The notes under the pieces were generated by a model. The model did not search any database. It was not told the origin of the DNA and saw nothing but the letters and a program-made list of their open reading frames with translations. Below, in pieces: positions 1 to 64,000 of a stretch of 64,000 bases of DNA. The number at the start of each line of letters is the position of its first letter. Within the stretch, counting starts at the first letter, position 1. Source of the DNA: Alteromonas stellipolaris (GTDB taxonomy: Bacteria; Pseudomonadota; Gammaproteobacteria; Enterobacterales; Alteromonadaceae); assembly GCF_001562115.1 (NCBI RefSeq), contig NZ_CP013926.1, forward strand, positions 1,612,001-1,676,000, written 5' to 3'. The position numbers and the translations under genes were made by a program.

Positions 1-493
1 CCAATACCTGCTCTAACCGGTTCATATGTTTAATGCCACCAAGTAAAGGCTGTATTGCCAGGGGTGTTTTCGCGTTTATAAGGGTTAAACCACTAGCGGC
101 AAGGTCAGAATAATGTGCCGGATACACATGGGTGGAGAACCGAACAATGGCCGGCGCTTGGCTATCTCGTGCATATCCACGACCGCCCTCTCCTGAAGAT
201 ACATGGATCTTCATTACCTTTTTAATGTTGGGATGTTCAAGTGATGCAGTAAGCGAACTCACATACTCATCAATAGCCTGTATCAGTGCAGCCATGTCGA
301 GGGAAATGGCTAACGCTTTGGCATCATGATTTAGCCTAGCAAGATGAAAAGACAGTAGCTCTACTTTTCCATGGCTAACGCACATGGTAGTAAAAACGCC
401 ATCACCATAGTTCAGTGCCCTGTCGTTTAAGGCAATTGCATCGGAAGATGAAGGGGTTGACGATGTGGTGTCGGTGTTTGCGACTATTTTCAC
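1..493 (-). CDS. pabC: Aminodeoxychorismate lyase PabC, 3' end outside the window
   Basis: PLP-dependent fold-IV lyase that converts 4-amino-4-deoxychorismate to p-aminobenzoate and pyruvate for folate synthesis. About 164 N-terminal residues are visible. They start at a GTG (491-493) and read VKIVANTDTT; the family hallmark NDRALNYGDGVFTTM follows near residue 24, and GIKHMNRLEQVL sits at the window edge, as in PabC. The frame is open to base 1, so the lysine-bearing C-terminal half may lie partly outside. It is the last gene of the fab cluster, 119 bases after fabF, where gammaproteobacteria usually place pabC (followed by mltG and tmk). Identity is firm; the GTG start is inferred because no ATG lies in a suitable place. 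Confidence 0.88.
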   Translation of the reverse strand, partial: MKIVANTDTTSSTPSSSDAIALNDRALNYGDGVFTTMCVSHGKVELLSFHLARLNHDAKALAISLDMAALIQAIDEYVSSLTASLEHPNIKKVMKIHVSSGEGGRGYARDSQAPAIVRFSTHVYPAHYSDLAASGLTLINAKTPLAIQPLLGGIKHMNRLEQVL

Positions 494-553
494 AACTAGC
501 TCTAATAATTAACGTCTGCCGTGCAGTATACCAAGTTGTTGTGCGCAAACAAG

Positions 554-610
554 AAAGGCAGCTTGCGCTGCCTTTAATCAATAACTAGGGGTGTCCAAAC
601 GATTGTTTGG
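554..610 (-). terminator. Two hairpins between fabF and pabC
   Basis: A 6-bp stem (CCAAAC/GTTTGG, 595-610) lies directly behind the fabF stop. A 9-bp stem, AAAGGCAGC-TTGC-GCTGCCTTT, spans 554-575. On the minus strand the second is followed by a mildly U-rich CTTGTTTG, so it may be a leaky terminator or an RNA-stabilising 3' end that lowers pabC expression relative to fabF. Confidence 0.5.
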
Positions 611-612
611 GC

Positions 613-1851
613 TTAAATTCGTTTGAAAATAAGCGAACCGTTAGTACCACCAAAGCCAAATGAATTACACAGCGCATAGTCTGAAGTAAACATTTTTGCT
701 TTATTTGCTACGAAGTCTAAATCGCATCCTTCGCTTGGCTCATCCAAATTAATCGTTGGCGGTGCCATTTTGTCACGTAGTGCCAATATGGTGAAAATAG
801 CTTCTACAGAGCCTGCTGCACCAAGTAAATGACCAGTCATCGACTTAGTAGAGCTCACTAGCATGTTGTGCGCATGTTCGTTGAACACGCGTTTAACCGC
901 TGCAACTTCAGCAATATCACCCGCTGGTGTTGATGTTCCGTGAGCATTAACGTAACCAATTTCACTGCTTTCAATTTTTGCATCGCGAATAGCGTTACTC
1001 ATTGAAGCCGCCGCACCTTCACCGTCAGCAGGTGGTGATGTCATATGATAGGCGTCGCCACTCATACCAAAACCAACAAGTTCAGCGTAAATGGTTGCAC
1101 CACGAGCCTTCGCCGCTTCGTATTCTTCTAGCATTACTACACCAGCGCCTTCGCCCATGACGAAACCGTCACGATCTTTATCCCAAGGGCGACTAGCGCC
1201 TTGAGGATCGTCGTTTCGAGCAGACAATGCACGTGCCGCAGCAAAACCAGCAATACCTAATGGGGTAATAGACGCTTCTGAACCGCCTGCAAGCATGGCA
1301 TCTGCATCGTCATACGCGATAGTACGCGCAGCAATACCTATGTTATGCACACCAGTGGTACATGCCGTCACCACGTTTAGGTTTGGCCCTTTAAGCCCTT
1401 CCATGATAGACAAAAAGCCAGAAATCATGTTGGTGATAGTGGAAGGTACAAAAAATGGAGAAACGCGCTTAGGACCACTATTCATTAATTTGGTGTGGTT
1501 TTGTTCAATTTGCTCTAGCCCACCGATGCCTGAACCAATAGCTACACCTACTCGGTGTGCATTTTCTTCAGTTATCGTTAAGCCCGAATCAGCCATAGCC
1601 TGTTTACCCGCTGCAATACCCAGCTGAATAAACCTGTCCATTTTCTTCGTTTCTTTTTTTTCTATATATTCCTGCGGGTCGAAGTTATCAACTTGACCTG
1701 CGAAACGGGTGGAATAGTCACTGCAATCAAAATGGGTGATTTCACCAATACCGCTTTCGCCTGCTAACAGACGACGCCAAGTCTCATCTACAGAAAGACC
1801 CAAAGGTGAAAGCATGCCAAGACCAGTAACCACTACGCGACGTTTTGTCAC
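613..1851 (-). CDS. fabF: 3-oxoacyl-ACP synthase II (KAS II)
   Basis: Condensing enzyme that elongates acyl-ACP with malonyl-ACP in cytoplasmic type II fatty-acid synthesis and supports cis-vaccenate formation. The Cys-His-His triad is visible: Cys164 in [11 protein letters not shown], His304 in [11 protein letters not shown] and His341 in [11 protein letters not shown]. The C-terminal [13 protein letters not shown] loop is intact. The 412-residue length matches the family (413 in E. coli). I chose the GTG at 1849-1851 because GAGGG lies 6-7 bases upstream and the product then begins [13 protein letters not shown] like E. coli FabF. In-frame ATG (1866) and TTG (1875) codons would add 5 or 8 residues but lack a good ribosome binding site. 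It lies behind a hairpin that separates it from acpP. Confidence 0.96.
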
Positions 1852-1889
1852 AAAAAGCCCTCGCATTGGAACCAATAAGGTGGGAATAC

Positions 1890-1917
1890 AAAAACGGCTC
1901 TAAAGAGAGCCGTTTTT
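1890..1917 (-). terminator. Strong hairpin terminator/attenuator between acpP and fabF
   Basis: A 12-bp inverted repeat (AAAAACGGCTCT-AAAG-AGAGCCGTTTTT) occupies the short acpP-fabF gap. Read on the minus strand it is a GC-rich stem ending in a U tract, a classic intrinsic terminator. It would end many transcripts after acpP and allow limited read-through to fabF, which fits the very high ACP demand of the cell. Expression consequence is inference. Confidence 0.8.
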
Positions 1918-1937
1918 TAATTTACTATAACGAAGAC

Positions 1938-2177
1938 TTAAGCGTCTTTGTTAGCATTGATGTAATCAATCGCTGACTGAACAGTAGTAATTTTTTCTGC
2001 TTCTTCGTCAGGAATTTCAGTATCGAATTCTTCTTCTAACGCCATTACTAGCTCAACAGTGTCAAGTGAGTCTGCGCCCAAATCATCAACGAATGAAGCT
2101 TCAGCTTTTACTTCTTCTTCTTTTACGCCAAGTTGTTCAATGATAATTTTCTTAACGCGTTCTTCAATGTTACTCAT
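1938..2177 (-). CDS. acpP: Acyl carrier protein
   Basis: Small acidic carrier (79 residues) that holds growing acyl chains on a 4'-phosphopantetheine arm. The attachment serine is Ser37 in the canonical [18 protein letters not shown] motif. Length and the helix II recognition sequence match E. coli AcpP. The start ATG gives [17 protein letters not shown]. It sits between fabG and fabF as in most gammaproteobacteria. A 199-base gap toward fabG probably carries its own promoter, and the hairpin after its stop would favour an abundant acpP-only transcript. Confidence 0.97.
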
Positions 2178-2376
2178 AATTCTAGGTTTCCCTTAAACGT
2201 CACTAGATAGTCAAAGTGCCGCTAGTTTATTTTGCAAGGTACAAGCTTGCAAGCACCAGTTTAAACAAACTTTCTGGTCAAACCAGCGACATCCCAAATT
2301 CTTAATGTTCTATTTTTACATCCAAGTTCGGGGAAAATCCACCCCAAACACAGTTAAATTCACAATTTTCGTGAAT

Positions 2377-3117
2377 TTAACCCATATACATACCACCGTT
2401 TACATGGATAGTTTCGCCTGTAATATAGGCTGCACCGCTGCTCACTAAAAAGGCAACAGTGGCTGCTATTTCATCAGGTTCACCTAAACGGTTAGCAGGA
2501 ATATCTTTAAAAATTGCGCTTTTTTGATCGTCCGTCAATGATTTTGTCATGTCAGTATCGATAAAACCAGGCGCAACAACGTTAATAGTTATACCACGAG
2601 AAGCCACTTCACGTGCCATAGATTTCGAAAAACCAATAACACCTGCTTTCGCTGCTGCGTAGTTTGCTTGCCCAGCATTACCCGAACTACCCACCACAGA
2701 ACCGATATTTACGATACGACCAAAGCGTTTCTTCATCATACCGCGAAGTACCGCTTTTGACAGCGTAAAAATGGCTGTAAGGTTGGTATTAATGATGTCT
2801 TGCCATTCGTCATCTTTCATACGCATTAACAAGTTATCACGGGTAATACCTGCATTATTAACCAAAATATCAATGCCACCGAAGGTGTCATTAATTTCCT
2901 TGATTATAGCATCTATACTGTCTTTATCGGTAACATTTAGTGCAATACCTTTGCCACCAAATTCAGATAAGTATTCAGTAATTGCACTTGCACCACTGTC
3001 ACTTGTAGCAGTGCCCACAACCGTAGCACCCTGCGCTGCAAGCTGACTAGCAATAGCCTTACCAATGCCTCGGCTTGCGCCTGTTACCAGTGCTACTTTG
3101 CCTTCTAACTGACTCAT
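2377..3117 (-). CDS. fabG: 3-oxoacyl-ACP reductase
   Basis: NADPH-dependent short-chain dehydrogenase that carries out the first reduction of each elongation cycle. It has the Rossmann motif TGASRGIG (residues 12-19), the NNAG motif (87-90) and the catalytic Ser140-Tyr153-Lys157 set within IGSVVGSSGNAGQANYAAAKAG. The 246-residue length is standard. It starts 9 bases after the fabD stop, so the two are co-transcribed and probably translationally linked. The neighbouring fabD and acpP separate this true FabG from generic SDR enzymes. Confidence 0.97.
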   Translation of the reverse strand: MSQLEGKVALVTGASRGIGKAIASQLAAQGATVVGTATSDSGASAITEYLSEFGGKGIALNVTDKDSIDAIIKEINDTFGGIDILVNNAGITRDNLLMRMKDDEWQDIINTNLTAIFTLSKAVLRGMMKKRFGRIVNIGSVVGSSGNAGQANYAAAKAGVIGFSKSMAREVASRGITINVVAPGFIDTDMTKSLTDDQKSAIFKDIPANRLGEPDEIAATVAFLVSSGAAYITGETIHVNGGMYMG

Positions 3118-3126
3118 AGCGTTTCC

Positions 3127-4056
3127 TTATTGTTTTAATGCTTCCACACTTTCGGGCGTGTTTACAGCAATGGATTCTAAACTTTTATTAATGCGTTTAT
3201 TTAATCCTGTAAGTACCTTACCTGGGCCTACCTCAATGATGCGTTCAACACCTGCGGCAGCCAAGTACTCAACGGTACGCGTCCACTGAACAGGGCAATA
3301 TAATTGGCGTACCAACGCACTTTTTATTGATGCACCGTCAGTTTCAATGGTCACATCAACATTATTAATGATATTGATTGCAGGGGTATGAACGTTTAAT
3401 GTCGCCAGCGCGTCTTCTAATTTGTCAGCAGCAGGGCGCATAAGTTCGCAATGCGAAGGCACACTTACCGCTAGTGGAAGCGCTCGCTTAGCACCCGCTT
3501 CTTTACATGCAGCAGCAGCTTGCTCAGCGGCCACTTTTTCGCCCGCAATTACCACTTGACCTGGCGAGTTAAAATTAACCGGAGACACTACATCACCTGT
3601 GGCAATCGCCGTTTGGTGGCACACATTAGCAATGGTGTTGTCATCTAAACCAATAATGGCATACATAGCACCGGCACCCGCAGGCACCGCCTCTTGCATA
3701 TATTGTCCACGAGCTTCAACCAGCTTTATCGCATCGGCGAATGACATGGCACCGCCACACACTAACGCAGAATATTCACCTAGACTATGACCCGCTAAGT
3801 AGCTCACTTCAATGCCTTGAGCTTCTAGTACGCGCCAAGTGGCAACACTACCTGCAAGCAAAGCGGGCTGAGTGATATGGGTTTCGTTCAGTTTCCCATC
3901 GGCGTCATTTTGTACCAGATCCCAAAGATCGTAACCTAATACGTCTGAAGCCTCTTTGAAGGTATCTAAAACCGAAGGATAGCTGTCGGCCAACTCTTTA
4001 AGCATGCCCACTGATTGTGAGCCCTGCCCAGGAAAGACGCAGGCTGTTTTTGTCAT
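3127..4056 (-). CDS. fabD: Malonyl-CoA:ACP transacylase
   Basis: Transfers malonyl groups from CoA to ACP to supply the extender unit. The nucleophilic Ser91 lies in GHSLGEYSAL and the catalytic His202 in VPSHCELM. The oxyanion loop FPGQGSQ is at residues 8-14. The 309-residue length matches E. coli FabD. It follows fabH by about 70 bases and precedes fabG by 9 bases in the same operon. Confidence 0.97.
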   Translation of the reverse strand: MTKTACVFPGQGSQSVGMLKELADSYPSVLDTFKEASDVLGYDLWDLVQNDADGKLNETHITQPALLAGSVATWRVLEAQGIEVSYLAGHSLGEYSALVCGGAMSFADAIKLVEARGQYMQEAVPAGAGAMYAIIGLDDNTIANVCHQTAIATGDVVSPVNFNSPGQVVIAGEKVAAEQAAAACKEAGAKRALPLAVSVPSHCELMRPAADKLEDALATLNVHTPAINIINNVDVTIETDGASIKSALVRQLYCPVQWTRTVEYLAAAGVERIIEVGPGKVLTGLNKRINKSLESIAVNTPESVEALKQ

Positions 4057-4128
4057 TGTTGTTCCTTATATTTTTTATAAACAACGGGTTTTTGAATGCA
4101 ACGAATTCAATAAAATTAATAGAAGAAA

Positions 4129-5094
4129 CTAGTATCGTACCAGCGCAGATGCCCACGCAAAACCGCCGCCGAATGCTTCTAATAATAAATGTTGCCCACG
4201 CTGAATACGACCATCGCGAATAGCGGTGTCTAGTGCTGTGGGTACTGTGGCAGCCGAGGTATTACCGTATTTCTCTAACGTCACCACCACTTGTTCTAAC
4301 GACATATCTAGTTTTTTTGCTGTCGCTTTGATAATTCTGAAATTCGCTTGATGAGGCACTAGCCAATCCAGATCAGATTTTTGCATATTGTTGGCCGCAA
4401 GGGTTTGCTCAACCACTTCAGACAATTTGTTCACGGCAACTTTGAAAACTTCGTTTCCGCGCATCACGCCCCAGTTTTCGTGAACCGATGCTTCATCACC
4501 ACGGGTTGGGTTACCAACGTAAAGTAAATCGCCGTAAGAGCCATCAGCGTTAATGTGAGTTGATAAAATACCCGGCTCATCACTGGCTTCTATAATAGTG
4601 GCACCGGCAGCATCGCCAAATAAAATGACCATAGTGCGGTCTTCAGGCGCTATCAGGCGACTAAGACAATCTGTACCTATAACTAAGATACGCTTGGCCA
4701 TGCCTGATTTGATGTATTGGTCGGCCACACTTAATGCGTAGCAATAACCTGCACAAGCAGCAGCCACATCAAATGCAGGAATACCGTTAATACCTAAAAT
4801 GCGCTGGATTTCACAGGCAGTACTAGGAAGTGCATAGCGTCCGCTAGTAGTAGCACACACTATCATGTCAATTGATTGAGGGTCGATGCCTGCCATCTCT
4901 ATGGCTTTTTTACTTGCCTCTGCCCCCATGGTCGCAGCGGTTTCTTCGGCACCTATAATTCGGCGTTCTTTAATACCGGTTCTATCAGTGATCCATTCAT
5001 CACTGGTATCAACCATAACTTCCAAATCGGCATTGGTTCGTATATCACTAGGGTAATAACTTCCGGTACCGATAAATCGAGAATATTTGCTCAA
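4129..5094 (-). CDS. fabH: 3-oxoacyl-ACP synthase III (KAS III)
   Basis: Initiates fatty-acid synthesis by condensing acetyl-CoA with malonyl-ACP. The Cys-His-Asn triad is Cys114 ([11 protein letters not shown]), His248 (VPHQANFRI) and Asn278 ([11 protein letters not shown]). The 321-residue length is typical. The start is a TTG (5092-5094) whose bases overlap the plsX stop as TTGA, indicating translational coupling; no ATG occurs nearby. The conserved N-terminus [15 protein letters not shown] supports this start. Confidence 0.95.
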
Positions 5095-6116
5095 AGCTGC
5101 TCCAATAAAACCGTTTCTATCTTCGTTTTTATCTTGTCTGGAACTCGCATCTTTGCTTCTTTCATTGCTTGCACAATGGCGTAATAAAAGGCGTCTTTAG
5201 ATGCATTTCCATGACTCTTGATAACAATGCCGCGCAATCCTATCAGACTCGCACCATTATACTGGTCGGGGTTCACGCTGTTATAGATAGATTTGAGCAA
5301 TGGAAAAGCAATTTTGGCCATTAGCCGCGTATAAAAGTTCTTTTGTGACTGGCGCTTCACTTCGTTGATAACCAACTTAGCCAGTCCTTCACTAGATTTA
5401 AGCGCAACATTGCCGGTAAAACCATCAGTCACCACCACATCGGCTTTGTCGGTAAAGATGTCGTCACCTTCTACATAACCAATATAGTTAATACCTGGTG
5501 CATCTTTGAAGAGTTGATCGGCTAACTTTACGTACGCATTCCCTTTTATATCTTCTTCGCCCACGTTTAGTAACGCAACACGAGGAGAAGGAATGCCTGC
5601 TGCTTCTTGCGCTAACACCGATCCCATCACACCATACTGAAATAGAATTTCAGGCGTGCAATTAACATTCGCGCCTAAATCGAGCAAGAAAACATTATGA
5701 TGACTCGCGGTGGGCATCATGCTGATAAGCGCAGGTCTATCAATACCCGATAAGGTTTTTAGTAAGTAAAACGATAAGGTTAACAACGCACCTGTATTGC
5801 CTGCACTTACGCACGCATCGGCTTCGTTGCTTTGAACATATTCAATCACACGACGCATTGAAGAGCGTTTTTTATTTCGTAACGCAGAGGTAGGCGCCTC
5901 ACCCATTTCAACCACTTGGTCGCAATGAGATACAGTTACCCGACTTCGTTGAGAAGCAGTGAGATTTTGAATTGCTGGGGAAATAACGGCTTGGTCGCCG
6001 CATAGCAAAAAATGAACGTCAGAATGAAGTTCAATGGCTTTTACAGCCGCAGAGAGGATAACAGGGGGACCATGATCGCCCCCCATGATATCTAACGCGA
6101 TGGTTAGCTTAGACAA
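5091..6116 (-). CDS. plsX: Phosphate acyltransferase PlsX
   Basis: Peripheral membrane enzyme that converts acyl-ACP plus phosphate to acyl-phosphate, the PlsY substrate in phospholipid synthesis. It opens with the diagnostic MGGDHGP motif (residues 11-17) and contains the GNTGALL and [14 protein letters not shown] segments of the family. The 341-residue length is normal. It lies just downstream of rpmF (15-base gap) and overlaps the fabH start by four bases. This order links ribosomal-protein supply to lipid synthesis. Confidence 0.96.
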
Positions 6117-6131
6117 AATGTAGACGCCGTA

Positions 6132-6302
6132 TTACGCGCCGACTACTTTATTGCCTTTATAGTAACCGTCAGCTGTCACGTGGTGACGACGGTGTGTTTC
6201 ACCCGACGTTGGGTCGACAGACAAAGTCGACGCAGTCAATGCATCGTGTGAACGACGCATACCACGCTTAGAGCGCGTTTTACGATTTTTTTGTACAGCC
6301 AT
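6132..6302 (-). CDS. rpmF: 50S ribosomal protein L32
   Basis: A 56-residue basic ribosomal protein. The minus-strand reading begins [20 protein letters not shown] and ends GNKVVGA, with the [12 protein letters not shown] segment typical of proteobacterial L32. It has no zinc-binding CxxC pairs, so it is the zinc-independent form. It starts three bases after the yceD stop and is followed 15 bases later by plsX, the conserved yceD-rpmF-plsX arrangement. Confidence 0.97.
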
Positions 6303-6305
6303 AAC

Positions 6306-6839
6306 TTACTCCTGGTCTCGCTTAAGTTCTTTCAAAACCGCGAAAGGGTTTTCTCGCTCTTGTTCCGGTTCAATCTTTCCAAATGACATATCATCTTTTT
6401 TCACTGAGCACTCCTCCTCTGCATGAAGGGGTACGATGGGCAAAGATAAAAGTAACTCGTCTTCAAATATCTGAAGCAGATTAACTTCTCCGTGGTCGTT
6501 GACCTCTACCGGTTCGTAAGCCTCGGGTATTGGATCTTCTTCATTTCGTTCTTCTCCCTGCACTGGAGTAAAACAAAAATCCACATCAAGTGTGGTATCA
6601 AATTCACCATTACACCGCTGGCAGAGAAGTGTTACCTGAGTGCCTAAATGGCCGTGAAATACAGTAAGACCCTGCTCGTCTTTTTTGAACTGCACATCAA
6701 CGTCCACATATTCACTACATCGGACAACAGCCCCACTTAATCGTTCCATATCTTCAGACACAAGAACACCCCGATAATCGGAACGTTTCATAGCGCTGCT
6801 GGTCGGTTCGACCGTATGAGGGAGTTTCACTTTCTGCAT
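6306..6839 (-). CDS. yceD: YceD/DUF177 family 23S rRNA accumulation protein
   Basis: A 177-residue acidic protein of the YceD (DUF177) family, reported in plants and E. coli to affect 23S rRNA accumulation; its molecular role is unclear. The start MQKVKLPHTVEP and the CQRC pair near residue 94 match E. coli YceD, as do the PEAYEPVEVN segment and the C-terminal NPFAVLKELKR. It is the first gene of the operon with rpmF and the fab genes. Its ATG sits only about nine bases beyond a consensus -10 box and has no Shine-Dalgarno sequence, so translation may be leaderless. Confidence 0.93.
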   Translation of the reverse strand: MQKVKLPHTVEPTSSAMKRSDYRGVLVSEDMERLSGAVVRCSEYVDVDVQFKKDEQGLTVFHGHLGTQVTLLCQRCNGEFDTTLDVDFCFTPVQGEERNEEDPIPEAYEPVEVNDHGEVNLLQIFEDELLLSLPIVPLHAEEECSVKKDDMSFGKIEPEQERENPFAVLKELKRDQE

Positions 6840-6848
6840 AGGGCGCGC

Positions 6849-6877
6849 ATTCTATAGATTCCACATCCCACTGTCAA
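6849..6877 (-). promoter_or_regulatory. Sigma70 promoter of the yceD-rpmF-fab operon
   Basis: On the minus strand TTGACA (6872-6877) is followed by a 17-base spacer and TAGAAT (6849-6854), close to the sigma70 optimum. The discriminator GCGCGCCC is very GC-rich, as in growth-rate/ppGpp-controlled promoters. The expected transcription start (about 6840-6843) falls at or one to three bases before the yceD ATG. The rest of the 326-base gap to yceF shows nothing I can name. Confidence 0.8.
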
Positions 6878-7165
6878 AGATTTAATGGGCGTTTTTGTAT
6901 AATAATTTAGCGATTTTGTACTTCTTTTCATAAACCGAATTTTAAGGGAATAGCACCAAATAACAAGTAAAAAGAACATGATGAGTCTAAAACATAGGGC
7001 GGTTGGCAAAATAGCGTATTGTTGAAAATACCCAAGTTGGCAAACGGGATTACGCTCGTTTATTAAAACACGCTATATTTAGGGTGAGTTGTGATTACTC
7101 TTTAGAGGATACGCAACGCGTAATTCGGTTAATTAACACTTAATGTAAGATTGAGGTTTTGTAGT

Positions 7166-7813
7166 ATGACCACACTCGTTCTAGCTTCATCATCGAAGTA
7201 CCGCCAGCAATTATTGTCGAATATTGGCATTCAAGCTGAAATAAGCAAACCAGATATAGATGAGACTCCCCTACCCGATGAAACACCCCTTGCGTTGTGC
7301 AAACGTTTAGCGTTCGAAAAAGCAAAAAAAATTGCCCAACAACAGCCGGGGAGAATTGTAATTGGAAGTGATCAAGTTGCTTCTGTAGAAGGACCTGATG
7401 GCAAGGTCATATTAGGCAAGCCCGGCACAGTTGAAAATGCTGTAGCGCAATTAAAAATGTGCCAGGGAAAATCGGTGTATTTCTACACTGCGATAAGTCT
7501 GTGTAAAGCAGAAGACGATGAAGACCTACCCGATATTCTTACCAGTAATTTAGACACCATTACCCGAGCCGAAGAAACCTGTGTGTATTTTCGTAGCCAT
7601 AAAGAAGCGCAGCTACGCGCTTATGTTGAAGCCGAAATGCCACTTGATTGCGCGGGGAGCTTCAAATGTGAAGGCATGGGTGCCTTATTGTTCGAACGAA
7701 TTACCAGCCGCGATCCTAATACTTTAATAGGGCTTCCCGTGATGCTGCTGCATAATATGTTAGACAAACATTTTAATATCGATTTGCTAGACCTAGCTAC
7801 TGCCAAAGCCTAG
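7166..7813 (+). CDS. yceF: 7-methyl-GTP pyrophosphatase, Maf-like YceF
   Basis: Maf-superfamily nucleotide pyrophosphatase of the YceF subgroup, which prefers 7-methyl-GTP and probably removes modified nucleotides. It starts MTTLVLASSSKYRQQLL; the phosphate loop SSSKYR, GSDQV and the C-terminal CAGSFKCEG and RDPNTLIGLP segments match E. coli YceF. The ATG at 7166 is preceded by GAGG at a 9-base distance; an in-frame TTG at 7151 is less likely. Its length is 215 residues. It is divergent from yceD, the same arrangement as in E. coli. Confidence 0.92.
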   Translation: MTTLVLASSSKYRQQLLSNIGIQAEISKPDIDETPLPDETPLALCKRLAFEKAKKIAQQQPGRIVIGSDQVASVEGPDGKVILGKPGTVENAVAQLKMCQGKSVYFYTAISLCKAEDDEDLPDILTSNLDTITRAEETCVYFRSHKEAQLRAYVEAEMPLDCAGSFKCEGMGALLFERITSRDPNTLIGLPVMLLHNMLDKHFNIDLLDLATAKA

Positions 7814-7847
7814 CGGTTGAAGATTTGCTTTGCTATAGAACGCTAAA

Positions 7848-8495
7848 CTAGCGAAGCAAAAATTGCTGAAGTTCACCAATGGAATGCACAATGGTTTCGG
7901 GCGCCAATGCTTCAAGGTGAACTTGTGCGTGCACTCCATATGAAACCCCTATTCTGCGCATACCAATAGATTTCGCCATTTGCATATCGTAGGTGGTGTC
8001 GCCAATCATAACCGCATCTTGGGCACTGATTTTTAGCTCGTCTAAAATTTGCAGTAACATGTCAGGTGACGGTTTCGACTGGGCATCGTCAGCGCACCGT
8101 GATGCACTGAAAAAGTGGCCAGTTTCGGTTTGCGACCATGCCCGATCAAGACCTCTACGCGCTTTCCCTGTTGCTACAGCAAGGGTAGCCCCCTCTGCTT
8201 TTAATGCTGACAACAATTCTTGTACACCATTAAATAACGGACATGGCGTAGCGTCATGGCTGACGAAGGCCTCTTTATAAGCCAGTACTAAACGCTCAGC
8301 TAGGGCGTCATCATCAATATCAAATAACTGCTTAATTGCGGGTTTTAAGCTAATACCAATAATGTGACTCACCGCATCAGCACTAGGAACAAGCATGTCA
8401 CAGTGTTTTGCTGCTATCTGCATACAGTTGATAATTTTATCGGCAGAGTCCATTAAGGTGCCGTCCCAATCAAAAATAACCAACTTATAGGGCAT
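7848..8495 (-). CDS. HAD-IA hydrolase, phosphoglycolate-phosphatase-like
   Basis: Cytoplasmic haloacid-dehalogenase superfamily phosphatase of 215 residues. Motif I is FDWDGTLMDS with nucleophile Asp9 and general acid Asp11, motif II is the Thr in VATGKARRG, and motif IV is MIGDTTYDM. A helical cap (about residues 17-85) puts it in subclass IA with Gph-like phosphatases. The gene commonly lies next to rluC in gammaproteobacteria; here the two are in the same direction, about 90 bases apart. The substrate cannot be read from the sequence. Confidence 0.85.
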   Translation of the reverse strand: MPYKLVIFDWDGTLMDSADKIINCMQIAAKHCDMLVPSADAVSHIIGISLKPAIKQLFDIDDDALAERLVLAYKEAFVSHDATPCPLFNGVQELLSALKAEGATLAVATGKARRGLDRAWSQTETGHFFSASRCADDAQSKPSPDMLLQILDELKISAQDAVMIGDTTYDMQMAKSIGMRRIGVSYGVHAQVHLEALAPETIVHSIGELQQFLLR

Positions 8496-8582
8496 AGTTA
8501 CCGCGTTCCTTGTGTATCAGAGAATTTATATAAATAAATAGAACTTAATTAATAAGTAAATTTACCGAATACCCTAAAAGCC

Positions 8583-9527
8583 TTATGACAACGCTTTTAA
8601 GGTATTGGTTAACGTGGCATCTAACGGTGCGGTAAATTTAACCCGCTCTTCTGTGCCAGGATGAATTAGCGAAATGCTATGTGCGTGCAAAAACAAGCGG
8701 TTTAACCCTTTTTGACGCATAGACTCATCAAACTCGGCATCACCGTATTTAGGGTCGCAAGCAATAGGATGCTCAGCGTGTAAACAGTGAACTCGGATTT
8801 GGTGGGTTCTACCTGTAATAGGTGAAGCTTCTACCAAAGTGGCGGTGTCGAATTTTTGCAATATGCGGTAACGGGTTTCGGATGGCTTGCCATCTTCACT
8901 CACGCTCACCATGCGTTCACCAGACTGCAACACATTCTTACGAAGTGGCGCTTTTACTTTAAAACGGTTTTCAGGCCACTGCCCTGCCACTAATGCTTGG
9001 TAGCGCTTATCCATTTTACCGGTACGCAACTGCTCATGCATATGACGAAGCGCCGAACGTTTCTTAGCAATTAAAATACAGCCAGAGGTGTCTCTGTCTA
9101 AACGGTGCACCAATTCCATAAAATTAGCATCGGGGCGCAGTGCGCGTAAGCCTTCAATGAGACCAAAGCTCAAACCACTGCCACCATGAACAGCAATGCC
9201 TGAAGGTTTATTAATTACAATAATGCGCTCGTCTTCAAACAATATTTGAGATTCTAGCGCTGCAATTTTATCGAGTTTGGGCGATGGGCCTGGTGTTCCT
9301 TCTGATACACGTACAGGCGGAATACGCACTACATCATCGGCAACGAGTTTATATTCGGGTTTTACTCTACCCTTATTTACGCGCACTTCACCTTTACGCA
9401 AGATGCGATAAATCATACTTTTGGGCACGCCTTTTAATTGGGTGCGCAAAAAATTGTCTACACGTTGCCCTGCTAAATCGGGTTCAACGGTAACGAAACG
9501 GACTGATTGTTGGGTTTGTTCTTTCAT
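8583..9527 (-). CDS. rluC: 23S rRNA pseudouridine synthase C
   Basis: Isomerises uridines 955, 2504 and 2580 (E. coli numbering) in 23S rRNA. An S4 RNA-binding domain (QRVDNFLRTQLKGVPKSMIYRILRKGEVRVN) precedes the synthase domain, whose catalytic aspartate is in HRLDRDTSGC. With the ATG at 9525-9527 (MKEQTQQ) this aspartate is residue 144, as in E. coli RluC, which supports that start. An ATG at 9536 and a TTG at 9551 would extend it by 3 or 8 residues. It is divergent from rne, a classic neighbour pair. Confidence 0.95.
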   Translation of the reverse strand: MKEQTQQSVRFVTVEPDLAGQRVDNFLRTQLKGVPKSMIYRILRKGEVRVNKGRVKPEYKLVADDVVRIPPVRVSEGTPGPSPKLDKIAALESQILFEDERIIVINKPSGIAVHGGSGLSFGLIEGLRALRPDANFMELVHRLDRDTSGCILIAKKRSALRHMHEQLRTGKMDKRYQALVAGQWPENRFKVKAPLRKNVLQSGERMVSVSEDGKPSETRYRILQKFDTATLVEASPITGRTHQIRVHCLHAEHPIACDPKYGDAEFDESMRQKGLNRLFLHAHSISLIHPGTEERVKFTAPLDATLTNTLKALS

Positions 9528-10230
9528 AGACTTCATTATAACGCAATGCAAAAGCAGACCGATACAGAAACTTTGATGTGCCTTAAAAATAAAACCCTTT
9601 GACTACTTTTGATACTAAACGAGCATTTAGCACAGAAAAACCGCATTATCTGGGCTTATTTACCCCTCACGCCTTGCTTAATTTGAACCTTTGATGCCAT
9701 AATAAAAACTGTATTTTACGCGGCCAAATCATGCCGGTGAAAAACAACATTTAACATAGTGAGCATTTAGAGCTGGTTAATTCGTTACCCGCTTATTTCG
9801 CCACTTTTGTTATCCATAAGAACAGCGTCACGTTCCAATTGCATTATTCAATAAACACGCAATTTTATATCTGGAACGAGAATTATAGAGGCAACGACTA
9901 CACTGCCGTTAGATAATTCAGATGCTGTTTGCGAACATAAAATAAGTTCGCCGTTTAGCTAACAGAATTGAATTGACAAACAAGCGCCAGCCTAAGAGCG
10001 GTGTTTGTTAAAAAGATAGATAGAGATAAGGGTATGTCGCTCCCGACATTCTTAAGAACAATATAAAACGCGGAACGAGTAACGAAAAACGTTACATGCC
10101 ACGTAAGTTCAAGGATAATGCGGCGTTACAACAAGGTCCCCGTACAATCGTGAGATTGCGCGGTGAGTGTTTGTACATGTCACTTTAATTTTGTATCTGG
10201 ACGGCTGTATTAAAAACAGAGTTAGATACA
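9528..10230 (+). promoter_or_regulatory. Long rluC-rne intergenic region with presumed rne 5' UTR
   Basis: About 700 non-coding bases precede rne. In E. coli a 361-base rne leader folds into hairpins that RNase E recognises for autoregulation, so the unusual length here suggests the same. Candidate stems are GTAACG-AAAAA-CGTTAC (10079-10095) and CAATC-GTGA-GATTG (10145-10158). Divergent promoters for rluC and rne must also lie here; I could not place them confidently. Autoregulation is inference from the family. Confidence 0.5.
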
Positions 10231-13200
10231 ATGAAAAGAATGTTAATTAATGCAACTCAATTAGAAGAGTTGCGTGTTGCCCTTGTTGATGGGCAGCGGT
10301 TATACGATTTGGACATCGAAAGTCCTGGGCACGAACAGAAAAAAGCAAACATTTACAAAGGTAAAATAACCCGCGTTGAGCCAAGCCTCGAAGCGGCATT
10401 CGTAGACTACGGCGCAGATCGCCACGGTTTCCTACCTCTTAAAGAAATCGCTCGCACTTACTTCCCCAAAGGCTATCGTTTCGAAGGCCGCCCAAACATC
10501 AAAGATGTCATTAAGGAAGGCCAAGAAGTTATCATTCAGATTGATAAAGAAGAACGTGGTCAAAAAGGCGCAGCGCTTACTACTTTCTTATCACTCGCAG
10601 GTAGCTACCTAGTATTAATGCCTAACAACCCTCGTGCCGGCGGTATTTCTCGTCGTATCGAAGGTGATGAGCGTACAGAACTTAAAGAATCTTTGAACAA
10701 ACTAGACCTGCCTGATGGCATGGGCTTAATTGTTCGTACCGCAGGCGTAGGGAAATCTTACGAAGAATTAGAGTGGGACTTAAAAGTACTACTTACCCAT
10801 TGGGAAGCAATTTCTAAAGTGGCTGAAGAGCGTGAAGCGCCCTTCTTAATTCACCAAGAAAGTAACGTAATTGTACGTGCAATTCGTGACTATTTACGTC
10901 GCGATATTGGTGAAATCTTAATTGATAAAACAAGCATCTACGAACAAGCATTGCAGCACATCCAACTTGTGCGCCCTGACTTTGCCAACCGCGTGAAACT
11001 TTATCGTGGCGAAGTACCTTTGTTCAGTCATTATCAAATTGAGAGCCAAATTGAGTCGGCCTTCCAACGTGAAGTTCGCTTACCTTCTGGTGGTTCAATT
11101 GTTATCGACCCTACTGAAGCACTTACCTCTATTGATATCAACTCTGCCCGTGCAACAAAAGGCGGTGATATTGAAGAAACAGCACTAAATACGAACCTTG
11201 AAGCAGCTGACGAAATTGCTCGTCAACTTCGTTTACGCGACTTAGGTGGCTTGGTTGTTATCGACTTTATCGATATGACCCCAGTACGTCACCAACGTGA
11301 AGTTGAAAACCGCATGAAAGACGCGGTTCGCAGCGATCGCGCTCGCGTTCAGCTAGGCCGTATCTCTCGCTTTGGCTTGCTGGAAATGTCACGTCAGCGT
11401 TTACGCCCATCATTGGGTGATTCAGCGCACCATGTGTGCCCTCGCTGTTCAGGTCACGGCACCATTCGTGGTACCGAGTCATTAGCACTGTCTATTTTGC
11501 GTATTCTTGAAGAAGAAAGCATTAAAGAAAACACAGGCCAAATTGAAGCACAGCTTCCTGTATCAGTAGCAACCTATTTGCTTAACGAAAAGCGTAAAGC
11601 GATTCAAAGCTTAGAAAAGCGCCATGGCGTTAACTTATTGCTTATCCCTAACGCCAACCTTGAAACACCTCACTACCAAGTAACACGCCGCCGTCCAGAT
11701 GATATTCTAGATGATGCAAGCTACGAAGTAGAGTTGATGCCAACGGTTGAAACGGAAACTGAAACCACAACTTCAGCGCCGGTTAAACGTGAAGAGCCAG
11801 CATTAAAAGGGCTAGTTGCTCCTACCGCTGCGCCAGTTGTTGCACCTAAAGCAGAAGCACCTGAAGCTAAAGCTGAAAGCTCACCCTCACTCTTTGCCCG
11901 CATTGGTAAATGGTTAGGTGATGTACTTGGCGGTGAAGACGAAAAAGCAAAGGCAGAAGCTGAAGCAAAAGAAAAAGAAAAGCAGAAGCAATCTGAAGGT
12001 CGCAACAACCGTGGCGGCAATCAGTCTCGCAACCGCAATGGCGATGATCGTCGTCGCAAACCAAGAAAGAACACTCGTCGTAACCAGCCTCAAAACAAAG
12101 ATGGTGAACAAGAACAGCGTACGCCACGTTCTGAGCAAGACGACAAGCCACGCGCGAGTAATAACAAAGGCCGTAAGCCTCGTAAACCTCGTGACGAGAC
12201 TCAGAAACTTAAGCAAGAGCAAAGTAGAGATAACACCCAAGACGAAGCGCCTAAGACACAAGATAACAAGTCTCAAGATGCTAAGCCTCAAGAAGCGCAG
12301 AAGAAACAAGAAGTGGCTGAGCGCCGCAAACGCAGAGATACTCGTCGCAGCGTACGTGTGAAAAAAGATGACAATACTCAGTCAAATGAAGCACCGGCTA
12401 GCAAACCAGTTAAATCTCTTGCCGTTGAGAAACCTAAACCTGCTAAAGCAGCGCCTGCTGAAACTGAAGAAGTTAATACTGCGCCAGTTCAATCAACTGA
12501 TGCACCAGCAGCTTCTGGATCAGCAGCACCAGTAGCGCAAGCCTCTCAACCAGCTGAAGTTAAGTCGACCACTGAACAAGATGCTCAATCTTCTTCAGAG
12601 CAAGCGAACAACGACACTGATGAAAATGGTCAAAAACGCGAAAGCCGTGGCCGTTCACGTCGTTCTCCTCGTCATGTTCGTGCTGCTGGTCAGCGCCGTA
12701 AGAAGGAAGCGCAGCAGTCTAATGATGACAACAGCGCTCCGGTAGATGAACAGTCAACTGCAAACGTTGAAACTACGCCTTCACAAGAAGCACCTGCTGC
12801 CGACGTGAGTAAATCAGCACCTCGTGCAGAAGATACTCAAGCGGCAATGCCAGGTAAACTTGAGGCAGATACTGCGCATACTCAAAACGAGAATGCCCAG
12901 CCAGCTACTGTTGATACCGCTGCCGAAAATGCTGAAGCGCCTACTGTTGCTAAGACAGAAGACACTCAAGCCACTAAGCCTGGTGTATTAGCCCCATCGG
13001 AAGAAAAGGCAGCGCCTGCGACAACAGAAACTGCAACCGCTAAGCCAGAAGCTCCAAAAGCTGAAACAGCATCTGAAGTCGTTCAAGACGAAATGCAGTT
13101 CGAGTTAGCTTCGCCAAAAAGTGAAGCGGATGCGCCTAAGCCAGCTAAAGCTGAAGTTACTCCTGCACCTGTCGCCGAAGCTGCACCTAAACAGGTTGAA

Positions 13201-13530
13201 ATAAACCTAGGTGACGATTCGGCTAAAGCAGCAAGTGAAACTAAAACTAAGCCTGTGCCAAAAGCGAACCTTAAGAAAGCGAAAGCTGCGGTAACTAAGC
13301 CTATTACTACAGGTGCACCTGCTAGCAGCCGTGGCCGCATTAATGCATCTGCGCCAATGGCAGCACCTGCATCGGTTGATGATACTTTCAATGACGTAGC
13401 GCTTACCGCTAAGTCTGATGATAGCCGCCCAGCCATTGTAGTATCGGGTAGAAGCGCAGCTATTGCGAAAGCAAGTGCCGCTGCATCAGCACCAACAACA
13501 CTCCCAGCCAGTGTTGATGAAAACGCCTAA
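10231..13530 (+). CDS. rne: Ribonuclease E, degradosome endoribonuclease
   Basis: Essential endonuclease for mRNA decay and rRNA/tRNA maturation, and scaffold of the degradosome. The N-terminal 500 residues closely follow E. coli: S1 domain (about 35-125), 5'-sensor, and DNase-I-like domain with metal-binding Asp302 and Asp345. The zinc-link cysteines are Cys403 and Cys406 (CPRCSGHG). An amphipathic helix (about 551-567, [16 protein letters not shown]) corresponds to the membrane-anchor segment A. The remaining roughly 500 residues are a disordered, Arg-rich then Ala/Pro/Glu/Lys-rich scaffold. A near-terminal [13 protein letters not shown] resembles the PNPase-binding tail of enterobacterial RNase E. 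Total length is 1099 residues. Within the tail the phrases [12 protein letters not shown] and [12 protein letters not shown] form a degenerate repeat. Confidence 0.97.
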
Positions 13531-13557
13531 GCGTGACTAGCAAAGCCCTAGTTACTG

Positions 13558-13587
13558 ATAACGATAGTCACTGCTGACTATCGTTAT
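13558..13587 (+). repeat. Perfect 13-bp hairpin behind rne
   Basis: ATAACGATAGTCA-CTGC-TGACTATCGTTAT lies 28 bases after the rne stop. It has no U tract, so it probably stabilises the mRNA 3' end rather than terminating. The true terminator follows at 13621. Confidence 0.6.
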
Positions 13588-13620
13588 TACTAGGAACTAA
13601 GGTTGCTAATAAACGATAAG

Positions 13621-13644
13621 AAGCCGCTTAATTGCGGCTTTTTT
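13621..13644 (+). terminator. Intrinsic terminator of rne
   Basis: A 7-bp GC-rich stem AAGCCGC-TTAATT-GCGGCTT is followed directly by a run of T on the plus strand, a textbook rho-independent terminator. Confidence 0.85.
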
Positions 13645-13682
13645 ATTGGTTGATTATATTATTGCACTGTGGGAGTAAGGCA

Positions 13683-14774
13683 ATGGATAAAGTTAAACCC
13701 AGCTTGATTGATTGGTTAGCAAGAGCAACCAATAAAGAGGTGCACTCCCCATTGCTTATTCAGTCACTCTGGAGTGGTTATGGCGCGTGCTTTCGCGCTA
13801 CTTTGTTTGATAACGCTGATAACTCCTTAACACCTGTAGTGGCGAAGTGCGTTCAACCTTCTTTAGAGATCAGCCACCCTAAAGGATGGCAAAGCAATAC
13901 CAGTCATCTTAGAAAATGCCGTTCATTTGAGGTAGAGCACTACTTTTACACCCAATTGCAACCTAGCACTAATGCAAACTGCTTAACTCCTACGTGCTTA
14001 GCAGCCGCTAGCGAAACCAGCGTCACTTCAAATACACCTGCAAATTCCGCGGCTAATCTAGACGCCAAGGCAGTCATTAACGTAGATAATAATTTAGAGT
14101 CTAGTGGTGATAACAATAGCAGTGCACATATCTTAGTGATGGGCGATCTGGTTGACGCGGGATACACCCAATGTGCAACCTCGCTAAGTGTTAAACAAGC
14201 GCAGTCGGTATTGCGTTGGCTGGCAGCATTTCATGCCCGCTTTATGGGCATTGTTGATCCCCATGTTTGGCCAGAGGGCACTTACTGGCATTTGAGTACG
14301 AGGCAAGACGAATGGCAAGCTATGGAAGATAGCCCTTTAAAAAAAGAAGCCAACAGATTGTCGACCCAGCTTTCATCAGCACGGTTTCAAACCTTATTGC
14401 ACGGCGATGCCAAGGTTGCGAACTTTTGCTTTACGCCTGATTTTAGCCAATGCGCTGGTGTGGATTTTCAATACACGGGGTTAGGAGTAGGAATGAAAGA
14501 CGTGGCTTATTTTATTGGCAGCGCGTTAAGTGAAAGCGATCAACGAGCCCATACTACTAGCTGCTTAGATTATTATTTCGATTGCCTTGGCTCTCAGCTA
14601 ATAGGCACACAATACGAATTTCAATATCCTGAAATAGAACAGGAATGGCGAGCGCTATACCCCACTGCTTGCGCTGATTTTAATCGGTTCTTAGCGGGTT
14701 GGAGCCCCGACCACTGGAAAATAAACGGTGAATTGACGAGGCAAACCAATATCGCCTTGGCAACATTAATTTAG
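13683..14774 (+). CDS. Phosphotransferase of the choline/ecdysteroid-kinase-like fold
   Basis: A 363-residue protein-kinase-like small-molecule phosphotransferase. The C-terminal half carries the catalytic loop LHGDAKVANFCF (His-Gly-Asp ... Asn) and a metal-binding GVDFQYTGLG, the Brenner and DFG-equivalent motifs of the APH/CHK group. The stretch WLAAFHARFMG just before is typical of the EcKinase/CHK subgroup. Start ATG 13683 has a strong GGAGTAAGG just upstream; an upstream TTG would overlap the rne terminator. It ends four bases inside the convergent tetR-type gene. The substrate is unknown; an antibiotic-resistance role is not indicated by anything seen. Confidence 0.7.
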   Translation: MDKVKPSLIDWLARATNKEVHSPLLIQSLWSGYGACFRATLFDNADNSLTPVVAKCVQPSLEISHPKGWQSNTSHLRKCRSFEVEHYFYTQLQPSTNANCLTPTCLAAASETSVTSNTPANSAANLDAKAVINVDNNLESSGDNNSSAHILVMGDLVDAGYTQCATSLSVKQAQSVLRWLAAFHARFMGIVDPHVWPEGTYWHLSTRQDEWQAMEDSPLKKEANRLSTQLSSARFQTLLHGDAKVANFCFTPDFSQCAGVDFQYTGLGVGMKDVAYFIGSALSESDQRAHTTSCLDYYFDCLGSQLIGTQYEFQYPEIEQEWRALYPTACADFNRFLAGWSPDHWKINGELTRQTNIALATLI

Positions 14775-15349
14775 TGTTTTTTCCAAGGTAACCAGGGTAA
14801 ACTCAGCCTCAGGCTTTCAAGTACATCAGCCTCATTTGGCTGCTGATAGCCGTAAACCCGAATACCAAAAATAGCCATCATGACCGATGTGGCATACACT
14901 TCACTCAGCGCTTCACCATATTCGCTAGCAATCGCTAGTTTGTATTGGGCTTTAGTTCGGCTTAAGCAGCTACCAGCGAGCTCTGCCAGTTTAGGTTCGG
15001 TGCTGGTAAGTTCCAATTGGGTTTTAATGATAAAGCAGCTTGCATATTCTTTTTGGGTGTAGTCTTTCTGCCCTCTTGCGGCCACCATGTCGGTCAGCAG
15101 CATAATAATGCCCTCGCCTGCTCCATGCGCCATTGCTCGCTTCATTTTGTCAGCACTACGCTGTGCGTACCGGTCCAGGCTTGCAATAAACAACTGCTCT
15201 TTGTTACCAAAGCTATTATATAAACTACCAGGCTTTAATCCTGTGGTGCTGGTGACGTCTTGCATTGACGTACCATGGTAGCCTTGTTGCCAAAACAGCA
15301 TAATGGTTTTATCCAAAATGCTGTTTTTATCGAATTGTGCTTTAGCCAT
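14771..15349 (-). CDS. TetR-family transcriptional regulator
   Basis: A 192-residue repressor-type protein. The N-terminal helix-turn-helix is clear: ILDKTIMLFWQQGYHGTSMQDVTSTTGLKPGSLYNSFGNKEQLF (given in pieces: TSMQDV, GLKPGSLYNSFGNKE). The ligand domain fills the rest. An ATG at 15347-15349, with AAGG eight bases upstream, is preferred to the adjacent GTG. Two 20-bp TTTTGA-N8-TCAAAA sites lie just upstream between this gene and the divergent HAD gene, so it probably represses both and is released by an unknown ligand. Confidence 0.88.
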   Translation of the reverse strand: MAKAQFDKNSILDKTIMLFWQQGYHGTSMQDVTSTTGLKPGSLYNSFGNKEQLFIASLDRYAQRSADKMKRAMAHGAGEGIIMLLTDMVAARGQKDYTQKEYASCFIIKTQLELTSTEPKLAELAGSCLSRTKAQYKLAIASEYGEALSEVYATSVMMAIFGIRVYGYQQPNEADVLESLRLSLPWLPWKKH

Positions 15350-15403
15350 CACGAGAGCCTTTCGTTCGTTTATTCTCTATTTATCTGTTTTACATCATAA
15401 CAA

Positions 15404-15423
15404 TTTTGAACAAACACTCAAAA
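15404..15423. promoter_or_regulatory. Probable TetR operator 1
   Basis: TTTTGAACAAACACTCAAAA: 6-bp inverted arms TTTTGA/TCAAAA around eight bases. Its arms are identical to those of the site at 15457-15476. It lies 55 bases upstream of the TetR-type start codon. Confidence 0.65.
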
Positions 15424-15456
15424 AGTTATTGAACACTAGTGCAAAGTCCTTTATCG

Positions 15457-15476
15457 TTTTGAGCAATCATTCAAAA
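15457..15476. promoter_or_regulatory. Probable TetR operator 2
   Basis: TTTTGAGCAATCATTCAAAA: same arms and spacing as operator 1, centred 53 bases away (about five helical turns). It lies about 100 bases upstream of the HAD gene start. Between them, CACTAGTG (centre near 15438) is a shorter, less similar palindrome. Confidence 0.65.
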
Positions 15477-15577
15477 TGTAAGCACCTATTTTTAGGTCTC
15501 TACTTTTAGATCCTCCGTCAAACTAGCGCCTATTATTCATTCGCTTACTTAGCCTACTCATTAAAAAAGGACATCCT

Positions 15578-16348
15578 ATGAAACGATTTATTACTGCGGC
15601 ACTTCTCATATTGCCGTTATTTTCAAGCTATGCTCAACAGCCTGCTGACACCACAATGGAAAAGGCTAAGCCTGTACCTCCTAAAGTTATTTTCTTCGAT
15701 GTAAATGAAACCTTGCTCGACCTTACTGCAATGCGCAGCTCCGTAGGCGAAGCGCTAGGAGGCCGTAATGAGTTACTACCTTTGTGGTTTTCAACTATGC
15801 TTCATCACTCGCTGGTAGACTCTACCACCCAGCGTTTTCACACTTTCGGTGAAATTGGTGTGGCGTCGTTACTAATGGTGGCTGAAATAGAAGGTATTTC
15901 GCTAACCCAAGAACAAGCTAAAACCGCTATTGTTACCCCACTACGTAGTTTGCCGCCTCATGCAGATGTACGTAGTGGCTTACAAGCGTTGAAAGATAAA
16001 GGTTATACACTGGTAAGCTTGACCAACTCTTCTAACCAAGGTGTGTATACCCAGTTCAAGAATGCTGACTTGCTTGAATTTTTTGAACACCGCTTAAGTG
16101 TTGAAGATATCAATCTATACAAACCTGATCTTCGCACTTACGCATGGGCCGCTGAAAAAATGGGGATTAAACCTGAAGATGCCATGCTGGTTGCAGCACA
16201 TGGTTGGGATATCGCTGGCGCTAAACAAGCCGGTTGGCAAGCTGCCTTTATTGCCCGCCCAGGAAAGGTATTGTATCCACTGGCTATTGCGCCAGATTAC
16301 AACGTGAATGACTTAAACGAGTTGGTTGAAATGCTTCCTAAGCAATAA
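15578..16348 (+). CDS. Secreted type II haloacid-dehalogenase-like HAD protein
   Basis: A 256-residue HAD protein resembling L-2-haloacid dehalogenases, with an apparent Sec signal peptide (residues 1-19, cleavage after SYA), so it is predicted periplasmic. Conserved are nucleophile Asp41 (FFDVNETLLD), Ser152 (LTNSSNQ), Lys182 with Tyr188 six residues later, and Asp211 in HGWDIAGAKQAG. The halide-binding arginine of characterised enzymes (LWRQ-type motif) appears replaced by Phe71 (LWFSTM). True dehalogenase activity is therefore doubtful, and a phosphatase or other C-X hydrolase is possible. It is divergent from the TetR-type gene with two operators between them. Confidence 0.72.
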   Translation: MKRFITAALLILPLFSSYAQQPADTTMEKAKPVPPKVIFFDVNETLLDLTAMRSSVGEALGGRNELLPLWFSTMLHHSLVDSTTQRFHTFGEIGVASLLMVAEIEGISLTQEQAKTAIVTPLRSLPPHADVRSGLQALKDKGYTLVSLTNSSNQGVYTQFKNADLLEFFEHRLSVEDINLYKPDLRTYAWAAEKMGIKPEDAMLVAAHGWDIAGAKQAGWQAAFIARPGKVLYPLAIAPDYNVNDLNELVEMLPKQ

Positions 16349-16365
16349 CGGTTACCGGTATTTTT

Positions 16366-16389
16366 AAGGGCTGGTGTTTACCAGCCCTT
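16366..16389 (+). terminator. Hairpin between the HAD gene and elaA
   Basis: A 10-bp perfect stem AAGGGCTGGT-GTTT-ACCAGCCCTT between two convergent genes, followed on the plus strand by ATTCCTTT. It probably ends the HAD-gene transcript; the U tract is weak. Confidence 0.6.
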
Positions 16390-16410
16390 ATTCCTTTAGC
16401 AGTACTTGAA

Positions 16411-16869
16411 TCAAGCTACTGCTTTACGCTTCATATCTACGTGGGGTATATCATCTTCTAAATACATTTGAGAGGTTTGCACAAAACCAAATTTACGATA
16501 AAAGGCTAACAAGTATTCTTGTGCACCAATTTCAATATCTTCTTTCGGCCACAAGTTTTCACACTGTTTGATAGCCTCAGTTAACAAACTTTTCCCTGCA
16601 CCATTACCTCTGAAATCTGCATGGGTAGCCACTCTGCCAATACTGACGCCAGGATAACTAACTCCCGCAGGTATTAAACGCGCATAAGCGACTAACATGT
16701 CGCCGTTAAAACCCAATAAATGTCGCGTATCGCTATGTCTGTCTTTTTCATCAAGCTCAGGGTATGGGCATGTTTGCTCTACCACAAATACGTCTACTCG
16801 AAGTTTCATAAGCTCGAATAACTGATGGGTATTGAGCTGGCTAAATGTTAAAACTTTCCAAGAAATCAT
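16411..16869 (-). CDS. elaA: GNAT-family N-acetyltransferase ElaA
   Basis: A 152-residue single-domain GNAT protein of the ElaA group. The N-terminal LMKLRVDVFVVEQTCPYPELDEKD is the ElaA signature (LR..VFVVEQ, PY.E.D..D). The acetyl-CoA loop is VGRVATHADFRGNGAGKSLL (about residues 76-95), with the Q/R-x-x-G-x-G/A turn readable as RGNGAG. The acceptor substrate of ElaA is not established. It is convergent with the HAD gene and stands alone. Confidence 0.88.
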   Translation of the reverse strand: MISWKVLTFSQLNTHQLFELMKLRVDVFVVEQTCPYPELDEKDRHSDTRHLLGFNGDMLVAYARLIPAGVSYPGVSIGRVATHADFRGNGAGKSLLTEAIKQCENLWPKEDIEIGAQEYLLAFYRKFGFVQTSQMYLEDDIPHVDMKRKAVA

Positions 16870-17034
16870 AAGGCTGGTTATTCACTCTTTATTTATGGGG
16901 CTATTTTTATCAAACCTGCATGAAGATAGCACTAAAAAATGAACGGATAAATCAATGAACCAAATGGGATTTGTGCCGTCAGAACAATTATCTATAAACC
17001 ATGAGACTGGCACTTCTCTTATTAAAGGTAATTT

Positions 17035-17262
17035 ATGTTTAACAGCAAACTCGCGTCCTTCGCTTTAGTGGTAACTGTATCCCCGTTATTATTCGCCTGC
17101 ACATCGCAAGATTTATACGAGGCCACGCAAGAGAACCGCCTTCAAGAATGCCGTAAACTCTATGGCGCACAACGAGAAGAGTGCGAAGCTCAATATCAAA
17201 AGAGCTATGACACCTACGAGCGAGAGAGAAATGAGGTTATTAACAAGGGCAAGCAAAAGTAA
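17035..17262 (+). CDS. Small predicted lipoprotein
   Basis: A 75-residue protein with a lipoprotein signal: a hydrophobic stretch ending LLFAC, giving a lipobox cysteine at residue 22. The mature part (about 54 residues) is charged and probably helical: RLQECRKLYGAQREECEAQYQKSYDTYERERN, read as two C-containing helices. The two remaining cysteines (in LQEC and REEC) could pair. Function unknown. It stands alone between elaA and a convergent LysR gene. A short ORF overlapping it in another frame is not credible. Confidence 0.7.
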   Translation: MFNSKLASFALVVTVSPLLFACTSQDLYEATQENRLQECRKLYGAQREECEAQYQKSYDTYERERNEVINKGKQK

Positions 17263-17366
17263 CTTATCAATCGTTATTCAAACGTTAGGTGTAACGCTTT
17301 TGAAAAGCGTTGTGCAGATTTCGTATGATCAACTTATTGAACAGCTTGTTAAATATCAACGCGAGA

Positions 17367-18269
17367 TTACGAATTCAAGTACACGTCTTTTGCTAGGGCA
17401 CTTTTGACATACTCTACGAATTTCTTCACTTTTTCTAGGTTATGACGGCCTTCAAGACTGACCACCTGTATAGGTAACTTAACATCGTTAAACTCATCTA
17501 ACACACTGACTAATTCGCCCTTCTCTATCGCATCTGCAACTTGGTACGACATAAGACGAGTTATACCTAATCCAGATTTTGCAGCGCTAATTGTTGAACG
17601 ATTTTGGTTACACTCAAATCTAGGCTGTAACCGAATTGCTACCGTTTTGCCGTTGCGCTTAAAATTCCACACCGGCGGTTCAGTAAAGTCACTTGGGTAC
17701 AGCAAGGTATGATGTTTTAAATCTTCTGGCGTGCTCAACGTTGGGGCATTAGCTAGATATTCTGCTGAGGCCACGGTTACCTTTCTTACATACCCCACCG
17801 TACTGGCATATAACCCAGAATCTTTAGGCTTACTAATTCTTATCGCCACATCAATATTTGTATCGAGTAAATCAACGATGTTGTCGTACATATAGCCATG
17901 CACATTCACTTCAGGGAAGTCTCGTAAAAACTGAACAATAATTGGCGTGATGTAAAGCTCACCAAATAAAACCGGCGCCGTCACACTCAGCGTGCCCTTC
18001 GGCAATAGCTGAACCCCCGCAATGGCGGCCTCACTTTGCGCAATATCTGCCAGGATTCTGTGTACGTCATTAAGATATTGTATGCCCGCTTCGGTTAAAC
18101 GAATACGACGTGTAGTACGATGAAATAATCGTGTGTTCAACTGAGCTTCTAGGGTAGCGATAGCCCGCGTTACCGCCGGAGGCGACATCGACAACTGCTC
18201 TGCAGCGTTTACAAAACTACCAAGCTTGGCGACTTCAGCAAATACTGACATTGCTTGTATTCTATCCAT
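17367..18269 (-). CDS. LysR-family transcriptional regulator
   Basis: A 300-residue LTTR. The winged helix-turn-helix spans about residues 1-60 (MDRIQAMSVFAEVAKLGSF ... AAEQLSMSPPAVTRAIATLE), followed by LFHRTTRRIRLTEAG. The C-terminal effector domain has the two-lobed SBP_2 pattern. It is divergent from the DUF1348-GST-PNPOx operon, with a 17-bp palindrome in the 153-base gap. By LTTR convention it likely activates that operon and represses itself. The inducer is unknown. Confidence 0.9.
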   Translation of the reverse strand: MDRIQAMSVFAEVAKLGSFVNAAEQLSMSPPAVTRAIATLEAQLNTRLFHRTTRRIRLTEAGIQYLNDVHRILADIAQSEAAIAGVQLLPKGTLSVTAPVLFGELYITPIIVQFLRDFPEVNVHGYMYDNIVDLLDTNIDVAIRISKPKDSGLYASTVGYVRKVTVASAEYLANAPTLSTPEDLKHHTLLYPSDFTEPPVWNFKRNGKTVAIRLQPRFECNQNRSTISAAKSGLGITRLMSYQVADAIEKGELVSVLDEFNDVKLPIQVVSLEGRHNLEKVKKFVEYVKSALAKDVYLNS

Positions 18270-18336
18270 AACGGGCTATTTGCTCTTTGCTAACGGGTTT
18301 AGCTAACTAGTCTACACACTTTATTGTTTCAAAAAA

Positions 18337-18353
18337 TGAAATTATAAATTTCA
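18337..18353. promoter_or_regulatory. Palindromic LysR-type binding site
   Basis: TGAAATT-ATA-AATTTCA is a perfect 17-bp palindrome midway between the LysR start (18269) and the operon start (18423). Its placement, A/T-rich dyad and T...A ends fit an LTTR recognition site. Assignment is by position only. Confidence 0.55.
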
Positions 18354-18422
18354 AAATTGAGTAATTATTTATTTTTATCAAGCAATCATACTAACTGCAA
18401 CTTAAATCACTAGGATGAGCTT

Positions 18423-18884
18423 GTGAGACCTCCACTTCCCCCTTTTACAAATGACACCGCTATTGAAAAAATTCGTATGGCAGAAGATGCTTGGAATAGT
18501 CGTTCGCCTAAGCGAGTTGCAGCAGCATATACGCCGGATTGTCAGTGGCGAAATCGTGCTGAGTTTATTACCGGAACAGCGCAAATTGAGGCCTTTTTAG
18601 CACGAAAATGGGCGCGAGAACTTAATTATAAGTTGGTTAAAGAGCTGTGGGCATACACTGAAAACCGTATTGCGGTGCGTTTTGCCTATGAATATCAAGA
18701 TGACTCAGGTCAATGGTTTCGGGCTTATGGTAACGAAAATTGGGAGTTCAACCCAGAAGGGTTGATGCAGCGCCGAATTGCCAGCATTAACGACCACACC
18801 ATAACTGACAACGAACGTAAGCTGACTTGGGAGGGCGATAGCCGCCCACTAGACTTCCCAGGGCTTACGGCACTTGGTTTATAA
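18423..18884 (+). CDS. NTF2-like protein of the DUF1348 family
   Basis: A 153-residue cystatin-like/NTF2-fold protein. The run [29 protein letters not shown] and the downstream [23 protein letters not shown] are the conserved DUF1348 core, and the tail ends RKLTWEG...RPLDFPGL as in relatives. No catalytic activity is established for the family. It starts with GTG (18423) and is the first gene of a three-gene unit with a glutathione transferase and a flavin-binding PNPOx-like protein, spaced 11 and 8 bases. A role in detoxification or redox stress is plausible from this context only. Confidence 0.8.
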
Positions 18885-18895
18885 GGCGAATATCA

Positions 18896-19591
18896 ATGAC
18901 TTCATTATCTGCAAATGCGCTTAGCAACACACAAAAAAATAACGCGATTATTCACTATAGAAACCCGAAATCTGGCCACTGTCACAAGGTAGAGTTGTTT
19001 ATGTCTCTGCTCGGTATTAGTTACCATAATCATAATCTTGATATGGTAAACGGCGCGCATAAATCTGCCGAATTTATTACTAAGAACCCTTTTGGACAGG
19101 TGCCAGTGATTGTTGATGGTGAACACACCGTTTCAGACTCCAATGCCATTATTGTTTATTTAGCAGATACTTACGGCAGTGATTACCCTTGGATGGGTAC
19201 GACAGCAATTGAAAAAGCCAATGTTCAACGCTGGCTTTCGGTAGCTGCCGGCGAGCTCGCCAAAGGCCCTGCAGCGCTTCGTCTTGAATATGTATTTGGT
19301 GCCAATATCGACGTACCCACCGCACTAGCAACCACTGAAACCTTGCTACAAGTGATGGAGGATACCCTATCCGGCCCCACATCACGCATCGAATCAAGCA
19401 CCAAAGCATACTTGGCTACCGAGAGGCTGACTCTTGCTGATATCGCCATGTACAGCTACATTGCCCACGCGCCTGAAGGTGGGGTTTCATTGCACCCTTA
19501 CCCCGCCATTCAATCTTGGATAAACCGTATTGAATCGCTGGATAATTTTATCCCTATGGCAAATTCCGCTACAGCGGATTACAGACTTTAA
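18896..19591 (+). CDS. Glutathione S-transferase
   Basis: A 231-residue cytosolic GST. The N-terminal thioredoxin-like domain shows the glutathione site: NPFGQVPVIVDGEHTVSDSNAI (cis-Pro in QVPV, the Glu/Asp-Ser motif as SDSNAI). The C-terminal helical domain has LTLADIAMYSYIAHAPEGG, the usual N-capping aspartate. The middle gene of the LysR-linked operon. The substrate is unknown; by context it probably conjugates or reduces an electrophile. Confidence 0.9.
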   Translation: MTSLSANALSNTQKNNAIIHYRNPKSGHCHKVELFMSLLGISYHNHNLDMVNGAHKSAEFITKNPFGQVPVIVDGEHTVSDSNAIIVYLADTYGSDYPWMGTTAIEKANVQRWLSVAAGELAKGPAALRLEYVFGANIDVPTALATTETLLQVMEDTLSGPTSRIESSTKAYLATERLTLADIAMYSYIAHAPEGGVSLHPYPAIQSWINRIESLDNFIPMANSATADYRL

Positions 19592-19599
19592 GGTTCGTT

Positions 19600-20607
19600 A
19601 TGAACAGTATCAATACAAGTGCCTTTCACACTGAGGAATATCGCATTCAGCAACGTTTAGGCGTTGCTGAGGGTATCGGTGAACAGACGAAAGGCTTTAT
19701 TCGCCCCTTTATGCCAGAACAGCACCGTGCGTTTTTTTGCAGTAGCCCGTTTATGGTGGCTGGTGTAGTAGATAGTCATGGTCATCCTTGGGCGATACCA
19801 TTTTGGGGCGAACATACTAATGTTGACGATCATCACTATATTGAGTCGCCATCGCCCACTCAGCTTTCTTTGGCCTTAAGCGACAATGTAGGCTGGTTAA
19901 TCAATGATGCCGCACAGTTAGATGTGAATACTGGCAGTAAAATTGCGCTGCTTGGGTTACAGCTAAGTACCCGCCGCCGTAATAGGCTTAACGGACTAAT
20001 ACTTCATAATCGGGGCGGTGTTATACGAGTGCAAGTAGAACAAAGTTATGGAAACTGTCCTCAGTATATACATCCCCGAGATACCTTGCCCCGTGATGTT
20101 GCGCCCGCACTGCCTGCCAGCTCAATCACAAATTCAAACGTTAAGGGTCAGTATGCCCAATCTAACGGGTTAACGAAGAAAGATGCTTTGCTAGTAGCTC
20201 AGGCTGACACATTTTATATTGCTTCGCGGCATAGTAAATTTACCGCCGATCCCCGCCATGGACTAGATGTATCGCATCGAGGCGGAAAGAATGGTTTTAT
20301 CAAAGTAGACGGAGATACCCTGTTATTTCCCGACTTTAGCGGAAATAAGTTTTTTAATACCCTCGGCAACATCGAATCAGATGGGCGGGTTGGCTTATGC
20401 TTTGTTGATGATAACAATGGAGATATCTTGCTCGTCAATGGCAAAGCATCCATTTTGTGGTCTCACCCTAAACTAGCAGCTTTTACTGGCGCAGAGCGAT
20501 TTGTACAAGTAGTAATTCAGAACGTTACCCGAGTGTTCGCTATTTACCCTTTCAAGCACCCTATCATTGAGCGGTCAATTCACACAGAGCATACCGGCGC
20601 GTGGTGA
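19600..20607 (+). CDS. FMN-binding pyridoxamine-5'-phosphate-oxidase-like protein
   Basis: A 335-residue member of the split-barrel flavin-binding superfamily (COG3576-like). The N-terminal part (about 20-160) contains FFCSSPFMVAGVVDSHGHPWAIPFWG. The C-terminal barrel (about 200-310) contains DTFYIASRHSKFTADPRHGLDVSHRGGKNGF and LLFPDFSGNKFFNTLGNI, typical flavin-contact segments. It ends the operon eight bases after the GST gene. Relatives are often fused to, or encoded beside, ferredoxin reductase or GST genes, so an oxidative or xenobiotic stress role is likely; the reaction is unknown. Confidence 0.78.
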   Translation: MNSINTSAFHTEEYRIQQRLGVAEGIGEQTKGFIRPFMPEQHRAFFCSSPFMVAGVVDSHGHPWAIPFWGEHTNVDDHHYIESPSPTQLSLALSDNVGWLINDAAQLDVNTGSKIALLGLQLSTRRRNRLNGLILHNRGGVIRVQVEQSYGNCPQYIHPRDTLPRDVAPALPASSITNSNVKGQYAQSNGLTKKDALLVAQADTFYIASRHSKFTADPRHGLDVSHRGGKNGFIKVDGDTLLFPDFSGNKFFNTLGNIESDGRVGLCFVDDNNGDILLVNGKASILWSHPKLAAFTGAERFVQVVIQNVTRVFAIYPFKHPIIERSIHTEHTGAW

Positions 20608-20749
20608 AACTTTCGTTGTCACGACGTCAAGTCAGGTAGATTAATTTAGGAGGCTGAAACGACCGAATTATGCGCGATTTGGGGAAGGACGATATTTTTC
20701 TATTTTGTTTAAATAAGTGGATAACTAAAACATAATCAAGAACCACTTT

Positions 20750-22837
20750 ATGAAAATCAGCGGTATTTTTCGCAAAGCAATATTCACCATCACAACCATT
20801 TTGATAGCGTCTTGTTCGTCGAACAATGCATCGCAAATGAAAAATCTTTCATCACTTAGCACAAAAACTCAATTTCAATATGCTAATGAAAAGCTTCCTC
20901 ATAAAGAGCTGCAGGTTATCTTTCAACTTACGAAGGATAAAATTGACGTCGTCGATATATCAGCTAAGAAAATAAGTCGGCAAGCACTAGTAAAGCTACT
21001 AAAGCAAAATGAAGGGAAAAATATAGCGAATGGGGATACGTTTATTGATTGTGTAGTGCTAACACATACCAATCGTTCAAAACCATGCTTTACCGATGCC
21101 AAAAAGAACATACCTGAAAACTCGGTATTTCACGATTCAGAAGTATCTGGCGGCATGGTGCTTATGACGGTACTTGTTCCCTACATTGTTGTAGGGGCAG
21201 CTTCTGACGGCGACTTTTATGTGAACAATAAAATTGATAATGAATTATTAAATCGTGTTGGCGCAACAATAAAAAGTGACATATTCACCACAAAAAATGA
21301 AATTCATGATGCGTTAACTAATAATGCCATCACCACTTTTACTAAAAATGTAAAGCCATACATGAGTTTGATTGATCATGACTTCTTGATAAAAGCAATT
21401 AATAGCGCACAAAGCATAGAAAAGCTTGAAAGTATAAAGCGATTATTAAGTGACGATAATTATTACGGGTTTGTCGTGAAATCACCTGTCGTCAACCAAC
21501 GAAATCGGCCTTCTACTAAAGGAAAAATAATCAATAAGCACAAGAAAGGTACGCTCATCATATCCGAAAAGATAGAAGATGGCTGGGTTTATAACGGCGA
21601 AGGTTGGATTTATAAAAAGATTTTGTTATCACGGCTTGCTGACGCGCAAAAAGCGATTTCATATCGAGAAAATAACTTAAGACTAAATCAACGCTACGCT
21701 GGCCTAGTTTCCGGTTCATCCGTGGCCTCAATTAATAAAGTTTTGAATAACAAAGAACACCTTGCTGGTATTCCCCAAGACAAAATAAACAAGCTCAAGG
21801 CCAAACGCTACGCTCTGCTTGATGAGGCTGACTTCAAAGCGGCTAAACAGAAAAATACTGTAGCAGGATTCGATCGCTACCTCGCACAACATAAAAAGGG
21901 GGCGTACCGAAACGAGGCATTACTCGCAAAAAAAGCAATTTTTGTCAGCCAAGCGTCATTTGATGGATATATGAATGCATTTGCACTAACAAAAAAACGC
22001 AGCTTTCTAGCGTTAGCGAAAAACGCAATTGTGAATTCTAATGAAAGTGTGCATGTAAATCGACAACTTCTAGATACGTATTTCGAAGCGCAAATCAAAC
22101 ATAAAAATTCTATATCTGAGTTTGCTGGCCTACTTGATAAAATAAACGATGCAAGCATAAACGACTACTCAAAAAAATTGTTGAAATTATCGGGAATTAA
22201 CACAAGCTTCAGAACCGATAACTATTTAGAATCAATAGAATATCAATACATTTTGCAATACTTCACACCTCAATTAAACGTTAACTACCATCACAAGTAT
22301 CTGAACTTGGACTTAACTTATCCTGACATTAATATCAGGATAAAAGAAGATGCTAATTGCGATTTTAAAGAAACCAAAAATGGCGTACGAAATAGAGGTT
22401 TCTTGGAATCGTTAGTGACCTTAAATGGTGACGATAAAGTGGCTTACACCTATGACGTTTTCAATTGTAAACTTGGTCGAAATGAACTTACATCGGTCAA
22501 AAAGCTATTACATGACCTACCTTACTATGCTGATTTTAGCGCTTCGACTTTATCAAAAAGCTGGGAAGCAACAGAAACAACAAGCAGTTACACTTACTCA
22601 ACCGAAACCAAAAGCACTTCTTTTTCGTCGCAATTAGCTGATTGGAAGTATACGGTAAAATGTACTGGTACAACTTTCTCAGGCACGCCCCCCCGCACAT
22701 ATTCTGGGCTCATTATAAATAGCACCCATTCTGATGCCTATCTTACAGCTCAAAAAGTGCAATCAGATATGGACTGTAATGATCGCTTTGGAAGTAGGTA
22801 TATCGGCGAGGGCTATCTTGATATGGAAATACAATAG
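20750..22837 (+). CDS. Large predicted lipoprotein with an SH3-like domain, function unknown
   Basis: A 695-residue protein with a type II signal (hydrophobic run, lipobox LIASC, lipidated Cys22). Residues about 245-290 form a bacterial SH3-like domain (VVNQRNRPSTKGKIINKHKKGTLIISE...GWVYNGEGWIYKKIL), often a peptidoglycan- or peptide-binding module. The middle (300-500) is helical and Lys/Ala-rich. The C-terminus is beta-rich with several cysteines. A hydrophobic stretch (VLMTVLVPYIVVGAAS, about 140-155) could be a second membrane contact. The coding sequence is visibly richer in A+T than its neighbours, which suggests recent acquisition. No homologue is recognised. Confidence 0.75.
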   Translation: MKISGIFRKAIFTITTILIASCSSNNASQMKNLSSLSTKTQFQYANEKLPHKELQVIFQLTKDKIDVVDISAKKISRQALVKLLKQNEGKNIANGDTFIDCVVLTHTNRSKPCFTDAKKNIPENSVFHDSEVSGGMVLMTVLVPYIVVGAASDGDFYVNNKIDNELLNRVGATIKSDIFTTKNEIHDALTNNAITTFTKNVKPYMSLIDHDFLIKAINSAQSIEKLESIKRLLSDDNYYGFVVKSPVVNQRNRPSTKGKIINKHKKGTLIISEKIEDGWVYNGEGWIYKKILLSRLADAQKAISYRENNLRLNQRYAGLVSGSSVASINKVLNNKEHLAGIPQDKINKLKAKRYALLDEADFKAAKQKNTVAGFDRYLAQHKKGAYRNEALLAKKAIFVSQASFDGYMNAFALTKKRSFLALAKNAIVNSNESVHVNRQLLDTYFEAQIKHKNSISEFAGLLDKINDASINDYSKKLLKLSGINTSFRTDNYLESIEYQYILQYFTPQLNVNYHHKYLNLDLTYPDINIRIKEDANCDFKETKNGVRNRGFLESLVTLNGDDKVAYTYDVFNCKLGRNELTSVKKLLHDLPYYADFSASTLSKSWEATETTSSYTYSTETKSTSFSSQLADWKYTVKCTGTTFSGTPPRTYSGLIINSTHSDAYLTAQKVQSDMDCNDRFGSRYIGEGYLDMEIQ

Positions 22838-23248
22838 CGAATTTCACAAGAGAAGGTCTGCTATGCCGCAGGCCTTCTTGCATAATTGCAAATGAAAACC
22901 CTGCACTAACTCGATGCACCTGCCACTTATTGTCGCGTGACACCATTAACGCAAAAACACCGCCTTGCTATTTAAGCACCTTATTTTCTTAACATTTGCC
23001 ATTAAACACTTACACATGAAGGTAAACTGGAATCATATTTTATCTATTATAATTAATAACTTAAGCTTTTTTAAAATTACAATGCGTTTGAACTAAGGCG
23101 TATTTATTGCATTATTTATTGCATTAGAAGCCAGTGCTTTAGATCTAGCGTTACTCTTAAGCCTGTACTACACAGCGTTTTGCGCCAGCTGTATTGATAA
23201 CTGAGCACGTTTTCCGTCTGATATCCAATAAAAATAACACGAGGCCAC
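22838..23248. other. Non-coding gap before the deaminase gene
   Basis: A hairpin AGAAGGTCTGC-TATGCC-GCAGGCCTTCT (22851-22878) just after the lipoprotein gene is its likely transcript end, although no U tract follows. A 12-base unit ATTTATTGCATT is repeated exactly in tandem at 23102-23125. I looked for a purine riboswitch here, since some add genes have one, and saw none. Confidence 0.5.
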
Positions 23249-24256
23249 ATGCAAGAATTCATACAAAAAATGCCAAAAGCCGAACTCCATGTTCATATTG
23301 AAGGCACATTAGAGCCTGAGCTAAGCTTTGCATTAGCACAGAAGAATGGCGTAAGCCTGAGTGCAGAAACCCCAGAGCAAATGATAGCCGCTTATAACTT
23401 TCATGATCTCCCCTCTTTTTTAGATATTTATTACGCAGGGATGAGTGTATTAATTGAAGAAGAAGACTTTTACGCGCTTACCATGGCTTATTTTGAAAAA
23501 GCAGCGGCGCAGCACATTGTGTATGTGGAACTCTTTTTCGACCCACAAGCTCATACGTCCCGAGGCGTAGCATTCGATACTGTAATTGAAGGTATCTATC
23601 GCGCACAACAGGATGCTAATACCAAGCTAGGTGTACAAAGCAATCTTATACTGTGTTTCCTTCGTGATATGTCGGCCGACTCGGCCATGGAGCATCTAAT
23701 CATGGCTGAGCCACATCTTAATAAACTTATTGGTGTAGGCTTAGATTCAGATGAACATAAGAACCCGCCTTCTAAGTTTGCCGCTGTGTTTGCCAAAGCC
23801 CGTGAGTGGGGATTAAAACTTACCATGCATTGCGATGTGAACCAGCAAGATACCCTAGAGCATATTCGCCAGGTGCTAGAAGACATTGATGTAGACAGAA
23901 TAGATCACGGCGTGAATATTTTAGCCTCAGACGCGTTATGCGAATTAGTGAAGCAAAAAAATATTGGTTTAACGGTTTGCCCTGTGTCGAATCAATTCGT
24001 GGTGCAATCACTCACCTCAATTGAAATTAAAGACATGCTTAAACGCGGGTTAATGCCAACGATCAACTCGGACGACCCTTCTTATTTTCGGGCATATTTA
24101 AATGAAAACCTCATTGCGCTTCAGCAAGAAGGAGGATTTAGTGAAGATGAGCTAAGCACTTTAGTGGCGAACAGCTTCAAAGCAAGCTGGCTAAGTACGC
24201 CTGAAAAAGAGCAATATTTAGCGGGGCTCAATGATTATTTAGCCAAATGTGCTTAG
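23249..24256 (+). CDS. Adenosine/adenine deaminase family protein with altered HAGE motif
   Basis: A 335-residue zinc amidohydrolase closely resembling the bacterial adenine deaminase branch (FFDPQAHTSRG, FLRDMS, GLDSDEHKNPPSKF). Metal ligands His14, His16, His194 and Asp275 are present, as is His220 in RIDHG. However, the third motif, normally HAGE, reads HCDV (194-197): the catalytic glutamate is replaced by Val197. Either another residue donates the proton, or the substrate or chemistry differs. A start at ATG 23249 has GAGG seven bases upstream. It stands alone and ends in a strong terminator. Confidence 0.82.
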   Translation: MQEFIQKMPKAELHVHIEGTLEPELSFALAQKNGVSLSAETPEQMIAAYNFHDLPSFLDIYYAGMSVLIEEEDFYALTMAYFEKAAAQHIVYVELFFDPQAHTSRGVAFDTVIEGIYRAQQDANTKLGVQSNLILCFLRDMSADSAMEHLIMAEPHLNKLIGVGLDSDEHKNPPSKFAAVFAKAREWGLKLTMHCDVNQQDTLEHIRQVLEDIDVDRIDHGVNILASDALCELVKQKNIGLTVCPVSNQFVVQSLTSIEIKDMLKRGLMPTINSDDPSYFRAYLNENLIALQQEGGFSEDELSTLVANSFKASWLSTPEKEQYLAGLNDYLAKCA

Positions 24257-24289
24257 TGGGTACGATTGTTGTAGTTATTTAGCTTTCTG

Positions 24290-24328
24290 AGTAAGTAAAC
24301 AGTGCCAACACTGTTTACTTACTTTTTA
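24290..24328 (+). terminator. Intrinsic terminator of the deaminase gene
   Basis: A 15-bp perfect stem, arms AGTAAGTAAACAGTG and CACTGTTTACTTACT around CCAA, is followed by a T run on the plus strand. It also lies beyond the end of the convergent MFS gene. Confidence 0.88.
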
Positions 24329-24338
24329 AGTCATCTAA

Positions 24339-25454
24339 CTACGCTTTTGTTTTCATCACGTAAACCGAACACAGAACGGCAATGGCCCCGCATACTGTAA
24401 ATACACCACTGTCAGTCACAGGTAAAAACTCGAGTGCCGACGTTAAAAACTGACCCGAGAATACCGCCATAGCAAACCACGCTAAGTTCCTGCCCATATT
24501 CGTATCAGAGCTACGCTCAACGGTGGCATGATTAAGTAGTGGTATAGAGAACCCGAAGCCCGTACCTGCAAATAGCGACGCCACTACAAGTAAACTCGTG
24601 GATTCAGCAATAGCGAAGATTGCGTGGGCTGCTGCAAAGCTTATAAAAGCTAAAAATAACGTTACTTTCTCAGATTTAGCATTAACGATATGTGGCATAA
24701 CCAACGCGGATAAAACAGCCATTAATGAAATAAAAGACAGTAAATAGCCCGTTTCGGCTTCGCTGTAACCTAAATCGCCAAGATGACTCGGCAGCGTTAT
24801 AAACATACTAAAAAACAGTGACATGGCTAATACGGCATTAATTAAGACAGACCGTAAGCTTTCATTAATTTGACCACTTTCGCTAAGGGTAACAGGCTGA
24901 GTTTCTGGCTCTTTACGCGGGATGCTAATCGCGGTCAGCACCAAACAAACCAATGCCAGCCCGTAGAGCAAGAACGGCGCTCTCCAATCAATTTCACTTA
25001 ACAGGCCACCTAAGAACAGTATTATTACGCCGCCTAGCTCAATGGCCATACCCTGTTTAGCAATGACAGAAAGTCTAGCTTTGCCGTGATACCACTGTGA
25101 AATAATCGCGGTGCCTGACGCCATCACTCCTGCAGCAAATCCACCTAATAGAATTCGGTCAATACTTACCCATAACGGGCCGTATACCCAAATACCCCCA
25201 ATACCTAACAGTAAGTATCCCCACAAAGCTATGACTAAGGTTTTGCGAGCCCCAATACTATCAATGAGCTTTCCAAAAAATGCTGCAAATAGAATAGCGC
25301 CTAATGCTGGCAAGGTGATGAGCAAGGGTGCAAATTTACTCACACCTAAGGCAGGTGCAATAGAGTTTAATCCAGGCGCTAGTACCGCCCCAACCATAAT
25401 GGTTAACATTGAAATCACTAGTAAAGTGATTTCTCCAAAACGTGATAACTGCAT
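24339..25454 (-). CDS. Major facilitator superfamily transporter
   Basis: A 371-residue polytopic inner-membrane protein with roughly 12 hydrophobic helices in two halves. The loop after helix 2 reads GKLIDSIGARKTLVIALW, the MFS motif A (G-x-L-x-D-x-x-G-R/A-K), and the pattern recurs weakly in the second half. It is divergent from a LysR gene with a palindromic site between them, an arrangement usual for a regulated efflux or uptake pump. The substrate cannot be assigned. Confidence 0.85.
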   Translation of the reverse strand: MQLSRFGEITLLVISMLTIMVGAVLAPGLNSIAPALGVSKFAPLLITLPALGAILFAAFFGKLIDSIGARKTLVIALWGYLLLGIGGIWVYGPLWVSIDRILLGGFAAGVMASGTAIISQWYHGKARLSVIAKQGMAIELGGVIILFLGGLLSEIDWRAPFLLYGLALVCLVLTAISIPRKEPETQPVTLSESGQINESLRSVLINAVLAMSLFFSMFITLPSHLGDLGYSEAETGYLLSFISLMAVLSALVMPHIVNAKSEKVTLFLAFISFAAAHAIFAIAESTSLLVVASLFAGTGFGFSIPLLNHATVERSSDTNMGRNLAWFAMAVFSGQFLTSALEFLPVTDSGVFTVCGAIAVLCSVYVMKTKA

Positions 25455-25536
25455 AAAACCCCATTGAAACTAAATTAACTCGGCTTGTATTTTACGCATT
25501 GGCAAGCTATCCGTTAAATGATAATTTTACGCACCT

Positions 25537-25557
25537 TTAATGCATATTCAGCATTAA
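25537..25557. promoter_or_regulatory. Inverted repeat, probable LysR operator
   Basis: TTAATGC-ATATTCA-GCATTAA: perfect 7-bp arms with a 7-base spacer in the 127-base gap between the divergent MFS and LysR genes. It lies 25 bases before the LysR ATG. Size and location fit an LTTR site that controls both genes. Confidence 0.55.
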
Positions 25558-25581
25558 TCTAACAGTGCGAGCCCAGCTTTT

Positions 25582-26469
25582 ATGAATCTAAAGCACATGT
25601 ACACCTTTGTTGAAGTAGCTCAATGCAAAAGCTTTTCGTTAGCGGCCACGCGTTTACACACTGTTCAAAGTGCGGTTAGCCGCCATATTAATGCACTAGA
25701 GTCATCCCTAAACGTTAAGCTTTTTGAACGTACTACTCGTTATGTGGAGTTAACTGCACCTGGAAAAGTATTTCTTCGACATGTTGAAGATATCTTAACC
25801 CATTACCAACAAGCACAATATGAAACTCAGCGCGTTGCGAACGGTAAACAAGGGTTACTGCGTATTGGTTACTTAAGCTCAGCCTGTGCGCATTTTATGC
25901 CCGATTTATTAAAACGCTTCTCGCTAAGTGAGCCACTCATTGACGTACAAATATTTGAAATGACTGCCGCACAACAGCTAGAAGCCTTTAGTGAAGGGAG
26001 AATAGATATAGGCTTTTCACGGCCTATCGATGGCGGCTATAGTGGTTTAATCAATCATCAACATTTAACGGATGATCCTATTGTTCTTGTGGTGTCTGAA
26101 GCGCATCCATTGTCAAAGAATAGCAGTGTAAATTTGGCTGATTTAGCGCCTTATTCCCTCACTCTATTTGCCAGAGAACAAGCATCCAGCTTATTTGATG
26201 CCATTATTAGTGCTTTCCACCGCGTGAAAGTACAGCCTAAAGTGAGTAGTGAGCCCGGTAGTATGCAAGCGCTGCTAACTCACATAGCCAGTACGCAACA
26301 TGTTGCGTTAGTACCTTGCTGCATTAAGAATTTACAGACACAAGGCTGTACGTTTATATCGCTTACTATGCCGCTGTCCGTGCCCCTAGAGATGCACTGG
26401 CAAGCTAACGGCGTACCGGTGACTGAAACATGGTTAAGTTGGTGTACTAGTCAAACACTGGCATTTTAA
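25582..26469 (+). CDS. LysR-family transcriptional regulator
   Basis: A 295-residue LTTR of the CynR/BenM-like shape. DNA-binding domain at residues 1-60 (MNLKHMYTFVEVAQCKSFSLA, HTVQSAVSRHINALE, LFERTTRYVELTAPG), effector domain about 90-295. It is divergent from the MFS transporter and most likely controls it. The effector is unknown. Confidence 0.9.
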   Translation: MNLKHMYTFVEVAQCKSFSLAATRLHTVQSAVSRHINALESSLNVKLFERTTRYVELTAPGKVFLRHVEDILTHYQQAQYETQRVANGKQGLLRIGYLSSACAHFMPDLLKRFSLSEPLIDVQIFEMTAAQQLEAFSEGRIDIGFSRPIDGGYSGLINHQHLTDDPIVLVVSEAHPLSKNSSVNLADLAPYSLTLFAREQASSLFDAIISAFHRVKVQPKVSSEPGSMQALLTHIASTQHVALVPCCIKNLQTQGCTFISLTMPLSVPLEMHWQANGVPVTETWLSWCTSQTLAF

Positions 26470-26540
26470 GGATGGTGATAAACCATGAAGTTGAATAGCT
26501 ATAACAATGGAATGAAAATCGAAGAGGAACAGGAGACAGA

Positions 26541-26573
26541 AAAATGACGTGAAAAAGAATTTCACGTCATTTT
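26541..26573. terminator. Bidirectional terminator
   Basis: A perfect 14-bp stem AAAATGACGTGAAA-AAGAA-TTTCACGTCATTTT lies between the convergent LysR and DUF2058 genes. The A- and T-rich flanks give a U tract on either strand. Confidence 0.85.
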
Positions 26574-26598
26574 ATTTCGATACAAGGCCTGGATTTCG

Positions 26599-27150
26599 TT
26601 ACCAGGTCAGATCATCTGGAATGTCGTAGTCGGCATACCAATCATCTTGTGCTTCTTCTTTACCGTCATTGTCGCTGGTGTCTAAGTCGGCACGGTAAAT
26701 AATAAAGCTATCGTCACGCTGCGCAATTTTATCCGCTACAGGCGTAGGCACTAGCTCATAAGCATCACCTAAAATCACCACGGTTAAGCGACCTTTAGTC
26801 ACTTGCTTGTGCATTTCGGCACTAACATACATACGTTTCACGACATTATCGTGAGTGAAATTCAGTACGGTATCGCCTTTTCGCGGCTGTTTATTCACAT
26901 CAATGAGCTGGCGCACTTGCGCAGCAATAGAGCGCTTTTCACGCTCTTGTTGTTGCAACTGATTCAGCTCACGTGAGCGGGCTTTCTTTTCTTCAGCGGC
27001 TTTCTGAGCAGCAATAGTCGCTTCATCCACCACGCCTTGGTTGTTCTTTGTTTTTTGTTTATTCTTTTTGCGCTTTTCAGCACGCGCCTGCTTAGCAGAA
27101 CCTTTGTCTGCTATGCCGGCTTTTAATAACTGTTCTTGTAACGAGGCCAT
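26599..27150 (-). CDS. DUF2058 (YaiL-like) protein
   Basis: A 183-residue soluble, highly charged protein. The N-terminal third is a basic helix typical of the family (MASLQEQLLKAG, then KQARAEKRKKNKQ) and the C-terminal half is a compact domain (LNFTHDNVVKRMYVSAEMHKQVTKG). E. coli YaiL was reported as nucleoprotein/polysome-associated; no activity is known. It begins 13 bases after the topA stop and is probably co-transcribed with it. Confidence 0.85.
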   Translation of the reverse strand: MASLQEQLLKAGIADKGSAKQARAEKRKKNKQKTKNNQGVVDEATIAAQKAAEEKKARSRELNQLQQQEREKRSIAAQVRQLIDVNKQPRKGDTVLNFTHDNVVKRMYVSAEMHKQVTKGRLTVVILGDAYELVPTPVADKIAQRDDSFIIYRADLDTSDNDGKEEAQDDWYADYDIPDDLTW

Positions 27151-27163
27151 ATATTAAATCTCT

Positions 27164-29830
27164 TTATTTCTTCTTGGCTTTCGCTTTGGTTTTAGCTGCA
27201 GGTTTACTGGCGGCTTGTGTTTCCCACTTACCGTCGTTATACCATGCTGACCAACCTGTGGCTTTACCCGCTTCATTTTCCGACATCACATACTGCTGCT
27301 TGGTCTTACGACTATAGCGAACAATGGCAAGGTTACCTTCCGGATCTTTTTGCGGTGCATCGGCTAGGTAATAGAATTTTTCAGATATTCTATCTCTAAA
27401 GCGCGCTAGTTCTTCCACTTTTGGTGCACGAGTTTCCCGAGATTTAGGGAAGTTATGTGCGGCCATGAAAATACCTGAAGCGCCATCGCGTAGTACAAAA
27501 TGCGCATCGGACTTTTCACAAGGCAGCTCTGGTAAATCTACCGGATCTTCTTTAGGTGGTGCAGCCTCGCCGTTACGTAATAACTTACGCGTGTTTTTAC
27601 ATTCTTCGTTAGTACAGCCGAAGTATTTACCAAAGCGCCCGTTTTTCAGTTCCATGTCACTGCCACACTTATCACATTCGATAATGGGGCCGTCGTAACC
27701 TTTAATCTTGAACGTACCGGTTTCAACTAAGGTACCTTCACAGGTGGGTGTATTACCACACACATGCAGCTTACGGGTTTCGTCCACTAAGTAGCTGTCC
27801 ATGGCAGTACTGCATATTGGACAACGCTTCTTAGCACGCAACGCCTCGGTTTCTAATTCTTCCTCGTCATCTACCTTCACCACTTCATCACCTGGGGTCA
27901 GGTTCATGGTGTTAGTGCAACGTTCTTTTGGCGGTAAATTGTAACCAGAACACCCAAGGAATACGCCGGTAGACGCCGTACGCACGTTCATTTCACGTCC
28001 GCACTTGTCACATGTAATACCCGACGGAATGGCTTGATTAAGGCGCATTCCGCCTTCTTCAGGGGCTTTTTCGGCATTCAGCAACTTGCCGTAAAAATCG
28101 CTGTAGAACAGATTGAGTACGTCTTTCCAATCTTTGTTACCTTCCGCTATATCATCAAGCTGTTGCTCCATGTTGGCGGTAAAGTCGAAACTCATTAGGT
28201 CGTCAAAGTTTTCCATCAAACGATCGTTAACGATTTCACCCATTTTTTCAGCATAAAAACGCTTATTTTCAAGGCGAACATAACCGCGATCTTGAATGGT
28301 CGAAATAATACTTGCGTAAGTTGAAGGTCGGCCGATGCCTCGTTTTTCCAGCTCTTTTACCAAAGACGCTTCGTTAAAACGCGCCACTGGTTTAGTGAAG
28401 TGCTGCTTAGGATCAAGTGCATTTAAGTTTAATACATCGCCTTTTTGAACATCAGGCAGCATCAACTCTTCTTCGCCTTTTTTGCGAAGCTGTGGTTGAA
28501 CACGTGTCCAGCCATCAAACTTTAACACACGGCCTTTGGCTGTTAACTCGTAATTGTTTGCACCTACTCTAATGGTGGTAGCATCATATTTAGCTGGTGT
28601 CATTTGACACGCAACAAACTGGCGCCAAATAAGCTCGTATAAACGCTGAGCATCCCGTTCCATATCGCCTAAATGCGCAGCATTTACCTTAACACTTGAA
28701 GGACGAATGGCTTCGTGCGCCTCTTGCGCTCCTTCTTTACTGCCATAGCGATTCGGCGATTCTGGTAGGTATTTGCTCCCAAAATTGTCTTCGATATATG
28801 CGCGGCAATTATCAAGCGCTTCTTGGCTCAAGTTCGTTGAGTCAGTACGCATATAAGTGATGTAACCCGCTTCATACAAGCGCTGCGCCATCATCATGGT
28901 TTTCTTAACACCAAAACCTAAACGAGTACTCGCAGCTTGCTGCAGCGTTGAAGTAATAAACGGAGCTGAAGGTCGGCTAGACGTAGGCTTAGATTCACGG
29001 CTTTCAACTAAGTACTTAGCGCCATTTAAATCTTCTAATGCTTTGTCTGCTTGCGCTTTATTAACCGGTTTGAACGCTTTACCTTCGTGCTTGGCTACCA
29101 ACATACGTAGCGCCGCTTTTTGCTCGCTGGTTAAGTCGGCGTGAATATCCCAAAACTCTTCTGGAACAAACGCTTTAATCTCGCGCTCACGATCTACCAC
29201 TAGGCGAACAGCAACCGATTGAACACGGCCTGCAGATAAGCCACGTGCTATCTTTTTCCATAGCAATGGCGACACCATAAAGCCAACAACGCGGTCTAGG
29301 AAACGTCTAGCTTGCTGTGCATTTACACGAGCAACGTTAACTTCGCCTGGGTCTGAGAAGGCTTCTTGAATGGCGTTTTTAGTAATTTCGTTAAACACCA
29401 CACGCTGATAGGTTTTGCCTTTACTGCCCAGCAATTCTTGTAAATGCCACGCGATAGCTTCCCCTTCTCTATCCAAATCCGTTGCGAGATAGATAGTGTC
29501 AGCGTCTTTGGCCAAGCGTTTAAGCTCGTTAACCACTTTTTCTTTACCCTGTAAAACCTGATAGTGGGCTTTCCAGTTTTGTTCTGGGTCTACACCCATG
29601 CGGTCAACAAGTTTTAAATATTCATGTCTGCGAAGATATTCTTGTTTGTCTTCTTCGCTATAAGTTTTGAGTTCTTTCGCTGGCTTTTTGGGCTCAACTT
29701 TACCCAATGCCTTCGTAGGCAGATCGCGAACATGGCCGACAGAACTTTTTACGATAAAATCTTTACCAAGATATTTATTTATCGTTTTCGCTTTGGCTGG
29801 CGACTCGACTATGACTAGAGATTTTGCCAT
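27164..29830 (-). CDS. topA: DNA topoisomerase I
   Basis: Type IA topoisomerase (888 residues) that relaxes negative supercoils. The Toprim domain opens [17 protein letters not shown] and carries [14 protein letters not shown] (D-x-D-x-x-G-E). The active tyrosine is Tyr326 in [14 protein letters not shown]. The C-terminus has several zinc ribbons ([24 protein letters not shown]...CTNEEC) and a basic [10 protein letters not shown] tail. Length is close to E. coli TopA (865). It is transcribed from a good promoter at 29852-29881 and is followed by the DUF2058 gene. Confidence 0.97.
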
Positions 29831-29851
29831 ATAATTGAATTAAACCTATTG

Positions 29852-29881
29852 ATTCTAAAGGACTATTTTAGTCATTCTCAA
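29852..29881 (-). promoter_or_regulatory. Sigma70 promoter of topA
   Basis: On the minus strand TTGAGA (29876-29881), an 18-base spacer and TAGAAT (29852-29857) lie 22-51 bases before the topA ATG. Confidence 0.65.
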
Positions 29882-30228
29882 AGATAAAGGGCCCGTAGAC
29901 TGTGCCATTGCGGTGCCCGTGCTTTTTTAACATATATCGACAAAGTGAATGGAAAACAAGATCTTCTTAATAGTTATTCTTCCCATTGCTTCAATCGCGT
30001 GCAATTCCTGTTCACTTTTCAACCACCTTGATTGGCAAGGCGCATAAAAACCGTATAATGCCAGCCATTATGCCTTTGCGCCTAGTAATTAACAGGCATT
30101 TATTATGCTTATTAATCCACGGCTAACAAAAAATGAGGCGTTAGCTTCTCTGTAAATACACCCAAAATCTTGGGTTGTGCATTTATAGGGTAGCGGTCAA
30201 ACGCTCAAACACCAAATAGAGGGAAAGT
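29882..30228. other. Non-coding gap between topA and astB
   Basis: This roughly 350-base divergent region must hold the astB promoter and leader. A/T-rich stretches around 30050-30110 could bind ArgR or a sigma factor, but I found no site good enough to name. GAGGGAAAG just before 30229 is the astB ribosome binding site. Confidence 0.4.
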
Positions 30229-31569
30229 ATGAAGCAATTTGAAGTTAACTTTGATGGGCTTGTCGGCCCAACCCACAACTACGCCGGACTCTCGTTCGGT
30301 AATGTTGCTTCTCTGAACAATGCCAATGCAGTTAGTAGCCCTAAGCAAGCGGCTAAACAAGGTTTACTGAAAATGAAAGCCTTGTCTGACATGGGCATGA
30401 TGCAAGGTGTACTTGCCCCTCAAGAACGCCCAGATATAGCTGCATTACGTCGACTCGGCTTTTCTGGTTCAGATGCCAGAGTGCTAGAAAGCGCTGCAAA
30501 GCAATCTAGAGAGATTTTTCTAGCATGTTGCTCTGCATCAAGCATGTGGACAGCAAACGCCGCCACGGTCTCTCCAAGCGCTGATACAGCTGATGGCCGC
30601 GTGCATTTTACACCTGCAAACCTAACAAACAAGTTTCATCGTTCGTTAGAGCCACAAGTGACAGGCAATATTTTAAAAGCGACCTTCGCAAATGAAAAAC
30701 ACTTTGCCCACCACTTACACCTGCCAGATAACGAACATTTTGGAGACGAAGGCGCAGCAAACCACACTCGTTTGTGTTCAGATTACAGCCATGCAGGGGT
30801 AGAACTCTTCGTATACGGCCGTCACGCTTTCGACCCAAGTAAACCAGCGCCCACTAAATTTCCTGCCCGCCAAACATTAGAAGCATGCCAGGCTGTGGCG
30901 CGCTTGCATGGGTTAAGCGAAGAAGGCGTGGTGTACATGCAGCAAAACCCTGATGTTATCGACCAAGGGGTTTTCCATAATGACGTAATCGCCGTGGGCA
31001 ACCAGAACGTGTTGTTCTACCATGACCAAGCTTTTTATAAAAAAGAAACGGGGCTAAAAGAATTACAAACTAAGTTTGGTGATACTCCACTTCATCTTAT
31101 TGAAGTTCCGACTGACGAAGTATCAGTTCAAGATGCTATTAAAACTTATCTTTTCAATACCCAAATTATCACCTTACCTAATGGTGACATGACGATTATT
31201 GCGCCTACCGACTGTGAAGAAAACGATGCAGTTAAGCGTTATTTAGACAAGCTAGTTACTTTGGGCACGCCGATAAAATCGGTAAACTATTTTGATGTTA
31301 AGCAAAGTATGCGTAATGGTGGCGGCCCCGCGTGCTTGCGTTTACGTGTAGCTATGAACGACCAAGAGCTTGATGCGGTAAATCCCGCGACTTTAATTAA
31401 CGATCTTCAGTTTGCACGTCTTAACAAATGGGTAGATAAACACTACCGTGATGTACTCGCTGAAGACGATTTACGCGATCCTCAATTGCTTATTGAATCG
31501 CGTACAGCGCTAGATGAACTTACCCAGCTATTAAAGCTTGGCTCTGTATATCCATTCCAACAAGGTTAG
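30229..31569 (+). CDS. astB: N-succinylarginine dihydrolase
   Basis: Second enzyme of the arginine succinyltransferase pathway: hydrolyses N2-succinylarginine to succinylornithine, CO2 and ammonia. The start [25 protein letters not shown] is diagnostic, as are [13 protein letters not shown] and the C-terminal [12 protein letters not shown], which carries the catalytic cysteine. The 446-residue length matches E. coli AstB (447). The other ast genes are not in this window, so the pathway is split or partly elsewhere. Confidence 0.96.
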
Positions 31570-31585
31570 TATTGTTTTAATTATA

Positions 31586-31611
31586 AAAAAGCCGGCTTAC
31601 GCCGGCTTTTT
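31586..31611. terminator. Bidirectional terminator behind astB
   Basis: AAAAAGCCGGC-TTAC-GCCGGCTTTTT, an 11-bp stem with A/T flanks on both sides, sits between convergent astB and the Ig-repeat lipoprotein gene. Confidence 0.88.
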
Positions 31612-31612
31612 G

Positions 31613-33820
31613 TTAGTTGAATGTAGTACAGTCCGGTACAGAACCGAATGGATTTGCAGGTAGCCCAGCGCCTTCATTAGTCAAGTCATCAGAAGAAACG
31701 CCTAATCGATAATAATGATCTTGGCTCGCTTCACTTCCAGTTGATTGACCGAAAATCGTAATAACCATGTCGTACCAATAACCGTAATTTGCCGGATAAC
31801 GATACTCTAACTCAGCTTGTCCGTTTTCGTCGGTTATACTTGTATCAGCAAAAGTCAACGTTCCTACAATACCAGGAGTTAGGAATTCATCACCATTTGT
31901 ATCTTCTCCTACATCAAGAATACCATTGCCATTAATGTCTTCGTTATTACACTCAACTGTTACGTCAGGCTTGTAAATAGACTCGTCTTCATCCCAATAC
32001 CAATCCCCTTTTAAGAATGTCCCCCCTAAAACACGCTTTACTGGTGTAGCAGATGCGGTTAACTCAACGCCACTAACAGGCTGTCCTGCTGAATCAGAAA
32101 CAAACACAGCAAAGCGTTTTAGGTAAGTGGTTGAATCAGGCTCTTCAATTTCGTTACCAGTGCCAATGGAGATATCAAATGCTCTGTCACCTACTGTCAT
32201 ATACACTTCATCAGTAATTGTTTCATCGCTTGCTACAGAAGCACGAACAATAACCGCATCTTCACTTGAAGGTGCGCCTGAAGTAAATACCGTAGAGGCA
32301 ATACCACTGCTGTCGGTGGTCGATTGAGAAGGTGAAATAGAACCTGTAGATACGTCATCTACATTAAAGTTAACCACGGTATTTTTTACTAAGTTACCTG
32401 AAGGGTCTCTAACAACTGCAGTAATGGTACTTGTTTGACCATCAGGTCCGATAATATCTGGTGTTGCATCTGCAATCAAAGTAGCAGGCTCAACCGCGAC
32501 AAATTCTACTTGCGTCACCGCATTCACCGTAGACTCATTACCCGCTTCAGTTCCTGTGGCAGTAATAGAAGCAAAACCGGCATTGTCAGACTCTATTGAG
32601 ATAGAGGCAATACCGTCAGCATCGGTTGTTACAAGCGCTGCGCCAATAATCTCTCCGCGAGAAGTACTAAATGTTACGTTATTACCAACAGCTGGAGTAC
32701 CATCTTGTAGCCATTGAACACTGATTGTGGCTGCTTCATTCAATGATATTTCTTCATCCGGCACTACCACAAAACTAAATTCGTCTTGTTGAACCTCTAA
32801 TTCAAATTCTACTGACGCATTAAGCGACGAAGCTGTAATGGTATCTTCACCAGATGTGGTTGCCGTGTAAGTAATGGTAGCTTGTCCATCAGCCCCTGTA
32901 TTAACTGAGGTTTCACTGAGTGTACCGTTCTCTGCTTCTAATAGGATAGTTTGATTAACAATGGCTACCCCATCAGAATCTTGTACACGTAGCGTATATT
33001 CGGCAGTGTCATTCAATATGACTGAGTTTGCGCCATTAATCGTCACCTCTGTGCCGGTGATCAAAATATCAACGGTTTTAACTAATGCGCCGGTTTGAGC
33101 CGTTAGGGTTACCGTGCGGTTCGACGCATCATTTTGAGTAGAGACTAATGCTCTGGCAGTACCATCGGCGGTAGTGGTAGATTGCGTTAATTGCAATTCA
33201 ACACCGGCTTCATTACTAGCAGAGAAGTTAACGACAACCCCTTCCATCAAAACACTTTGTTCGTTTTTAATTAATGCAATGAGCTCAATGTCATCTGAAC
33301 CGCTGGAGGCAAGCTGAACCGCGCTTGCATAAAATTGTAATGACGCAGGTTCTTCACTAACCGTAGGAGCTCCAACGGCTGAAAAAGTAGTAGAGCCGCT
33401 TTCACCACTGCTCAAGCTACCTGTGATTTCACCATCACCTGAGGCAGTACTGGCATTAATAGCTATTCTTGCTATCCCGCTGTCATCGGTTCGCGCTGTA
33501 CCGGTATCGTTCCCGAACACGGCTAGTTCGGTATTACTTACTGCGAACGTAACGAGTTGGTCGGCTTGGGCTACACCGTCAGTGTCAGTAACAGTGGCAA
33601 TAACGGTAAGAGAATTGTCGGAGGTTAGGTTGCGGTCAGTTTCACCGCTGGCGTTTTGAACGGTTAATACGATATTAACAGTAGCAGAGGAACCACTGCC
33701 ATCATCTGATCCATCGCTATCATCTCTAGAGACTGAATCGCCTCCTCCGCACGCTGTTAGTATAAATATTGCACTAAATAGCCAGAGTGTCTTAGACAAG
33801 ACTCGCGTAATTTGTCGCAT
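31613..33820 (-). CDS. Surface lipoprotein with bacterial Ig-like (Big_1/invasin-type) repeats
   Basis: A 735-residue predicted lipoprotein. The signal ends IFILTAC followed by GGGDSVSRDDSDGSDDGSGSS, a lipidated cysteine and an acidic Ser/Gly linker. Then come about five Ig-like repeats of roughly 100 residues, each marked by phrases such as DSDGVAIVNQ, DTDGVAQADQ, DSSGIASTVF and TTDADGIASISIE, as in intimin/invasin Big_1 domains. Near the C-terminus, DINGNGILDVGEDTNGDEF is a calcium-loop-like sequence. I chose the ATG at 33818-33820 (MRQITRVLSK); the longest frame adds ten residues. Likely exposed at the cell surface; an adhesion role is inference. Confidence 0.8.
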   Translation of the reverse strand: MRQITRVLSKTLWLFSAIFILTACGGGDSVSRDDSDGSDDGSGSSATVNIVLTVQNASGETDRNLTSDNSLTVIATVTDTDGVAQADQLVTFAVSNTELAVFGNDTGTARTDDSGIARIAINASTASGDGEITGSLSSGESGSTTFSAVGAPTVSEEPASLQFYASAVQLASSGSDDIELIALIKNEQSVLMEGVVVNFSASNEAGVELQLTQSTTTADGTARALVSTQNDASNRTVTLTAQTGALVKTVDILITGTEVTINGANSVILNDTAEYTLRVQDSDGVAIVNQTILLEAENGTLSETSVNTGADGQATITYTATTSGEDTITASSLNASVEFELEVQQDEFSFVVVPDEEISLNEAATISVQWLQDGTPAVGNNVTFSTSRGEIIGAALVTTDADGIASISIESDNAGFASITATGTEAGNESTVNAVTQVEFVAVEPATLIADATPDIIGPDGQTSTITAVVRDPSGNLVKNTVVNFNVDDVSTGSISPSQSTTDSSGIASTVFTSGAPSSEDAVIVRASVASDETITDEVYMTVGDRAFDISIGTGNEIEEPDSTTYLKRFAVFVSDSAGQPVSGVELTASATPVKRVLGGTFLKGDWYWDEDESIYKPDVTVECNNEDINGNGILDVGEDTNGDEFLTPGIVGTLTFADTSITDENGQAELEYRYPANYGYWYDMVITIFGQSTGSEASQDHYYRLGVSSDDLTNEGAGLPANPFGSVPDCTTFN

Positions 33821-33928
33821 AATTCGTTCCTGAACCTCTATAAATGACAATTGGGTCGTTTTTTATGTTTTAAAATCAATAGAATCTGTCACACTAAATA
33901 AAAATATAAAAATGTACAGGGAATTTTA

Positions 33929-35275
33929 ATGTCTCAATCTGCACATAAATTTAGTTTAACCACCAGAATCTTTATCGGCATGATTGCCGGTATCGTGATA
34001 GGTGTGCTTCTTCAAATATTATTCGATGATAGCGGAGATTTCACTTTTTCGGTATTTGGTTTCCAGTTCTCTGCGTATAGCATTTTTGTAGATGGTATAT
34101 TTTCTACCCTTGGGCAGATTTTTATCGCTAGTTTAAAGATGTTGGTGGTGCCATTAGTATTTGTTTCGCTTATTTGCGGTACCAGTACACTTTCCGACCC
34201 AAGTAAATTAGGTCGTTTAGGCGCAAAGTCTGTTGGGCTGTATATTGTCACGACTGCAATAGCAATCACACTGGCAATGAGTATGGCTTTACTTATTTCA
34301 CCAGGAGAAGGCTTAAATCTAACGACTGAAACGTCTTTTGAAGCGAAGACTGCACCAAGTCTTGGTGACGTTATCGTTAATATGTTTCCTAGTAACCCTA
34401 TTAATTCGATGGCGCAAGGCAACATGCTTCAAATCATCGTATTTGCGGTGTTATTCGGTATTTCAATGGCGATGACTGGCGAAGCAGGCAAGCGAGTCAG
34501 TGCGTTTTTCGAAGATATCAACACGGTTATTATGCGCCTTGTAACTATCATCATGAACCTAGCGCCTTACGGTGTGTTTGTGTTGATGGCTAAACTCTTC
34601 TCTACTATTGGTGGCGACACTATCTTTAGCTTGGCCAAATACTTCTTCTTGGTATTTGGTGTGCTTATCATTCATGGATTAGTGACCTACTCAATATTGC
34701 TCAAACTATTGAGCGGCTTGAGCCCAGTTGTGCTGCTGAAAAAAATGCGCGATGCAGCCTTGTTTGCATTTAGTACCTCAAGCAGTAGCGCTACGTTACC
34801 AGTCACCATGGAAACGGCGCGAAACAAACTGGGTATCAACAATTCAGTCGCGTCTTTCACCCTGCCTTTAGGGGCCACTATCAATATGGATGGCACCGCG
34901 ATTATGCAGGGCGTGGCTACCGTATTTATCGCACAAGTTTATGGCGTTGATTTAAGTTTAGGCGACTACATGATGGTGGTGTTAACCGCTACCCTAGCCT
35001 CTATCGGTACGGCTGGTGTGCCAGGGGTAGGCTTAATCATGCTTGCCATGGTATTGCAACAAGTTAACCTACCTGTTGAAGGAATAGCACTGATTATTGG
35101 TGTCGACCGCTTACTTGATATGACCCGTACTGCGGTAAATATCACAGGTGACTGTATGGTGTCATGCGTAGTCGCGAAAAGCGAAGGTGGACTTGATGAA
35201 GATGTTTATTACGACGAACATGCCGGTGAAAAAGAAGAAGACGTGAATTTCAACGAGTTTGATAAGAACGCCTAA
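33929..35275 (+). CDS. Dicarboxylate/amino acid:cation symporter (DAACS family)
   Basis: A 448-residue inner-membrane transporter of the GltP/DctA family. The family reentrant-loop signatures are clear: FSTSSSSATLPVT (serine-rich HP1) and LPLGATINMDGTAIMQG (the NMDGT sodium/substrate motif in TM7), followed by GVPGVGLIMLAMVL (HP2) and DRLLDMTRTAVNITGD (TM8 substrate site). It takes up glutamate, aspartate or C4-dicarboxylates with Na+ or H+; Arg rather than Asp at the TM8 position (MTRTAVN) hints at acidic amino acids or dicarboxylates. It is divergent from the Ig-repeat gene. Confidence 0.93.
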   Translation: MSQSAHKFSLTTRIFIGMIAGIVIGVLLQILFDDSGDFTFSVFGFQFSAYSIFVDGIFSTLGQIFIASLKMLVVPLVFVSLICGTSTLSDPSKLGRLGAKSVGLYIVTTAIAITLAMSMALLISPGEGLNLTTETSFEAKTAPSLGDVIVNMFPSNPINSMAQGNMLQIIVFAVLFGISMAMTGEAGKRVSAFFEDINTVIMRLVTIIMNLAPYGVFVLMAKLFSTIGGDTIFSLAKYFFLVFGVLIIHGLVTYSILLKLLSGLSPVVLLKKMRDAALFAFSTSSSSATLPVTMETARNKLGINNSVASFTLPLGATINMDGTAIMQGVATVFIAQVYGVDLSLGDYMMVVLTATLASIGTAGVPGVGLIMLAMVLQQVNLPVEGIALIIGVDRLLDMTRTAVNITGDCMVSCVVAKSEGGLDEDVYYDEHAGEKEEDVNFNEFDKNA

Positions 35276-35300
35276 TCCCCTCTTGTCTTTTGAACATGAT

Positions 35301-35329
35301 AAAAGGGTTAGCATTGCTAACCCTTTTTT
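35301..35329 (+). terminator. Intrinsic terminator of the symporter gene
   Basis: AAAAGGGTTAGC-ATT-GCTAACCCTTTT followed by T: a 12-bp stem with a U tract 26 bases after the stop. Confidence 0.88.
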
Positions 35330-35403
35330 AATGCCTGTTGGCCATTGCGTTCCCCAATAGGAACGCGCTTTAGAAGTGCAGAGCACTGACAAGCTAAGTA
35401 CAT

Positions 35404-36630
35404 TCAGTGAAGGGATTGAGAGGGAGACACTTTCGTCGCTTTATGGGCGGGGTACCAAGTTGCTAATACGGACATGATGATGGCGACCACACAGGTGACT
35501 ACCACGTCTTGCCACATAAGTGCAGAAGGTAAGAAATCGATAAAATAGATATCACCTGATAGCACTTCTACCCCAAAAACACCCTCTAAGAACTTCACAA
35601 TACGTGAAAGATTAGGGGCAATAATAACAGCAAGGGTTACCCCTACTACTATACCAATGAGTCCATTCAGCACACCTTGGAACATAAACGTGCGCCGAAT
35701 TAGTGTGTCGGTCGCCCCCATAGTTTTTAAGATAGCGATGGCAGGTTGTTTTTCTCGTACCGCCATCACTAATGACGACACAATGTTAAAACACGCCACG
35801 GCAATCACCAGTACCAATGCAATATACACAACGGTGCGAACGAGCTGAATGTCATTGTACAAATGGCCTTGGGTACGGGTCCAATCTGACATATAGACCG
35901 CTTGAGGGTAGCTATAACCTATATCTCGCATGGTGATATAGGCCGAAAATGGATCGTGTAATGTGAAGCGCATACCCAATGCTTGGCCATCTATGCCAGC
36001 GGCCGCGGAAGCTTTCGCAAGGTGCATTAACCCCAATTGATTATCTAGCTCGCCGCCAACATGCATGAAGCCTGCGACGGTTAACGTTATTGATGTAGGT
36101 GCGCTAAAGCGTAAATCTTTCGTGGTGACGGGAATAAGCGCCTGTACGGTATCACCCACCACAATATTAAGTTTGTTGGCAATCCCCTTACCTATCAGCA
36201 CACCGTCGCTGTTTAGCGCGAAGTTCTGCCAATGTTCGTCCGTTACTTGCCGGCTAAAAGTGTTTTGCGCGTCTGCCGCTATGCCCGTCAATGAAATCGC
36301 CTTTAACTCACCTTTGAATTGCAACATGCCGGTAAGCTCGGTGTAAGGCTCAACCTTAGCAATTCTGGGGTCTTGATTAAGTCGATACAGCTGCGCATCT
36401 AAGTTCTCAATGCCCGTCTTGTCGGTGCTATACAATTCGCCGTGAGGAATAACGGTTAAAATACGCTGCGTTAATTCTCGCTCAAAACCATTCATTACAC
36501 TTAGTAAGATAATTAACACGAAACAGCCAAGACCTATGCCTACGGTAGACGACATAGAAATGAATGAGATGAAACGATTTTGGACTTTGGCTCGACGAAA
36601 TCGTTTAGCAAGTTGCCATGCCAGCGCCAC
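35404..36630 (-). CDS. lolE: Lipoprotein-releasing ABC transporter permease LolE
   Basis: A 408-residue FtsX-family permease that, with LolD, extracts outer-membrane lipoproteins from the inner membrane and passes them to LolA. It has one N-terminal helix (about 22-48), a large periplasmic domain (about 50-265) and three C-terminal helices. The segment SGDIYFIDFLPS before the last helix is as in E. coli LolE, as is the ending ATWYPAHKATKVSPSQSL. It overlaps the lolD stop by one base. No lolC is found on the other side of lolD, so this permease may pair with a subunit encoded elsewhere or act as a homodimer. Confidence 0.9.
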   Translation of the reverse strand: MALAWQLAKRFRRAKVQNRFISFISMSSTVGIGLGCFVLIILLSVMNGFERELTQRILTVIPHGELYSTDKTGIENLDAQLYRLNQDPRIAKVEPYTELTGMLQFKGELKAISLTGIAADAQNTFSRQVTDEHWQNFALNSDGVLIGKGIANKLNIVVGDTVQALIPVTTKDLRFSAPTSITLTVAGFMHVGGELDNQLGLMHLAKASAAAGIDGQALGMRFTLHDPFSAYITMRDIGYSYPQAVYMSDWTRTQGHLYNDIQLVRTVVYIALVLVIAVACFNIVSSLVMAVREKQPAIAILKTMGATDTLIRRTFMFQGVLNGLIGIVVGVTLAVIIAPNLSRIVKFLEGVFGVEVLSGDIYFIDFLPSALMWQDVVVTCVVAIIMSVLATWYPAHKATKVSPSQSLH

Positions 36631-37325
36631 TACGATTGTTCCTCAGTTGCGGCGTTTAGTAATTCACCGTCTTTAATACGAAGTACTCTGTCCATACGAT
36701 TAGCAAGCGTAATATCGTGCGTTACCACAACAAAAGCCGTTTGTTTTTGCTCACTTAAGCGTTTCAACAACTGATAAATCTGTTCACCTGTGGTGGCATC
36801 TAAATTACCGGTTGGTTCGTCAGCAAGAACAACCGATGGAGATGTGACCAATGCGCGGGCAATGGCTACCCGTTGACGTTCGCCGCCTGAGAGCGCGCTA
36901 GGTAAATGATCTGCACGGTGAGAAAGCCCTACGTCGTTAAGTAAGGCGTTTGCTTTTGCATTAGCGGTAGTAGCACTCTCGCCGCCAATTCGAAGAGGCA
37001 TGGCAACGTTTTCAAGCGCAGTAAATTCACCAAGCAAATGATGGAATTGATAAATAAACCCCATTTCCTTGTTTCGCAAGGCGGCAAGCTGTTTAGCGTT
37101 TAAGTGTGTAAGTGACTCACCTTTGAACCACACTTCACCGCTTGTGGGCGTGTCTAAACCGCCAAGCAAGTGCAGCAGGGTACTTTTTCCTGAACCAGAG
37201 CTACCTAAAATGGCAACATGCTCACTCGCATTGATAGAAAGTGAAATGTTATTAAGGACAGGCGTACTATTCTCGCCTTCTTGATAAATTTTACAGATTT
37301 TGCGGCAATGTAATACGTCCTGCAT
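36630..37325 (-). CDS. lolD: Lipoprotein-releasing ABC transporter ATPase LolD
   Basis: A 231-residue ATP-binding subunit of the Lol exporter. Walker [10 protein letters not shown] (41-49), Q-loop [17 protein letters not shown] (the LolD-type FHHLL...ENV segment), signature LSGGERQR (145-152) and Walker B VVLADEP ending at Asp169-Glu170 are all intact. It is directly upstream of lolE and translationally coupled to it. The gene upstream is an EAL protein rather than the usual lolC. Confidence 0.95.
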
Positions 37326-37390
37326 GCAGCCGTTCTTCGTCTTTTAACAATAACTGCATGGTATCGCGGAACGACTGGCAGGCCAACCGA

Positions 37391-38953
37391 TTAATGGGTT
37401 TGGGACGACAGCTCAATGGTATTTGCTAAATTCTCAACCGTTTGCGGTTTACCAAATAACCATCCTTGACCGTACTCCACATTCATATTCACGAGCTCCT
37501 GACACTGCTCGGTGTTTTCAACACCTTCCGCAATCAATGTCACTCTTAATTCGTCGGCAATACTGACAATGTGGGGAATTAAAGAGGAACGAATACTATG
37601 ATCCTCCATGTCCATCACGAAACTACGATCGATCTTCAGGAATTCACATTTAAGAGATTTAAGTTGGCTAAGGTTCGAATACCCTACCCCAAAATCGTCT
37701 ATGGCCATCCAAAAACCTCTGCTTTTGAGGGCTTTTATATGTTTAACCGCACTGCCTGTGGCAAGTTGCTCATCTTCGGTTATCTCAAGAACCAATTTAA
37801 AATTCTTGTCATTCATAGTGAGCACCCAGTCTAAGTCGAGCAACTCATCTTTCATAAAGTCTGACGGAAACAGGTTAAATGAAACTTTAAAGCCTTCTGG
37901 AATATCCTTGTTCTCATTAAGGGCAATCATTGCCGATTCAATCATGACCGTAGTGAACTCCCATGTTTTACCTAACTCTTTGACTTGAGGTATAAATTCG
38001 TCAGGGTAAATTGGACCAAACTCATCTTCGAATCGGCTCAATACTTCACAGCCAACTACTTCACCAGACTTTAATATTACGAATGGCTGGTACAAACAAT
38101 AAAACTTACCCGATTTAAGCCCACGACTTATACGCGACTCTAATGAACGTCTGCGTCTTAAGTAATTAAATGTAAGCATATGAGATAGCGCCGCCGTCAT
38201 TAACATGACACAAACGAACAACACTAGTTTGCCTTTATGAGTATTAAAAATTCGGCCTTGGTCGGATACTACGCTCAAACAAGTGGAAGAATAATACTTA
38301 TCACACTTGATTAAACTTAGAGAGAAGTAACTAGTATCAAGTTTTGCGATACCTCCGCCCGCGCTCTGTGGCATTAAAGAGGCGTTTCCCGCCATATGAA
38401 ATAGCTCATCTGCTTTGTAAAAGAGCGCCCAATCCTGACTAAAGTTTAGGCCAATTACTGCATCCATATCTAATACAGCATTGTATCGTCCACGCTTTGC
38501 AATAGTGCCTTTCGACTGGTTGTCAAATAGCTCTAACGGCGTATTAATCCAAAACGCATCACCCAAAGAAGTGACAAAATCTGGGATTGCTTCGTCTATG
38601 GGCTGCTTTAATAGCCCAAGATAGGTACTGCACAATAACTTTCCATCACCAAAGAAACCAATTTCTTTCACAAAACGAGAGCGAAATAAAGTGCGTCGCA
38701 TTTCGTTTAAATTGTCTTCACTGCAGGAGTAATAGGGAGAGGCGTTCAAATAATCTAATGCGGTCTCGGCATCTTTAAACACCATGTTCACGTTTGATAA
38801 TATATCTTTTGCTCGGTCTTTTTCATGTTCTTTTATAACTGAGAACATTAATAGGCCAAGCGCGGCGCTAACAAGAACAACAGACAAAAACGATACGGCG
38901 ATGGCTTTAAGATTGTCAGCTAGTAGAAATTTTTTATGCTCACTATTGCTCAT
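37391..38953 (-). CDS. CSS-motif EAL-domain cyclic-di-GMP phosphodiesterase
   Basis: A 520-residue inner-membrane enzyme that should hydrolyse c-di-GMP. Two transmembrane helices (about 15-37 and 235-255) flank a periplasmic sensor domain with the CSS motif (SPYYSCSEDNL), which in relatives responds to the redox state of paired cysteines. The cytosolic EAL domain (about 265-515) keeps DDFGVGYSNLSQLKSLKCEFLKIDRSF and AEGVENTEQ, with the signature as EVL in GCEVLSRFED, a tolerated variant. The ATG at 38951-38953 is preferred to a GTG three codons upstream; neither has a strong ribosome binding site. It lies 65 bases before lolD. Confidence 0.85.
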   Translation of the reverse strand: MSNSEHKKFLLADNLKAIAVSFLSVVLVSAALGLLMFSVIKEHEKDRAKDILSNVNMVFKDAETALDYLNASPYYSCSEDNLNEMRRTLFRSRFVKEIGFFGDGKLLCSTYLGLLKQPIDEAIPDFVTSLGDAFWINTPLELFDNQSKGTIAKRGRYNAVLDMDAVIGLNFSQDWALFYKADELFHMAGNASLMPQSAGGGIAKLDTSYFSLSLIKCDKYYSSTCLSVVSDQGRIFNTHKGKLVLFVCVMLMTAALSHMLTFNYLRRRRSLESRISRGLKSGKFYCLYQPFVILKSGEVVGCEVLSRFEDEFGPIYPDEFIPQVKELGKTWEFTTVMIESAMIALNENKDIPEGFKVSFNLFPSDFMKDELLDLDWVLTMNDKNFKLVLEITEDEQLATGSAVKHIKALKSRGFWMAIDDFGVGYSNLSQLKSLKCEFLKIDRSFVMDMEDHSIRSSLIPHIVSIADELRVTLIAEGVENTEQCQELVNMNVEYGQGWLFGKPQTVENLANTIELSSQTH

Positions 38954-39447
38954 TCGTACCACATAAAATTAAGACATATTATTGTGCGTGTACACTTCAA
39001 AATAGTCGAAAATTTGATTATTAGAATAATACTTTAGATGCATTTAAGCATTGCAGAAGATTGAGTTAAGTCAATGAACTGAAGAGAATAAAATTATCTA
39101 GCGTTGAAGTGATATGCAGCCACAATACCACTTAAAATATGCGGTTTGCTGCGGTAGCTAATTATTCAGCTGGCTAACAATTATGTGCAATCAAAGGGCA
39201 TTCACAGCCGATATGGGAAAAGGCTATTGTGAGGCTAACTAGAAACCAAAGGTGGATAATACTGCAAGAAAAAAAAGGAGAAGCTAGGTAGTGAAAAACT
39301 AGGTAGAGAGAAACTGGGTAGAAAAAAGATGAAACGACAGCTGATAATAAGCAAAAAATAGTAGTCGGAAAAAGTATAACGTTGATAAAGAGGTTTTATC
39401 AGTGCGCAGTTGAACCTGCAAGGTAGTAGTAAATGCTTTCCCGAAAA
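38954..39447. other. Non-coding gap with short degenerate repeats
   Basis: Nearly 500 bases without a gene between the EAL gene and the tRNA array. Around 39281-39330 three imperfect tandem copies of about 15 bases occur (CTAGGTAGTGAAA, CTAGGTAGAGAGAA, CTGGGTAGAAAAAA). TGATAAA-GAGGT-TTTATCA (39383-39401) is a weak hairpin that may be the 3' end of the tRNA transcript. Nothing else is recognised. Confidence 0.45.
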
Positions 39448-39524
39448 TGGCGGAGCGGACGGGACTCGAACCCGCGACCCCCGGCGTGACAGGCCGGTAT
39501 TCTAACCAACTGAACTACCGCTCC
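39448..39524 (-). tRNA. tRNA-Asp (GTC), copy 4 in transcription order
   Basis: A 77-base tRNA on the minus strand, GGAGCGGTAGTTCAGTTGG... with anticodon loop CTGTCAC (GTC, Asp), T-loop GGTTCGAGTCC and encoded CCA. The acceptor stem GGAGCGG/CCGCTCC pairs fully. Last of four identical tandem copies. Confidence 0.97.
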
Positions 39525-39555
39525 GCATAATGGGAAAGTGTGCTATTTCGATAAG

Positions 39556-39632
39556 TGGCGGAGCGGACGGGACTCGAACCCGCGACCCCCGGCGTGACAG
39601 GCCGGTATTCTAACCAACTGAACTACCGCTCC
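39556..39632 (-). tRNA. tRNA-Asp (GTC), copy 3
   Basis: Same 77-base sequence as the neighbouring copies, CCA encoded, 31 bases from copy 4. Confidence 0.97.
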
Positions 39633-39665
39633 ACATCATCGAAGAGACACTTTGTTATAACTAAA

Positions 39666-39742
39666 TGGCGGAGCGGACGGGACTCGAACCCGCGACCCCC
39701 GGCGTGACAGGCCGGTATTCTAACCAACTGAACTACCGCTCC
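39666..39742 (-). tRNA. tRNA-Asp (GTC), copy 2
   Basis: Same 77-base sequence, CCA encoded, 33 bases from copy 3. Spacers between the copies differ in sequence although the tRNAs do not. Confidence 0.97.
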
Positions 39743-39769
39743 GTGGCCTTTTAGTTATATCATTGAAAG

Positions 39770-39846
39770 TGGCGGAGCGGACGGGACTCGAACCCGCGAC
39801 CCCCGGCGTGACAGGCCGGTATTCTAACCAACTGAACTACCGCTCC
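39770..39846 (-). tRNA. tRNA-Asp (GTC), copy 1, promoter-proximal
   Basis: Same 77-base sequence, CCA encoded, first copy after the promoter at 39903-39940 and 27 bases from copy 2. Confidence 0.97.
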
Positions 39847-39902
39847 ACAATTTCAATGTTATCAGTGAGTTAGTTGGGTTGTTAAAACCCCTTGCCCTCA
39901 CT

Positions 39903-39940
39903 GCGGCGCAGATAATACGGTTTAGACCTTACAGAGTCAA
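39903..39940 (-). promoter_or_regulatory. Stringent-type promoter of the tRNA-Asp array
   Basis: Minus strand: TTGACT (39935-39940), a 17-base spacer, TATTAT (39912-39917), then the GC-rich discriminator CTGCGCCGC, the hallmark of rRNA/tRNA promoters repressed by ppGpp. It is about 65 bases before the first tRNA. The rest of 39941-40167 shows nothing further that I can name. Confidence 0.85.
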
Positions 39941-40167
39941 TGCTTTTTATTAATAAAATTGTCATCTGGGCACTGTTTGCGCGATAAATAAACACAATGT
40001 TGAAATATAATTCAATCAGGCGGGAATTCGTACACCTAAAACTAGCATACTATTCCCACAGGCCACGCTCACCTTAGGATGGCTAACTTGAACTTTTGTA
40101 TTAGTAACGAGAAAAAGTACTCCCGGTAGGGCGATATAGCGCTATTTATGTGCCCTATTTATTGCCC

Positions 40168-41673
40168 CTACTCTGCCGGTTTCGATTTCTTAAACTTTGC
40201 CAGTAACTTTTTAAAGCCCTTGGGTTCATTATCAAGAGATAAGTCAGATTCAGACACCACTTTCTTTTTGGCTTTTTTATTTTCATTTTTTGTGGCTACT
40301 TTTGCAGATGCAGGACCACTGGCCTTTCTTCTTTTTAAGATAATAATAACGGCAGCAACAACACCTATTAAAATAATCGTGCCATTCATCGCGACAATAA
40401 TCAGGGTTAGCGTACCTGAATCCATTCCATCATCTTCATTTTGCGATTGTGAAGGGTTTTGTGTGTTTTCTTGATTAGGTGATGTTGAACCTTCTCCCAT
40501 GGCAAGCGGATCTTCACTGCCATCAACAATAGGATCTTCGCCGTCAATAAGCGGGTCTATCACTTCTGGTTCAGGTGCTTCAGCCAAAAAGGTATATTCA
40601 GGCACATCCAGAATAAAGTCTCGGCCTTCCGATGTTGTGCCATAAGCGGTTAGTTTAACGCGATAAACTCCTTCTTCGTACGCCACAATAAGATGTTCTC
40701 GCACGCCATCACCGCCCTCGGTTAACGAGAAGTTTTGAATATCTGCGTTTGGAAATCTAATTTTACCGTCTATGAGAAGTGACTCTATATTGACTAGTTC
40801 GCGGTTCACATCAATGAGCAGTGTGTGATACCCATCTCCCGTGCCATCGGTAGGGTCTAGTTCAACGTCTACATAAACAGGGTTGTTGTGCAGGATAATA
40901 GGTGCACCAATTTGCTCTCGCGTGAACATTGGCGTGTCTACCCGATACACAGGCTGCCATTTGCCCGCCGCCACTTTTAAATTAAATTGGCCAGTGAACA
41001 CACCATCCGAAGGACGCTCATCCATGCCCCGGCCGTTATCTTCAAACTTTGCTATTTCTGCATCGTTGGCCCCGAAGTTGTCGTAATTGGGGTCATTGGC
41101 ACTTTCAAACTCAATAGATAACTCCACGACATCACGAAACTGTTTGTTATCTATTTTTTCGCCACCGTTGGTTAGGTAAGCCGTAGATTTTAATATTTCG
41201 CCCGAAAAGAGAATACTGGGAAGCGGTGTGGCGTGAAGTTTAATATCAGAAATAACCATAACCCGACTGGCAGGGTTAACCTGACCTACCGCCTGCCAAG
41301 GGCCAGGCATAGGGTTCTCAATGGTGATCATATCGAAGGTGTCAGCATCAAACCACTTAACGAATGCCTCGTCTACCCGGCCTTGAAATAGCTTTGAACC
41401 ATCGGGGCGGACTAATACTACGGGGGCAGAACCGTATTCGCGAAAGAAAATCATAGAGACCTCTTTCACGTTGTAATCAATACGAAAACGATTCTGTAAT
41501 AATTTAATCGAGTTCTCGTATTCATCCCCCAAGTCAGTAATAGGAGAAGGCGCAGCGTCGGCTTGCGTATCCGATGTCGACGGAGCAGTCAACGAAGTAT
41601 CTTGTGAAAATACCGTTGAAGCACATCCCAATAGGCACAACGCCAACACTAGTTTCATCACGCCTATTCTCAC
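40168..41673 (-). CDS. TIGR03503-like membrane-anchored periplasmic protein
   Basis: A 501-residue protein resembling the TIGR03503 family found in Alteromonadales and Vibrionales; function unknown. An N-terminal signal peptide (to about FSQ at 24) precedes a conserved beta-rich region (IKLLQNRFRIDYNVKEVSMIFFREYGSAPVVLVRPDGSKLF; GPWQAVGQVNPASRVMV). Then comes an acidic Pro/Asp linker (EPEVIDPLIDGEDPIVDG), one transmembrane helix (about 425-450) and a Lys-rich cytoplasmic tail. The GTG at 41671-41673 has GGAG nine bases upstream and is preferred; the next start is an ATG five codons on. Confidence 0.75.
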   Translation of the reverse strand: MRIGVMKLVLALCLLGCASTVFSQDTSLTAPSTSDTQADAAPSPITDLGDEYENSIKLLQNRFRIDYNVKEVSMIFFREYGSAPVVLVRPDGSKLFQGRVDEAFVKWFDADTFDMITIENPMPGPWQAVGQVNPASRVMVISDIKLHATPLPSILFSGEILKSTAYLTNGGEKIDNKQFRDVVELSIEFESANDPNYDNFGANDAEIAKFEDNGRGMDERPSDGVFTGQFNLKVAAGKWQPVYRVDTPMFTREQIGAPIILHNNPVYVDVELDPTDGTGDGYHTLLIDVNRELVNIESLLIDGKIRFPNADIQNFSLTEGGDGVREHLIVAYEEGVYRVKLTAYGTTSEGRDFILDVPEYTFLAEAPEPEVIDPLIDGEDPIVDGSEDPLAMGEGSTSPNQENTQNPSQSQNEDDGMDSGTLTLIIVAMNGTIILIGVVAAVIIILKRRKASGPASAKVATKNENKKAKKKVVSESDLSLDNEPKGFKKLLAKFKKSKPAE

Positions 41674-41763
41674 TGTTGCCCGCTCCTTTGGAAATGTATT
41701 CTAAAATATGGTTAGGTATGGCTAGCACCTAAGGCTATAGACGATAACTTGCACCTAGCTTAG

Positions 41764-42486
41764 TTATGCATCGGTTTGCTCTTGCTCTGGGCGCCACAAA
41801 CATTTACCCCCCGCTTTTTCTACGATATCTAAACGAGATTCATGCTGTGCTAATTCATCGGCGTTAGCCTTGATAACCTTTAATTTATTTCCATTTCGGT
41901 TCAAACGACGAAGTGCATCTGATTGGGTTTCGCCGCTGCCTTTCGAGGCCAAATTAAGTTTAGTTTGCCCACCTGTCATTAGCAGGTAAACATCAGCTAA
42001 AATTTCAGCATCCAGCAGTGCGCCGTGAAGCTCACGGTGGCTGTTGTCTATGCCGTAACGCTTACACAACGCATCTAGGTTGTTCTTTTGCCCTGGGTGC
42101 ATTTTTCGTGCGACCGCCAAGGTATCAAGAACACTACAAATATCTTTGGTGATAACGCCACGGGTTTTCGGTTCCATTCCGAACTCATGATCCATAAAGC
42201 CCACATCGAAGGGCGCATTGTGGATAACAAGCTGAGCGCCGCGAATAAAATTCACAAAGTCTTCGGCCACATCTCTAAATGTAGGTTTGTCGGTTAAGAA
42301 CTCATTGGTAATACCGTGAACATCAATGGCCTCTTGTTCTATTTGGCGGCCAGGATTAATGTATACATGAAAGTGATTGCCAGTAAGTTTGCGGTTAACC
42401 AGCTCAACACACCCAATTTCAATCACTCGGTGACCTTCTTTAGGGTCGATACCTGTAGTTTCTGTATCTAGTACAATCTGACGCAT
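41764..42486 (-). CDS. dnaQ: DNA polymerase III epsilon subunit (3'-5' proofreading exonuclease)
   Basis: A 240-residue DEDDh exonuclease that proofreads for the replicase. Exo I is IVLDTETTG (Asp7, Glu9), Exo II HNAPFDVGFMD, Exo III HRELHGALLDAEILADVYL. The C-terminal part (beyond about 185) binds the polymerase alpha subunit. I chose the ATG at 42484-42486 (MRQIVLDTETTG), with AGAGGA just upstream and E. coli-like spacing to Exo I; the longest frame adds 18 unlikely residues. It is divergent from rnhA, the classic dnaQ-rnhA pair. Confidence 0.95.
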   Translation of the reverse strand: MRQIVLDTETTGIDPKEGHRVIEIGCVELVNRKLTGNHFHVYINPGRQIEQEAIDVHGITNEFLTDKPTFRDVAEDFVNFIRGAQLVIHNAPFDVGFMDHEFGMEPKTRGVITKDICSVLDTLAVARKMHPGQKNNLDALCKRYGIDNSHRELHGALLDAEILADVYLLMTGGQTKLNLASKGSGETQSDALRRLNRNGNKLKVIKANADELAQHESRLDIVEKAGGKCLWRPEQEQTDA

Positions 42487-42589
42487 GATTCCTCTAATCT
42501 TACCTTTTGTTTTTTGATAGTATATCAACCCCTTCGCCACAGGCTAAGGGAAAAGCGAAATATGAAAGTAAATAATTTAAGGACACCCA

Positions 42590-43057
42590 GTGGCTCAAAA
42601 AACCATTCACATTTTTACTGATGGCTCATGCCTTGGAAACCCAGGCCCTGGCGGCTATGGCGCTGTACTCGTTTATAACAGTCACCGCAAAGAGCTTAGC
42701 GGCGGGTTTGCCCATACCACGAATAATCGTATGGAATTAATGGCTCCTATTGAAGCATTAAACAGCTTAACTGAGCCCTGCAATGTGGAATTAACGACAG
42801 ACAGCCAGTATGTGAAAAACGGTATCAATCAATGGATCCACAACTGGCGTAAGAACGGCTGGCGTACTTCAGACAAAAAAGCGGTGAAAAATGCCGACCT
42901 TTGGAAACGCCTTGATGAAGCGGTTAGCAAGCATAAAATTAACTGGCATTGGGTGAAGGGCCACTCGGGTCACCCTGAAAATGAACGCTGTGATGACCTT
43001 GCGCGCGGCGCGGCAGAAGCCAAGCCAACAACGCCAGACAGCGGCTTCATAGGCTAA
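42590..43057 (+). CDS. rnhA: Ribonuclease HI
   Basis: Cleaves RNA in RNA-DNA hybrids during replication and R-loop removal. The 155-residue protein has the full catalytic set Asp11 ([14 protein letters not shown]), Glu49 (NNRMELMA), Asp71 (TTDSQYV) and Asp135 (NERCDDLA), with the His125 loop ([10 protein letters not shown]). It starts with GTG at 42590 after AAGGA. It is divergent from dnaQ by about 100 bases, so the two share a regulatory region. Confidence 0.97.
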
Positions 43058-43077
43058 TAACTTTACGCCTAATAGCT

Positions 43078-43134
43078 TTAACGCTTTAAAGCGTTAATGA
43101 TGTTTCAAAAAGAAAAGGCGGCACCGCCTTTTCT
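43078..43134. terminator. Palindrome plus bidirectional terminator behind rnhA
   Basis: A perfect 20-bp palindrome TTAACGCTTTAAAGCGTTAA (43078-43097) is followed by the hairpin AGAAAAGGCGG-CA-CCGCCTTTTCT (43111-43134), flanked by A and T. It separates convergent rnhA and the oxidoreductase gene. Confidence 0.8.
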
Positions 43135-43186
43135 TTTGTAACGTCAAACTCTGCCTATTCTTTTGCTTCTACTTAACACTCAGCAA

Positions 43187-44164
43187 TTACCACTCTACAA
43201 TTATTTTGCCCTGTGTGTCGTTACCCTCTAAACGTGCGTGAGATTTCGCGACATCATCAATTGCGTATACTGTATCAATGTTTACGCTAAGCTCGCCTGA
43301 GGTAAACGCGGGTAAACAGGTTGTCGAAAAATCACTAATAAGCGCACTTTTATATTCATCCGTTCTGTTGCGTAACGTAGTGCCTTGTATTCTGGCTCGT
43401 TTACCCAACATTAATGCCATATCGAGATTGTCGGCATAACGTCCCGCTAACATGGCAAGGTAAACCACAATGCCGTCGCGCTTTAGTATTTGAAGGTTCC
43501 GATTTAAGTAATCGCCACCTACCATATCAAGCACCATATTGACGCCTTCTGGCCAACTCGCTTTTATTTCTTCAGCAAAGTTTTTATCTTTGTAATTTAT
43601 CAGTAAGTTAGCGCCGTTTTGTTTGCACTGAGCTAACTTTTCTTGGGATGACGCGGTAACTGCACTTTCTACTCCCCAATAATGACAAAGCTGAGTGGCG
43701 GCTAGCCCCACACCACTGGCACCACCGTGAATGAGTACCCGCTCTGCCGGTTTTACATTGGAGATTAAGCGCAAACACTGAAATGCAGTAAGAAACACCT
43801 CAGCAAGTCCGGCCGCCGTGCTATACGCCATATTTTCTGGAACCCGCATTAAATGATGCGGATTAACAGCAACTTGTTGTGCATAGCCGCCGCCAGCAAC
43901 TAACCCAAAGACCTTATCGCCGACTTTCCACTCACTTACTGTAGCACCAACCTCAATAACCTCACCGGCTACTTCCAGCCCCAGAATCTCACTTTCGCCG
44001 GGAGGGGGTGGATAGTGTCCTTGTCGTTGTAGTGTATCGGCACGATTCACACCAAAAGCGTGTACCTGCAATAACACTTTATCGTCGGTAAGTACGGGGG
44101 CATCAACCTCTGCTATTGTGAGGCCTTCAGGAGCACAGCCTTTTTCGAAGTTTACAAATTGCAT
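43187..44164 (-). CDS. NAD(P)H quinone oxidoreductase, PIG3-like
   Basis: A 325-residue medium-chain dehydrogenase/reductase without zinc ligands. The N-terminal GroES-like domain (VNRADTLQRQGHYPPPPGESEILGLEVAGEV) is the PIG3 quinone-oxidoreductase signature. The nucleotide-binding loop is VLIHGGASGVGLAATQL, with an alternate VTASSQEKLAQC specificity loop for NADPH. The ATG at 44162-44164 has AGAGGA upstream and gives MQFVNFEKG; the longest frame adds 16 Cys-rich residues that look non-native. Likely reduces quinones or other electrophiles. Confidence 0.88.
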   Translation of the reverse strand: MQFVNFEKGCAPEGLTIAEVDAPVLTDDKVLLQVHAFGVNRADTLQRQGHYPPPPGESEILGLEVAGEVIEVGATVSEWKVGDKVFGLVAGGGYAQQVAVNPHHLMRVPENMAYSTAAGLAEVFLTAFQCLRLISNVKPAERVLIHGGASGVGLAATQLCHYWGVESAVTASSQEKLAQCKQNGANLLINYKDKNFAEEIKASWPEGVNMVLDMVGGDYLNRNLQILKRDGIVVYLAMLAGRYADNLDMALMLGKRARIQGTTLRNRTDEYKSALISDFSTTCLPAFTSGELSVNIDTVYAIDDVAKSHARLEGNDTQGKIIVEW

Positions 44165-44640
44165 TAGTATCCTCTTTTTTGAACTTTCACAGCAGGTGCA
44201 GTGTTTGTGCACATTAGTGATTACATGAAAAACACGTCAACCTATGACTACGTGGGCGATACGTTTTGGTGCATAATTGCGTTGGTATTTTTAGCATCAT
44301 AACCCTAGCGCTTAACTTGTTGTGCTAAATTTGGTTTAAAACACTGTAACCTAAGGTTATTACAACAAAACTCATGATTACCAAGAGTTTGCCATAACGC
44401 CGTGTTTAATCTAACGGCTGCGCTTGCCCAACAAACTTACTTTCATACTGCGTATAATACTTAACTTCAACACGGTAAACTTGCTAATCATTCGCATAGC
44501 TACCGCTTTGTCGCTATACTTCGCACCGCCGCTTACGTGTGGTTGCAAGGGCCGTTTATTAGCTAAAGGCTTTTAACCCAGCTAAAGGCTTACCTACGCA
44601 ACCCCACTTCCTAGCTAATTCAAGAAATAGAGTACGTTTC
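44165..44640. other. Non-coding gap between the oxidoreductase gene and rlmI
   Basis: About 475 bases with no credible gene. It holds the divergent promoters and a 12-base direct repeat AGCTAAAGGCTT (44561-44572 and 44580-44591) just before rlmI. No operator or RNA is recognised. Confidence 0.4.
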
Positions 44641-45834
44641 ATGTCATCACAAGTTATATTGCATCCTAATAGAGATAAATCCCTTCGTCGTCGCCATCCT
44701 TGGGTGTTTGAAAGCGCCGTGGCAGAACTAAAAGGTAGAGGGCGCAGTGGTGACACCGTTGATGTATTCGATTCAGAAGGTGACTGGTTAGGTCGCGGCG
44801 CCTACTCCCCTACTTCGCAAATTCGAGTGCGCATGTGGACCTTTAGCAAAGAAGAAAGCATTGATAACGCGTTTTTTCTACGCCGCATGGAAATAGCGCT
44901 TAAATTAAGAACCCGTTTATTTGACCCCGAAGTTACCAATGCTTTTCGTTGGATAGCGTCTGAAAGTGATGGCCTTCCTGGCGTTACCATAGATTTGTAT
45001 GACAACGTAGCCGTACTGCAATTGCTGAGCGCGGGCGCTGAAAAACACCGTGATAAAATTGTGTGGGCAATAAACAAGTTGAAGCCCGGTACTCATGTTT
45101 ACGAGCGAAGCGATGTGGATGTGCGCAAAAAAGAAGGCCTAGAGCCAGTAACCGGCGTGGTGAGCGGCGAACCTCCCATGCAAGTTACAGTAAAAGAGAA
45201 TGGGCTTTCTATTATTGTTGATATAGAGAACGGCCACAAAACGGGCTTTTATCTTGATCAGCGAGATAGCCGTGCTGCCGCTGCACATTATGCCAGAGAC
45301 GCTGACGTGCTTAACTGCTTTAGCTATACCGGTACCTTTTCCTGCTATGCACTACAAGGCGGCGCTAAATCGGTCACCAATGTGGATGTTTCTCAGCCAG
45401 CCCTCGACCTTGCTAAGCAACACGTTGCGATAAATGGGCTAGATGAAAGCAAAAGTCATTACGTTAAAAAAGATGTGTTTAAGCAATTGCGTGAATATCA
45501 TGAACGAGGCGATCAGTTTGATATGGTTATCCTCGATCCACCCAAGTTCATCGACAACAAAGCATCACTTACTCGTGCCGCTCGTGGCTATAAAGATATT
45601 AACTTGTATGGTATTCATGCGGTGAGAAATGGTGGATTACTACTTACTTTTAGCTGCTCTGGCTTGATGCCAGCCGATCTTTTCCAAAAAATAGTGGCTG
45701 ATGCCGCATTAGATGCCGGAAGAACCATTAAGATTATTGCTCGACTGAATCAAGCCACCGATCACCCGGTAATTGGCAGTTACCCTGAAGGATATTACTT
45801 AAAAGGTTTAGTTTGCGAAGTAACTGACCTGTAA
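44641..45834 (+). CDS. rlmI: 23S rRNA m5C1962 methyltransferase RlmI
   Basis: SAM-dependent methyltransferase for a single 23S rRNA cytosine. The 397-residue protein has an N-terminal PUA domain (RDKSLRRRHPWVFESAV...GRGAYSP), a linker, and a Rossmann domain with the SAM motif VLNCFSYTGTFSCYALQGGA and DMVILDPPKF as motif IV. LTFSCSGLM supplies the cysteine of motif VI. Its length matches E. coli RlmI (396). Confidence 0.93.
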   Translation: MSSQVILHPNRDKSLRRRHPWVFESAVAELKGRGRSGDTVDVFDSEGDWLGRGAYSPTSQIRVRMWTFSKEESIDNAFFLRRMEIALKLRTRLFDPEVTNAFRWIASESDGLPGVTIDLYDNVAVLQLLSAGAEKHRDKIVWAINKLKPGTHVYERSDVDVRKKEGLEPVTGVVSGEPPMQVTVKENGLSIIVDIENGHKTGFYLDQRDSRAAAAHYARDADVLNCFSYTGTFSCYALQGGAKSVTNVDVSQPALDLAKQHVAINGLDESKSHYVKKDVFKQLREYHERGDQFDMVILDPPKFIDNKASLTRAARGYKDINLYGIHAVRNGGLLLTFSCSGLMPADLFQKIVADAALDAGRTIKIIARLNQATDHPVIGSYPEGYYLKGLVCEVTDL

Positions 45835-45932
45835 TATCAGTCGTACTTTTACAACTCATTTAATACCTGTAAAAGATAAGCAAACAAGCTGATTAATACA
45901 GGCTTTTTGTTTAATTCATTTAGCATAAAAAA

Positions 45933-45986
45933 GTGGCGCTAAGGTTTTATTAAGTGTAATTAAACTTAACTCACCGTTAGCGCCAC
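45933..45986. repeat. Nested 54-base inverted repeat
   Basis: Outer arms GTGGCGCTAA/TTAGCGCCAC (10 bp) enclose GGT/ACC and an inner TTAAGT/ACTTAA stem. It lies between convergent rlmI and the DUF2061 gene, so it may act as a transcript end for either, but lacks a clear U tract. The shape is also that of small palindromic repeat elements. Confidence 0.6.
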
Positions 45987-46027
45987 ATTCTTCGAAAATT
46001 CAAATAAGAGGCAAACTTAGCAAACGC

Positions 46028-46282
46028 TTATGATGCCAATGTCATCTCATTTGAAGCAAAAGTCTGCTCAGGACGACTACTTAGTTGCTGCTCGCTATCT
46101 TGGTCTTTAGACTGGCTCTCAAATTTCTTCCAGACTCGCTCGTGGAAATAAAAAACTACAGTATTCACAGCTGGCTCAACTAAGGCTACTGCCCCACCCA
46201 CTACTGCACTACCGGTTAATAAGTATGCCACTGTAAAAGCGACGGTGAAGTGCATGCACGCAAAAGTAATTGTCTTTTTCAT
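46028..46282 (-). CDS. DUF2061 small membrane protein
   Basis: An 84-residue protein of the DUF2061 family. The conserved core is visible: KTITFACMHFTVAFTVAYLLTGSAVVGGAVALVEPAVNTVVFYFHERVW (in pieces: HFTVAF, LTGSAV, EPAVNTVVFYFHERVW), with two membrane-spanning stretches. The tail is polar and Gln/Ser-rich. The family has no known function. A 19-bp Fur-box-like site lies 32 bases before the start, which suggests iron-dependent repression. Confidence 0.82.
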   Translation of the reverse strand: MKKTITFACMHFTVAFTVAYLLTGSAVVGGAVALVEPAVNTVVFYFHERVWKKFESQSKDQDSEQQLSSRPEQTFASNEMTLAS

Positions 46283-46313
46283 AATGATTTACCTAATAAG
46301 TTTGTCTCGAATC

Positions 46314-46332
46314 GTTAATGAGAATTATTATC
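46314..46332. promoter_or_regulatory. Fur box-like operator
   Basis: GTTAATGAGAATTATTATC matches the Fur consensus GATAATGATAATCATTATC at 16 of 19 positions. It lies upstream of the minus-strand DUF2061 gene and is the only gene-proximal target; the plus-strand side has no gene for over 600 bases. Confidence 0.65.
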
Positions 46333-46518
46333 GATTAGAGCTATTAAAGACAATTGATTTTTACGAAGGATGCCATCGACTTATTCGATTTCACTACTAT
46401 GAAAGCGTTGATATGAAAAAAGTAGGTTTGTAGGTTTTAGCATAGGCTATGCCTGACTCACGAAAGAGTTCGTGAGTCATAATAAATAAGCTTAGGCTTG
46501 CGAAGGCCCTTATACAGC

Positions 46519-46821
46519 TTATTTCATTTCTGAGATTTCAACCCCAATCAAACAGCTAGATTCTGTGTCTGGCTCACAGCGAACCACAGTAGCAATAGCT
46601 GCTAATGAAGGCACTTGAGAGCTTGGAGAATCGATAGCAACACTAACTTGCGTACCAATTTCTAATGAGGGTTCATCAACTTCCAAAGACATGCCCGTTG
46701 CGCTGATGTCCTTACACATCGCTTGCATAGTGCGGCTCGATTCATCATCAGTAACCTGTAACTGACAAGGCGAATTAACCATCATCCTGAAAAAGTTTCG
46801 CTTATCGTCGTATCCCAACAT
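46519..46821 (-). CDS. PilZ-domain protein
   Basis: A 100-residue single PilZ domain, a c-di-GMP receptor fold. The RxxxR motif is RNFFR (8-12) and the D/NxSxxG motif is DISATG (about 39-44), both needed for c-di-GMP binding. It stands alone, so its partner is unknown. Together with the EAL and degenerate-GGDEF genes in this window it suggests active c-di-GMP signalling. Confidence 0.85.
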   Translation of the reverse strand: MLGYDDKRNFFRMMVNSPCQLQVTDDESSRTMQAMCKDISATGMSLEVDEPSLEIGTQVSVAIDSPSSQVPSLAAIATVVRCEPDTESSCLIGVEISEMK

Positions 46822-46979
46822 TTCTACATCTCCGCTACGTATTCAAACCACATGTTGCTCTACCTGTTATAGGGCGAGGTAGGCCGCTTGTCAATCAGAC
46901 TGACCAAGAATTGTCCGATTATATTTAGAAAATTATTTCCTGTTATTTGGGAAATTAAACAAGGTGCTTAGTTTTCTAC

Positions 46980-49900
46980 TTAGAAATCAGCTAAAAACAG
47001 TGAGATACGCTTTGCCGATATGGGGTAAGCCGTACCTAATGCTTGCGCAAATAAAGACACCCTTAATTCTTCAATCATCCAACGTGCATCCAATAACGCT
47101 TGTGGTACTTTGCCTTTCGGGTATTTACCACAGGCTTTTTCCCACTCACTGACCGCCTTTTCTACCGTGAGCTGATGCATTCGGTCTTTGTTCGGATCAA
47201 TCGGTAGCTTTTCTAAACGACGAGATAACCCTTTAATATAACGGTTCCAATCGTTAAGTCGTGCTTCACCAATATCAGATACAAAGCCTGGGAACACCAA
47301 GCTTGAAAGATGCCCTTTGCAATCGCCCAATGCGTTTATCATGTTGAGGGGCACATTACCTTTCATTTGCTTTTGACATTGATGTGCAAGGGTTAAGCCC
47401 TGCTCTACCTGCTTAGCTATTTCTAGTACTTTGTCGTTAATTTCTGCCCGCACGATATCTACGCAGGTATCAAAATCAGCCTTGTTACGAATTTCAGTAT
47501 TGTGCTTTTCACAGTATTCCCCCACCAGCGCGTCTATACCGGCAAAAATACAATCATCAATAAGCGCTTTAATTTGCCCAAACGGATTGAAGTAAAGCCC
47601 CAACTTAGCTTTATTGGGCAGCTTACTCTGTAAGTAATTAAGTGGCGACGGCATGGCGTTTTTTATCAACACGTTCACACCTTTTCGGTGCATAGATTGC
47701 GCTTTTTCAGGCTCGTCGATAAGCGCAATATCTACCTTATCGCCCTTTTCTACCAATGCAGGGAAAGCTTGCACTTCAAAGCCCCCCATCTTTTGCGCAA
47801 AGGTAGTCGGCAGTGTGTCGAAATCCCAGCTTTCGATACCACTTCGCTCAAGTTCCGGCGTGGCCGCTTTTTCAAAAGTTTCTTTCACTTGCCCAGCACA
47901 TTGCAGTTTTAGGGCGTGTAGGTCGTCAGAACGGGCGATTGTGTCGCCTTTATCGTTCACTACCGTAAAGTGCATGATTAGGTGTCTGTCAAGCTGCGAC
48001 AAGTTCCACTCGTCTTCTTCTACGGTGATACCTGTCATCTTACGAAGCTTGGCAGTTACGGCCTCTACAAGACTAATTGGACGGCCGTTTTTATCCGTCT
48101 CGCTGATATCGGCAATACAGGCATCAGCAAAGTTGGGCGCAGGTACAAAGTTGCGGCGCAAACGCTTTGGCAAGGTTCTGATCATCGATACTATACGTTC
48201 ATGCCTTAGCCCTGCTACTTGCCAATCAAAGCCAATGTTTTCTACTTGATTGAGTACTGGCAAAGGAATAATCACACTAACACCATCATCATCCGCATTC
48301 GGCTCAAAATGATAACGCAGTCCCATGGTGATGTTTCCCTGTCTCCACGCATCAGGAAACGCATTCTCTATAGCTTGGCCAGGCTGTTGGCGATATACGT
48401 CATCTTCGGTAAAAGTAAGTACGTCGCTTATTTTTTTGGCACCCGACTTTTCTCCGCCCGCTTGTTTAGCGAAGGCTTCTTGGTTTTTGTACCATTTCTT
48501 AAACGCCGCTTCGTTGTTCGCTTCTACAGGAATACGGGAGGCGTAAAAACGTACCAATTCGTCGTCATCAACCAAAAGATCTCTGCGTCGGGTCTTTTGT
48601 TCAAACTCATCGGCTTGCTCGAGTAACGCCTGGTTTTCTTTTAAGAAACCAAAGTTAAGCCGTGTATTACCCTCAACTAAGCCTTCACGAATAAAGAGTT
48701 CATGACATACTGGTGGATCAATTAAGCTATACACTTTGGCTCGTTTCATCACGATGGGTAAGCCAAACAGCGTCACTTTTTCAAACGCGATAACCGCGCC
48801 ACGCTTTTTAGACCAATGGGGCTCTGAATAGCTGTGTTGACTAACATGTCCTGCTAATGACTCAATCCACGCGGGGTCAATTTTCGCCACCATGCGTGCA
48901 AATAATTTAGAGGTTTCTACTAATTCCGCCGCCATTACCCATTTAGGCTGTGACTTAGAAAGACCAGAACCTGGAAATATCATAAAGCGGGTATTGCGCG
49001 AGCCTAAGTATTCTCTGTCTTTATCTTTAAAACCAATATGCGATAGCAATCCACTTGCAATGGCTTCGTGAATAGCTTGATAATCTGGCTCGTTTTTCAC
49101 AATTCCAAAGCCAAGTTCTGCCACCGACTTTTTCAGTTGGCTAACAATGTCTTGCCATTCGCGCATACGCAAATAGTTGATAAATTGGCTCTTACACCAT
49201 TTGCGCAGATGATTCTGGCTTAATTCATTTTGCTGCGCTTTAAACGCATCCCACAGGTTATACAAACTAATAAAGTCTGAATCTTTATCGGTAAATTCGC
49301 TGTGCTTTTCATCTGCTTGTTGGCGTTTGTCTTGTGGTCGCTCACGAGGGTCTTGAATAGATAGCCCTGCCGCAATTACCATCACTTCCATCAACGCATT
49401 GGTACGCTGCGCTTCTACTACCATACGGGCGTAGCGCGGGTCGATAGGTAAGCGGGCAATCTGCCTGCCCATTTTGGTAAGCTGCATGCGGCCTTTTTGT
49501 TTCACGATGGCCTGAATTTCTTCTAGTAATCTAAAGCCGTCGTTGATGTTGCGGTTATCTGGCGGCTGAACAAACGGAAAATCGGCAATATCCCCTAACC
49601 CCAACGCAAGCATTTGCAAAATAACCGAGGCCAAATTAGTACGCAGTATTTCTGGGTCGGTAAATTCAGGGCGGCCGAGATAATCATCTTCACTATACAA
49701 ACGAATACAAATACCGTCTGACACACGCCCGCATCGCCCAGCCCGCTGATTTGCAGACGCCTGCGATATAGCTTCTATAGGCAACCGCTGTACTTTACTG
49801 CGTGCGCTGTAGCGTGAAATACGGGCCACGCCTGGGTCGATTACATACTTAATGCCCGGCACCGTTAATGAGGTTTCTGCCACGTTGGTAGACAGCACAA

Positions 49901-50990
49901 TGCGCCTACCGGTGTGAGACTGGAAAATACGATTTTGTTCAGCGGCGGAAAGCCGCGCATACAAAGGCACAATTTCGGTGTTTCGGTATTGCCTGCGCAT
50001 TAAGGCGTCTTGGGTGTCACGAATTTCCCGCTCACCACTTAAGAACACTAAAATATCGCCCGGCTTCTCGGTTAATAGCTCATCTACCGCACCTACAATG
50101 GCATCGGTTTGGTCAGTATCGTTCTCATTGTCTTCAGGGCTGTGGTAGCGAATTTCTACCGGATACGTACGCCCACTCACTTCAATAATAGGCGCGTTAT
50201 TAAAGTGCTTCGAGAAACGTTCAGGGTCGATAGTGGCCGAGGTGATAATCAGTTTAAGTTCAGGGCGCTTGTCTAATAGCTGCCTTAAATAACCCAGTAA
50301 GAAGTCGATGTTTAAGCTGCGTTCGTGGGCTTCATCAATAATAATGGTGTCGTATTGATTTAAAAAACGGTCGTTTTGCATTTCTGCCAGCAACATACCG
50401 TCTGTCATTAATTTTACGTAGCTTCGCTCACTTACCTGATCGCTAAAGCGAATTTTAAAACCAACCTTTTCACCTAAGGGGGTATTGAGCTCTTCAGCAA
50501 TACGAGTAGCTACACTGCGTGCAGCCAATCGACGTGGCTGAGTATGGGCAATCATGCCACTAACACCACGGCCAAGCTCTAAGCATATTTTCGGTAACTG
50601 GGTAGTCTTACCCGAGCCGGTTTCACCTGCAACAATCACCACCTGATTCGCGGCAATCGCGGCTTTTATGTCGTCTTTTTTATCGCTCACCGGCAACGGC
50701 GGATAGGTAACTTCTGGTAAATTTTTCAGCCTAAACGCACGCTTATCTTTTGATGCTTGAATATCGTTCGCAAGTTTCTCGTATCGAGTGGCTAATTTAG
50801 TTTGCGGGTTATCGACAGAAGCATCGCTGTTATTTTCCTTTGCATTTTCACCACTATTAAGCTGCTTCGCGAACTGCTGAATGCGCCGTTTTAATGGGAA
50901 TTTATCCGCCGAAAGACAATCATCGAGTTGTGTATAAAGCGGTTTAATCTGAAAAGCGACAAGCGACGAAGGCGCGTTAGGTGAAGACAA
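46980..50990 (-). CDS. hrpA: ATP-dependent RNA helicase HrpA
   Basis: A 1336-residue DEAH-box helicase implicated in rescue of stalled ribosomes and mRNA processing. Walker A is AGETGSGKTTQ (121-131), then DEAH (219-222), SAT, and the C-terminal RecA motif QRAGRCGR. The DEAH/OB-fold domain (DUF3418 at the C-terminus) follows. Its length is close to E. coli HrpA (1300). It appears to be a single-gene unit, with a 397-base gap to the antiporter gene upstream. Confidence 0.95.
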   Translation of the reverse strand: MSSPNAPSSLVAFQIKPLYTQLDDCLSADKFPLKRRIQQFAKQLNSGENAKENNSDASVDNPQTKLATRYEKLANDIQASKDKRAFRLKNLPEVTYPPLPVSDKKDDIKAAIAANQVVIVAGETGSGKTTQLPKICLELGRGVSGMIAHTQPRRLAARSVATRIAEELNTPLGEKVGFKIRFSDQVSERSYVKLMTDGMLLAEMQNDRFLNQYDTIIIDEAHERSLNIDFLLGYLRQLLDKRPELKLIITSATIDPERFSKHFNNAPIIEVSGRTYPVEIRYHSPEDNENDTDQTDAIVGAVDELLTEKPGDILVFLSGEREIRDTQDALMRRQYRNTEIVPLYARLSAAEQNRIFQSHTGRRIVLSTNVAETSLTVPGIKYVIDPGVARISRYSARSKVQRLPIEAISQASANQRAGRCGRVSDGICIRLYSEDDYLGRPEFTDPEILRTNLASVILQMLALGLGDIADFPFVQPPDNRNINDGFRLLEEIQAIVKQKGRMQLTKMGRQIARLPIDPRYARMVVEAQRTNALMEVMVIAAGLSIQDPRERPQDKRQQADEKHSEFTDKDSDFISLYNLWDAFKAQQNELSQNHLRKWCKSQFINYLRMREWQDIVSQLKKSVAELGFGIVKNEPDYQAIHEAIASGLLSHIGFKDKDREYLGSRNTRFMIFPGSGLSKSQPKWVMAAELVETSKLFARMVAKIDPAWIESLAGHVSQHSYSEPHWSKKRGAVIAFEKVTLFGLPIVMKRAKVYSLIDPPVCHELFIREGLVEGNTRLNFGFLKENQALLEQADEFEQKTRRRDLLVDDDELVRFYASRIPVEANNEAAFKKWYKNQEAFAKQAGGEKSGAKKISDVLTFTEDDVYRQQPGQAIENAFPDAWRQGNITMGLRYHFEPNADDDGVSVIIPLPVLNQVENIGFDWQVAGLRHERIVSMIRTLPKRLRRNFVPAPNFADACIADISETDKNGRPISLVEAVTAKLRKMTGITVEEDEWNLSQLDRHLIMHFTVVNDKGDTIARSDDLHALKLQCAGQVKETFEKAATPELERSGIESWDFDTLPTTFAQKMGGFEVQAFPALVEKGDKVDIALIDEPEKAQSMHRKGVNVLIKNAMPSPLNYLQSKLPNKAKLGLYFNPFGQIKALIDDCIFAGIDALVGEYCEKHNTEIRNKADFDTCVDIVRAEINDKVLEIAKQVEQGLTLAHQCQKQMKGNVPLNMINALGDCKGHLSSLVFPGFVSDIGEARLNDWNRYIKGLSRRLEKLPIDPNKDRMHQLTVEKAVSEWEKACGKYPKGKVPQALLDARWMIEELRVSLFAQALGTAYPISAKRISLFLADF

Positions 50991-51387
50991 TTTACCATCC
51001 TACTTTTTGATACGAACTGTACTATCTGTACTATCTGTACTTACGGTACTTGTTAGCGAAACGAACTGTTGGCCATTGCTGTTAAAACAGCTTGTATCTT
51101 TATATACGGCTAAACAGCGGAGGTCGATCCTAGAAGAAGTTGCATCAAATTTCCACCGCTAATCACCGTAGCATGTAGCATAGTGATACGAACCAGATAT
51201 TTACCCTATTAGAATAACAACGAAGCGATGTTTATTTGCGTTAATTGCCAATGTATCCATCGCTATTGCCGCAGGTATTAACAAGTGGTTTGAGTTACCA
51301 ATTGTTAATACCCCTAGGCGAAGATAGGTAATAGGTATTCAATGCCGAATATTAATTTGTACTGAACACAACAACGTTGAATAAGCG
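50991..51387. other. Non-coding gap between the antiporter gene and hrpA
   Basis: It presumably contains the hrpA promoter and the antiporter 3' end. A short tandem repeat of GTACTATCT (two exact and two degenerate copies, 51019-51050) sits 30-60 bases before hrpA. Nothing else is recognised. Confidence 0.4.
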
Positions 51388-52776
51388 CTATTTCACGGCG
51401 GCCGATGCGCCTGTTAATTCATCGTCAATTTTCTGTTCAAACGTAGGGAAATTGAACCATATAGCCAGTAAGCCAAACACAAAAATAAGCATGGGGTACC
51501 AGCAGTATGGTGTAATGGCTAGTGGTGAAATGCCTACTACGGCAGCAGCACTTAATAACTGCGCACCATAAGGCACTAGCCCTTGAAAGCTGCACGAGAA
51601 AATATCGAGTAGCGATGCAGTACGGCGAGGATCCACGCCATACTTTTCATTTAAATCGCTCGCAATGGGCCCTGCTGTCACAATCGCAATAGTATTGTTA
51701 GCAGTAGTAATATCTAAAAAGCTGACCAAGCCAGCAATACTAAACTCTGCGCCCTTTTTGCTAGTAACACGTTTGGTTAAACGGTTAATCAGCCAAGTAA
51801 TTCCGCCGTTCGCGTGCATTAAAGCCACAATACCGCCAATAGTAATGGCAATCATGGCTAAGTCTTGCATCCATCCCATGCCTTTTTGAATGCTATGCAT
51901 CATGGTAAGCACGGTGAAACTACCTTGAAGCAATCCAACCACACAGGCACTGGCGATACCCACTGCCAACACAGTAATAACGTTAAAACCGGTTAACGCA
52001 AAACCAATAATGAATAAGTACGGCAATATGCGCCATACATCGTAATCTTTGGTTTCAATAAGCTCTGAGGTATCTACATCAACAAAGACTAACAGCAGCA
52101 CCATGGTGACTAGGCAAGCTGGTAACGCTACCATCAAGTTTGCACGAAATTTATCTTTAAGCTGTACACCTTGGGTTCGGGTGGCCGCAATTGTGGTGTC
52201 TGATACAAACGACAAGTTATCACCAAACATAGCGCCCCCTACTACTACGCCAAGGGCTAGCTCAACCGGTAAGCCTAAGCTATTTGCCAGCCCTGCCCCT
52301 ATGGGTGAAAGCGCAGTGATGGTGCCCATAGAGGTGCCCATGGCAAACGAGATAAAACAGCAAATCAAAAATAGTCCGGGCAATATCATGGCCGTGGGAA
52401 CAAATTGTAGTGCCATATTTACCGTCGCATCTCGCGCACCAATATCGATAGTGACCGCGTAAAAAGCGCCAGCAAGAAGGAATATCAGCACCAGTAGAAT
52501 AATATTTTTATCGCCGCCGCCTTTGCAAAACGTTTGTACTTTTTCTGAGAAGCTTATCTTTTCGCCTTTAGGGTTTAGGCATAGGCCGTAACCAGCACTA
52601 ATAAAGAACGCCACCAATATAGGCATAGCGGTAATATCGTTAGTAATTAGGCCTGTAGCTACCACTAGAACAACAAATAATAAAATGGGTGTTAGACCCA
52701 TTGGGTTTGACTTAGGTTGGCTACTTGAATTTGATTGCTGCACAGAAAACTCAACTTCTTTAATCAGATTGGGCAC
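51388..52776 (-). CDS. NhaC-family Na+/H+ antiporter
   Basis: A 462-residue polytopic inner-membrane protein of the NhaC/ion-transporter family. About 11-12 helices are apparent. FAMGTSMGTITALSPIGAGLA and GGAMFGDNLSFVSDTTIAATRTQG carry the charged membrane motif expected of the family. A marine cell would use it for Na+ extrusion, but amino-acid/H+ exchange has been shown for other members. It stands alone. Confidence 0.85.
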   Translation of the reverse strand: MPNLIKEVEFSVQQSNSSSQPKSNPMGLTPILLFVVLVVATGLITNDITAMPILVAFFISAGYGLCLNPKGEKISFSEKVQTFCKGGGDKNIILLVLIFLLAGAFYAVTIDIGARDATVNMALQFVPTAMILPGLFLICCFISFAMGTSMGTITALSPIGAGLANSLGLPVELALGVVVGGAMFGDNLSFVSDTTIAATRTQGVQLKDKFRANLMVALPACLVTMVLLLVFVDVDTSELIETKDYDVWRILPYLFIIGFALTGFNVITVLAVGIASACVVGLLQGSFTVLTMMHSIQKGMGWMQDLAMIAITIGGIVALMHANGGITWLINRLTKRVTSKKGAEFSIAGLVSFLDITTANNTIAIVTAGPIASDLNEKYGVDPRRTASLLDIFSCSFQGLVPYGAQLLSAAAVVGISPLAITPYCWYPMLIFVFGLLAIWFNFPTFEQKIDDELTGASAAVK

Positions 52777-52932
52777 GGCGAATAGCCGACGATTATTATA
52801 TCTATAAGGCGTTTACGTAGGAATGACTAAAAATAAACGAGTTCAGATTAGCGCGCTTACATTTACAGGCAATTAGACAATTACGCAAAACAAGTGAAAG
52901 GATAAAAGGTTTTGCACCCAATGCAAAGTAAA

Positions 52933-54051
52933 TTAACGAGCACGCAGCTCACTTGGGGTTAAGCCGGTTAACCGTTTTATTGCACGGCGAAAGTTAGGCA
53001 GGTCGGAAAAGGCCATTTGAGAGGCGCTTTGTTCGTTGTTTAGTTTTCTAAGCGCCAGTAATACGATAGCTTGTTGCCGCCGAGCTTCTTCGCTTAAGCC
53101 CCGGTATGTGTAATTGTGATCGGTCAGCTTTCGTTTTAACGTTGCGGTACTGCACCCTAAGCTTTCAGCTAAATCTGCCAACCCTTTTTGCGGTTCACGT
53201 AAGGTCTTACTTCTTACATAGTCGAGTAAGCTCAAGTTTGATGTGGCTTCGCGTGAAGTTTGGAGTAAGGTTTGGGGTTGCTGATACGCCAAACCTCTCT
53301 CTGTCTCGCCTAGAGCTTCGCCAAAAGCATCGCCTGTTTTATCATCGGCAAAAGGGAAAGGAATAGTCATACATGATTTGGGTAGGGTTATAGACATCAA
53401 CGGTGCATTGAAAGTAACCCGAAGCCCTAGGTAAGTTTCGAAATCTTGAACATTGCGTGGTCTATCAGAATCTATTGTAAAGCCTAAAGGTAAACGGGTG
53501 CCTGTCCACTGTTTAAGTAAGGCGACCAGCATGGACAAATACAACTGGGCAATAAACGGCCAAAGCTTGTGGCTGCCTCTTTTTTCACACCCCATGGTGT
53601 CTTGTAACACCCAAATGTATTTGTCTTGTAGCACAAAGCGCTTAAAAGATACCAAAGGAACACTCTCCCACCGTATTGCCGAAAGTACTTCAATCGCCTG
53701 CTCAAGATTTTGGCTATCTTTAATGTTGGCTATGTCTTCACGTAGCCATACACCACCTAAGCTTTTACCTATCAAAAAGCTAACATCGTTACCTTGGCAT
53801 TGACTTCTTACGTTAGAAAGTAAGGCAATACATTGCTTGGCGCTAATGCGGGTATCCATCGTGAGGCTATCGTCAAAAATGCCCGTACCACGAAGTATTT
53901 TGTCTTTACTTGCTCCGCGGGGAATGGCAACGTCCAGCACCGCATGGACAAGGTGATACGCGGGTATCACCTTGTCCAACTTAGTCACTGGTGCAGGGGA
54001 AAGTTCTGGCCCTTGTGTTAGCCCTTGTGTAGCCATTGAGCAAGCTATCAC
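52933..54051 (-). CDS. AraC-family regulator (arabinose-binding-like N-terminus)
   Basis: A 372-residue regulator. The N-terminal about 200 residues resemble the Arabinose_bd domain of OruR/ArgR-type AraC proteins (HAVLDVAIPRGASKDKILRGTGI, SFLIGKSLGG). The C-terminal about 100 residues form the double helix-turn-helix with LADLAESLGCSTATLKRKLTDHNYTYRGL and the second FSDLPNFRRAIKRLTGLTPSELR. It starts at a GTG sharing a base with the stop of the degenerate-GGDEF gene (TAGTG), so the pair is translationally coupled; an in-frame ATG lies five codons later. It is a candidate regulator of the divergent receptor-phosphatase-phytase genes. Confidence 0.85.
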   Translation of the reverse strand: MIACSMATQGLTQGPELSPAPVTKLDKVIPAYHLVHAVLDVAIPRGASKDKILRGTGIFDDSLTMDTRISAKQCIALLSNVRSQCQGNDVSFLIGKSLGGVWLREDIANIKDSQNLEQAIEVLSAIRWESVPLVSFKRFVLQDKYIWVLQDTMGCEKRGSHKLWPFIAQLYLSMLVALLKQWTGTRLPLGFTIDSDRPRNVQDFETYLGLRVTFNAPLMSITLPKSCMTIPFPFADDKTGDAFGEALGETERGLAYQQPQTLLQTSREATSNLSLLDYVRSKTLREPQKGLADLAESLGCSTATLKRKLTDHNYTYRGLSEEARRQQAIVLLALRKLNNEQSASQMAFSDLPNFRRAIKRLTGLTPSELRAR

Positions 54052-55094
54052 TATGCCGCGTTCCTGCTACCGGGTTTAGAACCGAGCTTGGTTCCGGGTT
54101 TAGAACCGGGCTTCGAACCGGGCTTCGAACCGGGCTTAGTTCCGAGATTACTGCCCTTGTAGCTCCCTTCATCGCCAACCTTATCGCCTTCGTTCCTGCC
54201 GGCGTCTTCAAGTTGAAGTAGCAAATGCTGCAAGGTATCGGTGAGCGAATCTCCCTGACTAAGCGGCGCAACCACTGCTCGCGCACTAGTATAAATGGCG
54301 GCAGTGTCTTCTTTATAGCGAAATGCCACATGACTAATACTTGCTCTAACTTCCTTTACAATATCTTGTGCTTCGGCTTCATTCACATTGGGCAGTAACA
54401 ACGCGAATCTATCGCCGGCATATCGACAAGCTAAATCTTGTTGTCTGAGGTTCATTACCACCAGCTGCGCAACTTCGTGCAAATATCGGTCGCCTTCGGC
54501 CTGCCCATAGCACTGATTAAAATAAGAAAATTCATTAATATCGATGATGGCCACATAACCGTTATGTCCAGATGCTTGCAAGGCGGTAACCCGTGATTGC
54601 CAGTAATCGCCTCGATACAATTGAGTGATAGGATCGATTTCTTGGTGGTCTCGGTAGTCCCACTCTCGGCGGCGAAGCTGCAAATTGATTGCACGCTGTT
54701 CTAAATGCCACAAGTAAAGCGCCGCTGTCATAATGATCATGCCAATAGCTGCGGGTATCGACTCAATCATGCTAAGCCACACGGCAGAGTCGGGGTAACG
54801 CAAAAACTCATCAAGCAAGTCAAGTGTCATTGAAAATAAGAAAAACACTAAGCCCATAATTAACAAGCTGGTGACCTTACCCGGCGGCCGACTGGCCAAC
54901 ACCGCGACAATCCACCCTAGCGTTAGCAGTACTACACTGCCCTCACCCACAATATCTAGCCCAGATATAATGGCGAGCGGCTTGGGGTTGCCAAAGGTCA
55001 GGCTCAATGAGCTTGCCAGTGCACAAGTAGCAAAAGTAAAGAACAGCCAGCCTTTATGGTGACCAAACTGCGTGGCATTTCGTAACGTAAACAT
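54051..55094 (-). CDS. Membrane protein with a degenerate GGDEF domain and a C-terminal GSKP repeat
   Basis: A 347-residue protein. About four transmembrane helices fill residues 15-135. A GGDEF-type domain follows (ITQLYRGDYWQSRV...VAIIDINEFSYFNQCYGQAEGD). The active-site signature reads YAGDRFALLLP where catalytic cyclases have GG(D/E)EF, so diguanylate cyclase activity is probably lost. The last about 45 residues are low-complexity, with repeated GSKP units (GTKPGSKPGSKPGSKPGTKL). Its stop overlaps the AraC-type start. Likely a signalling or scaffold partner of that regulator. Confidence 0.82.
   Translation of the reverse strand: MFTLRNATQFGHHKGWLFFTFATCALASSLSLTFGNPKPLAIISGLDIVGEGSVVLLTLGWIVAVLASRPPGKVTSLLIMGLVFFLFSMTLDLLDEFLRYPDSAVWLSMIESIPAAIGMIIMTAALYLWHLEQRAINLQLRRREWDYRDHQEIDPITQLYRGDYWQSRVTALQASGHNGYVAIIDINEFSYFNQCYGQAEGDRYLHEVAQLVVMNLRQQDLACRYAGDRFALLLPNVNEAEAQDIVKEVRASISHVAFRYKEDTAAIYTSARAVVAPLSQGDSLTDTLQHLLLQLEDAGRNEGDKVGDEGSYKGSNLGTKPGSKPGSKPGSKPGTKLGSKPGSRNAA
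54066..54143 (-). repeat. 12-base tandem repeat encoding GSKP/GTKP
   Basis: Within the 3' end of the degenerate-GGDEF gene a 12-base unit (CCCGGTTCGAAG and variants) recurs about six times in tandem. Copies differ by one to three bases. It is a probable site of slipped-strand length change, adding or removing four-residue units. Confidence 0.75.
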
Positions 55095-55213
55095 GATGTA
55101 GCACTCTCATGGGTAGCAAACTGTGCTTTCCCTGCAATTACGAATAAAAGTAATTGGGGACAAGCAGTAGGACAAGACTCAGGAAATATCCCATTTTTAA
55201 CCTGATTGTCGAG

Positions 55214-55230
55214 GGTCAGTTTGGCTCACC
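55214..55230. repeat. 17-bp direct repeat, copy 1
   Basis: GGTCAGTTTGGCTCACC, matching copy 2 (55312-55328) at 15 of 17 positions. It overlaps an inverted repeat CACCAAT-GTGACAA-ATTGGTG (55227-55247). AraC-type proteins commonly bind direct repeats of about this size. Confidence 0.55.
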
Positions 55231-55311
55231 AATGTGACAAATTGGTGGCAGTGCGGCTTTGAATTTAAAAATAACAATAAAATAATTAAACTTATTAGTA
55301 AGTTACTAACG

Positions 55312-55328
55312 GGTCAATTTAGCTCACC
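55312..55328. repeat. 17-bp direct repeat, copy 2
   Basis: GGTCAATTTAGCTCACC, same orientation as copy 1 and 98 bases from it, about 50 bases before the Pho box. Confidence 0.55.
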
Positions 55329-55379
55329 TTTCTTTGAATCTGTTCATATTCGCCATTTCTGCCGGCGTTGATAGTGTTC

Positions 55380-55397
55380 TCGTCATGTAACTGTCAT
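55380..55397 (+). promoter_or_regulatory. Pho box (PhoB binding site)
   Basis: TCGTCATGTAACTGTCAT matches the consensus CTGTCATAAAACTGTCAT at 14 of 18 positions, with both heptamer cores GTCAT intact. It lies 102 bases before the receptor ATG. A clear -10 box could not be placed. Confidence 0.7.
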
Positions 55398-55499
55398 ATC
55401 CAATTTTTACCTTACATTCTTGCCGTACGTTTTGCCGTATTTTTTACCATTTTTGGGCATCACACATTGTTCACTGCACACACTACTCATGGATTAAGA

Positions 55500-58205
55500 A
55501 TGAAAATTAAAACCCGTTATTCTACGTTACGCATTGCCTGCATTGCTGCGCTTGGCCTTTCACTGTCTCATCAAGCTTTAGCCGCTAATGGCGCCATTAC
55601 GGGTACGCTCAACGACGCCGCTGAAGCGCGCGTATACGTAGGCGCTAAAGTTCGACTGGTAGAGCTGAACCTAATCACTGAATCTCGTCGCGACGGTAGC
55701 TTTCGCTTCTCGGGTGTACCAGCGGGCACCTATACCTTAGAGGTTTCTTATTTAGGTGAAGAAACGGTAACGCAGAAAGTCACAGTAAAGGATGATGCCA
55801 CCGTACGCACTGCAATTGAGGTGGGTGAAGGTGACGAACTTGAAGAATTACTAGTATTAGGGCAACGCAGTAGCCAAGCCAGCGCCATAAACCAACAGCG
55901 GGTATCTAATCGCATATCTAATGTGGTCTCTGCCGATGCCATAGGCCAATTTCCCGATCAAAACGCCGCTGAGTCATTGCAACGTTTACCAGGCTTGTCG
56001 ATAGAGCGAGACCAAGGCGAAGGCCGATTTGTGGGTATTCGCGGTATCGATCCAAACTTAAACAACGTGACGATTAACGGCCTTAACATTCCTTCGCCTG
56101 AATCTGGTGTACGCTCGGTGGCTTTAGATGTTATACCTTCCGAACTAATTCAAACTCTTGAAGTATCGAAGTCGGTCACCCCTGACATGGACGGTGATGC
56201 TATTGGTGGCTCTGTTGAAGTAACCAGTGTTAGCGCCTTCGACAAACAACAAGACACAGCCAGTATTACCGTACAAGGTAGCCAAAACGATTTGCGTGAT
56301 GAAGTTAGCCCTAAGGTTTCAGGTACCATTACACAAAAGCTATCACCAGATTGGGGCGTAGCAGCAGCCTTGTCTTACTTTGACCGAGACTTTGGTTCAG
56401 ATAACGTAGAAAGCAACGGCGATGATGAAGTAGAACAACGCCAATACACCATTACCCGTGAACGTTTAGGGGCAGCGGTTAACCTTGATTACCGCCCAGA
56501 TTTTAATAACCAGTATTACCTTCGCACGCTTTACAGTGAATTTTCAGACGAAGAATACCGGTTAAGCAACACCTTCACGCTAGACGGTGAAGACTCAGAA
56601 ATTGAGCGTGGCAGTAAAGACAGAAAAGAAACCCAAAGTATTTTTACCGTTGCCCTTGGCGGTGAACATCAATTACAAACTTGGAAAGCCGACTGGCAAT
56701 TAGGTTTTGCCAAATCTGACGAAGATGAACCAGACGCGCTCTACTATAACTTTGTGACAGAAAACGACAGTATTGATGCCAACTTAAACACTATTCGCCC
56801 TGCCATAACACAAGATGCTGATGCAGTAGATTTATCAACCTATGAGCTTGATGAAATTGCATTTGAAGACAATTACACCAAAGACACTGAAACCAGCTTT
56901 AAACTCGATTTCGCTCGCCCAGTCAACTTTGGCAGTTATATAGGTGAGTTAAAATTAGGGACTAAGTACCGTAGCCGTGAAAAAGACAGAGACAGCAGCA
57001 TCTTCATTTACGATGGAGATTTCGACAACATAGACCCGTCAGATTTTGGTGATAGCTCACCAGACTATTCATTGGGTGATTTTGGCCCAGGGTTGTCTCG
57101 TTCAACTATGCGTGATTATTTTGACACCAACCGCACGGCACTAGAATTGGCTGAACTTGATTCAGAAATTGAATCTAACGGTGCCACCTACGTTAACGAA
57201 GAAGACATCTTTGCCGCTTATATTATGGGTAGTGTTGATATTGATAAGCTTCATATTGTGGCTGGTGTACGCTACGAGCGCACTGATTTCAGTACCTCAG
57301 GTATGCGTGTTGAGCTTATTGAAAATGAAGAAACCGATGTGGAAGATGTGGTAAACACGGTTTGGGAAGCTGAGCGTGATTACGATCATTGGTTACCTAG
57401 CATCAATGCGCGCTACGCTTTTTCAGATAAGCTTCAACTTCGCGCCGCTTATACCCAAACTATTTCACGGCCTAAATTTGAAGATGTAGCAGCGTTTCAA
57501 ATTCTCGAAAGCAAAACCGAAGAAGATGACGGCGTTTTTGTTACCGAGCGTGAAGCAGAAGTGGGCAACCCAGAGCTTCAACCTTACGAAGCACAAAACC
57601 TTGATGTGTCTTTAGAGTATTACCCTGGTGATATTGGCGTACTGTCAGCCGGTTATTTCTACAAAGATATTGATAACTTTGTAGTGTATGCCGATGTAGC
57701 AGGCACAGAAGGTTGGGAAGACTACGATGAAGCTATTCAAGCAATTAACGGTGAGAGCGCCAGCTTACACGGGCTAGAATTGTCGTGGGTTAAAGCATTC
57801 AATAACGGCTTTTTAGTGGCAGCAAACGCAACCTTCACAGATTCAGACGCTACCACCATTTTAGATGGTGAAAAGTTTGAAACCCAATTGCCAAATCAGT
57901 CTGACACCATTGGAAACCTAACCTTTGGTTACGAAGCCAATGACTTTAGTCTGCGTTTAGCCATGACGTATAAAAGTGAAAACTTTGAAGAGATTGACGG
58001 TGACATGCTGCGCTTTGAAGATGAACATGCCCAGTTAGACTTTACTGCTAAGTATTTCATTAACGATGATATGCAGGTGTATTTCAACGCTATCAATATT
58101 AATAACGAACCATTTTATAATTACTTCGACTCGCGCACTAACAACGCACAATTTGAAGAATATGGCCGCACCTTTGAACTAGGTTTTACATGGCAAATGC
58201 GCTAA
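55500..58205 (+). CDS. TonB-dependent outer-membrane receptor
   Basis: A 901-residue outer-membrane transporter. A signal peptide (to about ALAAN) is followed by a carboxypeptidase-regulatory-like domain (about 30-110, GAITGTLNDAAEARVYVGAKV...GVPAGTYTLEVSYLG). Then comes the TonB plug with NAAESLQRLPGLSIERDQGEGRFVGIRGIDPNLNNVTING and GSVEVTS, and a 22-stranded barrel ending YGRTFELGFTWQMR. The ATG at 55500 replaces an improbable 44-residue extension. Followed by a phosphatase and a phytase, and preceded by a Pho box, it most likely imports phytate or its products. Confidence 0.92.
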   Translation: MKIKTRYSTLRIACIAALGLSLSHQALAANGAITGTLNDAAEARVYVGAKVRLVELNLITESRRDGSFRFSGVPAGTYTLEVSYLGEETVTQKVTVKDDATVRTAIEVGEGDELEELLVLGQRSSQASAINQQRVSNRISNVVSADAIGQFPDQNAAESLQRLPGLSIERDQGEGRFVGIRGIDPNLNNVTINGLNIPSPESGVRSVALDVIPSELIQTLEVSKSVTPDMDGDAIGGSVEVTSVSAFDKQQDTASITVQGSQNDLRDEVSPKVSGTITQKLSPDWGVAAALSYFDRDFGSDNVESNGDDEVEQRQYTITRERLGAAVNLDYRPDFNNQYYLRTLYSEFSDEEYRLSNTFTLDGEDSEIERGSKDRKETQSIFTVALGGEHQLQTWKADWQLGFAKSDEDEPDALYYNFVTENDSIDANLNTIRPAITQDADAVDLSTYELDEIAFEDNYTKDTETSFKLDFARPVNFGSYIGELKLGTKYRSREKDRDSSIFIYDGDFDNIDPSDFGDSSPDYSLGDFGPGLSRSTMRDYFDTNRTALELAELDSEIESNGATYVNEEDIFAAYIMGSVDIDKLHIVAGVRYERTDFSTSGMRVELIENEETDVEDVVNTVWEAERDYDHWLPSINARYAFSDKLQLRAAYTQTISRPKFEDVAAFQILESKTEEDDGVFVTEREAEVGNPELQPYEAQNLDVSLEYYPGDIGVLSAGYFYKDIDNFVVYADVAGTEGWEDYDEAIQAINGESASLHGLELSWVKAFNNGFLVAANATFTDSDATTILDGEKFETQLPNQSDTIGNLTFGYEANDFSLRLAMTYKSENFEEIDGDMLRFEDEHAQLDFTAKYFINDDMQVYFNAININNEPFYNYFDSRTNNAQFEEYGRTFELGFTWQMR

Positions 58206-58311
58206 TTAGCGCATTGTTTAATCCGTATTGTAAAACGATGTTCACGTTAAACCATAACGGTTGAACAATAACGTTAAACCCTAAAACGTCATACACCAGC
58301 GTTTAAAAAAT

Positions 58312-58337
58312 GGGCGCGCTACAAGCGCGCCCTTATT
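58312..58337 (+). terminator. Hairpin between the receptor and phosphatase genes
   Basis: A 9-bp very GC-rich stem GGGCGCGCT-ACA-AGCGCGCCC followed by TTATT. It would partly terminate, or protect, the receptor mRNA, so the downstream genes may be expressed at a lower level or need their own promoter. Confidence 0.7.
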
Positions 58338-58349
58338 AGAGATAAATTC

Positions 58350-59336
58350 ATGCGCGTACTACTGCTTCTTTTTGCCTTTTTATCACTTACATGCGAAGGG
58401 CAAACCACATCACACGATTACTACCAACAACACCACATTAATAATCTTGAAGTTCAAGATAATGCGTTTAACTTTTTAGTGGTGGGCGACTGGGGCCGCA
58501 ACGGCCATTTTTATCAACGAGACGTAGCCAAATGGATGGACATTGCCAGCTACCAGCTTGATGCTGAATTCATCGCCACCACAGGCGATAATTTTTATGA
58601 TAACGGAGTTGCTTCAGTAGAAGATCCCTATTGGCGAACATCTTATGAAGATATTTACCACCAGCCCCACTTATTCGTTGATTGGCACCCCGTGCTAGGC
58701 AACCATGATTATCGCGGCAATTGGCAAGCACAAATAGACTACAGCAAAGTGAGTCGACGTTGGGAAATGCCAGCGCAGTATTATAGCAAAACCGTAAAGT
58801 TAGAAGATGATACTACTGCGCTTATTCTGTTTATTGATACTAACCCGCTTAACCCAGATTACGCTACCGAGGCGAAATACCACCAAGCATTTGCTCAAGG
58901 CTCAACAAAGCAATTAGCTTGGATAAACACCATGCTTTCAAACAGTAATGCTAAATGGAACATTGTGATTGGTCATCATCCACTGTACTCAAGTGGAAAG
59001 CGTTATGGCACTACCAGTGCTATTAAAAATGTACTAGAGCCAATATTGCACCAGCACGACGTAGACGCCTACATCGCAGGGCACGAACATGATTTGCAGC
59101 ACAACCAGTTACCTGACGATGCTTTAGTACACATTGTATCTGGCGGAGGCTCAGAAGTGCGCCCCGTAGGAAATTATGCCTTCACCCGTTTTGCAAAATC
59201 CACAGGTGGTTTTGTGGCAGTCAGTTTAACCGGTCGCGAGCTTCGTTTTACCTTTATTGACCATAACGGGGAGGTCATCTATCAACATAATGTACAAAAG
59301 CCTAACGCTGTAACAAAAGGAACTGGCAATGAATAA
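58350..59336 (+). CDS. Purple-acid-phosphatase-like metallophosphoesterase
   Basis: A 328-residue secreted calcineurin-type phosphoesterase like tartrate-resistant acid phosphatase. A signal peptide (about 1-17) leads to the metal motifs GDWG (Asp47), GDNFYDNG (Asp80), GNHDY (Asn118, His119), GHHPLYSSG and GHEHDLQH. The spacing matches purple acid phosphatases of the ACP5 type. It should release phosphate from phosphomonoesters in the periplasm. It overlaps the phytase start by eight bases, so they are co-translated. Confidence 0.88.
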   Translation: MRVLLLLFAFLSLTCEGQTTSHDYYQQHHINNLEVQDNAFNFLVVGDWGRNGHFYQRDVAKWMDIASYQLDAEFIATTGDNFYDNGVASVEDPYWRTSYEDIYHQPHLFVDWHPVLGNHDYRGNWQAQIDYSKVSRRWEMPAQYYSKTVKLEDDTTALILFIDTNPLNPDYATEAKYHQAFAQGSTKQLAWINTMLSNSNAKWNIVIGHHPLYSSGKRYGTTSAIKNVLEPILHQHDVDAYIAGHEHDLQHNQLPDDALVHIVSGGGSEVRPVGNYAFTRFAKSTGGFVAVSLTGRELRFTFIDHNGEVIYQHNVQKPNAVTKGTGNE

Positions 59337-61785
59337 AGTGAAGAACAAACTTACTAAAGTTGCCATAAAAACAAGTCAATTAGGCTTTTGCTTGGCGGTT
59401 ATGGCAGGCGCTAATGCAATTGCATCAAGCTCAGCTGACCTCACACTAGCAAATACAGGCGCTGGTATTACTACTGAGTCAGAAACGACATACGAACTAA
59501 ACGGCAGAACAATAAGCGTAACAATTAGTGAAACTAATGGCTTAACAGTATCTGATAGCAAGAATATGCTAGCGTCGCAAAAAGGCCACTTTGTTACAGC
59601 TGGAAGTTACCTTGTTTCTAACGAATCAGTAGGTGAATCAAGCGCCGAGGTGGCAAGTACCACTAGTGCCTATATTCAAACCTTAGTGTTTGAAATTAAC
59701 AGCCAACAAATACGTAGCTACACGATAGGCATTAAAAACGCCCCAAACCACGCCATCAGCATTACCCAAACATCAGCGACTGACGTGAAAGATTCCGAAG
59801 CCTTGTGTAGCGCCAAGATAGACGGCAAGTTACAGTTCATCAATATAGATGCGTTGGGTATGCTCACCCAATATTTGGCAATACCGGATAAAAGCGGTAG
59901 CGCGCTCACGGTACATCCTTTACGTACATTGGCGATTGGCCCTGGTATAAAAAGCTGTGCGCTTGGGGTGAGCTACCACGCGTCTAATTACACAACTTCG
60001 GACTACAACGCTTCTGACTACGGTGTACCTGTTGAAGGAACTTCTCACGCAAGAACAAAACATGTTAAGCAAACTATTTATTTAGCTGACGAATACGCCG
60101 GTGTTTGGGCCATGCCTGCAGATGAAGAAGCTGAGGTCGAGCGCACGCTCATTTTCAACCAGCCTGACACGCCGGTAGAAGGTGTTGCCACCCTTAATGG
60201 GTTCGAGGCACACAAGGAGGTTCCCGCCGGTTCAGGTACAAATCGCCCAATTACAAACAGCTCGGCTGCAAATAGCACACCTACAACAATTCTAGGAACA
60301 CAAGGCACGGTTACCGCTTGGGTAAGCCCAGAACACAGTGGCCTGTGGCTTCACAATACGTGCGCCACGAGCTTCTTTGATTTTGATCAAGACATTGCTC
60401 CAGAAGATATCTCGCTGTTGGTAACAGGCGATACGGTTCACGCCAACATCTACGATGACCACTCAGGCAGCACACTCACCACCAACATCACCCACGCCAT
60501 TGCAACAATAAACAGCTGCCACACAAACCAGGAATCTCTTATCAAGACACCCTCGTCTTTTAACGAAAGGTCTTTTAACGAGACACCCATGTTAAAAGAC
60601 ACAGACCTCACTACAGAGACACCCACCCAAAATGGTGATGTATCCACTAACATCACTAACGAGACACCCATCTTTTCTGCTATAGAACTGCAGCCCATTT
60701 ATGAAACCGATGTAGTAGAAAATTATGGCGATGCAGCAGATGATCCTGCTATTTGGATAAACAAAAACGACCCAGCTAAAAGCGTGGTGATTGGCACTAA
60801 CAAAAAAGGCAGCTTAAATACCTATAATTTACAAGGTGAGTTAGTTGCATCCCACAAGGTAGGGCGAGTAAATAATGTGGGCGTGGCATACGATTGGGCG
60901 CCACAACACGATATCGCCGTGGCGAGTAATCGAAGCAGTAATAGCATGTCGGTCTTTTTTATCGATAAGAAAACGGGCGAGCTAACCTTTAATACCAACA
61001 TCCCTACCCCGCTAAACGATATATATGGGTTGTGCGTATTTTCAGTAAATAATCACACCCAAGTATTAGTGAATAGCACAGATGGCCGATACTTACGCTA
61101 TTTATTGAACTCGCCAACTGATGTAAATAATAACGCCATCGCGAAAACTAACTCCCATACCAACCCTGTGAGCAGTGCTGAAAAAGCAGATCCTTCTCAG
61201 ATTTCTGCCACCTTAATTCACGACTTTGAATTACCGTCCCAACCGGAAGGGTGCGTTGTGGACACTACCGCGCAAATAGCCTACTTGGGAGAAGAAGGTG
61301 CTGGCATATGGGCGTTGGATGTTTCTGAAATAAAAACAATGCCTTCATCAACGCTCGCTAAAGCTGTAAACAAGCATGCTTCAATCAAGTTAGATAACAA
61401 GACACCCATGTTTATTATTCCGATTGAATCACCAGTTACCGCTGATATTGAAGGTTTGTCGTTATTTGATGTAGACGGTGTACGCTATTTAATTGCTTCT
61501 AGCCAAGGCAATAATCAATACGCTGTGTATGAAAGCGAGGCACCCTATAAATTGGTGGGTATGATAAGCATTGGTCCAAATTATGATAAAGGCATTGATG
61601 GCGTGTCGGAAACTGATGGGCTTGAAACCACAAACGCCAATCTGGGCGGACCATTTAAAAATGGGCTATTGGTGGTGCAAGATGGAAGAAATGTTATGCC
61701 TAGCCAAAGGCAGAACTTTAAGTTAGTGACAGGAGATGACTTAGCTGATGCAATTCGCACTCATGTGAGCAATCGTAATCAGTAA
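59329..61785 (+). CDS. Large beta-propeller phytase
   Basis: An 818-residue secreted enzyme hydrolysing phytate (inositol hexakisphosphate). The signal peptide ends near ANAIAS. The C-terminal about 350 residues are a clear beta-propeller phytase: DAADDPAIWI (Asp468), NVGVAYDW, YGLCVF, QPEGCVVD, LGEEGAGIWALD, DIEGLSLF, ASSQGNNQYAVYE and ETDGLETTNANLGG. The N-terminal about 430 residues contain propeller-like remnants (YAGVWAMPADEEAEVERTLIF) and fit the incomplete first domain of dual-domain phytases. A Thr-rich linker with repeated ETP units joins them. Ca2+ dependence is expected from the family. Confidence 0.92.
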   Translation: MNKVKNKLTKVAIKTSQLGFCLAVMAGANAIASSSADLTLANTGAGITTESETTYELNGRTISVTISETNGLTVSDSKNMLASQKGHFVTAGSYLVSNESVGESSAEVASTTSAYIQTLVFEINSQQIRSYTIGIKNAPNHAISITQTSATDVKDSEALCSAKIDGKLQFINIDALGMLTQYLAIPDKSGSALTVHPLRTLAIGPGIKSCALGVSYHASNYTTSDYNASDYGVPVEGTSHARTKHVKQTIYLADEYAGVWAMPADEEAEVERTLIFNQPDTPVEGVATLNGFEAHKEVPAGSGTNRPITNSSAANSTPTTILGTQGTVTAWVSPEHSGLWLHNTCATSFFDFDQDIAPEDISLLVTGDTVHANIYDDHSGSTLTTNITHAIATINSCHTNQESLIKTPSSFNERSFNETPMLKDTDLTTETPTQNGDVSTNITNETPIFSAIELQPIYETDVVENYGDAADDPAIWINKNDPAKSVVIGTNKKGSLNTYNLQGELVASHKVGRVNNVGVAYDWAPQHDIAVASNRSSNSMSVFFIDKKTGELTFNTNIPTPLNDIYGLCVFSVNNHTQVLVNSTDGRYLRYLLNSPTDVNNNAIAKTNSHTNPVSSAEKADPSQISATLIHDFELPSQPEGCVVDTTAQIAYLGEEGAGIWALDVSEIKTMPSSTLAKAVNKHASIKLDNKTPMFIIPIESPVTADIEGLSLFDVDGVRYLIASSQGNNQYAVYESEAPYKLVGMISIGPNYDKGIDGVSETDGLETTNANLGGPFKNGLLVVQDGRNVMPSQRQNFKLVTGDDLADAIRTHVSNRNQ

Positions 61786-61885
61786 GCGACTGTTCTTGAA
61801 CATTACAATGTAAACATTTTTCATAGCCAATGCCTATTACTACGTTAGAAAAATAGCATGGAAAGAAGAATTTGAGTTGTAAAAC

Positions 61886-61916
61886 AAAAGGGTAAGCGGA
61901 TTGGCTTACCCTTTTT
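61886..61916. terminator. Bidirectional terminator behind the phytase gene
   Basis: AAAAGGGTAAGC-GGATTG-GCTTACCCTTTTT lies between the convergent phytase and CBS-domain genes, with A/T-rich flanks on both strands. Confidence 0.88.
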
Positions 61917-61948
61917 ACTTTTGAAATACTTAAACAACACTTCAAACG

Positions 61949-62368
61949 CTAGCTAGCGTGCTGATAGCCCGATCGAAGTTGTACGTCTATTGCTCGAAGC
62001 ACTGCCGTTCGGTTAATACTTCCAACCAATACCCCATCGTCATCAACCACAGGGTAAACGCGAGGCTTATCTTTAATAAGTAATTGTGCCAGTTCTATTA
62101 CCGACAGATACGGTTTAATAACCACAACCGGTGCTTTCATTATTTCAGCTACACGGCAAATCTGCTCTCGGTAGTAACTTGACGCTATCATTTGAGCAAT
62201 GCAATCTTGCTCAGACAAAAAACCAATCACCTTACCCTTAATATCAATTACTGGGCCTCCACTTTGCCCGCAAGCCAACAAAGCCTCAACGGCTTCGGCC
62301 ACTGTCATATCCCCATTTAGTTTCACGGGGTGAGTATTCATATAATCACTGACTAGCAACGATTCCAT
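61949..62368 (-). CDS. CBS-domain pair protein
   Basis: A 139-residue protein made only of a tandem CBS pair (Bateman module). CBS1 is MNTHPVKLNGDMTVAEAVEALLACGQSGGPVIDIKGKVIGFLSEQD (in pieces: MNTHPV, GPVIDIKGKVIGFLSEQD) and CBS2 is MKAPVVVIKPYLSVIELAQLLIKD...YPVVDDDGVLVGSINR. Such modules bind adenine nucleotides and regulate partners. No partner is encoded next to it. Function unknown. Confidence 0.88.
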   Translation of the reverse strand: MESLLVSDYMNTHPVKLNGDMTVAEAVEALLACGQSGGPVIDIKGKVIGFLSEQDCIAQMIASSYYREQICRVAEIMKAPVVVIKPYLSVIELAQLLIKDKPRVYPVVDDDGVLVGSINRTAVLRAIDVQLRSGYQHAS

Positions 62369-62619
62369 ATTTCTCTCCCAGCCGTGGCGTCTTTTATAGT
62401 TTTATACAGCGTGAAGACGAAACGGCACTGCTTGTTATAGTAATGATGTAACGCAATGTTATTTTTTTGTAATCAAATTATTTTGTTACGCTTTAAGCCT
62501 AGTAGACTATGGCTATGACAGCTACTTTTTCTATTCGATTTTACTCACTAAAACTGGATTTTAAGCAGCTGTTTAAAGCAAATTGCGCACTTACCACAAA
62601 TGTCACATAGCACACTGAA

Positions 62620-64000
62620 TTAGGCTGCCTTTAACTCATTCAAAAATACGGCTATCTCGTTAATGGCATCTGGCAATACATTGTCTATTTCCAGCAACTT
62701 TTCATCCTTGGCGAGTCGCTCAATATCACTAAAACGACGTTGCACCATCACAGCGCCAATATCACCCGCCATTCCTTTAATGGTATGAGACACCAGTTTA
62801 ATTTTAGAGACATCTTTGTCGTTTACAGCAGCTTTAATTTCGTCACATTTGCTAGGCACACTTTCAATAAACATTTCACATATTTTATCGAATAAAACCT
62901 GGTTATTCGCCAACCGTGACAAGGCGCGTGACTTTTCCCAAACGGGTGCATCACTTCCTTCTGACGAAGAGGGTGTCATATGTGAGATAGATATCACAGG
63001 TGTTGATGGTGCCGATACTGAGGAGGGCGAGGAAAGCGAGGAAGATAAACAAGATGGAGAAACTGGAGAAGACTCCGTAAAGCCCGATGACGCCGCCAAA
63101 GCGGGACGCTCACTTGCATATTCGCCATGCGCTACTTGTGTATCGCCCAGTACCGATTTACCTAGAAATTGGGGGCTGTACGCAGACTGGATCCAATTGA
63201 TAATTTTAGGCTCTACCATGCTTGCCACTATAGGTTTGGTGACATAGTCACTCATGCCTGCTGCAATGCACTTTTCCTTTTCCCCTAACATCGCATTGGC
63301 TGTCATAGCAATAATAGGAATTTGCTGATGTACCTGCCCTGCGCGGCCATCTCGAATAGCGCTAGTACAACTATATCCATCCATTATGGGCATTTGGCAG
63401 TCCATCAAAATACAATGAAGATAGTGCCCTTCTTTTTCGCATTCCCTAACAATATCTAACGCCTGTTCACCGTTGCTGGCAGTTTTCACCGAAACGGGCA
63501 AATTATCAAGTACCCCTTTCGCCACTTCTATATTGATAGCGTTGTCATCCACTATAAGCACATGAGCCCCAGCAATACTCTCTTTTTCTATATCCGTCGC
63601 ATTCGATTCTACGTGATGTGTAGGTTGATTTTCTATTAACTCCGAAGAAGCGCTATCAACGACTTTTAAGAATTCAGATTTCAGCAAGGGTTTTGTTAAA
63701 ATAGCCGGGGTAAAGTTAGCGTAATATGTGGTTTGCTTTCCAATGCTTTGCAACATACAGATGCGTGGAATGGATATTTGCTTCGCCAAGTTTTCCCAAT
63801 TTTCGTCTACTACCGACAATATGGGGTTATTGTAATCGGTGACGATGACATCAATGGTTTCCCAAGGAACCTCTTCGAAAGACACGGTGTCGGTATAGGT
63901 TTCTACACTGCTACCACCTTCGCTAGTGATTAAGTTATTAATGTTTTGTGCAAGCGGTGGATACTGAGCAAATACAGCTAAACGCAAACCGTCCATTTTA
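62620..64000 (-). CDS. C-terminal part of a hybrid sensor kinase (REC-REC-Hpt), 5' end outside
   Basis: At least 458 residues. The first receiver-like domain (about 1-115) lacks the usual acidic pocket. The second (143-265) is complete: VDDN at 149-152, phosphoacceptor Asp199 (LMDCQMPIMDG), Thr in MTAN and Lys in TKP. A Ser/Pro-rich linker (300-345) leads to an Hpt domain with His404 in VSHTIKGMAGD. An ATG occurs at 63994-63996, but the frame stays open to the window edge, and the layout GLRLAVF... is what follows a kinase ATPase domain in BarA-type proteins. I therefore treat it as partial. Confidence 0.8.
   Translation of the reverse strand, partial: KMDGLRLAVFAQYPPLAQNINNLITSEGGSSVETYTDTVSFEEVPWETIDVIVTDYNNPILSVVDENWENLAKQISIPRICMLQSIGKQTTYYANFTPAILTKPLLKSEFLKVVDSASSELIENQPTHHVESNATDIEKESIAGAHVLIVDDNAINIEVAKGVLDNLPVSVKTASNGEQALDIVRECEKEGHYLHCILMDCQMPIMDGYSCTSAIRDGRAGQVHQQIPIIAMTANAMLGEKEKCIAAGMSDYVTKPIVASMVEPKIINWIQSAYSPQFLGKSVLGDTQVAHGEYASERPALAASSGFTESSPVSPSCLSSSLSSPSSVSAPSTPVISISHMTPSSSEGSDAPVWEKSRALSRLANNQVLFDKICEMFIESVPSKCDEIKAAVNDKDVSKIKLVSHTIKGMAGDIGAVMVQRRFSDIERLAKDEKLLEIDNVLPDAINEIAVFLNELKAA

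Follow-up and report, generated by a model that had tools for sequence, protein, structure and literature searches.

Phytase genes beside genes for TonB-dependent receptors (TBDRs) are already known (PMC8115612, PMC3400609), as the first-pass annotation of the locus studied here had stated. According to the excerpts of the papers on which we draw, the phytase Fjoh_1367 (PF02333) and the TBDR Fjoh_1368 of Flavobacterium johnsoniae are both induced by Pi depletion, and transport of organic phosphorus was proposed for them (PMC8115612). In Citromicrobium bathyomarinum, a TBDR adjoins a phytase and phytic acid was inferred to be the substrate (PMC3400609), while the PhoB regulon of Caulobacter crescentus contains various TBDRs, a phytase and phosphatases (PMC11208175). 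Phytate is also hydrolysed by a marine purple acid phosphatase (PAP), with a Km of 0.22 mM and a kcat of 956 per s; the same source recently proposed inositol phosphates as an overlooked marine phosphorus source, the released phosphate being a public good (PMC12406696). Furthermore, the dual-domain phytase of Pseudomonas sp. FB15 carries an extra N-terminal domain, for which a helper effect was measured (PMC9728340).

Here we describe an Alteromonas locus of three genes, which is probably turned on when phosphate is scarce and whose products seem to combine capture of phytate at the cell surface with its dephosphorylation by two different enzymes, a PAP and a beta-propeller phytase (BPP). The locus lies in a window of 64,000 nt, the whole stretch of DNA that was analysed, and its features are listed in Table 1.

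Table 1 Features of the receptor, PAP and BPP locus, in positions of the window.
Feature	Position	Strand	Basis or remark
Whole unit: Pho box, TBDR, PAP and BPP	55380-61785	+	ORF calls, profile matches
Pho box, TCGTCAT-GTAA-CTGTCAT, half sites 11 bp apart	55380..55397	+	12/14 letters of consensus
-10-like hexamer TACCTT, 10 nt past the Pho box	55408..55413	+	TANNNT at +10 in orthologues
TBDR, 901 aa: carboxypeptidase-regulatory-like N-domain, plug, barrel	55500-58205	+	TIGR01782, 561.9 bits; PF13715, PF07715, PF00593
9-bp GC-rich hairpin in the TBDR-PAP gap	58312..58332	+	without T run on + strand
PAP, low-molecular-weight TRAP5 type, 328 aa	58350-59336	+	PF00149; 1ute; motifs
Dual-domain BPP, 818 aa	59329-61785	+	PF02333, 179.7 bits; AlphaFold2 model
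Degenerate phytase-like N-terminal domain, residues about 51-405	59479..60543	+	hhalign against C-domain
Catalytic C-terminal phytase propeller, residues about 451-818	60679..61782	+	
Terminator-like hairpin 3' of the phytase gene	61886..61915	+	12-bp stem, short T-rich tail

All three ORFs read in one direction, as had been annotated, with 144 nt between the TBDR and PAP genes and 8 nt shared by the PAP and BPP genes according to their coordinates. The identities proposed earlier (receptor, purple-acid-phosphatase-like enzyme and BPP) were borne out by the family profiles, each of which was matched above its cut-off: TIGR01782 for the receptor (cut-off 310), which also has the plug and barrel domains, PF00149 for the PAP (66.7 bits versus 21.5) and PF02333 for the BPP (cut-off 21). 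The receptor start is the ATG common to close homologues; a longer start called by the ORF tool, TTG at 55368, was rejected, as it would engulf the Pho box. The hairpin between the TBDR and PAP genes might, as a guess, have a role in uneven expression. Terminator-like hairpins such as that behind the phytase gene numbered 8 across the window versus a shuffle mean of 6.9, that is, not above the shuffles.

The best solved relative of the PAP is TRAP5/uteroferrin (1ute, E 1.6e-44), and all five motif blocks (DWG, GDNFY, GNHD, VIGHH and GHEH) are present. In an alignment of orthologues from 17 of the 18 PAP loci (contig-end fragments from one genome were excluded), D47, D80, Y83, N118, H209, H245 and H247, which we take to be the metal ligands, were invariant; these residues were also aligned to 1ute. 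The BPP, like the PAP, begins with a stretch resembling a signal peptide by eye. Its catalytic domain is predicted to adopt the phytase propeller fold (AlphaFold2 model of the BPP, mean pLDDT 76), and D471, D472, K492, R535, Y566, E640, E655, D706, E708 and Q726, presumably the calcium and phosphate ligands by correspondence to 1POO, were invariant in 27 of the 28 orthologues (one cut copy excluded); the exception is Thr584, at the place of a lysine that we take to be K179 of 1POO. The N-terminal domain matched the C-terminal one in hhalign with 97.5% (E 5.9e-12, local) or 98.4% (E 5e-14, global), and places Ser, Glu and Lys opposite R535, Y566 and E640. By analogy with the Pseudomonas FB15 phytase, this first domain may be a non-catalytic helper.

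The Pho box was scored against CTGTCAT-N4-CTGTCAT, which we take as its consensus. In the window, 5 sites with at most 3 mismatches were found versus 4.1 expected from shuffling, which is chance level; the site at 55380 is the sole one with 2 mismatches, and this alone is not beyond chance, so that an argument from the window by itself was dropped. The case for the box comes from its conservation across receptor promoters. Among 59 distinct promoters (those of receptors of at least 1200 bits with 160 nt upstream, outside the Bacteroidota-type loci), 44 scored at least 11/14, a threshold set after the scores were known and in related, non-independent genomes. A TANNNT hexamer stood exactly 10 nt downstream of the box in 39 of these 44, versus a background of 5.9% for three offsets combined. 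As controls, the same score was reached by 10 of 303 windows taken 5' of the remaining mechanical ORFs at these loci and by 0.29% of 4527 90-nt windows. The other 15 promoters scored below 11, some of them with a doubtful start codon, and the promoters of Bacteroidota-type loci scored 7 to 9 of 14. These results support a PhoB-type promoter architecture with a conserved box at the -35 place, and the Pho box assigned to this position in the first-pass annotation can be retained; from this architecture we infer PhoB binding and induction.

The genome encodes a PhoB that scores over the cut-off of its family and has PhoR and PstS as neighbours. Half-site pairs also occur upstream of the genes for a polyphosphate kinase and a Na/Pi cotransporter, the latter with three half sites. 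Genome-wide half-site counts were rejected as a regulon marker, because there was no excess over the reversed pattern (20 sites versus 16, or 3 versus 2 with a stricter pattern). One strict site before another TBDR gene, at a locus holding a tryptophan halogenase, was taken as chance. No site of at least 11/14 was detected upstream of phoB or pstS within the stretches scanned; the best box at the phoB locus scored 10/14, and the single 11/14 site at the pstS locus is situated 3' of that gene.

A search of 60 relatives, with at most 15 candidates per genome scored, detected the receptor at E 1e-60 or better in 29 genomes. It was accompanied by a BPP in 28 of them, comprising 17 genomes with both enzymes and 11 with the BPP only; one genome had the PAP only. 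Either enzyme can be missing in these relatives with the receptor kept. In 20 other Pseudomonadota BPP loci, a TBDR adjoined the BPP in 17, and the PAP was absent from all 20 as well as from 11 of the 28 BPP genomes, so an enzyme relay would be optional. All three partners occurred together in 50 of 66 loci in which the PAP was found (those keeping the exact peptide NWQAQID or GDWGRNGH, from which records near the genome of the window may be excluded), and the functional link among them that had been suggested from the locus itself gains computational support. Seven of the 50 are from Bacteroidota, with a different gene order and Flavobacteriaceae-type BPPs. The first-pass annotation had noticed neither this occurrence of the PAP in Bacteroidota receptor-phytase loci, nor the loss of one or the other enzyme among relatives, nor the two-domain build of the phytase with its degenerate first domain. 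The PAP tree has 31 rows. In the BPP tree, 10 Alteromonadales loci were combined with 20 from Pseudomonadota, 6 of the 7 trios from Bacteroidota and 13 matches out of 120 listed; both trees are based on quick searches.

In the receptor tree, 27 phytase-linked Pseudomonadota receptors and 4 Bacteroidota-type ones shared one side of a 98/98 branch, the window receptor grouping with the phytase-adjacent ones and apart from the comparison set, which was 15 paralogues from the same genome only, several of them on long branches. The rows comprised 13 of the 17 TBDRs beside Pseudomonadota BPPs (above 300 bits), a selection of 13 other phytase-linked receptors and the 4 of Bacteroidota type. The remaining 4 of the 17 are weakly similar (92-119 bits) and stand outside the tree, so not every phytase-linked receptor belongs to this lineage. 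The receptor alignment comprised a selection of 27 sequences. Lineage-specific charged positions were considered as a sign of an anionic ligand and rejected; the basic ones (R176, R314, R342, R354, R370, R375, K495 and R638) are joined by acidic ones, and they therefore fail to single out such a ligand.

Overall, we consider it likely, judging from these comparisons, that the unit is a PhoB-activated operon for scavenging inositol phosphates, in which uptake by the receptor is combined with hydrolysis by BPP and PAP in the envelope. Under phosphate starvation, PhoB would bind the box replacing a -35 element and drive transcription through the receptor, PAP and BPP genes. The receptor, whose lineage goes with the enzymes, may then use TonB energy to carry its substrate through the outer membrane; this substrate would be phytate or lower inositol phosphates, which might be complexed with Ca. 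The end product of BPPs is Ins(2,4,6)P3, at which the calcium-dependent BPP would stop stripping phosphates in the envelope. The di-metal PAP may also attack phytate, the leftover esters or both, and the action of both enzymes would thereby free more of the six phosphates for Pi uptake. Tentatively, the receptor lineage may even be a dedicated inositol-phosphate importer common to Pseudomonadota and Bacteroidota, with receptor, BPP and PAP forming a private two-enzyme relay that captures phytate and degrades it inside the envelope past Ins(2,4,6)P3. Such a relay would have arisen independently in each phylum, where the same PAP joined a native phytase locus that differs between the two.

A question raised by this proposal is where hydrolysis takes place. 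It is credible, though we lean against it, that phytate is hydrolysed outside the cell or on its surface, and that what enters through the receptor is not intact phytate but partly dephosphorylated inositol phosphates or complexes of phytate with metal. The phytase of F. johnsoniae has a predicted outer-membrane location (PMC8115612), extracellular hydrolysis is spoken of in the excerpt of PMC12406696, and an N-terminus resembling a lipobox occurs in 4 of the 27 BPP orthologues. However, no such lipobox was seen in the window BPP or PAP or in any of the 17 PAPs, and the close coupling to a receptor seems easier to explain by capture of the intact substrate.

Less likely, in our view, is that the receptor imports other or wider organic phosphates, such as a phosphorylated oligosaccharide or lipid-derived lower inositol phosphates, with BPP and PAP as general helpers. 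PAPs have broad substrates, and TBDR-PAP loci with no BPP found in the genome occur in Salinimonas profundi and two MAGs of unknown completeness, so phytate need not be the sole ligand. In addition, the next-branching paralogue of the lineage, on a long branch, adjoins a gene whose match to pectate lyase falls below the threshold (21.5 bits versus a cut-off of 24). On the contrary, BPPs are rather specific for phytate, and the nearly constant company of receptor and BPP among the relatives, together with the extension of one receptor lineage across classes, argues against this reading.

It is improbable that the PAP gene stands in the operon by chance, as a passenger whose product has some unrelated function, be it that of a phosphodiesterase or another. 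The gene is missing from many BPP loci, in Alteromonas sp. MMG017 its product carries an internal deletion, and ten Acidocella-like or other loci have a PAP relative in whose retrieved flanks these profiles match no partner. Against this, the trio is kept in three quarters of the PAP loci, and a strong match to the window PAP was found in only 1 of 249 sampled Flavobacteriaceae genomes (at most 8 candidates per genome scored), yet trio loci pair this PAP with a Flavobacteriaceae-type BPP; the hydrolysis of phytate by a marine PAP (PMC12406696) also counts against a passenger.

TBDRs classically move iron chelates. A system for obtaining iron from ferric phytate, with phosphate release secondary, is nevertheless very improbable in view of the Pho box in the conserved promoter, even though phytic acid serves to chelate Fe (PMC3400609).

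Compared with the described systems, the unit proposed here as an inositol-phosphate scavenging operon resembles Fjoh_1367/Fjoh_1368 in the phytase beside a TBDR, but no PAP is named with that pair in the excerpt (PMC8115612), and in the unit described here the BPP has two domains and the Pho box is of gammaproteobacterial type. C. bathyomarinum shows the same receptor-phytase adjacency, with no promoter or PAP described in the part of the source used (PMC3400609), and C. crescentus likewise has PhoB-controlled TBDRs, phytase and phosphatases, which the excerpt does not describe as one three-gene operon (PMC11208175). The reference of the XP_004504591-clade marine PAP phytases has GDWG and GNHD like the window PAP, and the family motifs VXXXH and GHXH fit too, a likeness in motifs; unlike the window unit, neither TonB nor an operon appears in the text of that paper (PMC12406696). 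FB15 phytase and the window BPP both have an extra N-terminal domain before the BPP domain, the helper effect being measured in FB15 only (PMC9728340). The word phytase is absent from the text of the A. naphthalenivorans transcriptome paper (PMC4757865), and no unit of PAP, phytase and TonB receptor was among the literature matches listed (the best 10-20 where there were more), mainly from open-access papers. Because the receptor lineage, two complementary enzymes and the promoter are now named in a cultivable Alteromonas, bacterial phytate import becomes directly testable. Pairs of receptor and phytase have precedents, whereas the association of this one with a further phosphatase appears to be novel, and the presence of a receptor in the unit suggests that phosphate is gained privately and not as a public good.

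The three-gene finding in this 4.9-Mb genome is real: the TonB-dependent receptor (TBDR), purple acid phosphatase (PAP)-like enzyme and beta-propeller phytase (BPP) that the first-pass annotation had described as running one way all match their families. The receptor belongs to TIGR01782 (561.9 bits against a cut-off of 310) and carries carboxypeptidase-regulatory-like, plug and barrel domains in a profile search. The second product is a calcineurin-fold phosphatase whose top solved relatives are mammalian TRAP5 and purple acid phosphatases (1ute, E 1.6e-44) and whose nearest named relatives are from Alteromonas, the presumed host genus; the third is a BPP by profile (PF02333, 179.7 bits). Seven positions of the PAP, which we take to be metal ligands, keep unchanged residues in an alignment of 17 orthologues. 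The receptor and PAP genes are separated by 144 nt, with a 9-bp GC-rich hairpin ahead of the latter, the PAP and BPP frames share 8 nt, and a terminator-like hairpin lies 3' of BPP. Elsewhere in the window, a GGDEF protein of divergent sequence, whose low-complexity C terminus repeats GSKP units, has no visible connection to the operon, and four tRNA-Asp(gtc) genes form a tandem run.

Features of the window
Feature	Position	Strand	Remark
Pho box	55380-55397		12/14 against the consensus
Three-gene unit	55500-61785	all same direction	ORF call
Receptor	55500-58205	+	
PAP	58350-59336	+	
BPP	59329-61785	+	
GGDEF protein	54051-55094		
tRNA-Asp(gtc) run	39448-39846	-	

Boxes were scored as letters out of 14 matching CTGTCAT-N4-CTGTCAT, the Pho box consensus. 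Although Pho-box-like sites with at most 3 mismatches are at chance level in the window alone (5 against 4.1 expected), conservation across orthologous operons strongly supports a putative Pho-type promoter, and with it the near-consensus box proposed before the receptor. A box of at least 11/14 lies within 90 nt upstream in 20 of 29 orthologous loci versus 0.29% of 4527 control windows, and in 35/46 of a second promoter set overlapping the first. Counted over distinct promoters, 44 of 59 reach this score, compared with 10 of 303 windows taken upstream of the other mechanically called ORFs in these loci. Furthermore, a -10-like hexamer (TANNNT) sits exactly 10 nt past the box in 39 of these 44 (background 5.9% for three offsets), while the remaining five include two with a third half site and two with a half-site-like repeat. 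Counting against the Pho reading, the pattern GTCAYN5YGTCAY is not enriched genome-wide (20 matches versus 16 for the reversed control), and no box of at least 11 was found in the scanned stretches upstream of phoB or pstS. PhoB (over its family cut-off), PhoR and PstS adjoin one another in the genome; among the 20 matches, a triple Pho half site lies 54-65 nt ahead of the gene for a Na/Pi cotransporter (PF02690; G000:C1 ~4059000, L094/L095), and a two-half-site box stands 66 nt upstream of that for a polyphosphate kinase (G000:C1 ~987230, L082).

Among 60 relatives, BPP occurs in 28 and the locus PAP in 18 (the search listed 19, but the match in G057 is weak). With a threshold of E 1e-60 and at most 15 candidates scored per genome, the receptor occurs in 29, three of which have one additional weak receptor match each. 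These 29 comprise all 28 genomes with BPP and also G022, where receptor and PAP are present and no phytase was found. The arrangements are receptor-PAP-BPP in 17 (G005 and G023 being broken by contig ends), receptor-BPP in 11 and receptor-PAP in one. The receptor is thus the fixed member of the unit, and each enzyme may be absent.

When GTDB genomes were scanned using the PAP alignment, 66 loci keeping the exact peptide NWQAQID or GDWGRNGH emerged, and 50 of them hold all three genes. The order is receptor-PAP-BPP in 43, mostly from named Alteromonadaceae genera and Thalassotalea, and receptor-BPP-PAP in seven from Bacteroidota (Mesonia, Mangrovimonas, Salegentibacter). Three loci have receptor and PAP without BPP (L152, Salinimonas profundi; L144 and L146, possibly incomplete MAGs), and no phytase gene was found anywhere in these genomes, which suggests that PAP can serve the receptor alone there. 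In Alteromonas sp. MMG017 (L162, ~7001-7216), an internally deleted PAP remnant keeping residues 1-61 and 310-328 lies between the receptor and phytase genes; L126 and L130 are broken by contig ends. In the other ten (L150, L151, L153-L160; Acidocella, Acetobacteraceae, Gluconacetobacter and proteobacterial or bacterial MAGs), the PAP relative is distant and the fetched flanks contain neither phytase nor receptor of this lineage, nor any partner of these profiles; a TBDR of another type adjoins PAP in L160. The receptor frame seems split into two parts in L114 and L145, possibly by sequencing error or gene breakage. In two Bacteroidota trios (L140, 1310-2905; L142, 1283-2905), a possible local regulator, combining TPRs and a LuxR-type HTH (slightly under the Pfam cut-off in L142), is encoded 5' of the receptor.

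The simplest reading of this distribution is that PAP joined native receptor-phytase loci in two phyla. In the phytase tree, six of the seven Bacteroidota trio phytases sit within those of Flavobacteriaceae (SH-aLRT 100 for the group as a whole, separating branch 2.86), and those of Alteromonadales fall among Pseudomonadota phytases. For PAP, the branches separating the Bacteroidota from the Alteromonadales group measure less (0.63 and 0.57), though PAP is also the slower-evolving of the two enzymes within groups. This PAP is absent from 20 other Pseudomonadota phytase loci, in 17 of which a TBDR, in several cases a divergent one, adjoins BPP. In a sample of 249 Flavobacteriaceae genomes, with at most 8 candidates scored in each, the sole strong PAP match (403.7 bits; next 57) came from the Mesonia on which the sample was centred. 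An ancient trio with many losses is a less simple but possible reading. In a tree of 46 receptors, a branch (98/98) parts 27 phytase-linked Pseudomonadota receptors and four from Bacteroidota-type loci (two beside BPP and PAP, two beside PAP only, one of the latter from a MAG) from 15 other TIGR01782 members of this genome. This lineage may not be exclusive to such loci, since the comparison receptors are all paralogues of this genome, several of them long-branched, and the tree does not include four TBDRs of 92-119 bits that neighbour phytases; a different receptor adjoins some phytases.

Sequence analysis establishes the genes, motifs, fold, conserved Pho-type promoter and linkage. We propose that PhoB would bind the promoter of the unit, the receptor would transport inositol phosphate, and BPP and PAP, probably located in the envelope, would act as a relay. 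According to PMC12406696, BPP ends at Ins(2,4,6)P3 and acid phytases at Ins(2)P, further phosphatases often finish dephosphorylation, and phytate hydrolysis by one marine PAP from the XP_004504591 clade has a Km of 0.22 mM and a kcat of 956 per s. The core is already known in kind, namely a phytase beside a TBDR under low-Pi control: the F. johnsoniae pair, jointly Pi-induced (PMC8115612), agrees with the earlier statement that phytase genes beside TonB receptors are known. Among the literature matches listed, what is new is the conserved receptor, PAP and BPP unit and its occurrence in two phyla, together with the receptor lineage accompanying it and its well-resolved promoter.
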